Positions 1 to 45,992 of a stretch of DNA of 45,992 nt are shown here, in pieces. Position numbers and translations under genes: made by a program. Position 1 is the first letter of the stretch. Each line of letters opens with the position of its first letter. The DNA lies in NCBI GenBank assembly GCA_027622555.1, contig JAQBYJ010000036.1:1-45992 (forward strand). Direction: 5' to 3'. This DNA comes from Verrucomicrobiota bacterium. GTDB lineage: Bacteria; Verrucomicrobiota; Verrucomicrobiia; Opitutales; UBA2995. A model generated the notes under the pieces. It was not told the DNA's origin, ran no database searches, and saw nothing but the letters and a program-made list of their open reading frames with translations.

Positions 1-215
1 GCGGAAGGATCGTGCCCATACGCCAAACGCCTCAAAAAATTGACTATTGACCACTGACCCTTTTCCTTTTCACCCTTTTCCTTTTCATCCTGCTGACCAA
101 CCCTCGGGACATCGTTCCGCACCGCGGTATTTTGTCCGTTGGATTGAGTACACAGCAAAACAGGCGCCGTCAGGAAAATCGAAATGCCGGTCAAACGAGA
201 TAAGATGTGCTTCAT
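1..215 (-). CDS. Possible start of an exported protein, runs off the left edge
   Basis: From the ATG at 215 the minus frame stays open for 71 codons to the window edge. The first 25 or so residues look like a signal peptide: a Lys/Arg-containing start, a hydrophobic run (ISIFLTAPVLLC) and a polar stretch. A low-complexity DEKEKGEKEKG segment, encoded by a 15-bp tandem repeat, follows. It begins 16 bp after the symporter stop on the same strand, so it could be the next gene of that unit. No family is recognisable. The Lys/Glu-rich part and the 'GQWSIVN' phrase could also be translated intergenic repeat, so the coding call is weak. Confidence 0.35.
   Translation of the reverse strand, partial: MKHILSRLTGISIFLTAPVLLCTQSNGQNTAVRNDVPRVGQQDEKEKGEKEKGQWSIVNFLRRLAYGHDPS
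58..87. repeat. Two-copy 15-bp tandem repeat
   Basis: The unit CCCTTTTCCTTTTCA occurs twice in direct tandem (58-72 and 73-87). On the minus strand it reads as an EKEKG repeat inside the possible exported protein. It may be a small length-variable tract. Confidence 0.6.
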
Positions 216-231
216 ATTTTTGATGGAGATG

Positions 232-1962
232 TCACTTGGAAACATAATCTTTACGCACGCCTCGGTGCATCAACCATCCTATAAAGACAAATAGGACCGC
301 CCAAGCAAACGCAAAAATTGCCTCACCACTGAACCAGTCGAAGCTATAATCTACGCCAGCCGGAGCCAGTGCTTTTTGATAAGGAGACACGTAAAAAATG
401 AGCATAATAAGGGTCATTGCTATGCCAAATACTCCCACCGCGGAGGCATATCGCATTGTTATTTTAGCCTCCTGAATATTCAGTTCCTCTTTCGGTGTTT
501 CCAGCATGGATAATCGGTAACTACGTTCTGCCTCAGTGACGGTTGTTTTGCTGGAAACCATCAACACCACAACCAGACTTATCACCGCGCCTATAACAAT
601 CGGGTCCAGGTATACCGGTAGCTTTATGACATCCAGGGAGACAAGGAGTTTTGGAATACTATTTCCAAGGAATCCACAGGTGATTCCCCAAAAGGCCGCG
701 CTTGCTGTTATTCGACTACTCCAAACGCTCATGATGGCAACCGGTCCCCAAGCTGAGGCAAACAAGGTGCCGGCAAAATAGGTGAACCAAAAAATATTCT
801 GTTCGAGCGACAGACTCGCCACCAAGATCAGCAAGCCAGACACCAACATCATCTGCCGGCTGAACTTCAACTTGGCCCGATCGTCTTTTCCTCTTTCATG
901 AAGAAAGTCATGACTCAGGTTGAAACCGATAAGCGAAAGGAAGGTGGATGCGGATGACAGTGCGGCTGCAACCAGTCCGGCAAGAAGCAACGCGCCCACC
1001 AACGGGGACATCAAGTTGAGGGCCGCCCAGACGAGAACTTCATCTCTGGGTTCAATCGCCGCATTACTCAAGTTCACAACAGGTGCGGCTGCATAAACCA
1101 TCGCTTGAATCACTCCGATACAGATCGCAGCTGCACACGCTGACCGCAGTACTACCTGTTCGTTTTTCGCCATTAGGTAACGGCTCGATTGCCACGGGCT
1201 GATTGCCGTGACGAAACTCCAAGCTATCATGATAATGATGAACCAGATCAGAAAATCTGCTGGCGTTTGAAATTGCAGATCCGGGCCTGTAATTCCATGC
1301 CAAGCCATGAGGTCCTCTTTCCCTTCCAGGTGGACAAGACCATCCATTGCCGCGAACCATCCACCATGCACGTTGAAGATAGCAACCATAGCCAGAAGTG
1401 TGACCACAGAAAACAACATGAACATCATTGTATCGGTTATTACAACGCCCCTGGATCCGGCGTACAAAGTAAACGACGTATAACTCGCCCAAGCAACGAT
1501 GAGAGCCTGATTGTAAGTCAGGGGTGTGAGGTTGGAGATTATCAGCGCGACTGCCTGAGATACGGCGATAAGGTAAAAACCGATACCAACGATGACCGTT
1601 ATTCCGGCCACTATTTGTACCCTTCTGCTGTTAAACCGTTTTGCGAAATATTCTGCAACGGTTAGGGCGCGGCTGCGACGAAGGTATCTCCCGAAATACA
1701 ATGCACCATAGATATAACCACATAACAAGATTCCGGGGGCCAGAACGAGGGCTGCGTTCTTATCATAATTAAATCCCGCCTGGCCCATAAAGGTGTTGGT
1801 GCTGAGAAAGCTTGCGACCAGGGTTCCAACAATAAGGAGAACCGGCGCCTGGCGGCTTACGACGAAGTAATCCTCCAGTCCTTTAACCTTACGACCAACG
1901 AAATTTCCGACCACTACGTAAGCCAGAACACTGATAAGTATCGTAATTGTGTAGACGTTCAT
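232..1962 (-). CDS. Sodium:solute symporter (SSS family)
   Basis: This 576-residue, highly hydrophobic protein has about 13 predicted membrane spans. The family hallmarks are the N-terminal span followed by a 'LEDYFVVSRQAP' segment (about residues 29-40), the 'ASFLSTNTFMGQAG' region of the second span and the 'GGWFAAMDG' loop near residue 200. SSS proteins couple Na+ entry to uptake of sugars, amino acids, carboxylates or inositols. The substrate cannot be read from sequence. It starts with ATG and is divergent from the acyl-CoA ligase at 2412, with 449 bp between them. A partial exported-protein frame follows 16 bp downstream. A carboxylate or fatty-acid-like substrate would suit the neighbouring island, but that is inference. 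Confidence 0.9.
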   Translation of the reverse strand: MNVYTITILISVLAYVVVGNFVGRKVKGLEDYFVVSRQAPVLLIVGTLVASFLSTNTFMGQAGFNYDKNAALVLAPGILLCGYIYGALYFGRYLRRSRALTVAEYFAKRFNSRRVQIVAGITVIVGIGFYLIAVSQAVALIISNLTPLTYNQALIVAWASYTSFTLYAGSRGVVITDTMMFMLFSVVTLLAMVAIFNVHGGWFAAMDGLVHLEGKEDLMAWHGITGPDLQFQTPADFLIWFIIIMIAWSFVTAISPWQSSRYLMAKNEQVVLRSACAAAICIGVIQAMVYAAAPVVNLSNAAIEPRDEVLVWAALNLMSPLVGALLLAGLVAAALSSASTFLSLIGFNLSHDFLHERGKDDRAKLKFSRQMMLVSGLLILVASLSLEQNIFWFTYFAGTLFASAWGPVAIMSVWSSRITASAAFWGITCGFLGNSIPKLLVSLDVIKLPVYLDPIVIGAVISLVVVLMVSSKTTVTEAERSYRLSMLETPKEELNIQEAKITMRYASAVGVFGIAMTLIMLIFYVSPYQKALAPAGVDYSFDWFSGEAIFAFAWAVLFVFIGWLMHRGVRKDYVSK

Positions 1963-2140
1963 AAATCCATTAACGGATATTCAGTGTTTAATATGCAAAC
2001 TTCTGAGGCAGAAGCCATGAAAATGTGAATGGCTCCGAAAGATTGAACCTCCCCGCAGCAAGCATTGAGGTATCTGAGTTTGGAAACGGCGCTGCACAGG
2101 TCCAATTTCAATCAATGATTCAGCATATAATTCGGAGCAT

Positions 2141-2202
2141 GTAGGAGCTGCTTCAGCTGCGATCTTTTACCGGCTACAAATCGCCAATGAAGCTCCTCCT
2201 AT
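2141..2202. repeat. REP-like inverted repeat pair (type C)
   Basis: The unit GTAGGAGCTGCTTCAGCTGC, continuing into GAT, is followed after a short spacer by an inverted unit reading TAGGAGGAGCTTCATTGGCG. The outer TAGGAG ends face outward and each unit has an internal imperfect stem. It is related to the elements at 23371-23461 and 36667-36742. Confidence 0.7.
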
Positions 2203-2328
2203 ACCCTGTGTCCTACCTAAGCAGAGTTTGCTTGATCAAATCATTTCTGGGATTTCCAACCTTTCCCTTCAGTCACCAACTCCCAAGCAAGCATCGGGGA
2301 AAAACAAGTTGAAATTTATCGTCAAGTG

Positions 2329-2354
2329 ATCGGCTCTTTTAAGAGGACGCCGAT
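2329..2354. promoter_or_regulatory. Dyad upstream of acyl-CoA ligase
   Basis: ATCGGC (2329-2334) and GCCGAT (2349-2354) form inverted arms around CTCTTTTAAGAG, itself nearly self-complementary. It sits about 58 bp before the ligase ATG and could be an operator. It does not resemble the TetR-type dyad near 18.7 kb. Confidence 0.25.
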
Positions 2355-2411
2355 TTAAATTCATTACGTTCTTTTCTTGCCAACTTCACAGGAGCAAATC
2401 ATTCCACATTT

Positions 2412-3983
2412 ATGGAAGTTCCATTGACCCCACTTGAATTTGCCCGACGAGCGCGGCGATTGTATGCGTGCCGAGAAGCCGTTATCGATGGCCAGAACCG
2501 TTGGACCTACGAAGAATTCTTTGACCGTTGTGATCGCTGGTCGTCGGCACTACAAAAGCTTGGCATTAGCAAAGGGGATCGCGTTGCTTATATCTCGCCG
2601 AACACGCACGCCAAATTGGAAGCTTATTATGCGGTTCCGCAAATTGGCGCCGTGGTTGTCCCGATCAACTTTCGTCTCACAGCTGAGGACTTTGCCTATG
2701 TTATAAATCACAGCGGCGCCCGTGTGGTTTGTGCCCATGCGGATTATCTGGAAATGATCGACAAGATTCGGGGCGAGCTAAATTCGGTGGACTGCTTTGT
2801 CGCTTTGAGCGGGGTGCGCGACGGGTGGATTGATTATGAGTCTGCTGTCTCGGGCGCTACAACTGATTTTGATTCGGTAGCTATTGAAGAAAATGACCTC
2901 ATTTCGATCAACTATACCAGCGGTACCACCGCCCGGCCGAAAGGGGTCATGATTACCCATCGCAATGCCTACCTTAATATAGTTGGCACGTTGCTGCATT
3001 TTCCGGTGTCGGCAGCGGATCGTTACCTATGGACGCTGCCGATGTTCCATGCCAACGGCTGGACCTTTGTGTGGATCATTACCGCGAGGGGTGCCGCCCA
3101 TGTCTGTATGGAAAAGGTCGAACCGGCGACGGCATTCAAACTCATGGAGACAGAGAAAATTAGTCTTTTTTGCGCTGCGCCTACGGTGTTGATATCGCTT
3201 GCCAATACACCTGAGGAATTACGTCGAAAGGCTCCTCGCGGAATTCGGTTGCTGACAGCTGGTGCGCCACCGGCAGCAGCGACGATCGAGCGCGTCGAGA
3301 GCGATCTTGGGTGGAACCTCACCCATGTTTACGGTTTAACCGAAACTGCCCCACTGATCTCGGTTTGCGAGGCACTGCCAGAACATGCTAAATTTTCCTC
3401 ATCGGAACGAGCTAATATTAAAGCGCGGCAAGGTGTGGAGCTGTTAACATCAGGGGATCTTCGAGTGGTCGATGATTCGGGTGGCGAAGTTCCGCACGAC
3501 GGAGAAACCACTGGCGAGATTGTCGTGCGCGGCAACGTCGTCATGGAGGGTTATTTCAATGACCCGGATGCTACTGCTGCCGCCATCCGAGATGGTTGGT
3601 TTCACAGCGGAGATATTGCCGTGGTGCACCCCGATGGCTACATGGATGTTCGCGACCGCATAAAGGATGTTATAATCAGCGGCGGTGAAAATATCTCCTC
3701 CGTTGAAGTTGAAGGTGCGCTCTTACATCACCCAAGCGTGCAAGAGGTCGCGGTAGTGGGCATGCCGCATGAGCAGTGGGGCGAGTCACCGCATGCATTT
3801 GTTGTCCTTATGGGTGGCGCAACAGCAGAGGAAGAGGAGCTCCGTCAATTTGTGCGCGGGCGGCTCGCTCATTTCAAAGCGCCTCAGTGGATCACCTTTG
3901 TCGACGAACTGCCGAAAACGGCGACGGGAAAAGTCCAGAAGTTTGTTCTCCGAGGAAATCGTTCCGGGATTTCCAAGCAGTAG
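2412..3983 (+). CDS. Acyl-CoA ligase (AMP-binding family)
   Basis: A 523-residue ANL-superfamily adenylating enzyme that forms acyl-CoA from a carboxylic acid, ATP and CoA through an acyl-adenylate. The P-loop-like motif YTSGTTARPKGV is at residues 168-179. The YGLTET motif, the GWFHSGD hinge-region motif, a DRIKDVIISGGENIS segment and the C-terminal PKTATGKVQK with the catalytic lysine are all present, so the protein looks complete. It resembles the long/medium-chain and acyl-activating subgroup; chain length cannot be told. It opens the beta-oxidation island and is convergent with the SDR gene at 4308. A second, diverged ligase lies at 9505-11028. Confidence 0.92.
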   Translation: MEVPLTPLEFARRARRLYACREAVIDGQNRWTYEEFFDRCDRWSSALQKLGISKGDRVAYISPNTHAKLEAYYAVPQIGAVVVPINFRLTAEDFAYVINHSGARVVCAHADYLEMIDKIRGELNSVDCFVALSGVRDGWIDYESAVSGATTDFDSVAIEENDLISINYTSGTTARPKGVMITHRNAYLNIVGTLLHFPVSAADRYLWTLPMFHANGWTFVWIITARGAAHVCMEKVEPATAFKLMETEKISLFCAAPTVLISLANTPEELRRKAPRGIRLLTAGAPPAAATIERVESDLGWNLTHVYGLTETAPLISVCEALPEHAKFSSSERANIKARQGVELLTSGDLRVVDDSGGEVPHDGETTGEIVVRGNVVMEGYFNDPDATAAAIRDGWFHSGDIAVVHPDGYMDVRDRIKDVIISGGENISSVEVEGALLHHPSVQEVAVVGMPHEQWGESPHAFVVLMGGATAEEEELRQFVRGRLAHFKAPQWITFVDELPKTATGKVQKFVLRGNRSGISKQ

Positions 3984-4042
3984 CGAAGGGAACTTGGGAT
4001 TATCCGTGCCGTGAGGTAAGTTCCCTGTTGCAGAGCGAGGAA

Positions 4043-4118
4043 ATGTAGGAGGGGGTTTATCCCCCGATTATGTTGTGAGGTCTTCGAGAGATCGAGGGAT
4101 AAACCCTTACTACCACAT
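4043..4118. repeat. REP-like inverted repeat pair (type D)
   Basis: ATGTAGGAGGGGGTTTATCC and onward to CCCGAT (4043-4068) is matched by an inverted unit at 4091-4118 (ATCGAGGGATAAACCCTTAC, then TACCACAT). The left unit has its own GGGGG-TTTAT-CCCCC hairpin. Same layout as the other TGTAGGAG-headed elements but a different stem. Confidence 0.75.
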
Positions 4119-4166
4119 TGGAAAATAAAGAAGAACATTAACTCCTCCAAAAAAAAGACTCTGAAT

Positions 4167-4240
4167 CGGCGCTGCGAGGACGCCGTAGCCCTGCCACTCT
4201 CAGCTTAATTGGTAGATGACATGGGAGCCCTGCTCTGCCG
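4167..4240. repeat. Palindromic intergenic repeat (type A)
   Basis: CGGCGCTGCGAGGACGCCGT followed by AGCCCTGCCA, a spacer, then TGGTAG and a segment ending GAGCCCTGCTCTGCCG. It is a degenerate member of the family seen more perfectly at 11136-11207 and 21486-21564. Confidence 0.65.
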
Positions 4241-4307
4241 CCATAAGTTCTAAGAATTTAATCAACCACGCGATTTCGTGTATAAGTTATAGCGAGGGCA
4301 CTTCCAG

Positions 4308-5072
4308 CTACTTAAACATATGCGTGCCGCCGCAGATCGTGAGCGCCTGTCCGGTAATCCAACTGGCTTCGTCCGAACCAATGAATGCTGCTATTCCTTT
4401 AAAGTCATCCGCTTCCCCCAAACGACGTAAGGGTGTTTGATCGATAACTTTCTGTGCGGCCCCCGGGTTATCCCAAAGCGCTTTGGCAAAATCGGTTTTG
4501 ACCAAAGCGGGACAGAGCGCGTTGACGCGGATACCGAGTGGTCCCCATTCGGCAGCTAAATTTCGAACCAGGGAAATCACCGCCATCTTCGACATACCAT
4601 AGGTTCCCAAGGTCGTGGACGGACCAAACGCACCAACCGACGCGGTCAGTAAAATCGATCCACGTTTCTTTTCTTCCATGTCCGCTTTGACCATTTTACA
4701 GAGCCAGAGATTCGACTGAACATTGGTTTTTAAAGTCTTTTCGTACGCTTCATCCGGAATGTCGCCCATTGGACCGTAGTAGGGATTCACCCCAGCGTTG
4801 CCAACGAGGATGTCTATTTTTCCAAGTCGGTTGTGGGTTTCGTCTACCAGACTTTGAAGCTGCTCCTTGTAACCTGCGTTGCAGGCTATGGCAACAGCGG
4901 CCTCTCGACCTAGCTTTTCGTTAATCGCTTGAGCGGTTGTTTCACAGGCCTCCAAATTGCGGCTGGAGATCACGACCTTGGCGCCCTGTTCGGCCAGGCC
5001 TTCGGCCATTGCGGCTCCCATTCCTCTTGATGATCCAGTTAAAAGGGCTATGCGGTCGGTCAAATCAAACAT
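4308..5072 (-). CDS. Short-chain dehydrogenase/reductase, DHRS4-like
   Basis: A 254-residue classical SDR, the usual length. The nucleotide-binding TGSSRGMG motif is at 12-19, the NAG motif near 92-94, and the catalytic Ser145, Tyr158 and Lys162 are in place. A C-terminal 'GQALTICGG' segment is typical of the family. These enzymes interconvert alcohols and ketones or 3-hydroxyacyl and 3-oxoacyl groups with NAD(P)H; the substrate is not readable. The 'NAGVNPYYGP' stretch closely matches 'NAGTNPYWGP' in the SDR at 21605-22369, so the two look like paralogues. It is divergent from the aldehyde dehydrogenase gene at 5258. Confidence 0.9.
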   Translation of the reverse strand: MFDLTDRIALLTGSSRGMGAAMAEGLAEQGAKVVISSRNLEACETTAQAINEKLGREAAVAIACNAGYKEQLQSLVDETHNRLGKIDILVGNAGVNPYYGPMGDIPDEAYEKTLKTNVQSNLWLCKMVKADMEEKKRGSILLTASVGAFGPSTTLGTYGMSKMAVISLVRNLAAEWGPLGIRVNALCPALVKTDFAKALWDNPGAAQKVIDQTPLRRLGEADDFKGIAAFIGSDEASWITGQALTICGGTHMFK

Positions 5073-5257
5073 GGCTTTTTCTGTTTGTTCATTGCTGGGT
5101 TGTCAATTGTCGAGTAGTGTAATGGCGATCGAATTGTTTAGGTTTTCAAGGTCGGTCCTGAATCCCTTTGTAACAATTGGCCACCATCTTCAAATTGATT
5201 TGCTCCGACCTGCTATTGCGGCAAACGTGAGTTGAAATCACTAAAAGGAATCCCTAT

Positions 5258-6682
5258 ATGCGAAACTACACAAAATTTTATATCAACGGCGAGTGGGTCA
5301 CACCTACTGAAAGTAGATCCTTTGATGTTCTTAACCCAGCCACAGAAACAGTTTGTGCGCAGATTTCATTGGGCGGCCAAGCGGATGTCGATGCGGCGGT
5401 GAGTGCAGCTCGAACGGCATTTAAGTCTTACGGTAGTAGTTCGCGCGAAGAGCGTATCGAGTTGTTTGAAGCTATTATCGCCGAATACAAAAATCGATAT
5501 AACGACATTGCAGCGGCCATTAGTGAGGAAATGGGTGCGCCAAAATCTTTGTCTGAAAAAGCACAAACCGGGGCTGGTCTGGGACATCTCATGACTGCCT
5601 TGACTGTGCTAAAAGAATACGCGTTTGAAGAGCAAGTTGGAAATAGTCGCGTCTACAAAGAACCCATTGGTGTTTGTGGGTTGATTACTCCCTGGAACTG
5701 GCCGATGAACCAGGTCACGTGTAAAGTGGCACCGGCATTAGCCACCGGTTGCACAATGGTTTTAAAGCCTTCGGAAATTGCCCCATTGTCTGCTTACATC
5801 TTCGCCGAGATTATGGATAAGGCAGGTGTTCCCGCTGGTGTGTTTAATTTGGTCAACGGCGACGGGCCGGGTGTTGGTACCATGCTCTCCTGTCATCCAG
5901 GTGTCGATATGGTGTCGTTTACCGGATCGACACGCGCAGGGTCCTTGGTTGCTCAGAATGCAGCGCCAACCATTAAACGGGTTACTCAGGAACTCGGTGG
6001 AAAATCCGCCAACATTATTCTTAATGACGACGGTTTTGAGCAAGCGGTTAAACGTGGAGCCTTTGGTGTTTTTAATAACACCGGCCAATCCTGTAACGCT
6101 CCGACGCGAATGTTGGTCCCGGCCGAAAAAATGGAGCTGGCGGCTGAAATCGCAAGAAAGGCTGCCGCAAAGGTTTCCGTTGGGGATCCAAATTCAGAAA
6201 CGACCACCATGGGTCCACTGGTGAGTGAAGTACAATTTAAGAAGGTACAAGACTTGATCGGGAAGGGTATTGCAGAAGGAGCAACCCTGGTCTGCGGAGG
6301 TGTTGGTAAACCTGAAGGACTCGACCGTGGATATTTTGTTAAGCCGACTGTCTTTAGTCATGTCGACAACAGTATGACCATTGCGAAGGAAGAAATTTTC
6401 GGACCCGTGCTTTCGATATTGCCTTATTCATCTGATGAAGAGGCCATTGAAATAGCTAACGACACACCCTATGGATTGGCCGGTTATATCCAGGGTCAAG
6501 ATAAGGAACGCGTTCGATATATCGCGTCAAAAATTCGGGCTGGGAATATTAATATCAACGGTGAAGCGGGTGATCGTTTTACGCCCTTCGGCGGATATAA
6601 ACAATCTGGCAATGGCCGCGAATGGGGTGCGCATGGCTTTGAAGATTATTTGGAAATTAAAGCAGTCAGCGGGTTGGATTGA
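5258..6682 (+). CDS. NAD(P)+-dependent aldehyde dehydrogenase
   Basis: A 474-residue ALDH-superfamily protein that oxidises an aldehyde to a carboxylic acid. The TPWNWP motif carries the oxyanion-hole Asn147. Lys170 (LKPSE) binds cofactor, Glu245 in QELGGKS is the general base, and Cys279 in NNTGQSCNAPTR is the nucleophile. The C-terminal PFGGYKQSG motif is present. Length and motifs indicate a complete, active enzyme. It is divergent from the SDR at 4308, which suggests an alcohol-to-aldehyde-to-acid route feeding the acyl-CoA ligases. That link is inference. Confidence 0.94.
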   Translation: MRNYTKFYINGEWVTPTESRSFDVLNPATETVCAQISLGGQADVDAAVSAARTAFKSYGSSSREERIELFEAIIAEYKNRYNDIAAAISEEMGAPKSLSEKAQTGAGLGHLMTALTVLKEYAFEEQVGNSRVYKEPIGVCGLITPWNWPMNQVTCKVAPALATGCTMVLKPSEIAPLSAYIFAEIMDKAGVPAGVFNLVNGDGPGVGTMLSCHPGVDMVSFTGSTRAGSLVAQNAAPTIKRVTQELGGKSANIILNDDGFEQAVKRGAFGVFNNTGQSCNAPTRMLVPAEKMELAAEIARKAAAKVSVGDPNSETTTMGPLVSEVQFKKVQDLIGKGIAEGATLVCGGVGKPEGLDRGYFVKPTVFSHVDNSMTIAKEEIFGPVLSILPYSSDEEAIEIANDTPYGLAGYIQGQDKERVRYIASKIRAGNININGEAGDRFTPFGGYKQSGNGREWGAHGFEDYLEIKAVSGLD

Positions 6683-6796
6683 TTCCTGCCTGACCTCAAT
6701 ATTATCGAAAAGCGTAGGGTTCGATCGCCGAGCGAGCTGTTGTTCCTGGATCGGTGATTTAGGGCCTGGTGCCCAGCTTTTCGAGGGGATTAATAG

Positions 6797-7255
6797 TCAC
6801 GACACCGAGCCAGAGATTCCTTCCACAACTAATGGCAATAGTCCGCATCGAACAATATCGGGCATAGGAACAGGTTTGTTAGTCTTCCTTTCAACCCAGA
6901 CATGAACAATATGACCCCAAGCTGCTGCTTCCGATTCGCCGCGTAGAAAAATACCTACGCCACTGATGACCGAACTGTTACCAAGTCGATTAACCCGGAA
7001 TCCCGTTTCAACCTCAGCTGGATGAGTGATTGGGCGATGAAATGTAAATTGTGTTTCCGCGGCTACAGGCATGATAGGTGTGTTGGGATAGCCTGGCAGG
7101 AATTCGCGAAATCGATCAGTTACGGCTGTATCCATCCAGGCATTGTAGACCGCATTGTTGAGGTGTCCGTGGAGATCGTTATCGTTCCATCGTGTGGTTG
7201 CATCGGAAAAGATTCGATAGCGGCCTCTTGTTTCTATTTGTACTATTCTTGGCAT
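6797..7255 (-). CDS. Hotdog-fold acyl-CoA thioesterase (4HBT family)
   Basis: A 152-residue single hotdog domain. The active-site motif RWNDNDLHGHLNN lies at about residues 22-34, with the Asp27/His31/Asn33 region typical of 4-hydroxybenzoyl-CoA-thioesterase relatives. Such enzymes hydrolyse acyl-CoA to free acid and CoA, often to release stalled intermediates. Its ATG is only 2 bp after the stop of the SDR gene at 7258-8037 on the same strand, so the two are almost certainly co-transcribed. It is convergent with the aldehyde dehydrogenase gene. Confidence 0.88.
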   Translation of the reverse strand: MPRIVQIETRGRYRIFSDATTRWNDNDLHGHLNNAVYNAWMDTAVTDRFREFLPGYPNTPIMPVAAETQFTFHRPITHPAEVETGFRVNRLGNSSVISGVGIFLRGESEAAAWGHIVHVWVERKTNKPVPMPDIVRCGLLPLVVEGISGSVS

Positions 7256-7257
7256 GT

Positions 7258-8037
7258 TTAGCCGTCAGGTGTTTGTTTGCTCAGGGCAGCTTCTACGTCT
7301 GCGCTCATATCACGCTGAACAGTTGCAGTGATTGCTATTTCCGCGACGGTGGCTCGATGCGGAAGCGATAACGCCATCATCACGGCAGCTGAGATATCTT
7401 CTGGTTGCATCATCAGTGCGCGTTCTACTTCACCCGGCACCAACGCGCGATTGATCAAAATAGGCGTGTCCACTTCGCCCGGATAGACGGTCAAGCAGCG
7501 TATGCCATATTTTTTAACTTCCTGCTGCAAAACGTCCATGTACGCTTTGGCCGCGACCTTTGCAGCACTATAGGCAACTCCGGCTAGAATGTTTGGTTTT
7601 AACGCCGCCATCGAAGAGATCATCACGATATCTCCGGCACCTTTCTCAATGATTGAATCGAGCAGATGGCGAGTGAGGATTGCAGGTCCCATGGTGTTGA
7701 CGTCCATTACTGCGCGCCATTCGTCTGCGCCGATGAAGCGGGCGCTGCGGACCTTTGAGCTGAATCCGGCATTGTTGATCAGGATGTCGACTCCGCCTCG
7801 ATCGAGAATATTTTTGGCAAGCTTCTCGATATCTTCCGGATCGGTCATGTCCGTCACGAAAAATCTGCCTTTGCCTCCGGTTGCAGTAATTTTGCCAAGC
7901 GTATCTTCAAGAGGTGCAGCACGCCGGCCGCAAATAGTGACTTCCACTCCGGCCTTCGCCAAGTCGATTGCGATGGCTTCGCCGATACCAGTTCCGCCGC
8001 CCGTAACCAGGGCTGTCTTTCCGTTTAATTGTGACAT
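7258..8037 (-). CDS. Short-chain dehydrogenase/reductase
   Basis: A 259-residue classical SDR from the ATG at 8037. The frame extends upstream to a GTG at 8100, but the ATG start matches the usual SDR N-terminus (MSQLNGKTALVTGG). It has TGGGTGIG at 12-19, NNAG near 88-91, and catalytic Ser142, Tyr156 and Lys160. The 'VYPGEVDTPI' stretch is family-typical. Reaction class is NAD(P)-dependent alcohol/ketone interconversion; the substrate is unknown. It lies directly upstream of the thioesterase in a two-gene unit. Confidence 0.88.
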   Translation of the reverse strand: MSQLNGKTALVTGGGTGIGEAIAIDLAKAGVEVTICGRRAAPLEDTLGKITATGGKGRFFVTDMTDPEDIEKLAKNILDRGGVDILINNAGFSSKVRSARFIGADEWRAVMDVNTMGPAILTRHLLDSIIEKGAGDIVMISSMAALKPNILAGVAYSAAKVAAKAYMDVLQQEVKKYGIRCLTVYPGEVDTPILINRALVPGEVERALMMQPEDISAAVMMALSLPHRATVAEIAITATVQRDMSADVEAALSKQTPDG

Positions 8038-8224
8038 AGGGTGATCTGAGGTTGGAAATTTAGATAGTGTGGGTTCAGGGCGTATTAGAAAATTAACCAC
8101 ACAGAGTTAATCCTTAGATATGAGTGAATGCCAATCCTTTTCCATGCAAGCGGATGAATTAAACGCTAGCATTGGAGGAATAAATGATTTTTTCTAATAA
8201 AACCTTTTCTCAACACTTCGAACT

Positions 8225-8557
8225 ATGATCTACGCACTCAATGTTTTTAATTTCCTGCCTGGCAAGGAGGATCAATACCGGGACTATAGCGTTAAGGCTG
8301 GAAAAATAATTTATGGATTGGGAGGCAAAGTTGTCTCTTCTGGATGGAAACCCATTCGTCGTCTGCATGAGGATCAATCCCGAGAATATTTTATCGTAGT
8401 AGAGTTTCCCAGCGAAGCAGTGTTTCAGAAGTTTATCGACGAGGCAGACAAGCAGAATTTTCATGAACTTCGGGAGACCGCCTGCACTGATTACATCTGG
8501 ACACTCTATGAACCCTGGGATTTGCGCGCCTGGGTGCAGCGGGAAGGGCAGGGATAA
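8225..8557 (+). CDS. DUF1330-like small protein
   Basis: A 110-residue soluble protein with the pattern of the DUF1330 / dimeric alpha-beta-barrel fold. It shows an N-terminal beta strand (IYALNVFNF), a Tyr-containing helix, a GGKVVSSG turn and a 'EYFIVVEFPSEAVFQKFID' segment. Members are usually small dimers of unassigned role; some relatives act as monooxygenase-like or isomerase-like enzymes. No catalytic residues can be named. It sits alone between the divergent SDR at 7258-8037 and the convergent SDR at 8657, inside the acyl-CoA island. Confidence 0.7.
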   Translation: MIYALNVFNFLPGKEDQYRDYSVKAGKIIYGLGGKVVSSGWKPIRRLHEDQSREYFIVVEFPSEAVFQKFIDEADKQNFHELRETACTDYIWTLYEPWDLRAWVQREGQG

Positions 8558-8583
8558 TATAGTGACAAAAGGAAACATCCCGA

Positions 8584-8649
8584 TCGGCAGCAAGCTACCT
8601 CCTACAATTTAGAAAGCGATTCGAGGTGTAGGAGGTAGCTTGCTGCCGA
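8584..8649. repeat. Near-perfect REP-like inverted repeat (type B), likely bidirectional terminator
   Basis: TCGGCAGCAAGCTACCTCCT (continuing ACA) at 8584 and its complement TGTAGGAGGTAGCTTGCTGC (continuing CGA) at 8627-8649 form a 23-bp stem across about a 20-bp loop. It lies between the convergent genes ending at 8557 and 8657. The same element recurs at 36336-36401. Confidence 0.85.
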
Positions 8650-8656
8650 ATAGATT

Positions 8657-9475
8657 TCACACAAAAAAGTCCGGGGCTAGTTCTGCGCCTTTCTCCACTG
8701 CATAATCGTCTAGATCGGTAATTCCAGCTTGTGCCAGCGCCTCTTCGTCGATGAAAAAATTGCCGGTGCAATCACGACTGTCACGGGTAATAATGGCATA
8801 AGCCGCATCGCCCATCATACTCGGTTTTCGGCTGCGTTTCATTAGTTCATCTCCCCCGAGTAGATTTTGAATGGCAGCGGTCGCGATGGTGGTTTTTGGC
8901 CAGAGTGCATTCGCCGCCACTCCCTGTTTGCGAAACTCTTCGGCAAATCCGAGTATGCATAAACTCATTCCAAATTTGGACATGGTATAGGCGACGTGCG
9001 GACCAAACCATTTCGCTTCGAGGTTCAATGGAGGTGAGATAGTAAGGATGTGTGGATTGTCTGCTTTTAATAAATAGGGAAGGCATTTTTGAGTCAGAAG
9101 ATAGGTGCCACGAACATTCACCGAATGCATCAGATCATAACGCTTCATCGCCGTGTCCAAAGTGCCGGTCAGTTGGATCGCGCTCGCATTGTTCACTACA
9201 ATGTCGATGCCGCCGAACTCACCGACTGTTTTTTCCACAGCGGCTGCCACTTGTTCTTCATCTCGAATGTCTGCCTGACACGCCAAGCCTCGACCTCCGG
9301 CGGCATTGATTTCATCGACAGCCGTGTAAATCGTTCCTTCCAGTTTTGGGTGAGGCTTCACTGTTTTGGCGACCACAGCTATATTTGCCCCATCTTGGGC
9401 CGCGCGTAATGCGATAGCCTTGCCGATTCCCCGACTGGCACCACTTATCAGAAGTGTTTTATTTTTTAGAGACAT
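8657..9475 (-). CDS. HSDL2-type short-chain dehydrogenase
   Basis: A 272-residue SDR with SGASRGIG at 11-18, VNNASAI near 94-100, and Ser147 (ISPPL), Tyr163 and Lys167 as the likely catalytic set. The 'VVAKTVKPHPKLEGTIYTA' region and C-terminal 'RDCTGNFFIDEEAL' segment are characteristic of the hydroxysteroid-dehydrogenase-like 2 group. In animals that group is peroxisomal and fused to an SCP2 domain; here the SCP2 domain is absent. The enzyme probably acts on acyl or steroid-like hydroxyl groups, substrate unproven. It lies 29 bp after the acyl-CoA ligase at 9505-11028 on the same strand and is probably co-transcribed with it. Confidence 0.87.
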   Translation of the reverse strand: MSLKNKTLLISGASRGIGKAIALRAAQDGANIAVVAKTVKPHPKLEGTIYTAVDEINAAGGRGLACQADIRDEEQVAAAVEKTVGEFGGIDIVVNNASAIQLTGTLDTAMKRYDLMHSVNVRGTYLLTQKCLPYLLKADNPHILTISPPLNLEAKWFGPHVAYTMSKFGMSLCILGFAEEFRKQGVAANALWPKTTIATAAIQNLLGGDELMKRSRKPSMMGDAAYAIITRDSRDCTGNFFIDEEALAQAGITDLDDYAVEKGAELAPDFFV

Positions 9476-9504
9476 AATTTAATTCTTGGAAGGTGTTGGT
9501 GATA

Positions 9505-11028
9505 TCATTCCTCCAGCAGAGGAAGAACGATTTTTCTTACTTCCCGTTTAAGTAGTTTTCCGACCGAGCTTTTGGGAAGTTCATCGAGGAAAAACACACG
9601 GCTTGGTGCTTTGAATTTGTTGAGGAAATATTTGGTGTGCTCGATGATTTCATCTTGTGAAGCTTTAGCTCCCTTTCTCAGAGCAATTGCTGCGCAAATG
9701 TCCTCGCCAAATTTTTTACATGGGATGCCGACCACCGCACATTCAGCTACCGAAGGATGTCGATATATGGCTTCCTCAATTTCTCTGGGTGATATGTTTT
9801 CACCACCTTTAATGATAAGGTCCTTCTTTCGATCGGTTATAAAAATATATCCATCTTCATCCAGGTGGCCAATGTCACCGGTATGGAGCCATCCACCAAT
9901 GATGGTATTGCGGGTAGCCTCCTCGTTTTTCCAATAACCCTTCATGACAAAGGGAGCCTTTATGCAAAATTCGCCAGTGCTGCCGGTTGGAATAATTTCA
10001 TTATTGTCATCCTGAACGCAAATTTCAACTCCATCGACTACACGACCGGCAGATCCTGGACGAAAGGCTTCTCCTTCACGATAGGAAGAAATGACACAGG
10101 TGGATTCCGATTGTCCCCATCCTTCAGTGACCACGCAGTTGAACTTCTCTTCAAATTCCAATCGCACTTCATCCGGTAGTGGAGCGCCACCGGAATTTAC
10201 TCGTTCCAGTGAGGAAACATCATACTTATCGAAATCTGGAAAATTGATCAGATAGGAAAACATGGTCGGAACGAAGCTGATCCTCTGCACGCGAAATTTC
10301 TCAATGTCCTCGAACACTTTTTTGGTTTCGAATTGCGGATGAAGCACGTTAACGGTCCCCACTAAACTTCCAATGTTCATCATAAGCACACCATAAACGT
10401 GAGCCAGAGGAAGAACGTTTAGGGTCACGGTTTTAGGCTCAGTCATCAGAAGGTGTTCGCCAGCTTCCGCGTTGGAAATGATATTGTAATGACTTTGCAT
10501 CACACCTTTTGGCTTTCCGGTAGTGCCGGAAGTATAGACTAATAGAGCCAAATCGTCGGAAGCTCGGTCATGTAATCCCTCAATAGGTGAAGCTGCCTCG
10601 ATCTCCTCCCGTATATCTTTTGCTGGCTCAGTTTCGCAATTTCCGGTAACCAGAATATGCTCCAAGCTTGTTAACCCTTTCGCTGCTTCCACAACTTTCG
10701 CGGTCAACTCTTCCGAGGTTATAATCAGGCGCGCTTCGGAGTGTTCCAAAATATAGTTCAGCTCGCACGCAACCAACTGAGGCATAATGGGAAGTATGAC
10801 AGCCCCGATAATCCAGGCAGCCTGGAACGCAGATGTTACTTCTGGGCAGTTATTCATGGTAACCGCCACGACATCGCCTGGTTTCACTCCCTTCCCACGC
10901 AATACTGACGCCAGGCATTGTGCATAGTGCATGCGTTCTATGTTGGTATAGCTCTCTCCTTCAAAATACAGGCAAGTGTATTCACCATACCGCTCCAGGT
11001 TTTCGTAAGCTAGTTGTCCTGCGTTCAA
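9505..11028 (-). CDS. Acyl-CoA ligase (AMP-binding family)
   Basis: A 507-residue ANL enzyme with YTSGTTGKPKGV at residues 165-176. It also has a GWGQSES motif in place of the more common YGxTE, GWLHTGDIG, DRKKDLIIKGGENISPREIE and the C-terminal PKSSVGKLLKRE with the catalytic lysine. It activates a carboxylic acid to acyl-CoA. The frame starts at TTG (11028), because no ATG or GTG lies upstream before a stop; the next ATG, at codon 33, would cut into the N-terminal domain. The SDR at 8657 follows 29 bp later. It is clearly diverged from the ligase at 2412-3983, so the two probably handle different acids. Confidence 0.9.
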   Translation of the reverse strand: MNAGQLAYENLERYGEYTCLYFEGESYTNIERMHYAQCLASVLRGKGVKPGDVVAVTMNNCPEVTSAFQAAWIIGAVILPIMPQLVACELNYILEHSEARLIITSEELTAKVVEAAKGLTSLEHILVTGNCETEPAKDIREEIEAASPIEGLHDRASDDLALLVYTSGTTGKPKGVMQSHYNIISNAEAGEHLLMTEPKTVTLNVLPLAHVYGVLMMNIGSLVGTVNVLHPQFETKKVFEDIEKFRVQRISFVPTMFSYLINFPDFDKYDVSSLERVNSGGAPLPDEVRLEFEEKFNCVVTEGWGQSESTCVISSYREGEAFRPGSAGRVVDGVEICVQDDNNEIIPTGSTGEFCIKAPFVMKGYWKNEEATRNTIIGGWLHTGDIGHLDEDGYIFITDRKKDLIIKGGENISPREIEEAIYRHPSVAECAVVGIPCKKFGEDICAAIALRKGAKASQDEIIEHTKYFLNKFKAPSRVFFLDELPKSSVGKLLKREVRKIVLPLLEE

Positions 11029-11135
11029 TTGACAAATATTTGGGGTTAAACTGAAAGAGAAGAGATTAGGATCTTATTGAATTAAAAAAGTGACAAAGAA
11101 AGAATTAGTTTTTCGACAAGACCACGTCCTCGACT

Positions 11136-11207
11136 CGGCACTGCGAGGACGTAGTCGCCCTGCCTTTTTGTGCAGAATGGTAGGGCTAGAGCATCCTTGC
11201 TCTGCCG
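11136..11207. repeat. Palindromic intergenic repeat (type A)
   Basis: CGGCACTGCGAGGACGTAGT, continuing CGCCCTGCC, is mirrored by GGTAGGGCTAGAGCATCCTT, continuing GCTCTGCCG, across about 14 bp. It lies in the 226-bp space between the acyl-CoA dehydrogenase stop (11255) and the ligase start (11028), both on the minus strand, so it may separate two transcription units. Confidence 0.75.
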
Positions 11208-11254
11208 TCTGCAGTGTAATCAGTAAGGCATTGTTCATTCAGTTTGAGATTAGA

Positions 11255-12367
11255 TTATTCGTCTAAGATGAGCTGAGCAAGAAGTTCCCGATGATAGGAT
11301 TGATCACCAAAAAGAAGCTCATTCGATTTGGCCCGTTTGTAATACAAGTGAAGATCATGCTCCCATGTGAAGCCTATACCTCCGTGAATTTGAATGCCCG
11401 AGTTACCCACCAGGCGAGCGGCTTCTGAACAATAGGCCTTGGCAATGCTGATCGCTTCGTCGGCAGCAGGGTCGTTTTCACTCAAAGCCCAGGCGGCATA
11501 GTAGGTGGCTGATCGCGCGCTTTCATTTGCCAGTAACATATCCGCGCACTGGTGTTGCACGGCTTGGTATGAACCAATGGGCTTATCAAACTGCTGCCTG
11601 GTACGTGCGTATTCGACCGTTGTTTTTAGCGTCCACTCCATTCCTCCGAGCATGTCAGCACAAGCGACGATAATTCCGACTTGCATTGAACGTTTTAGGG
11701 CGTTTTCCGCTGCCACTCCATTTACTAAAACTTGCGCACCTACCTTGTCAAAATCGACCTGATAGTAACGGCGAGTGAGGTCCATTCCTGAAGTCGCGCT
11801 TATGGTGATTCCTTCGGCCGAACTATCCACGGCAGCAACGATTAAATCGTCGCCTTGTCGAGCAACGACCAGAATCGTGTTTGCCGAAGCTGCATCGAGG
11901 ACGAGGATTTTTGAACCAGATAGAACTAAACCGGAGTCACCTGCTTCAGCACTTAGTTGAACGGTCGACGAATCCCAGTTGGAACCCTCTTCCAGCATAG
12001 CAACGGTTGCGATCGATTCACCCAGCGCCAGGCCAGGCAGTAATTTTCCTTTAAGCTCCTCGTTTCCGGAAGCCTCAATCAGAGACGCAGCCCAGGTGGA
12101 TGCGATAAAGGGTGATGGAAAACAAGCTCGGCCCATTTCCTCCGCTACGGCAGCCAGGTCAACGAGACTCAGGTCCAGGCCGTCATAACCTTCAGGTAGC
12201 GTCAATCCCGTCCATCCCTGTTCGGCTACGCCCTTCCAGAGTGCTTTATCATTTCCGTGCTCGGATTCTATTACTTCGCGTACCTTCGTTATCGGGCACT
12301 CCCGTTGGAAGAAAGTCCGTGCAGATTCCTGCAACATTTTTTGGGTTTTAGATAGATCAAAATTCAT
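11255..12367 (-). CDS. Acyl-CoA dehydrogenase, short subunit type
   Basis: A 370-residue flavoprotein of the acyl-CoA dehydrogenase family, slightly shorter than the classical 380-400. The middle beta domain is degenerate, while the C-terminal helical domain is well kept: TRQQFDKPIGSYQAVQH (about 255-270), then 'IQIHGGIGFTWEHDLHLYYKRAK'. The 'GFTWEHD' pattern is typical of one subunit of the heterotetrameric alpha2beta2 dehydrogenases known from actinobacterial steroid side-chain breakdown. The partner would be the 390-residue dehydrogenase at 12878-14050, with one small gene between. Electrons would go to the ETF encoded just upstream. Pairing and substrate are inferred. Confidence 0.9.
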   Translation of the reverse strand: MNFDLSKTQKMLQESARTFFQRECPITKVREVIESEHGNDKALWKGVAEQGWTGLTLPEGYDGLDLSLVDLAAVAEEMGRACFPSPFIASTWAASLIEASGNEELKGKLLPGLALGESIATVAMLEEGSNWDSSTVQLSAEAGDSGLVLSGSKILVLDAASANTILVVARQGDDLIVAAVDSSAEGITISATSGMDLTRRYYQVDFDKVGAQVLVNGVAAENALKRSMQVGIIVACADMLGGMEWTLKTTVEYARTRQQFDKPIGSYQAVQHQCADMLLANESARSATYYAAWALSENDPAADEAISIAKAYCSEAARLVGNSGIQIHGGIGFTWEHDLHLYYKRAKSNELLFGDQSYHRELLAQLILDE

Positions 12368-12433
12368 GTCATTATAGATTCTTAGTTGCTGAGGTATTTA
12401 GTTTCTAAGTATTTGAGAATGTAAGTATATTTG

Positions 12434-12820
12434 CTAGTTTGCATTATCGGAATTGGTACGAATTTTGGAAATCAATGAGCTAAGCATTTTTTCAATTTCG
12501 AGTGTGGATGCATTAAATACATTAAGAACGCCTTTTTCCAAATATCGTAAGTTGCTTGATATTTCCCATTGGGTTTGCAACTCGAATAGTGAGCCTTTCG
12601 AAATCTGGAGGAACCGTATAAAATCCTTATTTGACTTCCTGCCGTATCCTTCGGCGATGTTACTTGGAATGGAAACAGCCGAACGTCGGATCTGCGATGT
12701 GAGTCCGTAAATTTCGGTTGATGGAAAATCTTTTGTAGCTTGGTAAACGGATGTTACCAACACCAAAGATTTTTGCCAAACGATTAAGTCCCGATATGTC
12801 TGTATTCCTTTTTTCTTCAT
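12434..12820 (-). CDS. Four-helix-bundle protein (S23 / 23S rRNA intervening-sequence type)
   Basis: A 128-residue all-helical protein of the S23/IVP family. The hallmark 'TYRDLIVWQKSLVL' opens the first helix, followed by 'YGLTSQIRRSAVSIPSNIAEGYGRKS' in the middle. Relatives sit in rRNA intervening sequences or stand alone; the Avd accessory protein of diversity-generating retroelements has the same fold. Its function is unknown. It has a good ribosome binding site (AAAGGAAA) 5-6 bp before the ATG. It is wedged between two acyl-CoA dehydrogenase genes, flanked on both sides by TTCTTAG/AGAATCT-like repeats, which suggests arrival as a small mobile unit. No reverse transcriptase or 23S rRNA is nearby. 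Confidence 0.85.
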   Translation of the reverse strand: MKKKGIQTYRDLIVWQKSLVLVTSVYQATKDFPSTEIYGLTSQIRRSAVSIPSNIAEGYGRKSNKDFIRFLQISKGSLFELQTQWEISSNLRYLEKGVLNVFNASTLEIEKMLSSLISKIRTNSDNAN

Positions 12821-12837
12821 AATATTTCCTTTCTTGT

Positions 12838-12877
12838 ATTCTTAGAATCTTAGCTCCTTGGAATCTCAGAATCTTGG
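12838..12877. repeat. AGAATCT-type short repeat cluster flanking the four-helix gene
   Basis: The segment contains staggered copies of TTAGAATCTTAG and TTGGAATCTCAGAATCTTGG. The core CTTGGAATCTCAGAATCT is repeated exactly near 17999-18016, and a TTCTTAGAATCTAA copy lies near 24532-24545. Degenerate copies (GATTCTTAG, TTTCTAAG) lie on the other side of the gene at about 12378-12410. Confidence 0.5.
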
Positions 12878-14050
12878 TTAATAGCTGCGAGGCAGTCCCA
12901 GAACACGTTGAGCAATAATGTTTCGTTGGATTTCGCTGGTGCCGGCTTCGATGGTGTTACCTCGGGAACGTAGGTAGGCGTGCGCCCAAAAACCGTCTTC
13001 GAAATCGTGAAGTTGCGCTGCGTCGCCGAGTATTTCCATAGCGGCCTGCACGAAGCGCTGATTCATTTCGCTCCAAAAGATCTTCAAAATTGATCCTTCG
13101 GGACCTGGTGTGGCGTTGTTGGTGATTTTAGACAAAGCCCGATTCGTGGTTAGTTTGAAAATCTCCAACTCGGTATAAATTTGCCCGATTTTTTGGCGGT
13201 TGATCGGATCATCAATCAAGCGTTTCCCACCCGATTTTCTTTCCTTCATGAGCTGGATCAACGAATCCAGGCTTTTCTTGAACCGAATATAAAAGGATGA
13301 ACCAAGATTGGTTCGCTCATTCATTAAAGTGGTAATGGTGATTCGCCATCCATCGTTGAGTTCGCCGATCAGGTTTTTTGCCGGCACGCGGACGTTGGTA
13401 AAAAACATTTCGTTGAAAGCAGATTCACCAGACATTTGGCGGAGAGGTCTGACGGATACGCCTTCGCTCTTCATATCGACGAGTAATGCACTGATTCCCT
13501 TGTGCTTGGGAACATCGTTATCAGTTCGGACGAGCAGTAAACACCAGTCGGCCTCTGCCGCATAACTGGTCCAAATCTTTTGACCGTTTACGATAAATTC
13601 ATCTCCTTCCCGGACAGCCTTGGTCCCCAGTGATGCAACATCACTCCCAGAGTTTGGTTCTGAAAATCCCTGACACCAAATGTGCGTTCCGTTCAGAATC
13701 CGGGGAAGGAAGAACTCTTTTTGTTCTTCGCTGCCCTCGGCCATTATGGTTGGACCGATTAGTCCTTCTCCGATTGTTCCGACACGTTCCGGGGCGTCGA
13801 AGGCGGCCATTTCCTCCATATAAATTCCCGCCTCTATAGGGGTAGTGCCTCTTCCGCCGAATTCTTTAGGCCAGGTTACTCCTGCCCAACCTCCTTCGAA
13901 CATTTTATTTTGCCAGGCTCTGAGGTTGTTCCAGTAATCGGGGTCGTGATCATTCTTTGCCTTGAATGGCTTTTCGGGGAGATTTTCTTTCAGCCACGCG
14001 CGAAGTTCATCGCGGAACTGCTGTTCGCTTTCTGTCAGATTTAGATCCAT
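12878..14050 (-). CDS. Acyl-CoA dehydrogenase, long subunit type
   Basis: A 390-residue complete acyl-CoA dehydrogenase. The N-terminal helical domain contains GWAGVTWPKEFGGRG. The FAD/substrate-contact stretch 'CQGFSEPNSGSDVASLGTKA' and 'NGQKIWTSYA' lie in the middle. The C-terminal 'SRGNTIEAGTSEIQRNIIAQRVLG' is the standard family ending. It makes a trans-2-enoyl-CoA from acyl-CoA and passes electrons to ETF. With the 370-residue dehydrogenase at 11255 it probably forms a heteromeric enzyme. The ETF-oxidoreductase gene lies 63 bp upstream on the same strand. Confidence 0.93.
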   Translation of the reverse strand: MDLNLTESEQQFRDELRAWLKENLPEKPFKAKNDHDPDYWNNLRAWQNKMFEGGWAGVTWPKEFGGRGTTPIEAGIYMEEMAAFDAPERVGTIGEGLIGPTIMAEGSEEQKEFFLPRILNGTHIWCQGFSEPNSGSDVASLGTKAVREGDEFIVNGQKIWTSYAAEADWCLLLVRTDNDVPKHKGISALLVDMKSEGVSVRPLRQMSGESAFNEMFFTNVRVPAKNLIGELNDGWRITITTLMNERTNLGSSFYIRFKKSLDSLIQLMKERKSGGKRLIDDPINRQKIGQIYTELEIFKLTTNRALSKITNNATPGPEGSILKIFWSEMNQRFVQAAMEILGDAAQLHDFEDGFWAHAYLRSRGNTIEAGTSEIQRNIIAQRVLGLPRSY

Positions 14051-14113
14051 GATATATATTGGGTGTAATTGATTATTGAAGGTTTTTAAATGTTTCTTTC
14101 AAAGTTCATCTTT

Positions 14114-16096
14114 CTAGGAGGTGACTTCGTTCAAAAGCTCGGCAAGCTCTTTGACTTCGATCTTACGATCGCCTTTGGTTGCGTTGATGCCGTCTTCCAT
14201 CATGGTGGTGCAAAAGGGGCAACCTACCGCAACGGTATCGACATCAGTTTCCAAAATCTCTTCTGCGCGTTCGCGGTTTACACGTTTGTCCGCCGGTTCA
14301 TCGACAAAGCTCATTCCTCCGCCTCCACCGCAGCAAAAACTGTTCTTCTTATTCCGTCGGAGCTCTGTCATTGGCTCGGAGCTGGTGCCCTTCAATAGGT
14401 CTCGAGGTTCGTCAGTTATTCCATTGTGTCGGCTCAAATAACAAGGATCATGAAAAGTGATCTTACGTTCGGAAGCCTCGGTAATCTTCAGACGGCCCGA
14501 CTTTAGTAGTTCTCCCAAGAATTCGCTGTGATGAAAGGTTTCAAAATCGGCCCCGAGCTGAGGATACTCATTGCGGAAGGTATTAAAACAATGGGGACAA
14601 GCGGTGACCACTTTCTTTACCTTGTGCTTCTTGAAACTTTCGATGTTTTCCTTGGCTAGAGATTCGAAAAGAAACTCATTGCCGATACGGCGTGCCACAT
14701 CGCCGGTGCATTTTTCATCGCGTCCCAGGACTGAGAACTTAACTCCGGCTTTTTTCAACAGTTGGGCCAGGGAGCGAATGGACTTCTGATTACGTTCAAC
14801 CAGAGAGGTTCCGCATCCCGCCCACACTAGGATTTCCGCATCATCGATTTCACTAGCGTGTGGAATGTCCAATTCTTCCATCCAGTCCGACCGTGAAAAT
14901 TGGGTTCCTGTGTATGGATGCTGACGCTCTTCCATTGAGTTAACGGCGGCCTGCATCGTTTCAGGAAACTCGGCTTCCTCCATCACTTGATAACGCCGCA
15001 TGTCGACAATCTTTGGTAATTGTTCGATGGAAACCGGGCAAGCCTCCACGCAGGCGGCACAGCTGGTGCATTCGAAAAGTCGATCGGATTGCAAGGCATC
15101 GGTCGATCCGATTAAACTGAAATCGCCGTTCGTTCCTTTGTGTAACCAGCCCCGTAAGTCCAATATGATATCGCGTGGAGATAGCTTCTTGCCAACCGTA
15201 TTGGCGGGACAGGCGTCCGTGCAGCGGCCGCACTCGGTGCAGGCATCCAAATCAAGCAAATCCTTCCAGGTAAATTGCTTCAACTGGTTTACGCCAAAAC
15301 TCTCGGCCGTATCGAAATCAATCGTCTTCAAGGAGCCTCCAACAGGCCCAAGGTTAGCGGCGTAGATATTCAGTGCCGAAGTGAGGGGATGCAGCATCTT
15401 GGTGTAGGGCGCCCAGGCCATAAACGCAAAAACAAGAACCAGGTGAAACCACCAACACAATAAGTGCAGCTGGCTTAACATTTCGACGCTGAAGAATTTG
15501 GCAAACACCGCTCCTGTCGCGTAGCCTACCGGTGACCAGGCTCCCCATGGATCTTGGGTCACAACAATGCGCCAGCCTTCCAAGAGAAATCCTGTTGCGA
15601 GTATGACTCCACCACCTATCAAAATCCATGAAGCCTCGTCCGTATAAACCAATTTGGCAGGCTTGGTTTTCCAACGTCGGTAGCCGGCCAGTCCAACTCC
15701 GATTAAGGCCAGGAGTCCGAGGACATCTACAAACAACGATTGAAAATACAGGTAAAATGCACCGCGCATAATCGGGATTCCGAAGTCGTGATCGATCATC
15801 ACCACCGTTGTGGCCATAGTGAGGGTAATGAATCCCCAAAAGATCATCGCGTGGAAGATTCCTGCATAGCGCTGACGAAGATTCCGCCTTTGCAGTAATG
15901 CATGATTCCAGAGATGCTTCAATCGCTCCGCCGGACGGTCCAGGCGTCCCTCTGCCGGCAGCCCCTGTTTCCAGGATTTATAACGCCGCCAAACTCCGTA
16001 AAAGCCGATTGCCGCCGTTGGAACAAGCAACGCGTACATGATCCATCCATAGGAAATATTCCAAAGGACTTCGCGCGTTGCTTCAGCAGAATTCAT
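14114..16096 (-). CDS. Membrane Fe-S ETF:(mena)quinone oxidoreductase, FadF-like
   Basis: A 660-residue fusion. An N-terminal nitrate-reductase-gamma-like membrane domain with about six spans (residues 15-240) is followed by two 4Fe-4S motifs (CTECGRCTDACP at 286-297, CTSCAACVEACP at 343-354). Two CCG cysteine-rich domains come next: Cys500/Cys503, HDPCY at 549-553, CCGGGGG at 588-594 and CPFC at 626-629. This is the plan of ETF:menaquinone oxidoreductases (B. subtilis FadF/YwjF type) and heterodisulfide-reductase relatives. It would carry electrons from reduced ETF into the membrane quinone pool. Its ATG overlaps the etfA stop by 4 bp, so it is translationally coupled to etfBA, which supports the role. 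Confidence 0.92.
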   Translation of the reverse strand: MNSAEATREVLWNISYGWIMYALLVPTAAIGFYGVWRRYKSWKQGLPAEGRLDRPAERLKHLWNHALLQRRNLRQRYAGIFHAMIFWGFITLTMATTVVMIDHDFGIPIMRGAFYLYFQSLFVDVLGLLALIGVGLAGYRRWKTKPAKLVYTDEASWILIGGGVILATGFLLEGWRIVVTQDPWGAWSPVGYATGAVFAKFFSVEMLSQLHLLCWWFHLVLVFAFMAWAPYTKMLHPLTSALNIYAANLGPVGGSLKTIDFDTAESFGVNQLKQFTWKDLLDLDACTECGRCTDACPANTVGKKLSPRDIILDLRGWLHKGTNGDFSLIGSTDALQSDRLFECTSCAACVEACPVSIEQLPKIVDMRRYQVMEEAEFPETMQAAVNSMEERQHPYTGTQFSRSDWMEELDIPHASEIDDAEILVWAGCGTSLVERNQKSIRSLAQLLKKAGVKFSVLGRDEKCTGDVARRIGNEFLFESLAKENIESFKKHKVKKVVTACPHCFNTFRNEYPQLGADFETFHHSEFLGELLKSGRLKITEASERKITFHDPCYLSRHNGITDEPRDLLKGTSSEPMTELRRNKKNSFCCGGGGGMSFVDEPADKRVNRERAEEILETDVDTVAVGCPFCTTMMEDGINATKGDRKIEVKELAELLNEVTS

Positions 16097-17070
16097 TTCA
16101 GAAGCTCGGTCAGTTTCTCTTTTAAAGGTCCAATTACGTTTTTGTAATCCTCTACCAATCCAAATTTGCAGTGTTTAAAAATGGGGGCATCTGGATCCGT
16201 ATTTATCGCAGCAATTGCTTTTGAGTCGGCAATGCCCATCATGTGCTGACTCGCGCCTGAAATCGCCACCGCCAGATAAAGTTGTGGTGCCACCTTTTTG
16301 CCCGTTTGGCCAACCTGCCACGAGTGAGGTACCCAACCCAGATCGCAGGCTGCTCGGGAAGCGGAGTTTTGTGCCTTCAATACTTTTGCCAGGGCAACGA
16401 GATCTTCAAACGGTTCAGGCCCACCGAGACCACGACCGCCGGACACAATGATTTGTGCTTCTTCAAGTCGTTGGCCCTCTGTTTCTTCTTCATGAGTTTC
16501 TACAAGCTGAGTCAAAGAAACAGGAAGGGTATCCAGACTCGTTGAGACAATCGTTCCTGAAGTATCTTTGGCTTCAGCAGGATCCATCGACTGTGCTCGA
16601 ACCCAAACGACCGCCGGGCTGGCTGTGAGTTCGATTTCCGCGACTGCCTTGCCGCCATAAACGGAGCGGGTAACACGAATGCTTCCATCTATAGAATTGA
16701 CGGCCTGTGCGTCTCCGATCGATGAGCCTCCCAGTCGATGGGCCAAGCGCGGCGTGATCTCCTGGCTCGCGGTATCGTTTGCCAAGAGAATGGCTTCTGG
16801 CTTTTGTTCAGCGCCAACCCTGGCAATGTAGTTTAACCATACTTCTGGGTGTCCGCTGGAAAGCTCTGTTGAATCAGCGGTGATGACACGGTCCGCATGC
16901 TTACTCAGTTGAGCGATAAATGCACTATCGGTACCTCCGCAGGCCACCACAACATGTTCACAACCGCTGTCGCGTGAGAGGCGTTGACCCGCTCCTAATA
17001 AACCTGCCGTTCCTGAGTCTAGCTCAGATGTAAGAACAGCCGTTAAAATAATTGAATTTTCCTCACTCAT
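16093..17070 (-). CDS. etfA: Electron transfer flavoprotein alpha subunit
   Basis: A 325-residue ETF alpha subunit. The C-terminal FAD-binding domain is intact, with GGRGLGG (211-217), QVGQTGK (252-258), SGASQH (271-276) and 'AIAAINTDPDAPIF' (286-299). With EtfB it forms a soluble FAD/AMP heterodimer that takes electrons from acyl-CoA dehydrogenases. It lies 6 bp after etfB and overlaps the Fe-S oxidoreductase gene by 4 bp, giving the operon etfB-etfA-oxidoreductase followed by the dehydrogenases. A non-bifurcating beta-oxidation ETF is the natural reading from this context. Confidence 0.96.
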   Translation of the reverse strand: MSEENSIILTAVLTSELDSGTAGLLGAGQRLSRDSGCEHVVVACGGTDSAFIAQLSKHADRVITADSTELSSGHPEVWLNYIARVGAEQKPEAILLANDTASQEITPRLAHRLGGSSIGDAQAVNSIDGSIRVTRSVYGGKAVAEIELTASPAVVWVRAQSMDPAEAKDTSGTIVSTSLDTLPVSLTQLVETHEEETEGQRLEEAQIIVSGGRGLGGPEPFEDLVALAKVLKAQNSASRAACDLGWVPHSWQVGQTGKKVAPQLYLAVAISGASQHMMGIADSKAIAAINTDPDAPIFKHCKFGLVEDYKNVIGPLKEKLTELLK

Positions 17071-17076
17071 GGCTTT

Positions 17077-17883
17077 CTAAACAGATCGTGCGATTGCGGC
17101 AATTTTGTGCGCCAGTTTTTGTATTTTTTCTTCCATGGAATCTCCCTCGATAAACTCGCAGTTACTTTTCTGTTCAGGAATCGAGAGTTGTCGGACACGG
17201 GCCTTTAGGTGATTGGCTGAGAGTTCTTCGGACGACATCCCCACGTCTTCAAGAGACCAACTGGTCACTTCCTTGCGGTTCGCCATGATGATGTCCCTTG
17301 TTTTGGGAATGCGAGGTAGGTTGTGGTCACTGTTGGTTATCGAAGCTACGGACGGTTTGGGGCTTGAGAACTTTTGCCAACCTGAATCAGTTTGCTGGCG
17401 GAAGATCAGTTGATCGGTGCCGTCTTGCGAAACCTCATCGACAAAGGCCGTAAAAGGAAGTCCCAGTTCTTCTGCTAGAATGCCGCCTGTTTGACCCGCT
17501 CCCCAATCGCCGGACTCTCGACCGACAAGGATGAGATCGAAAGGCTCCATTTTCCGGATGGCTGCGGCCAGCACTTTGGCTGTGACGGCTGAATCCGGGA
17601 GTTGACCAGAATTATTCAGCACCATGAACGCCTCGTCCGCTTTCATGGCCAATCCCTTTCTCAAGGTGTCTTCAATGGAATCTGGACCAAACGACAGAAC
17701 GGTTATTTTTCCTTCACCAAGATCCTTCAACTTTAATGCAGTTTCCAAGGCATTTTCACAAAAAATGTTGGTGACCTGGTTCGCGCAAGCCGGGTTAGCT
17801 TTTAAGCCCGAACTATCGATAGCGAAATCGCGCACCGGCACTTCGGGATCCAGAATCTGTTTTAGACAAACGAGGATGTTCAT
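17077..17883 (-). CDS. etfB: Electron transfer flavoprotein beta subunit
   Basis: A 268-residue ETF beta subunit with the N-terminal 'MNILVCLKQILDPEVPVRDF' start, the 'LILVGRESGDWGAGQTGGILAEELGLP' AMP-binding region (about 137-164) and the later 'PSVASITNSDHNLPRIP' segment. It pairs with EtfA. The gene follows tetR (stop 18024) on the same strand after 140 bp, so it could share the tetR transcript or have its own promoter. A copy of the AGAATCT-type short repeat lies in that gap. Confidence 0.96.
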   Translation of the reverse strand: MNILVCLKQILDPEVPVRDFAIDSSGLKANPACANQVTNIFCENALETALKLKDLGEGKITVLSFGPDSIEDTLRKGLAMKADEAFMVLNNSGQLPDSAVTAKVLAAAIRKMEPFDLILVGRESGDWGAGQTGGILAEELGLPFTAFVDEVSQDGTDQLIFRQQTDSGWQKFSSPKPSVASITNSDHNLPRIPKTRDIIMANRKEVTSWSLEDVGMSSEELSANHLKARVRQLSIPEQKSNCEFIEGDSMEEKIQKLAHKIAAIARSV

Positions 17884-18023
17884 GGTTAATTAGTTTCGAA
17901 GATGCTTAGTTTTAACTATTTTTGATGAATGGGGGAAATGAGGCAGGATTCTTTCCGGTTTTATGGCCGATGTTGTTGTCTTCGAGCGAAGCTCAGAATC
18001 TTGGAATCTCAGAATCTCCCCTT

Positions 18024-18635
18024 TCATTTCAATACCGCTCCCATAATAAATTTTGAGGCTTCTTTGGAAATGCGTTTACTGGTCCAACCCTTCTTTGGGT
18101 TGTACCAGCGTGCCACGCCGAGAATGACGGCAAATAAATTCATGGCTGCAATATCAGCGTTTAACGAGCACATCTTCTTCTGGGCTTTTAACTCATTTAG
18201 TGTTTTGCGCACGAATTCCAGGTAACCACGTTTTAAATCGGTGATTTTTTTTCGATTGGCCGCTGGTAAGCTTTGGACTTCGTCTGACAGTATGGTTAAG
18301 GCACCGCCTAAATCCATTATTAGCACAGTATGTCTTTCAATAATTTGACGGAGTCGTTCTTCTGGATCCGCGATTTCGCGGCACGGCGCAATGACATGAT
18401 CTTCCAGGTTTTGCATACCGAACTTAATGATGGAGTACAACAGGTCGTTCTTGCCGTTGATGTAGTAATAGAGGCCTGCTTTCGTAAGCTTCAATTTCTT
18501 CGCGATATCGTTCATCGAGGTCGCATCATAGCCTTTCTCTTGAATGAGCTCGGCAGCGACGCGAAAGATTTGGGCAGCTCGTTTTTCGGAGTTGCTTGAA
18601 GGTGGCTCTTTGGAAACTGCAGGTGTGGCTGGCAT
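18024..18635 (-). CDS. TetR-family transcriptional regulator
   Basis: A 203-residue regulator. The N-terminal DNA-binding domain (about residues 17-63) has the classic 'IFRVAAELIQEKGYDATSMNDIAKKLKLTKAGLYYYINGKNDLLY' arrangement. The C-terminal ligand domain is variable and resembles acyl-CoA-sensing TetR proteins. It is divergent from the thiolase gene, and a strong dyad (18734-18749) lies between them, so it very likely represses itself and the thiolase operon. A related site at 22416-22431 extends the regulon. The inducer is probably an acyl-CoA of the pathway (inference). Confidence 0.93.
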   Translation of the reverse strand: MPATPAVSKEPPSSNSEKRAAQIFRVAAELIQEKGYDATSMNDIAKKLKLTKAGLYYYINGKNDLLYSIIKFGMQNLEDHVIAPCREIADPEERLRQIIERHTVLIMDLGGALTILSDEVQSLPAANRKKITDLKRGYLEFVRKTLNELKAQKKMCSLNADIAAMNLFAVILGVARWYNPKKGWTSKRISKEASKFIMGAVLK

Positions 18636-18733
18636 GGATGCTGGAATTTAATCTTTTAGGCGAATTGCCGGGGTAGAAGTGAACTTGAATGATCCATGTT
18701 TATTTAGTTTTGTGAAACTTCAAGCTTGAATTC

Positions 18734-18749
18734 TACCGAACGGTCGGTA
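18734..18749. promoter_or_regulatory. Probable TetR operator
   Basis: TACCGAACGGTCGGTA has perfect 6-bp arms (TACCGA / TCGGTA) around a 4-bp centre. It lies 14 bp before the thiolase ATG and about 100 bp before the tetR start, in their shared divergent region. ACCGnnnGGTCGGT-like dyads are common TetR-type sites. It is the best operator candidate in the window. Confidence 0.75.
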
Positions 18750-18763
18750 AAAACGCGGATACT

Positions 18764-19954
18764 ATGAAAGAAGTCGTATTAGTAGCCACAGCACGTACCC
18801 CATTAGCCAAATCCTTCCGCGGATCATTGAATATGACTCGCCCAGATGACATACTCGCCCACTGTATTAACAGCTGCCTTGAAAAGGCACCTGGTCTTGA
18901 TCCAGCAGAGATCGAGGACGTGATTATAGGATGTGCAACTCCGGAAGGAAACCAAGGAAATAATGTGGCTCGTGTGGCCGCGGTTCGTTCCGGACTTCCA
19001 AGAAGTGTGGCTGCGACGACGGTTAACCGCTTTTGCTCATCAGGGCTACAGGCGGTTGCGATGGCAGCGCATCATATCATGATAGAGGGCGCGGACGTGG
19101 CGATAGGAGGAGGAGTCGAGAGTATTACCCAAATTCCAAGGAAAAGGTCTGAACCAAATCCATGGGTGATGGAAAATTTTCCTGGTATCTATATGGTAAT
19201 GGGCGACACGGCCGAAGTGGTTGCCAAACGCTATAACATTTCTCGCCAAGAACAGGACGAATACTCACTGGCAAGCCAGCAACGTACAGCCAAAGCTCAA
19301 CAAGATGGCCTGCTGGATGAAGAACTTGCGCCCATGCACGTGACTCGGGCGATCCTCGACAAAGCGACCGGGGAAGTAGCCGGAACTGAAGAACATGATT
19401 TGGTTCGTGACGAATGCAACCGCCCTGACACCACACTTGAAGGCCTGCTCGGTCTTAAGCCCTATTTTGATAAAGAAAGTGGAAACGGTAGTGTCACTCC
19501 GGGAAACGCCTCCCAGATGTCTGACGGAGCTTCGGTAAACTTATTAATGTCCCGTGAAAAAGCGGAAGCCTTGGGTCTTAAGCCCAAGATTGCCTTTCGT
19601 GGATTTGCCGTGGCGGGTTGTGAACCCGATGAGATGGGAATTGGTCCTGTGTTTGCCGTTCCAAAATTGTTGAAACGTCATGGTCTCACCGTGGACGACA
19701 TAGGATTGTGGGAGCTGAATGAAGCATTTGCGGTTCAGGTTATTTACTGTCGCGACCAGTTGGGTATTCCGATGGACCGGCTGAATGTGAACGGTGGGTC
19801 CATTTCAATCGGTCATCCTTTTGGAATGACGGGTTCTCGTCTTGTAGGCACCATAGGCAACGAGATGCAAAGAAGGGGCACGCGTTATGGAGTTGTTACG
19901 ATGTGCATCGGTGGCGGCCAAGGTGCTGCTGGCTTGTTTGAGTTGTGCAATTAA
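18764..19954 (+). CDS. Acetyl-CoA C-acyltransferase (thiolase, FadA type)
   Basis: A 396-residue degradative-type thiolase. The nucleophilic Cys91 is in NRFCSSGLQA. The NEAFA motif, 'GGSISIGHPFGMTGSR' with the catalytic His, and the terminal 'CIGGGQGAA' with the second Cys are all present. It cleaves 3-oxoacyl-CoA with CoA to acetyl-CoA (or propionyl-CoA) and a shortened acyl-CoA. It is the first gene of a plus-strand operon with the reductase (12 bp gap) and the thioesterase (9 bp gap). A TetR-type operator sits directly before its start, so repression by the divergent TetR is likely. Confidence 0.95.
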   Translation: MKEVVLVATARTPLAKSFRGSLNMTRPDDILAHCINSCLEKAPGLDPAEIEDVIIGCATPEGNQGNNVARVAAVRSGLPRSVAATTVNRFCSSGLQAVAMAAHHIMIEGADVAIGGGVESITQIPRKRSEPNPWVMENFPGIYMVMGDTAEVVAKRYNISRQEQDEYSLASQQRTAKAQQDGLLDEELAPMHVTRAILDKATGEVAGTEEHDLVRDECNRPDTTLEGLLGLKPYFDKESGNGSVTPGNASQMSDGASVNLLMSREKAEALGLKPKIAFRGFAVAGCEPDEMGIGPVFAVPKLLKRHGLTVDDIGLWELNEAFAVQVIYCRDQLGIPMDRLNVNGGSISIGHPFGMTGSRLVGTIGNEMQRRGTRYGVVTMCIGGGQGAAGLFELCN

Positions 19955-19966
19955 TTTGGAAAAAAT

Positions 19967-20977
19967 ATGGCCATCGTTAATCGAAAAATAGTTTTAGCCT
20001 CCCGTCCGGAAGGCATGGTATCGGAAAGTGATTTCCGTTTGGAGGAAGAAGTGCTTCGAGATATAGAAGAAGGAGAAGTTCTATTGAAGACTTTATACCT
20101 ATCGGTAGACCCCTATATGCGCGGTCGTATGAGTGATCGAAAATCCTACGCTGATCCGGTTGGCATCGGCGAGGTGATGACCGGGGAAATTGTTGCGCGT
20201 GTTGAAGGATCGAGAAATTCAAAGTATCATGCCGGTGCCATCGTTGCAGCCCGTCTTGGTTGGCAGGAATATGCCATTTGTGATGGAAAAGGACTTCGAA
20301 GAATCGATGTTACTTCTGCTCCGATCTCCACTGGCTTACACGTCCTGGGAATGGTCGGCGAAACAGCATACTTTGGACTGCTTGACGTATGTAAAGCGAA
20401 GGAAGGCGATACTATCGTCGTATCCGGTGCTGCTGGCGCGGTTGGCTCAGTAGTCGGACAGATTGCTAAAATCAAAGGCTGCCGGGTGGTCGGGATCGCA
20501 GGCAGCGATGAGAAGGTGAAGTGGATCACGGAAGAACTCGGATTCGATGCGGGAATCAATTACAAAACATCGGAACACTTGGTCAAAGATTTGGCGAAAC
20601 ATTGTCCCGATGGCATCAACGGTTATTTTGATAACGTGGGTGGACCTATCACTGATGCCGTATTTCCACTGCTGGCTCTCAATTCTCATATCGCCATTTG
20701 CGGCCAGATTTCGATGTATAATTCAGAAGAGGCTGAAATGGGGCCGAGATTTTTATGGAATCTGATCCCCAAGCGGGCCACCATCCAGGGCTTCCTGGTT
20801 TTTGATTATTATGACCGCTTTCCAGAGGCGATGAAGGATCTTACCGAGTGGGTTGGTTCCGGGAAAATTAAGTACCGGGAAAACGTCATCGAAGGACTCG
20901 AAAATGCACCCAAGGCATTTATCGGTCTTTTCCATGGGGACAATATCGGGAAGCAACTGGTTCACGTTTCCGATTAA
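19967..20977 (+). CDS. NADP-dependent oxidoreductase, PTGR/CurA-like MDR family
   Basis: A 336-residue zinc-free medium-chain dehydrogenase/reductase. The N-terminal 'LYLSVDPYMRGRMSD' signature and the nucleotide-binding 'VVSGAAGAVGSVVGQIAK' (about 150-167) are typical of prostaglandin reductase/leukotriene B4 dehydrogenase and curcumin reductase relatives. 'YFDNVGG' and 'ICGQISMYN' also fit. These enzymes reduce alpha,beta-unsaturated ketones or aldehydes with NADPH. Located second in the thiolase operon, it may saturate an enone or enoyl intermediate. That role is inference. Confidence 0.92.
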   Translation: MAIVNRKIVLASRPEGMVSESDFRLEEEVLRDIEEGEVLLKTLYLSVDPYMRGRMSDRKSYADPVGIGEVMTGEIVARVEGSRNSKYHAGAIVAARLGWQEYAICDGKGLRRIDVTSAPISTGLHVLGMVGETAYFGLLDVCKAKEGDTIVVSGAAGAVGSVVGQIAKIKGCRVVGIAGSDEKVKWITEELGFDAGINYKTSEHLVKDLAKHCPDGINGYFDNVGGPITDAVFPLLALNSHIAICGQISMYNSEEAEMGPRFLWNLIPKRATIQGFLVFDYYDRFPEAMKDLTEWVGSGKIKYRENVIEGLENAPKAFIGLFHGDNIGKQLVHVSD

Positions 20978-20986
20978 TCGAACAGC

Positions 20987-21481
20987 ATGGCTGAATTTCC
21001 GGACGTTGATCTGACGAAACTTCCGAAGACCTTGGAAGCGGAGGTTCCGGAAAGTTATATGGATGTGATGGGCCACATGAATGTGAGCTGGTATTCGCAC
21101 TTTTTCAGTGAAGCGATGCTGGGACTGTATAGCCAATTGGGCTTCGGCCTTGACCACATCAATGATAGCCAATTGGGAAGGTTCGCCATGGAAACCCACA
21201 TTCGCTATCTACGGGAAGTGCGTATCGGCCACCAGATTGAAGTGTATAGTCGATTTATCGCGAGGAACGAAAAGCGTTTTCATGTGATGAATTTCCTGTG
21301 GAATAAAACTCAGAAGGGATTATCAGCAACCTATGAAGTGGTAGGTACGAGCGTTGATTTGCTTTTGCGGAAACCTGTGCCGTTTCCCACCGAATTGGGA
21401 ATCAAAATAGATAAGATGATCGCCCAACACAAAGAACTCGAATGGGAGCCTCCTTTGTGTGGAGTGATGGGACCACGGTAA
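20987..21481 (+). CDS. Hotdog-fold thioesterase (4HBT family)
   Basis: A 164-residue single hotdog domain. The active-site region 'MDVMGHMNVSWYSHFFSEA' (about 25-43) gives the Asp-x-x-Gly-His-Met-Asn pattern of acyl-CoA thioesterases. It lies 9 bp after the reductase gene and ends the thiolase operon. It would release free acid from a pathway intermediate. It is not closely similar to the thioesterase at 6797-7255, so the island carries two different thioesterases. A palindrome that could end transcription follows within 5 bp. Confidence 0.87.
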   Translation: MAEFPDVDLTKLPKTLEAEVPESYMDVMGHMNVSWYSHFFSEAMLGLYSQLGFGLDHINDSQLGRFAMETHIRYLREVRIGHQIEVYSRFIARNEKRFHVMNFLWNKTQKGLSATYEVVGTSVDLLLRKPVPFPTELGIKIDKMIAQHKELEWEPPLCGVMGPR

Positions 21482-21485
21482 GAAA

Positions 21486-21564
21486 CCGGCACTGCGAGGA
21501 CGCAGGTAGCCCTACCGTTACCAGTCAAAATGGTAGGGCGAGAGCATTCCTGCTCTACCGCCGG
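21486..21564. repeat. Palindromic intergenic repeat (type A), likely bidirectional terminator
   Basis: CCGGCACTGCGAGGACGCAG, continuing GTAGCCCTACC, is mirrored by GGTAGGGCGAGAGCATTCCT, continuing GCTCTACCGCCGG, with about 15 bp between arms. It sits between the convergent thioesterase (ends 21481) and SDR (ends 21605). Close relative of 11136-11207. Confidence 0.8.
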
Positions 21565-21604
21565 AAACGGATACTAGTAAGACCACGCCTTCAGGTGAAG
21601 TGTC

Positions 21605-22369
21605 CTAAATCACCATCCCGCCATCGATTTGAAGTGTGGCGCCCGTCGTAAAGCTACTCGCCTCTGATGCCAGATAAACCGCAGCGCCCACTAATTCGTC
21701 GGTTGTTCCGATACGACGAAGCGCTTTCATCGAGGATATCTTTTCTTCTATTCCTTCTTCGTTAAGAAAGGTGGCCAGTTGGGTCCGGATGACACCCGGG
21801 CAAATGCAATTAACCCGAACTTTGTCTTTACCCAGCTCTTTGGCCATTGCTTTGGTCAGCATGATAAGGGCTGCTTTCGTAACACAATAAATACCTTGAT
21901 TGGTCGAAGCGGATAAACCGGCGATGGATGCGATGTTGATTATGGATCCACCGCCGTTGGCGATCATTTTTTTGGCGGCGACTTTCGAAAGTCGATAGGG
22001 TCCGGTCAGATTTACGTCCATGGTTTTTTCCCAGGCCCAATCTTCTGAATCGACAATCGGTCCCCAGTAAGGATTTGTCCCGGCGTTGTTTACCAGAATA
22101 TCGATGGTTCCGAATTTTGCTTCGGCTTCCTCAATTAACTTTTCTATGGCTTCTGCTTTTCCGACGTGAGCGGTGGTCCCAAATACCTGATCGCCATAAT
22201 CGGACAAGTGAGCGAGTGCTTCCTGCAAGCCGGATTCTTTTCGGCCACAAATAGTGACCTTGGCACCCGACTGCAGAAAACCTTCTGCAATGGCCAAGCC
22301 AATTCCGCGGGTGGCACCGGTTACGAGGGCGTGTTTGTTTGTGAGTGAAAAACTTTCCTGAGTGTTCAT
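21605..22369 (-). CDS. Short-chain dehydrogenase/reductase, DHRS4-like
   Basis: A 254-residue classical SDR: TGATRGIG at 17-24, NNAG at 94-97, catalytic Ser148, Tyr161 and Lys165. It shares the unusual 'NAGTNPYWGP' stretch with the SDR at 4308-5072, so the two are probably paralogues from an old duplication. DHRS4-type enzymes reduce ketones and retinal-like carbonyls; the actual substrate is unknown. It is divergent from the SDR at 22477, and a TetR-like dyad (22416-22431) lies between the two starts. Confidence 0.9.
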   Translation of the reverse strand: MNTQESFSLTNKHALVTGATRGIGLAIAEGFLQSGAKVTICGRKESGLQEALAHLSDYGDQVFGTTAHVGKAEAIEKLIEEAEAKFGTIDILVNNAGTNPYWGPIVDSEDWAWEKTMDVNLTGPYRLSKVAAKKMIANGGGSIINIASIAGLSASTNQGIYCVTKAALIMLTKAMAKELGKDKVRVNCICPGVIRTQLATFLNEEGIEEKISSMKALRRIGTTDELVGAAVYLASEASSFTTGATLQIDGGMVI

Positions 22370-22415
22370 GCGATTGAATTAGAAGTTGCTTTTGAAGCTT
22401 ACCAATGAGTTAAAA

Positions 22416-22431
22416 TTCCGAACGGTCAGAA
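22416..22431. promoter_or_regulatory. Second TetR-type operator candidate
   Basis: TTCCGAACGGTCAGAA matches the dyad at 18734-18749 at 13 of 16 positions and shares the 10-bp core CCGAACGGTC. It lies 45 bp before the SDR start at 22477 and 46 bp after the divergent SDR start at 22369. Either or both genes could be controlled by the TetR protein. Confidence 0.6.
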
Positions 22432-22476
22432 AAATCTTACCTATCAGAAGGAGAAAAATTCAACACAAGAAAGATC

Positions 22477-23331
22477 ATGAGACTACTCGAAGGAAAAATT
22501 GCAGTTATCACCGGAGCGGGTGGGGGAATCGGTCGTTCACATGCTCACCTGTTTGCAAAGTTGGGTGCAAAAGTGTTGGTGAATGATCCGGGCTGTAACC
22601 GGGACGGTTCCGAATCCAGTGATGCGGCGGATCTGGTCGTGCAGGAAATTCTGGATGCGGGCGGAGAAGCCGTGGCGAACAAAGATGCGGTTGGATCAAG
22701 TGAGAATGCAGACAAAATAATTCAATCGGCGGTAGATGCGTTTGGCAGCATAGACATCCTGGTCAATAACGCCGGCATCTTGAGAGACCGCACCATCCTG
22801 AACATGACTGACGACGAATGGGATGATGTGATCAATGTGCACCTTCGCGGAACATTCACCTGCTTGAGAGCCGCCGGCCGTGTCATGCGCGACCAGGGTA
22901 AAGGCGGACGGATTATCAATACTTCATCCACCTCGGGACTTTTGGGTAACTTTGGACAGTCGAATTATGGAGCTGCAAAATCTGGCATTCACATGCTCTC
23001 CCGAATCGCCTCCTGGGAGCTGGCGAAGTACCACATCAATGTGAACGCCATCTCACCTGTGGCTATGACACGGATGTTGACCGACCTTCCACAACTCAAA
23101 GAAAAAGCTGAGACAGGCGATCACGATATCGGCCCCGAAACGATTTCTCCCATGGTGGCTTTTCTCGCGAGCGATGAAGCCAAGGACATCAGTGGAATGA
23201 CGTTTGGAATTCATGGAAAACACATTTTCTCCTACCGCATGATGACCAGTCATGGAGCAGATAGTAATGAAGAAGGCGGATGGACTCCTGAGGAAATCGG
23301 AAAGCGGTTGAGCCAGATTGTAAACTGGTGA
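22477..23331 (+). CDS. MFE-2/HSD17B4-type 3-hydroxyacyl-CoA dehydrogenase (SDR)
   Basis: A 284-residue SDR resembling the dehydrogenase domain of peroxisomal multifunctional enzyme 2. The extended glycine motif TGAGGGIGRSHA (12-23) is followed by 'VLVNDPGCNRDGSESSDAADLVVQEI', a signature of this group. NNAGILRDRT at 97-106 and catalytic Ser151, Tyr164, Lys168 follow. MFE-2 dehydrogenases oxidise (3R)-hydroxyacyl-CoA to 3-oxoacyl-CoA with NAD+. That would feed the thiolase, but no MaoC-type hydratase is encoded in the window. A TetR-type dyad lies 45 bp upstream. Confidence 0.88.
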   Translation: MRLLEGKIAVITGAGGGIGRSHAHLFAKLGAKVLVNDPGCNRDGSESSDAADLVVQEILDAGGEAVANKDAVGSSENADKIIQSAVDAFGSIDILVNNAGILRDRTILNMTDDEWDDVINVHLRGTFTCLRAAGRVMRDQGKGGRIINTSSTSGLLGNFGQSNYGAAKSGIHMLSRIASWELAKYHINVNAISPVAMTRMLTDLPQLKEKAETGDHDIGPETISPMVAFLASDEAKDISGMTFGIHGKHIFSYRMMTSHGADSNEEGGWTPEEIGKRLSQIVNW

Positions 23332-23370
23332 ATTAGGATACTCATTCTTGAACAGTTTTGGATTCCCAAA

Positions 23371-23461
23371 TGTAAGCTGCTTTAGCTGCGATTCTCCTGG
23401 GAACGCCAAGCCCCAGGTTGGCACTTTGTTAATCGAATCGCAGCTAAAGCAGCTTCCTACA
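23371..23461. repeat. REP-like inverted repeat pair (type C), likely bidirectional terminator
   Basis: TGTAAGCTGCTTTAGCTGCG, continuing ATT (23371-23393), is mirrored by AATCGCAGCTAAAGCAGCTT, continuing CCTACA (23436-23461). The centre carries its own short complementary stretches (CCTGGG / CCCAGG). It lies between convergent genes ending at 23331 and 23486. Confidence 0.85.
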
Positions 23462-23485
23462 GAAAAAGTGAATGATACTTGTTTT

Positions 23486-24328
23486 CTAAAGCGACACCTT
23501 CAACCGCTTAAACTCATGGAGGCCTGATCCTTTTTTGAGCAGACCCTTTTCGGCGAGCTCTTCGAACGCGTCAACTGCTTCATCCAGGAAATCGTTGTCA
23601 ATATCCAGTCGGCCGTGGCCCGGTAGCAGTTTCCCGATGTGGGGGAGTTTTTTTAGTCGGTGCAGTGAACGGCGGTAATCCTCTGGATCAGAATGTTGCA
23701 AGCCTCCCAAAAGCACGCCTCGGTAAAGCAGATCAGCGGTCACCAAATAGCCAGTTCTTTTTTCAAAGATGGATACATGGCCCGGAGAATGACCGGGCGT
23801 GTGGATGATTTCCAGCTGACGTCCTCCTAGTTCAATGACATCTCCATCCGAGTGAAGTGATTCTACCTTCGCGTGAAACGGTCTATATTTTTCTAGGTCG
23901 AACTCAGGTGGAGGTTCTTGGGTAAACGGTTCTTTCACTAAATAGTGGCCGATCTTTTTAATGTATTTATCGGCACGGTCCTCAATCCAGTCGCGTTCCA
24001 GAATGTGGGCCGAAAACCGTTCGAATAAATGATGACCTCCGGTGTGATCCCAGTGAGCATGGGTTGTTACGACATCCACGGGTAATTTCGTGAGTGCATC
24101 GACAATGGTTCGTATATTTCCCACCCCGAGACCGGTATCAACCAGCGCCGCTCTTTCATCCCCAATAAACAAATAGGAATGAATTTTCATCCACTGCCCA
24201 TACTCACCGATACCAAAGGAGGAGTCATCCAGGATGTCTACGGTGAACCAGCTATTTTCCAACTCTGAGGCGGGATGAGTCATATGAGTTATAGGGTTAC
24301 CATGGAGCCGCATTGGAATGAAAGCCAT
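23486..24328 (-). CDS. Metallo-beta-lactamase-fold hydrolase
   Basis: A 280-residue MBL-fold protein. The metal-binding THAHWDH motif is at residues 89-95 (His90, His92, Asp94, His95). 'HTPGHSPGH', 'TADLLYRG' and 'LLPGHGRLD' supply the remaining metal ligands. No signal peptide is seen, so it is probably cytosolic and glyoxalase-II-like in fold. A thioester or lactone hydrolase would suit the acyl-CoA island, but the substrate is not readable. The ATG at 24328 is used; ATGs at codons 6 and 16 are alternatives. Confidence 0.85.
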   Translation of the reverse strand: MAFIPMRLHGNPITHMTHPASELENSWFTVDILDDSSFGIGEYGQWMKIHSYLFIGDERAALVDTGLGVGNIRTIVDALTKLPVDVVTTHAHWDHTGGHHLFERFSAHILERDWIEDRADKYIKKIGHYLVKEPFTQEPPPEFDLEKYRPFHAKVESLHSDGDVIELGGRQLEIIHTPGHSPGHVSIFEKRTGYLVTADLLYRGVLLGGLQHSDPEDYRRSLHRLKKLPHIGKLLPGHGRLDIDNDFLDEAVDAFEELAEKGLLKKGSGLHEFKRLKVSL

Positions 24329-24601
24329 TAATGTTCAAAGTAACCCTAAGGATTCAATCATCTTTGTTTCGATCCTTTATGGGACAGCAAAATTGCGAGA
24401 GCAAGTTCGGCTTAGATCGCCAATGATGTCACTTTTTTGTCTTGGTCCTGGTGTATCACGGATTTAAAGAAAGCGGCTTGTCTCCACTTTTTAAGATGTC
24501 CTGGTATCCTTTCCGATTGTTAACGATCTTGATTCTTAGAATCTAAACTTATATACAGGAGTAGTCGGAGTTTTCTCATTTCTGTTGTTGTAATTCTTAA
24601 T

Positions 24602-24940
24602 TCACACCCCGCTCTTTTCCAAAACGTTCTTGCAATATGAGTTCAAGCTTTCACCTTTTTGCATTGCTCGAATTGAAAGGGCTTTGTGGGTATTCTCTCC
24701 AACTCGAATCACAAATTTACCACTATACTTTTTGTCTGCAGTATCAGCAGGAAGAGGAATTTCGTTGGCATCAGACTGGTTCACCCATTCGTCAATCACC
24801 TGGCATAACTCTTCGTATACTTTGTTTTCTGTGGCCCCATGAACACCTCCAAGCATAAGACCTGGTGAAGTCCCGATGTAGCATTGGTCCTCTTCACTCC
24901 ATTCCACTACCTTCAGGTAGGCATCACTTCTTTTTTTCAT
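24602..24940 (-). CDS. hicB: HicB-type antitoxin
   Basis: A 112-residue HicB protein. The N-terminal half is the partial RNase-H-like HicB fold ('YLKVVEWSEEDQCYIGTSPGL'). The C-terminal half has a ribbon-helix-helix-like end ('KFVIRVGENTHKALSIRAMQKGESLNSYCKNVLEKSGV'). It should bind and block HicA and repress the operon. It overlaps hicA by 17 bp and is the second gene, the usual hicAB order. The region looks A+T-richer than its neighbours by eye. Confidence 0.88.
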   Translation of the reverse strand: MKKRSDAYLKVVEWSEEDQCYIGTSPGLMLGGVHGATENKVYEELCQVIDEWVNQSDANEIPLPADTADKKYSGKFVIRVGENTHKALSIRAMQKGESLNSYCKNVLEKSGV

Positions 24941-25130
24941 TTTTCACTTTCCTTATAGCTTCATCTACAGCCCGCTCTTGGTAGCGTTTTGCATCACTAC
25001 CGGGCTGTCCTGAAATGGTTATTCGAATTCCTTGATCATGTATAAAATTCCTGAGGCTTCCTTTTCCGCCTCTATCCACAAATCCCCGCTTCTTAAGGGC
25101 GGATATAAGTTCTCGGATTTTCTTTGGCAT
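24924..25130 (-). CDS. hicA: HicA-type mRNA interferase toxin, catalytic His replaced by Leu
   Basis: A 68-residue HicA toxin, a dsRBD-like fold that cuts mRNA when free of HicB. The body is typical: an N-terminal 'IRELISALKKRGFVDRGGKGS' and a C-terminal 'ITISGQPGSDAKRYQERAVDEAI'. The family's invariant catalytic histidine in the G-S-H-R-N-F motif is Leu here (GSLRNF, codon CTC where CAC would give His, one base away). The toxin may be dead or attenuated. The ATG lies 7 bp after the predicted -10 and lacks a Shine-Dalgarno, suggesting a leaderless transcript. Confidence 0.87.
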   Translation of the reverse strand: MPKKIRELISALKKRGFVDRGGKGSLRNFIHDQGIRITISGQPGSDAKRYQERAVDEAIRKVKNEKKK

Positions 25131-25136
25131 AAAGAG

Positions 25137-25164
25137 GTAGTATCATAATGATACTACGTGTCAA
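25137..25164 (-). promoter_or_regulatory. hicAB promoter with perfect palindromic operator
   Basis: A consensus -35 TTGACA (minus strand, 25164-25159) is followed after 16 bp by a TACTAC -10 (25142-25137). A perfect 10-1-10 palindrome (arms GTAGTATCAT / ATGATACTAC, 25137-25157) fills the spacer and -10. A repressor bound there would block RNA polymerase, as expected for autoregulation by HicB. Confidence 0.8.
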
Positions 25165-25167
25165 TTT

Positions 25168-25443
25168 CTATATATTTTGGGCTCCCGATTTTTTAAGGAA
25201 GATATCATGATTTGCCCCCGCCTTAACTACTTCGATGTCTGGCATCTGTTCGAGGGATTGAACGATTGCATTAAAGTCGCCGTAGTAACCGAAAGTGAGA
25301 CCACGATTCTTTTCTCTATCCGCTTTCAACAAGGTGATTGTTGCTACAAAAATTGCGATTAAGACTGGGATTACTATGAAGATTTTTGCATTCAATGGTC
25401 CCGGAGTCCTAGTCGTTGAAAAACTTTCTTTGGTCTTTGGCAT
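25168..25443 (-). CDS. Small single-span membrane protein overlapping rsgA
   Basis: A 91-residue frame from the ATG at 25443, with a clear membrane span at about residues 21-39 (IFIVIPVLIAIFVATITLL). A short basic N-terminus precedes it. The C-terminal domain of about 50 residues contains 'GLTFGYYGDFNAIVQSLEQMPDIEVVKA', which reads like a small folded sensor-like piece. Family unknown. It overlaps the end of rsgA by 35 bp in another frame and ends just before the hicAB promoter. A longer frame reaches to 25557 inside rsgA, but the internal ATG gives a sensible membrane protein. Confidence 0.55.
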   Translation of the reverse strand: MPKTKESFSTTRTPGPLNAKIFIVIPVLIAIFVATITLLKADREKNRGLTFGYYGDFNAIVQSLEQMPDIEVVKAGANHDIFLKKSGAQNI

Positions 25444-26524
25444 TCTTTCGAAGTTGGATATGGATTTCTTTAAAATACTCTTCCTTATCCAGTCTTTGTT
25501 GTTGGGTAAGGTTTTTTGGCTGTTTCTTTGCGGCCCGTCGTTTTCGGACCTGGGCATTTTCGAAACTGAGCTTTAAAAACTGTTCATATCGATCAATATC
25601 CAAGATTCCGTTATCGATGGCTTTTTCAATTGCGCATCCAGGTTCTCCGGTGTGCTGGCAATTCCTGAAACGACAGGTTTTGGCGAGCTTTTCAATGTCT
25701 GAAAAGGTTATACTGATTCCTTTACTTTCGTCTGTCAGTTGCATCTCACGCATCCCGGGTAAGTCGATAAGCAAAGTCCCATTGGGTGTCTTAACAAGTT
25801 CCCTCCAGGTCGTAGTGTGGCGTCCGCGACTGTCTTCGTCGCGAACTGCTTGAGTCGCCAATCGTTCTTCACCGAGCAGCGCATTTATCAGGGATGACTT
25901 TCCCACACCCGAAGAGCCAAGTAGAGCAATGGTCTTTCCTTCTCCGAAAAATTCAGCGAGGCAATTCAAGCTCGAAGGATCGATTGCGCTAATTGCTTTT
26001 ATTGGAATGTCTCGGGCTACTTCTCTGGCTTCGGCAAGGAGTGGTTGTAGGTCACCTACCAGATCCATTTTATTTAAAATCAAAACGGGCTGAGCATTAC
26101 AATTCCAGGCTAAGCTCAAATAACGCTGTATACGATTTATATTAAAGTCCCCATCCAATCCACTCAGAAGAAACAGGTAATCAAAGTTGGCGGCTACCGA
26201 CTGAAAGTCTGAGGCTTTACCTGCCACCTGGCGTTCGAAAAGACTTGTTCGCGGTAGGATATGACGAATGTCGTATTCCGGACTTACCGGATTGGGTTCA
26301 ACAAGTAACCAATCGCCCACGATGGGTTGTAGGCCGTTTGATTGCATTTTCTTCCTGACCGTTCCGCTCAGACGGGCTACCCTTTCTTTGTCACCCGAAT
26401 GGATTATATATTGACCCCGATTTTCACGTGTGAGCCTTGCTGGAATCAGGTTTGGTTGCTTGATAGCTTCGAAATGAAGTTGAAATGTTTCGTTCCAACC
26501 TAGTGAAATTAAATCTGTATTCAT
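25409..26524 (-). CDS. rsgA: Ribosome small-subunit biogenesis GTPase RsgA
   Basis: A 371-residue circularly permuted GTPase that acts late in 30S maturation. The G motifs run in the permuted order G4 (NKMD, 151-154), G1 (GSSGVGKSS, 203-211), G2 (RHTTT, 235-239), G3 (DLPGM, 254-258). An N-terminal OB-fold region ('VGDWLLVEP') precedes them. The C-terminal zinc finger has Cys284, Cys289, His291 and Cys297. A Lys/Arg/Gln-rich tail of about 45 residues extends beyond the zinc finger. The start is ATG at 26524. Confidence 0.95.
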   Translation of the reverse strand: MNTDLISLGWNETFQLHFEAIKQPNLIPARLTRENRGQYIIHSGDKERVARLSGTVRKKMQSNGLQPIVGDWLLVEPNPVSPEYDIRHILPRTSLFERQVAGKASDFQSVAANFDYLFLLSGLDGDFNINRIQRYLSLAWNCNAQPVLILNKMDLVGDLQPLLAEAREVARDIPIKAISAIDPSSLNCLAEFFGEGKTIALLGSSGVGKSSLINALLGEERLATQAVRDEDSRGRHTTTWRELVKTPNGTLLIDLPGMREMQLTDESKGISITFSDIEKLAKTCRFRNCQHTGEPGCAIEKAIDNGILDIDRYEQFLKLSFENAQVRKRRAAKKQPKNLTQQQRLDKEEYFKEIHIQLRKNAKDQRKFFND

Positions 26525-26633
26525 TTTAATAAAAGTAGTGACTGAAAATGGATTGCTCTGGAAGGCATGCCTTCATGTGCGCTAGTGAAATCTATCATCG
26601 CTTGATGTAGATCCAAACGGTGAAAATGCGGCT

Positions 26634-26666
26634 ACAAAAAAGCCGCGAAATCGTATCGTTCGCGGC
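26634..26666 (-). terminator. Rho-independent terminator
   Basis: On the minus strand GCCGCGAA pairs with TTCGCGGC around a 9-nt loop and is followed by a run of seven T. This is a textbook intrinsic terminator. It ends the mtn transcript or the small transcription unit just upstream, about 110 bp before the rsgA ATG. Confidence 0.9.
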
Positions 26667-26695
26667 AACCTTCATTTAAACTAGTAAGCTGTAAA

Positions 26696-26758
26696 CTAGC
26701 CAATCAAGCTCGGCGAACGACCTGTCCATACAATCTGTGTGTTATCGGGGTTGTTCAT
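26696..26758 (-). CDS. 20-residue reading frame before a terminator
   Basis: The frame MNNPDNTQIVWTGRSPSLIG starts at ATG 26758 with a purine-rich AAAGGCG about 6 bp upstream and ends 30 bp before the strong terminator. A TATTATAC box lies upstream. It could be a leader peptide, a small RNA unit, or the remnant of a bacterial PH-domain protein, whose N-termini often carry 'VWxGRPS'. Coding status is unproven. Confidence 0.25.
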   Translation of the reverse strand: MNNPDNTQIVWTGRSPSLIG

Positions 26759-26956
26759 AAAATTCGCCTTTGGTGTATAATATCTTCCACAAACTACGCT
26801 CTAGAAAGATGAGTTAGGATTCACGTTTTCATACGCCGAAGTCAATTCTTATAATGGTCTGAATTGGAATCAGGAGTGTAGGTGGGCTAGTCAGACTAAT
26901 AGCCTCCCGCCTGGTGGAACCCGGATGAATGCTTCACTTTCATTCGACTCGGTAAT

Positions 26957-27670
26957 CTACAAATTTTCGAAATTTCTAAAGACCTGATAGCTGCTTGGAT
27001 TGTCCGGTGGATCATCTCGAACGACTAAGCCGACATCCAAACCGGCCTCGGTGGCGGCGTCCAGCTCGGGAACGATGTCCGATAGGAAAAAGATTTTATG
27101 AGAGTCTACTCCAAGTTGCGCGGCAATGCTGCGATAACTTTCAGACTCACGCTTCGGTCCGGTTGTGGTGTCAAAGTAAGCGGAGAGCTTGTTGGTCAAG
27201 TTGCCAAAGGTGGTGTGACTAAAGAGGAGTTTCTGTGCCAGAACGCTGCCTGAGGAATAGATGCATACTCGCTTGCCTGCCTCAGCCCATCGCCGGATCG
27301 CCGGTTCCACATCGTCATAGAGGGTCGCCTTTAATTCGCCGGTTCCATAGCCATCTTTCCAAATCAAACCTTGAAGCGCTTTCAATCCTGTCGATTTACG
27401 ATCCCGATCCATTAGCCAGAGTGAAAAATGCGCAATCCTCTCTGGGGTTCGACCCCAATCCGGTTTATCGGTATCCGGTTCTATCGTGTGATCCGCTTCC
27501 AACAGTGCGATCGCAGTTTCGACTTCAGGATGTGCAATATGATCAACTACAAATCGCTCCATCCTCTCTCGTGCAAATGGGAACAAAGTCTTGTAGACAA
27601 AATCGATTGGCGTCGTAGTCCCTTCAATGTCGAGCAGGACGACCCTGGCAATTTCGAGGGGTGAACTCAC
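26957..27670 (-). CDS. mtnC: Acireductone synthase (enolase-phosphatase E1)
   Basis: A 237-residue HAD-superfamily enzyme of the methionine salvage pathway. It enolises and dephosphorylates 2,3-diketo-5-methylthiopentyl-1-phosphate to acireductone. HAD motif I reads LLDIEGTTTP (12-21, nucleophile Asp14), motif II is IYSSGSV, the lysine motif is GPKRES and motif III is FLSDIVPELDAA. It lies 5 bp after mtnD in the mtnB-mtnD-mtnC unit and looks complete. Confidence 0.95.
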   Translation of the reverse strand: MSSPLEIARVVLLDIEGTTTPIDFVYKTLFPFARERMERFVVDHIAHPEVETAIALLEADHTIEPDTDKPDWGRTPERIAHFSLWLMDRDRKSTGLKALQGLIWKDGYGTGELKATLYDDVEPAIRRWAEAGKRVCIYSSGSVLAQKLLFSHTTFGNLTNKLSAYFDTTTGPKRESESYRSIAAQLGVDSHKIFFLSDIVPELDAATEAGLDVGLVVRDDPPDNPSSYQVFRNFENL

Positions 27671-27675
27671 ACTCC

Positions 27676-28233
27676 TTAGTTGGAACTAATGAACGTGGGA
27701 CCTAGGCATACTTCCAGAAAGCTCGCTTCTTTTCCGCTCTCCGAATAGCGCGGCGTCCAACCTGAAGGATCCTGAAACAAACGAATCGCCTTGATTGTGC
27801 GGTCTTGACAGAGATCGAACCAGTGAAGCGTTCCGCGCGGTACGCGAATGTAATCTCCAGCGGTGACTTCCAATGCCGTCACCGGTTGGTCGTCTCCCGG
27901 ATTAAAATGGAACACACCGGTTCCATCGATGATGAAACGAACTTCGTCTTCATCGTGCCAGTGTTCACTGCTGAATTTTGCCAGCATGGCGTCCAATCCC
28001 GGTGTGTCCGACTGCACTGCGATGACGTCTGCAGTCATGTAACCACCCTCCTCTTTTGCGCGCTCAATATCCGGAGCATATGCCTCCAGGATTTCTTCAT
28101 TCGATGGATTCTCAGACAGCTCGTGATCGGTCTTCCATATGCCGTAATCGATGCCAATAGTTTTAAGCCTATTCTGGATTTCCTCCCTTTCAGAAAGGAC
28201 CAGATCTTCTTTGGGTATTCTTAGCAATGCCAT
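27676..28233 (-). CDS. mtnD: Acireductone dioxygenase
   Basis: A 185-residue cupin of the ARD family. The metal-binding EHWHDEDEVRF segment supplies His-x-His and Glu, and GTLHWF supplies the last His. With Fe2+ it makes the methionine precursor 4-methylthio-2-oxobutanoate and formate; with Ni2+ an off-pathway reaction makes CO. It is the middle gene of the mtn unit, 9 bp after mtnB and 5 bp before mtnC. Confidence 0.95.
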   Translation of the reverse strand: MALLRIPKEDLVLSEREEIQNRLKTIGIDYGIWKTDHELSENPSNEEILEAYAPDIERAKEEGGYMTADVIAVQSDTPGLDAMLAKFSSEHWHDEDEVRFIIDGTGVFHFNPGDDQPVTALEVTAGDYIRVPRGTLHWFDLCQDRTIKAIRLFQDPSGWTPRYSESGKEASFLEVCLGPTFISSN

Positions 28234-28242
28234 GTCCTGACG

Positions 28243-28893
28243 CTAGCAATTTTGACCGATGTGTAAAGCGAGATCTCCCTGGAGGCGACCGTATACTTCA
28301 AATAAAAATTCAAAAATTTCAACATGGCGACGTGCCTCAGCCACACTTTTTCCCCAGGTATACAAACCATGTCCGCTTAGCAGAAATCCATGCATGTTCG
28401 GCTGCTTCCGAAGGCGAGCACTGACTTTTCGTGCTAACGCAGGGATGTCTTGGGAATTCTCAAAAACCGGGACGAGTTCTTCATGCTGATGCGACTTTAC
28501 TCCCTGGAGTCCCTTTAACATTTCGAAGCCGGTCAACCTCAAGATTGAACCGCTCTCACGGATGGAAATCACTGTGTTCCAGACCGTGTGGGTATGAAGA
28601 ATACACGTCGCCCCGGTTAATCGGGCAATGGTTGTGTGTAGGAGCGTTTCTGCGGAAGGGTTTGCGACCCCTTCAATGACTTTGCCTGATCGGTTTACCA
28701 AGAGCAGTTCCTTCGAGGTCACTGTGTGTTTGTCCACTCCACTCATCGTTACCAACAATTTCAACGGGCGTTCGTTGATGACTACACTGAAATTACCACC
28801 GGTGCCTGGGGCCCATCCTTTTTGAGCGATAAACGAAATCGCATCGCACAGTTCGCTCGCCCTAATTTCATCCCTACTCAATTTTGCCGCCAT
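28243..28893 (-). CDS. mtnB: Methylthioribulose-1-phosphate dehydratase
   Basis: A 216-residue class-II aldolase/adducin-fold enzyme that dehydrates 5-methylthioribulose-1-phosphate. 'KGWAPGTGGNFS', zinc ligands in 'LHTHTVWNT', and 'LSGHGLYTWGKSVAEARRHVEIFEFLF' mark the family. The frame extends to a TTG at 28980, but the ATG at 28893 with GGA six bases upstream gives the usual family start. It is the first gene of mtnB-mtnD-mtnC. Genes for the kinase or isomerase (mtnK, mtnA) are not in the window. Confidence 0.93.
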   Translation of the reverse strand: MAAKLSRDEIRASELCDAISFIAQKGWAPGTGGNFSVVINERPLKLLVTMSGVDKHTVTSKELLLVNRSGKVIEGVANPSAETLLHTTIARLTGATCILHTHTVWNTVISIRESGSILRLTGFEMLKGLQGVKSHQHEELVPVFENSQDIPALARKVSARLRKQPNMHGFLLSGHGLYTWGKSVAEARRHVEIFEFLFEVYGRLQGDLALHIGQNC

Positions 28894-29108
28894 AGATTCC
28901 AAAGAGAGTCGGGCGACGATTCGACTGTCAATGATCGATCGCGGGGGAGTGTCTCCAAACCTAACTATGACTATCAACAACTCTAAATATTGGTGGCAGT
29001 TGAGATCCCTTCCTTTTCCTCTAATTGCTCAAGCTGGACAAAGCGTTATCTTCGTGATCTAATCCATCTCCCTCAGAAGATTATCAACATCAATCACCAC
29101 TCAATTAT

Positions 29109-29534
29109 ATGAATCCAAAACGAATCATTATCGGTCTCATCGCCTCCTTCGTAGTCATTTCTGCCACCAACTATCTCATCCATGGAGTCCTCCTCCAGAA
29201 CGACTACGAACCGGGCATGGGAACCATCTGGAGGTCTGAAATTTCCATGTCAGGCATCATGATCAGCAATTTGCTGGTCGCCCTAGCATTTACCATGCTT
29301 TGGGCACGGATTTCGCTTGGTGGTGCGGGAATCCAATGCGCCATCGCTCTTGGTGTTTTCATGGGAATCGCTAATATCGGCTATAATGTAATGCACCACG
29401 CAGTTGCTCCTCTTCCAGAAGGTCTTCTCATCAAGTGGATCATTTTTGGTTTCATACAGTACGTCCTTGTTGGGGTTATTCTTTTCGTCGTCAACAAACC
29501 TACCAACTCCGCCCCAGACATCAGCGGAAATTAA
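29109..29534 (+). CDS. Small four-span membrane protein of unknown function
   Basis: A 141-residue protein with four hydrophobic segments (about residues 5-24, 50-68, 76-96 and 108-128) and a short polar loop ('LQNDYEPGMGTIWRSE') after the first. Conserved-looking polar residues inside the membrane segments (NYLIHG, NIGYNVMHHAV) suggest a transport or sensing role, but no family is recognised with confidence. It stands alone, divergent from mtnB and convergent with the MFS transporter gene. Confidence 0.7.
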   Translation: MNPKRIIIGLIASFVVISATNYLIHGVLLQNDYEPGMGTIWRSEISMSGIMISNLLVALAFTMLWARISLGGAGIQCAIALGVFMGIANIGYNVMHHAVAPLPEGLLIKWIIFGFIQYVLVGVILFVVNKPTNSAPDISGN

Positions 29535-29574
29535 TCTTAGGAAATCTGAATCGTATCGATCTACGGAAACTCTA

Positions 29575-31008
29575 CTACTCCTCCAGTTCGCGCCCTCGGG
29601 TTTCCGGACAGAACGGCAGTACCGCTATGCCTAGAAGAAAGAGGAGGCTCAGAGTGGCAGCTGCGGTGGTGAGCGTGAAGCCCCAGTCCTTTTGCATCCA
29701 ACCGCTGATGAACAGGACGGGTGCTGCGAGGATGCGACCGCTATTAAAACAGAATCCAGTTCCCGTGGCTCGTAGGCGAGTGGGGTAGAGCTCGGGGAAG
29801 TAGATGGCATAGCCGGCGTGCATGCCAAGGGTTAGAAATCCGAAAATAGGCAGAATTACGTAGAGGGAGCCGACACCCAAGGGAACCAGGAATAGCAGGA
29901 GTGCGCTTACCAATCCTCCGACATGGAAAAAGAGGAATGCGAAGCGCCGACCTCGCCTTTGACTGATGGGGCCAAAGCAGAGCAGGCCAATACCTCCGCC
30001 TGTGGTAACTATAAACATACCAAGCATTTCCCACCGCTTCAGGGACGCCGCATTTTGTGCGAGCAATTCTGTTTGGTCTTCTAGCGTAAGGGGTGCGGAG
30101 TATTCTACTGAGGCGTCAGCGGCCAGGATCTTTTGTTCGACTGCATTGCGGAAAATATCTTTTCCGTAAATGTGCGATCCCCAAAAAGTGGCGAGGCCGA
30201 TCGTGGCCAGGGTGACCCCGATTAAGGTTCTCCGCAAAAGCACTCCTTTGAACAAATCGCTAATGGCACCCATGCGTTGTTCCGGTTCTTCGGCTGCCTG
30301 TTTGCGAGCAGCGATCCAGCTATCGGGTTCGCGCAGGCTCTTTCGAATCCAGATGATAAGTAATGCTGGAAGTATCCCGAGCGCGAATCCAAGGCGCCAC
30401 GGAAGGGACAGCGGATCCATAAAACTGGTAACCCAATTCATTTCCGAGCTCGCTGCCCAGGCATGAACGGCGGTGTTCCCGATTAGAAAGGTCCCTGCGG
30501 CGACGGCGAGATAACTTCCCAGAACGCTGGATGCATGAAAAATCCCACCAACGTGAGCTCTCGCTTTTTTTGGAAATACTTCGGCAACCAGTGTGCTTGC
30601 AACGGCCCATTCTCCGCCGACTCCCATCGCGACGAAAAAGCGCAAGCCTGCCAGATGCCACCATTGTTGTGAAAATGCGGATACGCAGGTAAATAGACTG
30701 TAGAAGACAATGGTTATCGTCATGGTCTTCTTGCGGCCAATTCGATCGCTGAGCATCCCAAAGAAAATGCCGCCTAGGGCGCCGCCCAAAAGGAAGGAGG
30801 CCAGGGCTATATTATTGTAAAGGGCGATTTGGCCGCTGCTCGTCGATTCAGGTACCAACGATGGCATAGCCTCGCGCATACTGGCCACAAAGATTTGTCC
30901 TTCGAAAACATCAAAAACCCAACCGAGCGATGCGATGATTAGCACGATCCATTGGTAGCGGGAAATTCCGGAGTACCATTTTTCGTTGGGGTTGGTCGGA
31001 TTATTCAT
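29575..31008 (-). CDS. MFS transporter (sugar/organic-acid porter type)
   Basis: A 477-residue transporter with about 12 spans. The MFS signature between spans 2 and 3 is GMLSDRIGRKKTM. The corresponding second-half motif is weaker ('GPISQRRGRRFAF'). A 'GWVFDVFEGQIF' first span and an insert of about 50 residues after span 6 resemble metabolite:H+ symporter groups. 'YFPELYPTRLRATGTG' near the C-terminus is also family-typical. It is divergent from the Gfo/NagB-like/PIG-L operon, 92 bp away, and so probably imports that operon's substrate, perhaps an amino-sugar derivative (inference). Confidence 0.9.
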   Translation of the reverse strand: MNNPTNPNEKWYSGISRYQWIVLIIASLGWVFDVFEGQIFVASMREAMPSLVPESTSSGQIALYNNIALASFLLGGALGGIFFGMLSDRIGRKKTMTITIVFYSLFTCVSAFSQQWWHLAGLRFFVAMGVGGEWAVASTLVAEVFPKKARAHVGGIFHASSVLGSYLAVAAGTFLIGNTAVHAWAASSEMNWVTSFMDPLSLPWRLGFALGILPALLIIWIRKSLREPDSWIAARKQAAEEPEQRMGAISDLFKGVLLRRTLIGVTLATIGLATFWGSHIYGKDIFRNAVEQKILAADASVEYSAPLTLEDQTELLAQNAASLKRWEMLGMFIVTTGGGIGLLCFGPISQRRGRRFAFLFFHVGGLVSALLLFLVPLGVGSLYVILPIFGFLTLGMHAGYAIYFPELYPTRLRATGTGFCFNSGRILAAPVLFISGWMQKDWGFTLTTAAATLSLLFLLGIAVLPFCPETRGRELEE

Positions 31009-31100
31009 AATGCGTGAGTCACCTAAACTTGTAATGCCCCGATGCTTGCGTCGAGGAGTTTAATTGGACTAATCTCAAAAATAAATGAGGTAATAGTAAT

Positions 31101-32153
31101 ATGGATTCATCAAAAACAGTTCGATTCGGGTTGATAGGCTACGGGGCTTGGGGCTCTTGCCATGCAAAGGCCATTGAGAAAACGGAAGGTGCGGAGCTGG
31201 TAGGAATTGCCGCCCGTTCCGAAGAAACGTGTAGCGTTGCCAGGAACGCCTATCCCGATGCGGGAGTCGTATCTGATTATCGTGAACTCATCGCACGTGA
31301 CGATATAGACATCGTCGATGTCGTTCTACCGAGTCATTTGCATCACGAAGTAGGCTGCGCCGTTTTGAAAGCGGGGAAGCATCTGATGATGGAGAAACCA
31401 ATGGGGCTTTCCGTCGAAGAATGCGATGATTTGATTAGGCTGGCCAAAGAAAACGACTGTATCCTAGCCATCGGGCACGAGCTTCGACTTTCTTCACTGT
31501 GGGGAAAGGTGAAGGAGATGATAGATGACGGCTTTGTCGGACAGCCTCAGTACGTGCTGGTCGAACTCTCGCGCAAGCCGTACCGCCAAGGGGCGAGTGG
31601 TTGGCGCTATGACATTAACAGGGTAGGGAACTGGATTCTGGAAGAACCCATTCACTTTTTCGATTTAGCACGTTGGTACCTTCAAGGCATTGGTGAGCCA
31701 GTTTCGGTTTTTGCCACTGCGAATTCTCGTCAACCTAACCATCCCGAGTTACAGGACAATTTCAGTGCCATGGTGCAGTTTGAGGAAGGCGCCTACGCAG
31801 TTGTTTCGCAGACGCTTGCGTCGTTCGAACATCATCAAATGGTCAAAGTCAGTGGAACAAAGGGATCTCTTTGGGCAAGTTGGAGTGGTGCAATGGACCG
31901 GGACGATCGTCCCACCTTCTTTCTTAAAGCCGGAGACGGTGAGACTGTCCAAAATATACCAATCACTGAGTCCGCCGGTGAGTTGTTCGAACTGGAAGCA
32001 GAGATTGGCATGTGCGTTCGAGCTATCCGCAACGGCGGGGCCATCGCGACGACGGGCGAGGACGGGTTGTGGTCAACTGCACTGTGTATAGCGGCTCAGG
32101 AATCGGTAGATACCGGAGCGCCGGTGAAGATGAGTGACGTGCTTGGCAAATGA
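31101..32153 (+). CDS. Gfo/Idh/MocA-family oxidoreductase
   Basis: A 350-residue NAD(P)-dependent dehydrogenase. The N-terminal Rossmann motif is GLIGYGAWGSCHA (10-22), the EKPMGLSVEECD motif carries the conserved catalytic-site lysine, and the C-terminal alpha/beta domain starts after 'YDINRVGNWILEEPIHFFDLARWY', which includes the active-site His. Such enzymes oxidise or epimerise sugar hydroxyls, often on modified or N-acetylated sugars. GAGG lies about 10 bp before the ATG. It leads a three-gene unit (gaps 19 and 18 bp) with the NagB-like and PIG-L genes. Confidence 0.92.
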   Translation: MDSSKTVRFGLIGYGAWGSCHAKAIEKTEGAELVGIAARSEETCSVARNAYPDAGVVSDYRELIARDDIDIVDVVLPSHLHHEVGCAVLKAGKHLMMEKPMGLSVEECDDLIRLAKENDCILAIGHELRLSSLWGKVKEMIDDGFVGQPQYVLVELSRKPYRQGASGWRYDINRVGNWILEEPIHFFDLARWYLQGIGEPVSVFATANSRQPNHPELQDNFSAMVQFEEGAYAVVSQTLASFEHHQMVKVSGTKGSLWASWSGAMDRDDRPTFFLKAGDGETVQNIPITESAGELFELEAEIGMCVRAIRNGGAIATTGEDGLWSTALCIAAQESVDTGAPVKMSDVLGK

Positions 32154-32172
32154 TTACGAAAAAAGAACCTGA

Positions 32173-33018
32173 ATGAATCGGTCGGAAGAAGTACGCTATT
32201 TATTGAATTTGTCTTCCGATGAAGTGCGGGAGAAAGCAGGCGAAAGGCTTCTAGTGGTTCAGGACATAGACCTCCTTCACCGACATTTTGCTGATTCTAT
32301 TGCCGGGGAAATTATTGGAAACAACCAAAATGACCGTCCAACGAAGCTCATCCTCCCTGTGGGGCCAGTCGGTCAATATCCCATTCTCGCCGATCGATTG
32401 AATGCTGAGAATATCAGCCTCGCGAATTGTTGGTTTTTTATGATGGATGAGCATTGTGACGCCGATGGTGTAGCCTTGTCGTCCAATCATCCGCTCAGCT
32501 TTCGCTTCACCTTTGAGAAAGAATTCACTGAGCGTGTAGTTGAGCACCTAAGGGCTCCTTCGGAGCAAGTCATTTTTCCAGCTCAGAATAATATACAAAA
32601 TTTAATAGAAAAAATATCAGATTTGGGAGGAATTGATACGACCTATGGAGGGATTGGAATTCACGGTCATGTTGCCTATAACGAGCCAGCCCAAAACATT
32701 CGCGAGTCGAATCCTCGCGTGGTCGAGCTCAACGAATTTACCAGAACGATCAATGCGATCCGTTCGCAAGTCGGAGGAAATTTGGAGAACTTCCCCCAGT
32801 ATGGAATAACGCTTGGCATGCGTCAGATTCTGGAGGCAAAACGTATTCGGCTCTATTGCCGGAACGGGATAGATCTCGATTGGGCGAACACAGTTTTGCG
32901 GCTCGCAGTTCTCGGCGCACCGGGTGATGATTATCCCGTAACGTATATCCGCGATCATGAGGACTGCTTAGTTGTGACCGATGAAGATACGCTAAAGCAA
33001 CCACAGATTATTTTGTAA
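32173..33018 (+). CDS. NagB-like sugar-phosphate isomerase/deaminase with altered active site
   Basis: A 281-residue protein of the glucosamine-6-phosphate deaminase / 6-phosphogluconolactonase fold. 'MMDEHCDADG' (91-99) keeps Asp92, the counterpart of NagB Asp72. The catalytic loop reads GGIGIHGHVAYNEP (159-172): His166 and Glu171 match NagB His143 and Glu148, but the position of NagB Asp141 is His164. The enzyme may act on a different amino sugar or not deaminate at all. The operon with a PIG-L deacetylase and a dehydrogenase supports amino-sugar catabolism. Confidence 0.82.
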   Translation: MNRSEEVRYLLNLSSDEVREKAGERLLVVQDIDLLHRHFADSIAGEIIGNNQNDRPTKLILPVGPVGQYPILADRLNAENISLANCWFFMMDEHCDADGVALSSNHPLSFRFTFEKEFTERVVEHLRAPSEQVIFPAQNNIQNLIEKISDLGGIDTTYGGIGIHGHVAYNEPAQNIRESNPRVVELNEFTRTINAIRSQVGGNLENFPQYGITLGMRQILEAKRIRLYCRNGIDLDWANTVLRLAVLGAPGDDYPVTYIRDHEDCLVVTDEDTLKQPQIIL

Positions 33019-33036
33019 CCCTTTGAAATATACACG

Positions 33037-33750
33037 ATGAAACTTAATTTCCAAAACGAGCGCGTCTTAGCTGTTGTTGCGCATCCTGATGACGCTGAAT
33101 TGTTGTGTGCAGGTACTCTGGCTCGCGCCAAACAAAGTGATCAAGCCGATATTGCTATCTGTGTGCTATGCTGTGGAGACAAGGGGCAGACCGATCCGCC
33201 CATCGCAAATCTTGGTGAGGTTCGAAACGGAGAAATGCAAGGTGCTGCTGAAATGCTCGGTGCAGAATTGTTTTGGACAGGATTTCATGATGGTGAACTG
33301 GCGGATACGAAAGAAGCGCGCCTGAAGTTAACCGAAGTATTTCGGGTATTTCGACCGACACTGGTGATAAGCCATTCAGCGAACGATTATCATCCCGACC
33401 ACCAGGCCGCATCGAAAATCGCTGAGACCGCCACCTGGTTTTGTGCTTCTGGTGGACAAGTTACAGAGAGTTCGCCCCTAACCAAGCCGCCGGCTCTTTG
33501 GTTCATGGACACGATCGAGATGCACGGATTTGAACCCGGATTTTTTGTAGATGTAAGTTCTTGCTTACAATTAAAACGTGACATGTTGGGCTGCCACAAA
33601 AGCCAGCTAGCCCGTGGCAGTAGTACCGATTTCTCTCCGCTCGAAGAAGTCATGCTTCGACAAGCGGGAGCTCGAGGTGCACAATGCGGCGTGCAAGCAG
33701 CTGAGGCTTTTCGGATTCATAGCGCATGGAAACGAGCCCCTGCGTGGTAG
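33037..33750 (+). CDS. PIG-L family N-deacetylase
   Basis: A 237-residue zinc-dependent deacetylase of the LmbE/PIG-L family. The metal motif AHPDDAE is at residues 16-22, and the later YHPDH supplies another ligand. Members remove acetyl from N-acetylglucosamine moieties in glycolipids, mycothiol/bacillithiol precursors or free sugars. It ends the Gfo - NagB-like operon, and deacetylation of an imported N-acetyl sugar before deamination is the simplest reading. It looks complete. Confidence 0.92.
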   Translation: MKLNFQNERVLAVVAHPDDAELLCAGTLARAKQSDQADIAICVLCCGDKGQTDPPIANLGEVRNGEMQGAAEMLGAELFWTGFHDGELADTKEARLKLTEVFRVFRPTLVISHSANDYHPDHQAASKIAETATWFCASGGQVTESSPLTKPPALWFMDTIEMHGFEPGFFVDVSSCLQLKRDMLGCHKSQLARGSSTDFSPLEEVMLRQAGARGAQCGVQAAEAFRIHSAWKRAPAW

Positions 33751-33896
33751 CTGGCCAAAATTGAATGATAAAGTTTAATCTATCGCCCTTGGAAGATTGA
33801 TAACTATAATTGGTTAGAAGTAATATCTTTTTCCTTCCTTGAAAATCGGAAAGCCTAATTCTACACGAACAGGAGTTGTCCCTTTTACACCTAAAG

Positions 33897-36146
33897 ATGA
33901 AAATATTTTATACGAAATTGCTTCCATTGTTGCTCATCGCTGCGGTGTGGGTGTCGGTTATGGTTTTTGATGCCACCCGCGAGGATCTGCTCCCCAAGAT
34001 CGCTCCGTGGGAAGGAAGCTTACTCGATGGAACCGATCAGGATCCATTGCCTTTTGAGGCAATACCCGTTCATGGAGAGATTCCTTGGGATCAACCACTT
34101 GCTATGGTTCCTGTGCCTGGGATCGAAGGTGAGTTTTATGTCATCCTCGAGCGGGAAGGAGCCATTTGGTCGCTGAACGCAACTACAGGTGAGCGAACAT
34201 TGATGATAAAATTGGGAATTCCCGAAAGGTTGCCCTACAAGGTGGAAGGCGACCGATCGACGCTTGGAGCGCGCTTTCATCCCGATTTTCCCAAGACACC
34301 AGAATTCTATGTTCGATCTGCAGTAGAGACGGCGGAATCCGGCTACAATTGGTTGACGCGTTTTATGGTAGATCCATCTGATCCTCTCAAGCTCGATCCC
34401 GGGAAAGAGGAGTTAGTGCTGGAATGGGAAGCAATAGGGCATCGGGGTGGTGACCTCGATTTCGGCCCGGATGGGTATCTCTATATTTCAAGTGGCGATG
34501 GGAGCACTCCGGCTGATCCAAATAACGTCGGCCAGAAAACGGATAATCTTTTGGGATCGATTCTTCGTATTGATGTCAGCGGAAAAAATATGGGGCTGAA
34601 CTACCGAGTTCCTCAGGACAATCCTTGGGTCGGGGTCGACGGTATTCGCCCCGAAGTGTGGGCCTATGGTTTACGCAACCCCTGGCGAATGAGTTTTCGA
34701 CCTGGCACGAGTGAAATCTGGTTAGGAGACAACGGTGATGAACATTGGGAATTGGTGCAACGCGTCAAAGGAGGAGAGAATTTCGGGTGGAGTACATTCG
34801 AAGGAAGCCATCCTTTTCGTCCGAGTAATCCATTAGGCGGACCCAATAAAAATCTTACCATACCAGTGGTGGAGCAATCCCATCAAGTGTTACGTTCGGT
34901 TATTGGCGGTGTCTGGTATCAAGGCAGTCAGTTTCCTGAACTGAAGGGTCATTATATTTATGGCTGTTATTTAACGCAAAAACTCTGGGCGTTTTCCATG
35001 GAAGGTGAGCAGGTAGTTGGCTTGCGACGGATCGCTGATCTTGGCGGTCAGCTTGTCGCATTTTGCGAAGACCCCGATCGTGAGTTGTTAATCCTTGCTT
35101 ACGACAAAGGAATTTTTCGATTGCAGCGGTCACCTGTGCGAGATCTGAAACCCATTCCTGACAAGCTAAGCTTAACGGGGCTCTTCGAGTCGACCGCCAA
35201 CCACAAAGTCGCTTCAGGCTTTTTACCCTACGAAGTGAATCTGCCGGTATACTGGGATGGAGCCAAAGCAGAACGCTTTATGGCTATTCCCGAGGAGGAA
35301 ATTCTCATCCAGGCGATCCCAGCTGGTTTGCAAAAAGGTGATGAAGCCGCCATTCGGTCAACCGCTGGCCTCGATCGTTGGAGAGTGCCAACGCAATCAT
35401 TATTAATGCAGACCTTCTCTCTTGAAAACCGCCGAGTGGAGACGCAGGTTGCGATTAAGGACGGCGGTGAATGGCGCTACCTTTCTTACCGATGGAACGA
35501 GAAACAAACCGATGCGGATTTAGTTCCGGAGCAGGGTGAAGAAGTTGAGCTCGAGTTAAAGGGGGGGAAGCAACTCTGGCGGTTTCCTTCCAGGTCCGAA
35601 TGTATCGCTTGTCATACCCAGCGCGGAATGTTTGTGCTCGGGCTGACGCTTGCACAACTGAATCGTGAATTCGATTACAGTGCTCATGGAGGCGGAAACA
35701 TGAATCAGCTGGATGCCATTCGGAACCAATATTCATTTTCGAATAACAGGCAAATATCCAAGGTGGAAACATTGCCGATCATGCCTCAAGTATTCGACGA
35801 CTCGGTCCCTCTCGAAGAGCGTGCCCGAGCTTACCTGCATGTGAATTGTGCTCACTGTCACCGTGAAACAGGACTTGGAGGTCGAGCCTCTTTTGAGTTG
35901 TTGAACTGGCTGGCAAACGACCGGACAGGACTCATCAATGGTCGACCTTTAGTAGGCTTGCCAGGTATTCCGGCGAATGAAGCCAGACTGGTCGCTCCTG
36001 GTGATCCTGACCGATCCGAAATCTATCGTCGGATGACTTCAATTACCGTTGGTAAAATGCCATTGTTGGGAAATCATAACACGATCGATGAGTCTGGTGC
36101 CGAACTGATTCGTCAATGGATCGAGTCTATTCCTCCCGAGGATTAA
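33897..36146 (+). CDS. Exported PQQ-type sugar dehydrogenase fused to diheme cytochrome c domain
   Basis: From the ATG at 33897 (a TTG seven codons upstream is less likely) the protein has 749 residues. A basic N-terminus and hydrophobic segment (about 7-24) form a signal peptide or anchor. Residues of about 50-420 form a glucose/sorbosone-dehydrogenase six-bladed propeller with 'GHRGGDLDFGPDGYLY', 'YGLRNPWRMSF' and 'LGDNGDEHWE'. The rest resembles SO2930-type diheme cytochromes, with haem sites CIACH (569-573) and CAHCH (651-655) and a 'GKMPL' Met likely to be an axial ligand. It should oxidise sugars in the periplasm and pass electrons straight to its own haems. Confidence 0.88.
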   Translation: MKIFYTKLLPLLLIAAVWVSVMVFDATREDLLPKIAPWEGSLLDGTDQDPLPFEAIPVHGEIPWDQPLAMVPVPGIEGEFYVILEREGAIWSLNATTGERTLMIKLGIPERLPYKVEGDRSTLGARFHPDFPKTPEFYVRSAVETAESGYNWLTRFMVDPSDPLKLDPGKEELVLEWEAIGHRGGDLDFGPDGYLYISSGDGSTPADPNNVGQKTDNLLGSILRIDVSGKNMGLNYRVPQDNPWVGVDGIRPEVWAYGLRNPWRMSFRPGTSEIWLGDNGDEHWELVQRVKGGENFGWSTFEGSHPFRPSNPLGGPNKNLTIPVVEQSHQVLRSVIGGVWYQGSQFPELKGHYIYGCYLTQKLWAFSMEGEQVVGLRRIADLGGQLVAFCEDPDRELLILAYDKGIFRLQRSPVRDLKPIPDKLSLTGLFESTANHKVASGFLPYEVNLPVYWDGAKAERFMAIPEEEILIQAIPAGLQKGDEAAIRSTAGLDRWRVPTQSLLMQTFSLENRRVETQVAIKDGGEWRYLSYRWNEKQTDADLVPEQGEEVELELKGGKQLWRFPSRSECIACHTQRGMFVLGLTLAQLNREFDYSAHGGGNMNQLDAIRNQYSFSNNRQISKVETLPIMPQVFDDSVPLEERARAYLHVNCAHCHRETGLGGRASFELLNWLANDRTGLINGRPLVGLPGIPANEARLVAPGDPDRSEIYRRMTSITVGKMPLLGNHNTIDESGAELIRQWIESIPPED

Positions 36147-36335
36147 AGGGCAAAAACCGGAAACTTAAATCTGTCGAAATTATTTTGTATCGGACTGGCT
36201 TACATTCCCTCTGAGTCCGTAGCGTCCCACCTAAGACTCGTTTCACTCGATCAGAACCTGGCCACTTTTAACTTGTAATTCCCCGTGGTCTCTTTCGCGG
36301 GGTCGGTGACTGATAGGAAGTTTGAGCATTCGAAA

Positions 36336-36401
36336 TCGGCAGCGAGCTACCTCCTGCAGTTGTATTTGCGATACGAAATGTAGGAGGTAGCTTGCTGCCG
36401 A
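36336..36401. repeat. REP-like inverted repeat (type B)
   Basis: TCGGCAGCGAGCTACCTCCT, continuing GCAG, and TGTAGGAGGTAGCTTGCTGC, continuing CGA, form a 23-bp stem with two mismatches. The arms match those at 8584-8649 almost exactly, 28 kb away, while the loops differ. Confidence 0.85.
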
Positions 36402-36666
36402 GCATACCATTAAGGATGTCCGCTCAGTCTTTTGGAGAGAGTGAAAATGATAAGTAGAAAGCAAACATCTGGTGGGATGTTTTAAGCCTTTCATACCCTA
36501 TGGTCTGCCACAGGGTTTTGATTGATCATTAATTTCCGGGAGTGATTTTGAAAGGTGTCAAAACCTGAGCTACCGGATCCAACGAATTCCCATTGGCGAG
36601 TCGATGGTCTTTCCGCACAGAATTCTTTGGGCTGATTCACTACAGAAAAAGTCACTTCCCTCCTTT

Positions 36667-36742
36667 TGTAGGAGACATAAGCAACTTTAGTCGCGACCCG
36701 TAGGTTTTTGATTTACAAGTCGCTAATAAATTTGCTCCTACA
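36667..36742. repeat. REP-like inverted repeat (type C-like)
   Basis: TGTAGGAGACATAAGCAACT, continuing TTAGTCGCGA, faces an inverted unit whose complement reads TGTAGGAGCAAATTTATTAG, continuing CGACTTGT. The TGTAGGAG heads and the TTAGTCGC/TTAGCGAC ends are shared; the stems between are diverged. Confidence 0.7.
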
Positions 36743-36900
36743 CTTTGGCCATACTTTCGTTTCTGAAATCATTTGTACCGAAGTCTTGACTGACAACGAA
36801 GTGAAAAGCAATCACACCCCTCATTTCCAATTTGTGTTCGGAGTGCTTGTTCTATTCCTTCAAATGTGTTTGAGTTTGGCGACTTTTCTCCTTCCCCGTT

Positions 36901-38370
36901 ATGAAAATCAATTCCTGTCTTTGTGTCCTAATCGCAGCCTCCATGGGGTTTTCTTCTGTTGAGAAAATCCAAGCGGCCGAACAAGCTAACATTCTGTTTA
37001 TCGCGGCAGACGATTTGCGGACGGATTTGAATTGCTATGGGCAGACGCACGTCATCACTCCAAATTTCGATCGCTTGGCAGGAGAGGGAATGATCTTTGA
37101 TCGCGCATACTGCCAGCAGGCGGTTTGTCACCCATCACGAGCCAGTCTGATGACGGGTAAGCTTCCCGATACCATTGGAGTAACCAGTTTATATACAGAT
37201 CTGAGGATTGCTGCTCCGGATGTTCTGACCATACCTCAGCACTTTCGTAAGCATGGCTACGTAGCGGAATCATTTGGAAAAATATTCCACAGTGGTCACG
37301 GTCACCATGGAGATCCCGGATCGTGGTCAGTACCGCCTCATCGGTTTGGTGATGGTCAGCAATACATGCTTGAAGAGAATCGCCAAACCAAAGCGCTCAA
37401 TCGGGAGAAATTGGCTAAAGCGGAAAAAGCAGGAAAGTCTCTCGGAGGTCCGAAAAATGGTCCCGCATTTGAGTGTGCTCCGGATCCGAATTCGGAATAC
37501 AGTGACGGAACCATGATGGAAAACGCGCGTGCAGGTCTGAAACGATTGGCTGCCGGTTCGCAGTCCTTTTTCCTCGCTGTTGGATTTTCTAAGCCCCATC
37601 TACCATTCAATGCACCAGAAGAGTTCTGGGAATTGTACGACAGAGAAGAGATTAAGCTGCCTGGTAATCCCTATCCGCCTAAAGACGTTCCCGATTACGC
37701 CCTGCATACCAATGGCGAATTGCGTTCCTACTCGGGCGTGCCCCAGAAGGGAGATATCCCCGACGAACTGACTCTGGAGCTGCGTCATGGATATTACGCG
37801 TGTGTAAGCTATATCGACAGTTTGCTTGGAGATCTTTTGCACGACCTGGATACTTTGGGTCTACGTGAGAACACCATCATCGTCTTTTGGTCCGATCACG
37901 GTTTCAAATTGGGAGAACACTCCCTCTGGCACAAGCACACCAATTTCGAATTGGATTGCCGCGTCCCGTTTATGATTTCCGCTCCGGGATACCGCACCGG
38001 ACAACGGACGGGATCATTGGTCGAGCTGCTGGACATTTTCCCCACGCTTTGCGACTTGGCCGGTCTGCCTATTCCTGACGATCTGGACGGAACCAGTTTG
38101 ATGTCTATTCTCAAGAATCCGGAAACATCGGTCAGGCCATTCGCCCGGAGTCAGTATCCGCGAGGTAACAACGTCATGGGTTATGCGATAAAGACCGACC
38201 GTTTCCGGTATGTGGAATGGAAGGACACGTCTTCCGGTAAAGTCCTGGCTCAGGAGTTGTATGACCACTTCATCGATGGTCAGGAAAACGTGAACCAGGC
38301 TGGTAATCCCAGTTATCGATCAGAAATTGAAAAGGCGGCCAGGTATCTACGAGAATCGAAGGTTCGCTAG
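36901..38370 (+). CDS. Exported sulfatase, iduronate-2-sulfatase-like
   Basis: A 489-residue type I sulfatase with a signal peptide (about residues 1-26). The metal-binding 'IAADDLR' contributes Asp37 and Asp38. The formylglycine site C-H-P-S-R (Cys76, Pro78, Arg80) in 'YCQQAVCHPSRASLMTGK' is intact. 'HFRKHGYVAESFGKIFHSGH' and 'FWSDHGFKLGEHSLWHKH' complete the active site. The pattern fits iduronate-2-sulfatase-like members that desulfate algal or animal polysaccharides outside the cytoplasm. The Cys must be converted by a maturase that is not encoded here. No clear Shine-Dalgarno precedes the ATG. Confidence 0.93.
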   Translation: MKINSCLCVLIAASMGFSSVEKIQAAEQANILFIAADDLRTDLNCYGQTHVITPNFDRLAGEGMIFDRAYCQQAVCHPSRASLMTGKLPDTIGVTSLYTDLRIAAPDVLTIPQHFRKHGYVAESFGKIFHSGHGHHGDPGSWSVPPHRFGDGQQYMLEENRQTKALNREKLAKAEKAGKSLGGPKNGPAFECAPDPNSEYSDGTMMENARAGLKRLAAGSQSFFLAVGFSKPHLPFNAPEEFWELYDREEIKLPGNPYPPKDVPDYALHTNGELRSYSGVPQKGDIPDELTLELRHGYYACVSYIDSLLGDLLHDLDTLGLRENTIIVFWSDHGFKLGEHSLWHKHTNFELDCRVPFMISAPGYRTGQRTGSLVELLDIFPTLCDLAGLPIPDDLDGTSLMSILKNPETSVRPFARSQYPRGNNVMGYAIKTDRFRYVEWKDTSSGKVLAQELYDHFIDGQENVNQAGNPSYRSEIEKAARYLRESKVR

Positions 38371-38465
38371 TAGTTGGAAACAACAGTGACTAACCTGTGT
38401 AAAATGATTGCTGAATACTGAGATCGATTAGCGGGAATTCCTGTATTCATCTTTACCTTGAAAAA

Positions 38466-40820
38466 TCAGAACAACCACGGCCGCGCTTGCTTAATAGCGA
38501 GGTTTCCTTCTGCGGTTATCTTATACTCGATTTCCATCGCAAACCGCTCTTCAGGTGGTGGATTATAAAGCAACTTAAACTTGTCGTGGATGGTTTCAAG
38601 ATAGGACCTGAGCTGATCGATATGTTCCTGGCTCATCAGAAGTTGACCAGATGGGACCTGGTTTGAAAAGCGTACGACCGTAAAGTAGTTGGAATCGTCG
38701 GCATTTAGGAGAATCTCCTCAGGAACCGATTGTGCTTCGGGATTCGTTACCAGATCCTCACCGATCTGTGTATTCAAGTAATAGTTACCCGTTGTCTGGT
38801 AAATGGGATCATCGCTTACGGCTACACCATTGGATTTTTCATCACTGAAGTTGGGATGGAGTAAAACGCCCATTGCGGCCTCAAACTGATCGATGCGATA
38901 AAAGTCCCTCTCTTCGTAGGCACGGAAGTTCCATAGGCTGGCGAATACCTGCTTAATCGACTTTGATAGATGGCCTTCATACGGATGATGCGTGAACGAA
39001 TCATAGAGACCGGCACCACTAAAACCAGGCAGGTCTTCGTTGTTTGTACTGGACCGACACCGAATGGCAGTTCCTTCAGGAAACGAAAGTTGCAGAGCCG
39101 ACAACTCATCGATCATCCACCCAGGCATGAGTCCATCTTCCACGACCTCTCTGAAATCAGTTAACATGGAGATTCGCATATCTACGCTGGCAATAAAGTC
39201 CGGATTTTCTAACATGGACATCACCTGAGTGTAGAAGTCGTTATACTTCATAAACTCATCGTAGAAATAGAACGGCAGAGCAAATCCGTCCGGAATTACT
39301 CCTTCCGGAAACCCAAAAGTTCTTAAGGTGGCCACATTGGCAGCTTTTACTCCAAAGGCATCCAAATCAGTGAATCCAACATCCGATAGAGGACGAAACG
39401 CGGTTATCGAAAGGTTGCGGTCTGGAACCTGAGGTTCGGTTGGACGGAGGTCTTCAAAATGTGCGTTTACTTCTTCCAAAGTTGCTTCACGAATATCATA
39501 TCCATCAATCCGCACATTGAAATAGACATAATTTCCTATTAGATCCTGAATCACCTGATCGTTCAATGCACCCGGAATGTAGGCATTGGGAACTCCATCC
39601 TGAATCGCACGAAGGTTGACGTGAGAGAGCGGTGTTTGAGCAACAGTCGTAATTACCCCAGCGACGCGAGGTAGTTCATTTGGCAAGGTATCGTAGACCA
39701 CCAAATCTCTGGTGGTTGGGCGATCATTCAGTCCCATTATCCGCAATAACCCAAAGCCTTCTGCTATATTAAGTGGGATATAATTTACCCCCAGGAATAA
39801 ATCACCTTCGAGCAAGATTGGAATCCGCGAGGCATCGTAGAGCTCTTTTTCTTGCCAATATAGAGGGAGGGCTGCGTTGGGCATCGGGAAGTAAGAAAAA
39901 TTATTCTCAAGAAGAGGCATGTTTTTGGCCAGAATCTCGTGGCCAAACTGAACATCCTCAAACGAGTAAGAATCGTTCGGTTCAAATTCAAAACGATAGA
40001 TGCCGGTTCCTCCGTCTGCGCGAGCCAGCTTAGGATGATAAATTATTTCTCCCCGCATTTGACCAAGAGTACCTCTGGGAGGGAGACCGACCGCAGTCGC
40101 AAAACGACCATGCGCCCTGTGCGTATTCGTATTCATAAAGAAAACATATGGCTTATCGGTATGAGCATCTATGATATAGAACTTTACGAATTCCAACTCC
40201 CTCAGGTGAGTATCAATTAAAACGTCTAAGCCCTGATAAGAAAGCTGACTAAACGTTTTCTGATCGGGGATCGAGTTTCTTCCATCGTTGATACCGACCT
40301 CAAACGCAGGATTGAGAGGTGCCCTGGCTCCATTGACGGACGCCAGCAATTCGGATACATCGTTTAAACCGTCGTTGTCCAAATCTCCGGGGTTACTCCT
40401 GTCGAACTGCGCAACTCTATAATACCCGGCCTTAGGATGAATCCCCAACGGTTCAGTTATCACTGTAGTTCCTTCTTGGCCGAGGTACATGGATACCGGT
40501 ACTTCATTTTTAATGTCACTCAGGGAGCGACTTAAATACAGCACGTAATAATGCTCCGTAGTTGAAGAAACTTCCAAGCGAATCCGCTTGTCATCTCCAA
40601 TGGAGGCACTTTTTACAACCAGAAGCTCAGGCTCCTGGGCGGACAAATCGTGAAGTGCAATAAAAAGCATGCACAACGCAACCACGCAGGCTACGGATCT
40701 TCTATAAAAGCTTCCTGGACCAAAGCCTTTTAAAGTTAAACCCATCCAGCATGGAAAAGAATCAGATGCATGGCGACCTCTACGATCAAGAGTGATTGAA
40801 GTGCCAGGCCCAGTATACAT
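38466..40820 (-). CDS. Predicted exported PEP-synthase/glucan-water-dikinase-like protein
   Basis: A 784-residue frame (ATG 40820); the ATG at 40745 (codon 26) may be the true start, leaving a signal peptide ([22 protein letters not shown], ending near 61). A beta-rich domain with a calcium-type [13 protein letters not shown] loop (147-159) follows. Residues 385-415 resemble a phosphohistidine swivel domain, with His400 in [10 protein letters not shown], close to the LSHVSxRA site of plant glucan, water dikinases. A C-terminal ATP-grasp (about 485-784) has [32 protein letters not shown] (588-609) and a final EIEY...IKQARPW. Swivel-before-ATP-grasp is the dikinase order, not that of PEP synthase. 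Substrate and phosphate donor outside the cytoplasm are unknown. Confidence 0.8.
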
Positions 40821-41019
40821 TTAATAAGATCTGATTTAATTCTTCGTTGTTGAACAGTAAAAGCGTCTCGTACATTTCTAGTATAAAAAGAACATGCTCC
40901 TGACAATTTTTTATAACGGAGAAAGCTGTAACTCGGTTTCATTTTTGTCCGTTTGATCAAAAAAAGGATAGTTGATTGAATCTCCCTAACTTAACGGTCC
41001 TGCTACTGATTGAAGCACA
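40821..41019. promoter_or_regulatory. Divergent promoter region of the dikinase-like and lamin-tail operons
   Basis: These 199 bp separate the start codons of two divergent transcription units and must hold both promoters. The segment is A+T-rich, with several TTGA-type and TATA-like boxes but no pair near consensus and no clear operator. Shared regulation of the two sides is plausible from position alone. Confidence 0.4.
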
Positions 41020-42993
41020 TTGGAAATTATAGAAATAACTTTAAGGCATTTCAAAACGCTCAAGAAAACTTCGGTCTGGATACTGTTTGGTTATGTTTTC
41101 CCGGTTTATGTGGGATTTGCAGCAGGAGGGATCCGTATTACAGAAATTATGTACCATCCGCTAGACGGTGACGGCATTGATGATACAGAGCTGGAATTTA
41201 TTGAGATCAAAAACATAACTGAGGCACCGGTAGATCTGTCGGTCGCATCTTTCACTGATGGTGTGAATTTTACCTTCGGGCCGAACAGCATTCTGGGAGC
41301 GGGAGGGTATTGGATTTTTGTTTCCAACTTCGAAGCGTTTACCGCTCGTTATCCGGGCGTAACGGTGAAAGGAGAATATACCGGCCAACTGAACAACTCT
41401 GGTGAAACCCTGGAGCTGAGTGACAGAAATGGCGTTTTGTTGGAAGCGGTAAACTATGGGGATATGAGCCCTTGGCCACCGGAAGCTGATGGAGGTGGAA
41501 AATCCCTGGTTAAACGTAATGAAACAGCGATCCCACTTTCCCCGAACGATTCGTTAGCCTGGAGAGCCAGTTTCAACACCCATGGATCTCCCGGAGAGGA
41601 GGATCCCGCACCACTTCCAGGAGATATTCTCGTAAACGAGGTGTTGCCGCATACCGATCTACCGCAGGTAGATTCCATCGAGCTTTATAACCCGACCCAG
41701 ACCCCTGTCGATATCAGCGGCTGGTATATTAGCGATGATTTGGGCGAAGCAAAAAAATACCGGATACCCGACACAACACTTATTCTAGGTGGAGGATACT
41801 TGGTATTCACAGAGACCGAGTTCGCAGCAGAGGCTCAAGGAGATTCCAGCTTCCGGTTCAATAGTCATGGTGACTCAGCTTGGCTGGTCTCTGCCGATGG
41901 CGCTGGTAACCTCACTGGATACACTCACGGCTTCGCGTTTGGAGCTTCGGCCAATGGAGTATCTTTCAGCCGTTATCTTGATTCGGAAGGTATCGAAATC
42001 TTTACCGCTGCGGACACCGTGACATTGGGCAGTGAAAACTCGCCGCCCTTGATTGGCCCCATTGTGATCAACGAGCTCTTGTACAAACAAGGATCAACCG
42101 GTACCGAGTTTCTTGAATTGATAAATGTGACTGATGAAGCCGTACCGCTTTTTGATCCTGATAATCCTCAAAACCTATGGCGTATTAATGGTTTGGGATT
42201 CGAATTTCCTGGCGGTGTTGTTGTTCAGCCGAAGCAGGTCGTTATCGTAGCCAATGTAGAACCGACGGAGTTTCAGGCTGAATATAGTATGCCCATCGGA
42301 GTGCTATTATTCGGACCCTTTGCTGGTAGCCTCGATAATGCAGGTGAACGAATAACCATTCAGCGACCTGATAAGCCAGATGTACTGGAAGGTGGAGAGA
42401 TATTTGTTCCCTATATCGCTGTGGATTCCGTGCGTTATGAAGTCGATCTACCCTGGCCAGTGCCTGATCAAGGTTCCAGCATCGAGAAGATCGGCCGCCA
42501 TCTTTTCGGACAAGAACCTGACAACTGGCAACTTAGCCTGTTGCAGGCAGGCTCACCTGGAATGGCTCAGGATTTGGATTTTTCGACCTGGTTAAGAATG
42601 CACTTTATCGATTCGGAAATCGAGTCTGGATTGGTAGGCTTTGAAGAGGATTTCGACGGAGATGGAGTTCTCAATTTCTGGGAGTATGCTTTTGGCTTGA
42701 ATCCACGCATGTTTCAATCGGCTATAAGCGCAAGGAGCCTGATCGTCGCAGAGTCTGGAAATCAATATCCTGCAATCGCATTCAGGCAACTGATCCAATC
42801 GGATGATCTTATCTACCAAATACAGGAATCTACCGATCTTCTTGTCTGGAACGATGCTACAGATTATCTACAATCCAGCTCGGCGAACAATGGAGACGGA
42901 ACATTGTCTGTTGTGCTTCGTGCTCCAGACCCTTTGGTATCACCGGGTGTTTGGTTCCAACGTCTAAAAATCTTTCTATCAGAACTAAACTAG
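41020..42993 (+). CDS. Exported protein with three lamin-tail domains
   Basis: A 657-residue protein starting at TTG 41020, with a signal peptide (about 13-36). Three lamin-tail domains follow: near 37-160 ('IRITEIMYHP', 'ELEFIEIKNIT'), 200-320 ('GDILVNEVLPHT', 'DSIELYNPT') and 343-475 ('GPIVINELLYKQ', 'TEFLELINVT'). Then comes a calcium-type loop ('DFDGDGVLNFWEYAFGLNP', about 546-564) and a beta-rich C-terminal domain of the kind found on many verrucomicrobial exported proteins. Lamin-tail domains often accompany CotH kinases in bacteria; no CotH motif is present here. It is probably a surface scaffold or substrate for the VTC/DUF4956 proteins encoded directly downstream (4 bp gap). Confidence 0.85.
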   Translation: MEIIEITLRHFKTLKKTSVWILFGYVFPVYVGFAAGGIRITEIMYHPLDGDGIDDTELEFIEIKNITEAPVDLSVASFTDGVNFTFGPNSILGAGGYWIFVSNFEAFTARYPGVTVKGEYTGQLNNSGETLELSDRNGVLLEAVNYGDMSPWPPEADGGGKSLVKRNETAIPLSPNDSLAWRASFNTHGSPGEEDPAPLPGDILVNEVLPHTDLPQVDSIELYNPTQTPVDISGWYISDDLGEAKKYRIPDTTLILGGGYLVFTETEFAAEAQGDSSFRFNSHGDSAWLVSADGAGNLTGYTHGFAFGASANGVSFSRYLDSEGIEIFTAADTVTLGSENSPPLIGPIVINELLYKQGSTGTEFLELINVTDEAVPLFDPDNPQNLWRINGLGFEFPGGVVVQPKQVVIVANVEPTEFQAEYSMPIGVLLFGPFAGSLDNAGERITIQRPDKPDVLEGGEIFVPYIAVDSVRYEVDLPWPVPDQGSSIEKIGRHLFGQEPDNWQLSLLQAGSPGMAQDLDFSTWLRMHFIDSEIESGLVGFEEDFDGDGVLNFWEYAFGLNPRMFQSAISARSLIVAESGNQYPAIAFRQLIQSDDLIYQIQESTDLLVWNDATDYLQSSSANNGDGTLSVVLRAPDPLVSPGVWFQRLKIFLSELN

Positions 42994-42997
42994 AAAA

Positions 42998-43807
42998 ATG
43001 GTACAGAGATTGAAGCTTATAGACCAACCCCTCCGAGTTCGCCACGAGCTTAAGTATATTATTCCTTCGGACAAAGCGGAGGAGATTCGCAATTACATAC
43101 AAATAGTTTGTGATCCAGATCCATTCGCTAAAGGAGATCCTCCCATCTACAAAGTTTCAACCATGCAGCTCGATTCGCCCAATCTGGCGCTTCATCTCGC
43201 AAAAGATAGAAAACAGAAGACCCGGTTTAAACTTCGAGTTCGCACGTACGATTATGACTCGAATGGGACAGTGTTTTTTGAGGTTAAAAGAAAAGAAGAT
43301 CGGTTTATTAGAAAAACGCGTTCGCGGGTACCTATTCAGGACTATTCAGAGCGCTTGTTCGAAAAGCCTTTTGTCATTCCTCACTTCCGGGATGACGACG
43401 AGTATCTGAACCATTATGAGTTTCTCCGCTTAATGAAAATGGCCGACGCGCGGCCCATGGTGCATATTCAGTATGAGCGTGAGTCGTGGATTGGTCAGTC
43501 CAATCCAGATATTCGAATAACCATGGATCGAAATATCCGCTACCGCCGTGCAGAAGGATATAAACTGTTTGATGGTAATGAAAAGGGTTGGCGGGCGATG
43601 GATAGTGAAACGGCCCTCAGACGTTCCTTTGGAGGAGTCATTCTGGAAATTAAATCACCCGGTTATATTTCATCCTGGATATTTTCTTTGGTAAGGAACT
43701 TCGATCTTCAACGAACCGGGTTCTGCAAATACTCGACTGCTATGCGACTCGAGTCGCTCTTCTCTGGACAAACTTATACCGTCGGTTCTGAAAGGTGTAA
43801 TTATTAA
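42998..43807 (+). CDS. VTC-domain polyphosphate polymerase
   Basis: A 269-residue single VTC domain, the catalytic tunnel domain of yeast Vtc4 and its bacterial relatives. Basic and acidic strands lining the tunnel are visible: 'RHELKYIIP' (14-22), 'FKLRVRTY' (77-84), 'FFEVKRK' (93-99), 'YERES' and 'VILEIKSPG'. The family makes inorganic polyphosphate from ATP, or builds/binds polyphosphate. No membrane span is present, so it probably works with the DUF4956 membrane protein 7 bp downstream. The gene starts 4 bp after the lamin-tail gene. Confidence 0.88.
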   Translation: MVQRLKLIDQPLRVRHELKYIIPSDKAEEIRNYIQIVCDPDPFAKGDPPIYKVSTMQLDSPNLALHLAKDRKQKTRFKLRVRTYDYDSNGTVFFEVKRKEDRFIRKTRSRVPIQDYSERLFEKPFVIPHFRDDDEYLNHYEFLRLMKMADARPMVHIQYERESWIGQSNPDIRITMDRNIRYRRAEGYKLFDGNEKGWRAMDSETALRRSFGGVILEIKSPGYISSWIFSLVRNFDLQRTGFCKYSTAMRLESLFSGQTYTVGSERCNY

Positions 43808-43814
43808 TTAAAGT

Positions 43815-44498
43815 ATGGACGTTTTAATCGAAGGACTAGGAGAGATCCGAGCTCAAGGACCCATTGAGATATTAACTTCGCTAGCGCTGAGTCTTTTACT
43901 CGGATCCCTGTTAGCGGCGGTCTATAGATGGACTCATGCCGGGTTCAGCTACTCCCGGTCTTTTGTTCAAACTCAGGTGCTCGCCTGTATCGTAGCGACG
44001 ATCATGATTATAGCGATAGGCAATAACCTGGCGCGTGGCCTGGGAATCCTCGGCGCGTTGGCGATCATCCGATTTCGAACTCCCATTCGAGATCCGAGAG
44101 ACATCATTTTCCTGTTTGCTTCACTCGCAATAGGCATCTCATCGGGATCTGGCATTTACTCTGTCGCAATTCTGGGCACCTTATTTTTTGTTGGCACCGT
44201 ATTGATGCTGAACTGGTCTCCAACTTCCTCCCAGCGTAGACATGAAGGGTTGTTGCGATTTGTAGCACCTGCCGGGAAAGACTTGGAACTACTGCTGTCC
44301 GATATTTTCAAATACTATGCGTCAACAGTTGAAATGGTTGCCATGCGAGAAGCCTCCCAAGGTGTGGATATCGAATACGCTTATCAAGTCTGCCTGTTCG
44401 ACCCATTGCTCCATTCCGAATTTATAGCTACCTTGCAGAATCTGGATGATATCAGAGAAGTGAGTTTTATCATGCAAAGAGAAACGGTGGAGATTTAG
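43815..44498 (+). CDS. DUF4956 membrane protein
   Basis: A 227-residue protein with about four membrane spans in the first 130 residues. The well-kept 'NNLARGLGILGALAIIRFRTPIRDPRDIIFLF' stretch, with its conserved Arg/Asp residues, is the DUF4956 signature. A soluble C-terminal domain of about 90 residues follows. DUF4956 genes are found next to VTC-domain and CotH genes in many bacteria, and the protein is thought to be the membrane partner of the polymerase; its exact role is unproven. It sits 7 bp after the VTC gene and 3 bp before the HlyD gene. Confidence 0.88.
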   Translation: MDVLIEGLGEIRAQGPIEILTSLALSLLLGSLLAAVYRWTHAGFSYSRSFVQTQVLACIVATIMIIAIGNNLARGLGILGALAIIRFRTPIRDPRDIIFLFASLAIGISSGSGIYSVAILGTLFFVGTVLMLNWSPTSSQRRHEGLLRFVAPAGKDLELLLSDIFKYYASTVEMVAMREASQGVDIEYAYQVCLFDPLLHSEFIATLQNLDDIREVSFIMQRETVEI

Positions 44499-44501
44499 TT
44501 C

Positions 44502-45341
44502 ATGCCTGAAACCAAAATATATCGTTTGCCTTCAGCCCAAAAGCGCAGAATTTGGCTTACGCGTAAACTACGGTTTTGGCCGGCCCTTCTTTGGATTCTC
44601 CTCGCCGTGTTCGTGGTTTATGGAATTGGTGGCGCCAGAAATGTCGTTCAAGTATTTGGCGTTGTCGATTATCCAGATATCAGTGTGGCTGCTACAGAAA
44701 CGGGAAAAATCGAGAACATATTTGTAACCGTTGGACAAAAGATTGTCGAAGGCGATGCGCTTATAAAGCTGAGCAGCCTGGAAATAGATTATGAAATTGC
44801 TAGCTTGAAGGCGGATGCGGAAGAAGAGCAACAGGCGACTCAACGTCAGTTTTTTAATACGATGCAAAGTATCAATGCCGACATCCGACAGCTTAAGTTG
44901 CAACAAGCACAAGCTGAAGGAGAACTCGCCATTTTAAAGGAGGAGGGTCGACGTCTGGAAGGGTTGCTTACTCGCAGATTAATTGATGCGGCTGAAGTTG
45001 CCACGAACAGGATGCGGATTGTCTCACTCGAAACAGCGGGCAACAAGTATCCGGAATTTCTCAAAGCACTTGAATCAGAGAAGGCAACGTTAGCATCGTT
45101 AGAAAATAACTCTCCCAAAACCACTGAGGATAATCGGGCAGTCCAGCTTTCTATCCTTCAGGAACGGGCAAAATCGCTTTCCATCTCCGCAAATAATTCA
45201 GGAGTGATTTCCAATGTTTTAAGAAATCCGGGAGACGTGGTTTTGGCTGGAGAAACGGTGCTGGAATTACTGGGATCCGATGCACCTGTTGTTAAGGGAT
45301 TCATTCCGCTCAGCGTTCATGACAGCATACAGCTAGTGTAG
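44502..45341 (+). pseudogene. HlyD-type membrane-fusion adaptor, 3' end cut off by an insertion sequence
   Basis: A 279-residue remnant of a usually 330-450-residue adaptor. An N-terminal membrane anchor (about 24-45), the first lipoyl half with 'VAATETGKIENIFVTVGQKI' (about 62-81), a long coiled-coil hairpin (about 98-220) and the second lipoyl half 'NNSGVISNVLRNPGDVVLAGE' (about 232-252) are present. The beta-barrel domain starts at 'VVKGFIPLSVHDSIQ' and then stops. The last codons (L-V-stop) come from the IS630 end just after a TA at 45334-45335. Such adaptors link inner-membrane machinery to the envelope; here it is the fourth gene of the VTC operon. Confidence 0.8.
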
Positions 45342-45992
45342 TGCGTCAAGCAGTCTGTAACATATCAAGCTTTGCTCGAGCACGCTTTACTTTTTCCAGA
45401 ATGTCCTTCGCGCTGGCGGTCCAGACGAAGGGTTTTGGGGCTGCGTTGTGTTGCTCAATGTAGTTGTTGATTGTGTCGATGAGTTCTGGAACGTTCTTGA
45501 ACACGCCTCTGCGGAGACGCTTGTCAGTGAGGTCGCGAAAAAAGCGCTTGTTGGTGTGAAGTGAATGTGAAAACGTGGATGCCTGGCCAGCCAACTTTTA
45601 ACCTTGGGATGTTTGTGAGTGGCGTAGTTATCGACGATCAGGTGCAGGTCTTTCTCCGCAGGGGTCTGGGTGTCAATGAGCTTCAAAAACTTCAACCATT
45701 CTTGATGCCGATGACGCTTCATGTGTGAACCAATGACGGTTCCATCCAAGGTGTTTAGTGCCGCGAACAAGGTCGTTGTGCCATTGCGCTTGTAGTCATG
45801 CGTCATTGTTCCGGCGCGGCCTTTCTTTATCGGCAGCCCGGGCTGGGTGCGGTCGAGCGCCTGAATCTGACTCTTCTCATCGCAGCTTAAAACCAACGCA
45901 TGCTCCGGAGGGTTCAAATACAAACCCACGACATCTTCGAGTTTCTCTGCAAAATGCTTATCATTGGACAACTTGAAAGTGCGGCTAAGGTG
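45336..45992 (-). mobile_element. IS630-family insertion sequence, right-hand part beyond window
   Basis: The element begins after a TA target dinucleotide at 45334-45335 (or the TA at 45339-45340) inside the HlyD gene and runs off the window. IS630/Tc1 elements insert at TA and duplicate it. The transposase stop codon lies about 10 bp from the element end, as is common in this family. The other end and target duplication lie outside the window. Confidence 0.75.
45346..45992 (-). pseudogene. IS630-family transposase, internally deleted and frameshifted, 5' end off window
   Basis: Reading from the window edge, one frame gives the DDE domain start: first Asp in '[22 protein letters not shown]' and second Asp in '[14 protein letters not shown]', up to '[10 protein letters not shown]' at about 45543. 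The C-terminal '[25 protein letters not shown]' and '[23 protein letters not shown]' continue in another frame (to 45346). The SWLNxVE-type segment that should join them, carrying the catalytic Glu, is missing. Roughly eight to nine codons plus a frame change are lost, so the enzyme cannot be active. The frame is open to the edge; the N-terminal HTH domain is outside. Confidence 0.85.

What the first reader, a model, noticed from the sequence alone, without database searches (positions are those of the whole stretch)
38466..40820. Exported dikinase-like protein with plant glucan-water-dikinase domain order
The sequence shows a signal-peptide-like start, a phosphohistidine-type segment ([10 protein letters not shown], His400) and, after it, a full ATP-grasp with [22 protein letters not shown]-type core and a final IKQARPW. 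In PEP synthase and PPDK the ATP-grasp comes first; in starch-phosphorylating GWD/PWD the histidine domain comes first and its site reads LSHVSxRA. A bacterial exported version would phosphorylate something, perhaps a glycan, outside the cytoplasm, where ATP is scarce. It could instead bind a phosphoryl group from another donor such as polyphosphate.
Basis: partly seen in the sequence, partly recalled or inferred. Interest (0 to 1): 0.82.

Follow-up and report, generated by a model that had tools for sequence, protein, structure and literature searches.

The report
Exported dikinase-like phosphotransferase family
A bacterial gene encodes an enzyme of the kind that moves phosphate from ATP through a histidine to another molecule, but it and its relatives in several phyla carry export signals, so it appears to work outside the cytoplasm, where ATP is scarce, on a target that is not known.

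Summary
The ORF at 38466-40820 (minus strand, 784 aa) has an export-signal start, a linker module of secreted proteins, a conserved middle domain, a phosphohistidine swivel domain (His400) and then a complete ATP-grasp domain. Structure models show a swivel fold at 339-446 (Z 10.9 to rifampin phosphotransferase) and a PEP-synthase-type ATP-grasp at 471-784 (Z 30). His400 and the ATP-contact residues are invariant in 37 aligned sequences. Relatives occur in Verrucomicrobiota, Planctomycetota, Bacteroidota, Poribacteria and Chloroflexota; nearly all with a complete N-terminus have a signal-peptide-like start, and about a dozen carry type IX secretion tails. The histidine-first order and His site resemble glucan, water dikinase (GWD), but trees do not place the family with bacterial GWD-like proteins and no starch-binding domain is found, so it works like GWD without being one. 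Polyphosphate as donor is not supported: the polyphosphate-polymerase neighbour is missing from the nearest relatives. A Streptomyces relative without export signal sits between an ATP-grasp enzyme gene and a transporter gene, so a small molecule is as plausible an acceptor as a glycan. Best reading: an uncharacterised exported dikinase family, substrate unknown.

The parts
38466..40820 (-). ORF of the exported dikinase-like protein, 784 aa (start may be residue 26, ATG at 40743-40745)
40638..40706 (-). Export signal: hydrophobic stretch and A|Q cleavage site, residues 39-61 (...[19 protein letters not shown])
   Evidence: hydropathy scan of all family members; helix 39-58 in the model
40296..40637 (-). 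Variable N-terminal module 62-175: beta-sandwich plus Ca-binding-type D-x-D-x-D-G segment, shared with large multidomain proteins
   Evidence: strands; same module in PKD, P-domain, RCC1 and Big_5 proteins
39807..40295 (-). Conserved middle domain 176-338, candidate acceptor-binding domain; Lys213 and His237 invariant
   Evidence: confident fold, no clear match in PDB; strong matches within the class only in this family
39441..39806 (-). Phosphohistidine swivel domain, about 339-460
   Evidence: VIA-align Z 10.9 (95 aa, rmsd 2.5) to rifampin phosphotransferase swivel, Z 8.6 to PPDK central domain
39621..39623 (-). His400, predicted phospho-carrier, in [11 protein letters not shown]
   Evidence: invariant in 37 of 37; conserved also in the ~1100 aa exported group
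38469..39410 (-). ATP-grasp domain 471-784
   Evidence: PPDK_N E 4e-20; Z 30.1 (290 aa, rmsd 2.5) to 5hv1 and Z 29.9 to PEP synthase 2ols
39345..39347 (-). Lys492, equivalent of Lys22 of RPH and PPDK (ATP phosphates)
   Evidence: alignment; invariant
38997..39062 (-). [22 protein letters not shown], 587-608; Arg589 and Ser608 = Arg117 and Thr136 of RPH-Lm
   Evidence: alignments; invariant
38475..38495 (-). IKQARPW, 776-782 (Q-x-R-P motif ending the ATP-grasp; Glu765 just before it = Glu297 of RPH-Lm)
   Evidence: Q778, R780, P781 invariant

Best explanation
This is an exported phosphotransferase of the swivel dikinase type. Shown by sequence and model: an export signal, an intact ATP-grasp, a swivel domain with an invariant histidine, and a family-specific middle domain, all conserved across several phyla. 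Inferred: after export the ATP-grasp binds ATP; His400 attacks the beta-phosphate; one phosphate leaves as Pi and AMP is released; the swivel domain then carries the phosphoryl group to the middle domain (176-338), where it passes to an acceptor. The acceptor is not identified; a small exported or environmental molecule and a saccharide are about equally plausible. ATP outside the cytoplasm would have to come from leakage or from lysed neighbouring cells.
For: ATP-grasp fold Z 30 to RPH and PEP synthase; swivel fold Z 10.9. Residues whose mutation abolishes or cripples RPH-Lm (Lys22, Arg117, Thr136; PMC4844700) map to Lys492, Arg589 and Ser608, all invariant. His400 invariant in 37 of 37. Export: hydrophobic start in nearly all complete members, Por_Secre_tail in 12 of 37 members with best E 7.6e-13 and TIGR04183 in 11, and an N-terminal module shared with PKD, P-domain and Big_5 proteins. 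No PEP/pyruvate barrel was found.
Against: No activity, acceptor or ATP source has been shown. No conserved gene neighbourhood points to a substrate. The middle domain has no recognised relative with known function. The start codon is unsure, and the nearest relative L004 shows no ATG, GTG or TTG upstream of the hydrophobic stretch in the open frame.
Confidence: 0.6

Rival explanations
1. An exported glycan dikinase: it works like GWD or PWD, phosphorylating an extracellular or periplasmic polysaccharide to open it for degradation or to modify the cell's own matrix.
For: His domain before ATP-grasp as in GWD; GWD1_pHisD is the nearest swivel profile (15 of 37 sequences, best E 0.001; below-cut-off best hits in 369 genomes include three family members); hhalign of swivel against bacterial GWD-like proteins E 1.4e-4 with His on His, none of use against PEP synthase. 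The window also encodes a sulfatase and a GSDH protein.
Against: No carbohydrate-binding domain by Pfam; no glycan-gene neighbourhood; trees do not join it with GWD-like proteins; a Streptomyces homologue of the same layout sits between an ATP-grasp enzyme gene and an MFS gene.
Confidence: 0.2
2. A retired enzyme: the fold is kept as an exported ATP- or phosphate-binding or scaffold protein without phosphotransfer.
For: ATP is scarce outside the cytoplasm; exported ATP-grasp enzymes are not known to me.
Against: All mapped catalytic positions and His400 are invariant over five phyla, which is not expected of a retired enzyme.
Confidence: 0.12
3. Exported phosphotransfer without ATP as normal donor: the phosphohistidine is charged from polyphosphate or from another phosphorylated compound.
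For: A VTC (polyphosphate polymerase) gene lies at 42998-43807 next to the dikinase's divergent neighbour. HpeH, the swivel half of a two-component dikinase, can transfer phosphate between phenols alone (PMC12167813).
Against: VTC is absent from the nearest relatives G381 and G384 and from 12 of 32 carrier genomes, and no VTC homologue was found in the fetched loci around the relatives. The ATP-contact residues are invariant.
Confidence: 0.06
4. An ordinary cytoplasmic PEP synthase or PPDK fragment with a misread N-terminus.
For: NCBIfam's best matches are PEP synthase models.
Against: All far below curated cut-offs (58.7 against 739.75 bits); domain order reversed; no PEP-binding barrel; the genome has two other PPDK_N proteins in frames of 919 and 933 aa; T9SS tails in relatives.
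Confidence: 0.02

Closest known systems
Glucan, water dikinase / phosphoglucan, water dikinase (GWD, PWD)
   Same: Swivel domain before ATP-grasp; SHV-x-x-R-A-type His site; no PEP/pyruvate barrel
   Different: Exported; no CBM45/CBM20-type domain found; swivel below the GWD1_pHisD cut-off; not grouped with bacterial GWD-like proteins in trees; acceptor unknown
Rifampin phosphotransferase (RPH) and the two-component HpeHI/PpsAB phenol dikinases
   Same: ATP-grasp (Z 30) and swivel (Z 10.9) folds; residues equivalent to Lys22, Arg117, Glu297 conserved, Thr136 replaced by Ser
   Different: RPH order is ATP-grasp, substrate domain, swivel; cytoplasmic; different substrate domain
PEP synthase / pyruvate phosphate dikinase
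   Same: ATP-grasp and swivel domains, dikinase chemistry expected
   Different: Order reversed, no PEP/pyruvate barrel, exported
Uncharacterised Streptomyces 'PEP/pyruvate-binding domain-containing protein' (WP_331760287.1)
   Same: Homologous from the middle domain on: middle domain, swivel with TPLSH, then ATP-grasp (hhalign E 2e-37)
   Different: No export signal in the sequence; lies between an ATP-grasp enzyme gene and an MFS transporter gene
Uncharacterised ~1100 aa exported group in Verrucomicrobiota (L047-L051, L057)
   Same: Swivel (TPNSHV) then ATP-grasp, hydrophobic N-terminus; groups with the family (95/96)
   Different: Extra C-terminal part of about 300 aa

Membership tests
Swivel (phosphohistidine) plus ATP-grasp dikinase superfamily | ATP-grasp domain of the PPDK_N kind above curated cut-off | tested here: met
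   72.7 bits against cut-off 27; all 37 members match
Swivel (phosphohistidine) plus ATP-grasp dikinase superfamily | Swivel-fold domain bearing a conserved His | tested here: met
   Z 10.9, 95 aa, rmsd 2.5 to 5hv2 766-867; Z 8.6 to PPDK 394-505; His400 37 of 37
Swivel (phosphohistidine) plus ATP-grasp dikinase superfamily | ATP to AMP + Pi with phosphohistidine intermediate | not testable with these tools
   needs purified protein
GWD/PWD | Phosphohistidine domain N-terminal to the ATP-grasp | tested here: met
   swivel 339-460, ATP-grasp 471-784
GWD/PWD | Swivel domain above the GWD1_pHisD (PF22973) curated cut-off | tested here: not met
   window protein no hit at E 1; best member E 0.001; the three family members found by whole-genome scan all below cut-off
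GWD/PWD | Groups with GWD-like proteins in a tree | tested here: inconclusive
   family joins the ~1100 aa group, GWD-like lies elsewhere at 95/96 and 95/97, but long branches; no plant sequences available
GWD/PWD | Starch-binding module (CBM45 or CBM20) | tested here: not met
   no CBM hit in Pfam for the window protein, none in the top 25 families of the members
GWD/PWD | Phosphorylation of alpha-glucan C6 or C3 | not testable with these tools
   needs enzyme assay
PEP synthase / PPDK | Order ATP-grasp, swivel, PEP/pyruvate barrel | tested here: not met
   order reversed, no PEP-utilizer C-terminal domain; TIGR01418 58.7 against 739.75 bits
Rifampin phosphotransferase | Order ATP-grasp, RIF-binding domain, swivel; NF041857 above cut-off | tested here: not met
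   40.3 against 999 bits; order different
Exported protein | N-terminal signal and, in Bacteroidota, T9SS tail | tested here: met
   hydropathy scan, Por_Secre_tail 12 of 37 members; SignalP itself not available

The most novel reading that the evidence does not exclude
An extracytoplasmic, in Saprospirales cell-surface, dikinase that uses ATP outside the cell, for example ATP released from lysed cells, to phosphorylate an extracellular glycan or small molecule through a phosphohistidine relay; I know of no such bacterial enzyme.
Probability: 0.3. Interest if true: 0.85.

Novelty: new variant of a known kind. Interest (0 to 1): 0.62.

Why it matters
Known dikinases that relay phosphate through a histidine work inside cells or plastids, where ATP is plentiful. 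A conserved exported family with every mapped catalytic residue intact makes a question testable: can bacteria carry out ATP-driven phosphorylation outside the cytoplasm, of what, and with ATP from where. It also shows that the histidine-first order, so far linked mainly with starch phosphorylation, is spread through bacterial proteins that have not been characterised, which bears on the origin of plant GWD.

Tried and rejected
Polyphosphate link through the neighbouring VTC gene: not conserved. CotH kinase partner: CotH is in 30 of 32 carrier genomes and in 7 of 9 strong carriers of the class, against 106 of 369 class genomes, but it is absent from the window's genome and the nearest relatives, and is confounded with kinship. 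Only L028 has an LTD-CotH gene directly upstream. Conserved operon: none found; adjacent genes are housekeeping or unrelated. Fold of the middle domain: the PDB search gave only weak rows (cofilin-like, PPK1, E about 0.06 or weaker, low probability), so inconclusive. Anti-phage role: no PADLOC match. Tat signal and lipobox: patterns not found. Literature: no description of an exported member of this family found in the held library. The Mikkelsen 2004 GWD paper is not held.

Full report
Observation. The ORF lies on the minus strand, 40820 to 38466, 784 aa. Pfam finds PPDK_N at 489-781, E 4e-20, above its cut-off. Against L004 (77% identical) the codon positions differ 141, 86 and 435 times, the mark of a protein under purifying selection.

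Family. A scan of genome contigs and of 384 genomes of the class gave some 37 close full-length or near-full-length relatives (38-79% identity) in Verrucomicrobiota, Planctomycetota, Bacteroidota (Saprospiraceae, Lewinella, Aureispira), Poribacteria and Chloroflexota. Nine of the 384 class genomes carry a strong match. In the alignment of 37 sequences (with one distant member), His400, Lys492, Arg589, Ser590-591, Glu595, Asp596, Gly602-Ala603-Gly604, Ser608, Arg638, Glu765, Gln778, Arg780 and Pro781 never vary.

Export. A hydropathy scan shows a hydrophobic stretch near the N-terminus, followed by an A|Q-like cleavage site, in nearly all members with a complete N-terminus; exposure of an N-terminal Gln after cleavage is reported as the habit of signal peptidase I substrates in Bacteroidetes (abstract of PMC5837995, listed). 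In Bacteroidota members a type IX secretion tail is present: Por_Secre_tail in 12 of 37 members, best E 7.6e-13, and TIGR04183 in 11. The variable N-terminal module of the window protein recurs in proteins with PKD, P-domain, Big_5, TSP3 and RCC1 domains. Other members replace it by an EF-hand segment or Gly-rich linker. SignalP could not be run. The window ORF may start at residue 26, and the nearest relative L004 lacks a usual start codon upstream of the hydrophobic stretch in the open frame, so the exact start is open.

Structure. The full model (pLDDT 85) gives an ATP-grasp at 471-784: Z 30.1 over 290 residues, rmsd 2.5, to rifampin phosphotransferase 5hv1, Z 29.9 to PEP synthase 2ols, Z 22.4 to PPDK 1dik. 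Residues 176-472 folded alone (pLDDT 90) give a swivel domain: Z 10.9 over 95 residues, rmsd 2.5, to the swivel of 5hv2, Z 9.5 to enzyme I of the sugar phosphotransferase system, Z 8.6 to PPDK. Ranges, not residue pairs, are reported, so the equivalence of His400 with His825 of RPH rests on range, on its place at the start of a helix (residues 400-408), and on the shared pattern I/V-T...H with P at His+11 seen against PEP synthases. The alignments put Lys492 on Lys22, Arg589 on Arg117, Ser608 on Thr136 and Glu765 on Glu297 of RPH-Lm. Mutation of the first three abolishes rifampin phosphorylation in RPH-Lm, while Glu297Ala does not (PMC4844700). The middle domain 176-338 folds with confidence, has invariant Lys213 and His237, and has no clear PDB match; that is inconclusive, not proof of a new fold. 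Strong matches to it within the class are confined to this family.

Comparison with GWD. GWD needs a conserved histidine of its phosphohistidine domain, and no high-resolution structure of GWD or PWD exists (PMC12892837). Verrucomicrobiota do contain GWD-like proteins over the PF22973 cut-off, with SHVAVRARN or SHLGVRSRQ at the site. The exported family falls below that cut-off: 15 of 37 sequences match weakly, best E 0.001, and three members rank among the best sub-threshold hits of 369 genomes. Profile comparison of swivel domains gives 97.7% probability with the ~1100 aa exported group, E 1.4e-4 with GWD-like proteins (histidines aligned) and no useful alignment with PEP synthase; the ATP-grasp scores higher with PEP synthase than with GWD-like proteins. 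Trees put the family and the ~1100 aa group on one side (95/96 and 95/97) and GWD-like, PEP synthase, Streptomyces and L046 sequences on the other; long branches meet, so fine placement is unsafe, and no plant sequences were available. Hence: same layout and His-site type as GWD, but no proof of membership, and two defining features (profile cut-off, starch-binding module) are not met.

Wider relatives. Streptomyces plasmid proteins of about 670 aa align over the middle domain, swivel and ATP-grasp (hhalign E 2e-37), keep TPLSH, have no export signal in the sequence, and lie between an ATP-grasp enzyme gene and an MFS transporter gene in two plasmids. That context suggests small-molecule modification, and it shows that the histidine-first order is not confined to starch enzymes. 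The ~1100 aa group (L047-L051, L057) also looks exported by its sequence.

Neighbourhood. Divergent from the gene are LTD, VTC, DUF4956 and HlyD-like genes. Among the fetched loci a divergent LTD gene is kept only in L005, and an LTD-CotH gene lies directly upstream in L028. VTC is missing in the two nearest relatives and in 12 of 32 carrier genomes. There is no conserved operon. The polyphosphate idea therefore has little support.

Mechanism. By analogy with RPH and HpeHI (PMC4844700, PMC12167813): ATP binds in the grasp, His400 takes the beta-phosphate, Pi and AMP leave, the swivel domain turns to the middle domain, and the acceptor is phosphorylated. Shown here: export signals, folds, invariant residues, domain order. 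Inferred: activity, direction, donor. Unknown: acceptor and ATP source. One carrier is Aureispira sp. CCB-QB1 (L023); a predatory way of life, in which prey lysis frees ATP, is a possible source, but that is my inference and was not tested.

Verdict. I file it as a new variant of a known kind: an uncharacterised exported dikinase-like family.

Noticed in passing
window 41020-45341: Cluster of LTD protein, VTC domain protein, DUF4956 protein and HlyD-like protein, divergent from the dikinase gene; the window's genome has no CotH hit although VTC, DUF4956 and CotH genes often occur together (own knowledge).
   Followed up: partly
L047, L048, L049, L050, L051, L057: A second exported group of about 1100 aa in Verrucomicrobiota with TPNSHV swivel followed by ATP-grasp and an unknown C-terminal part of about 300 aa.
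   Followed up: partly
L122:9527-11539 and L123:9533-11539: Two Streptomyces plasmids carry a homologue of the same layout without export signal between an ATP-grasp enzyme gene and an MFS transporter gene; looks like a small-molecule pathway.
   Followed up: partly
L067, L069, L054, L070: Verrucomicrobiota encode GWD-like proteins above the PF22973 cut-off; genome G191 has two close together on contig C120, perhaps a GWD/PWD-like pair.
   Followed up: no
L019:7977-10478 and 10607-13117: Tandem duplicate of the exported dikinase gene, both copies with the catalytic residues.
   Followed up: no
G120:C67:29411-29790: Remnant of a second copy of the family's middle domain, in short broken frames (one piece with an internal stop).
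   Followed up: no
window 45387-45971: IS630-type transposase ORF at the window's end.
   Followed up: no
G000:C27:10303-10689 and G000:C77:3276-3743: The N-terminal module of the dikinase recurs in two other large multidomain proteins of the same genome.
   Followed up: yes
L004:2330-2420: The nearest relative has no ATG, GTG or TTG in the open frame before the hydrophobic stretch; start codon unusual, or a sequence or frame problem.
   Followed up: partly
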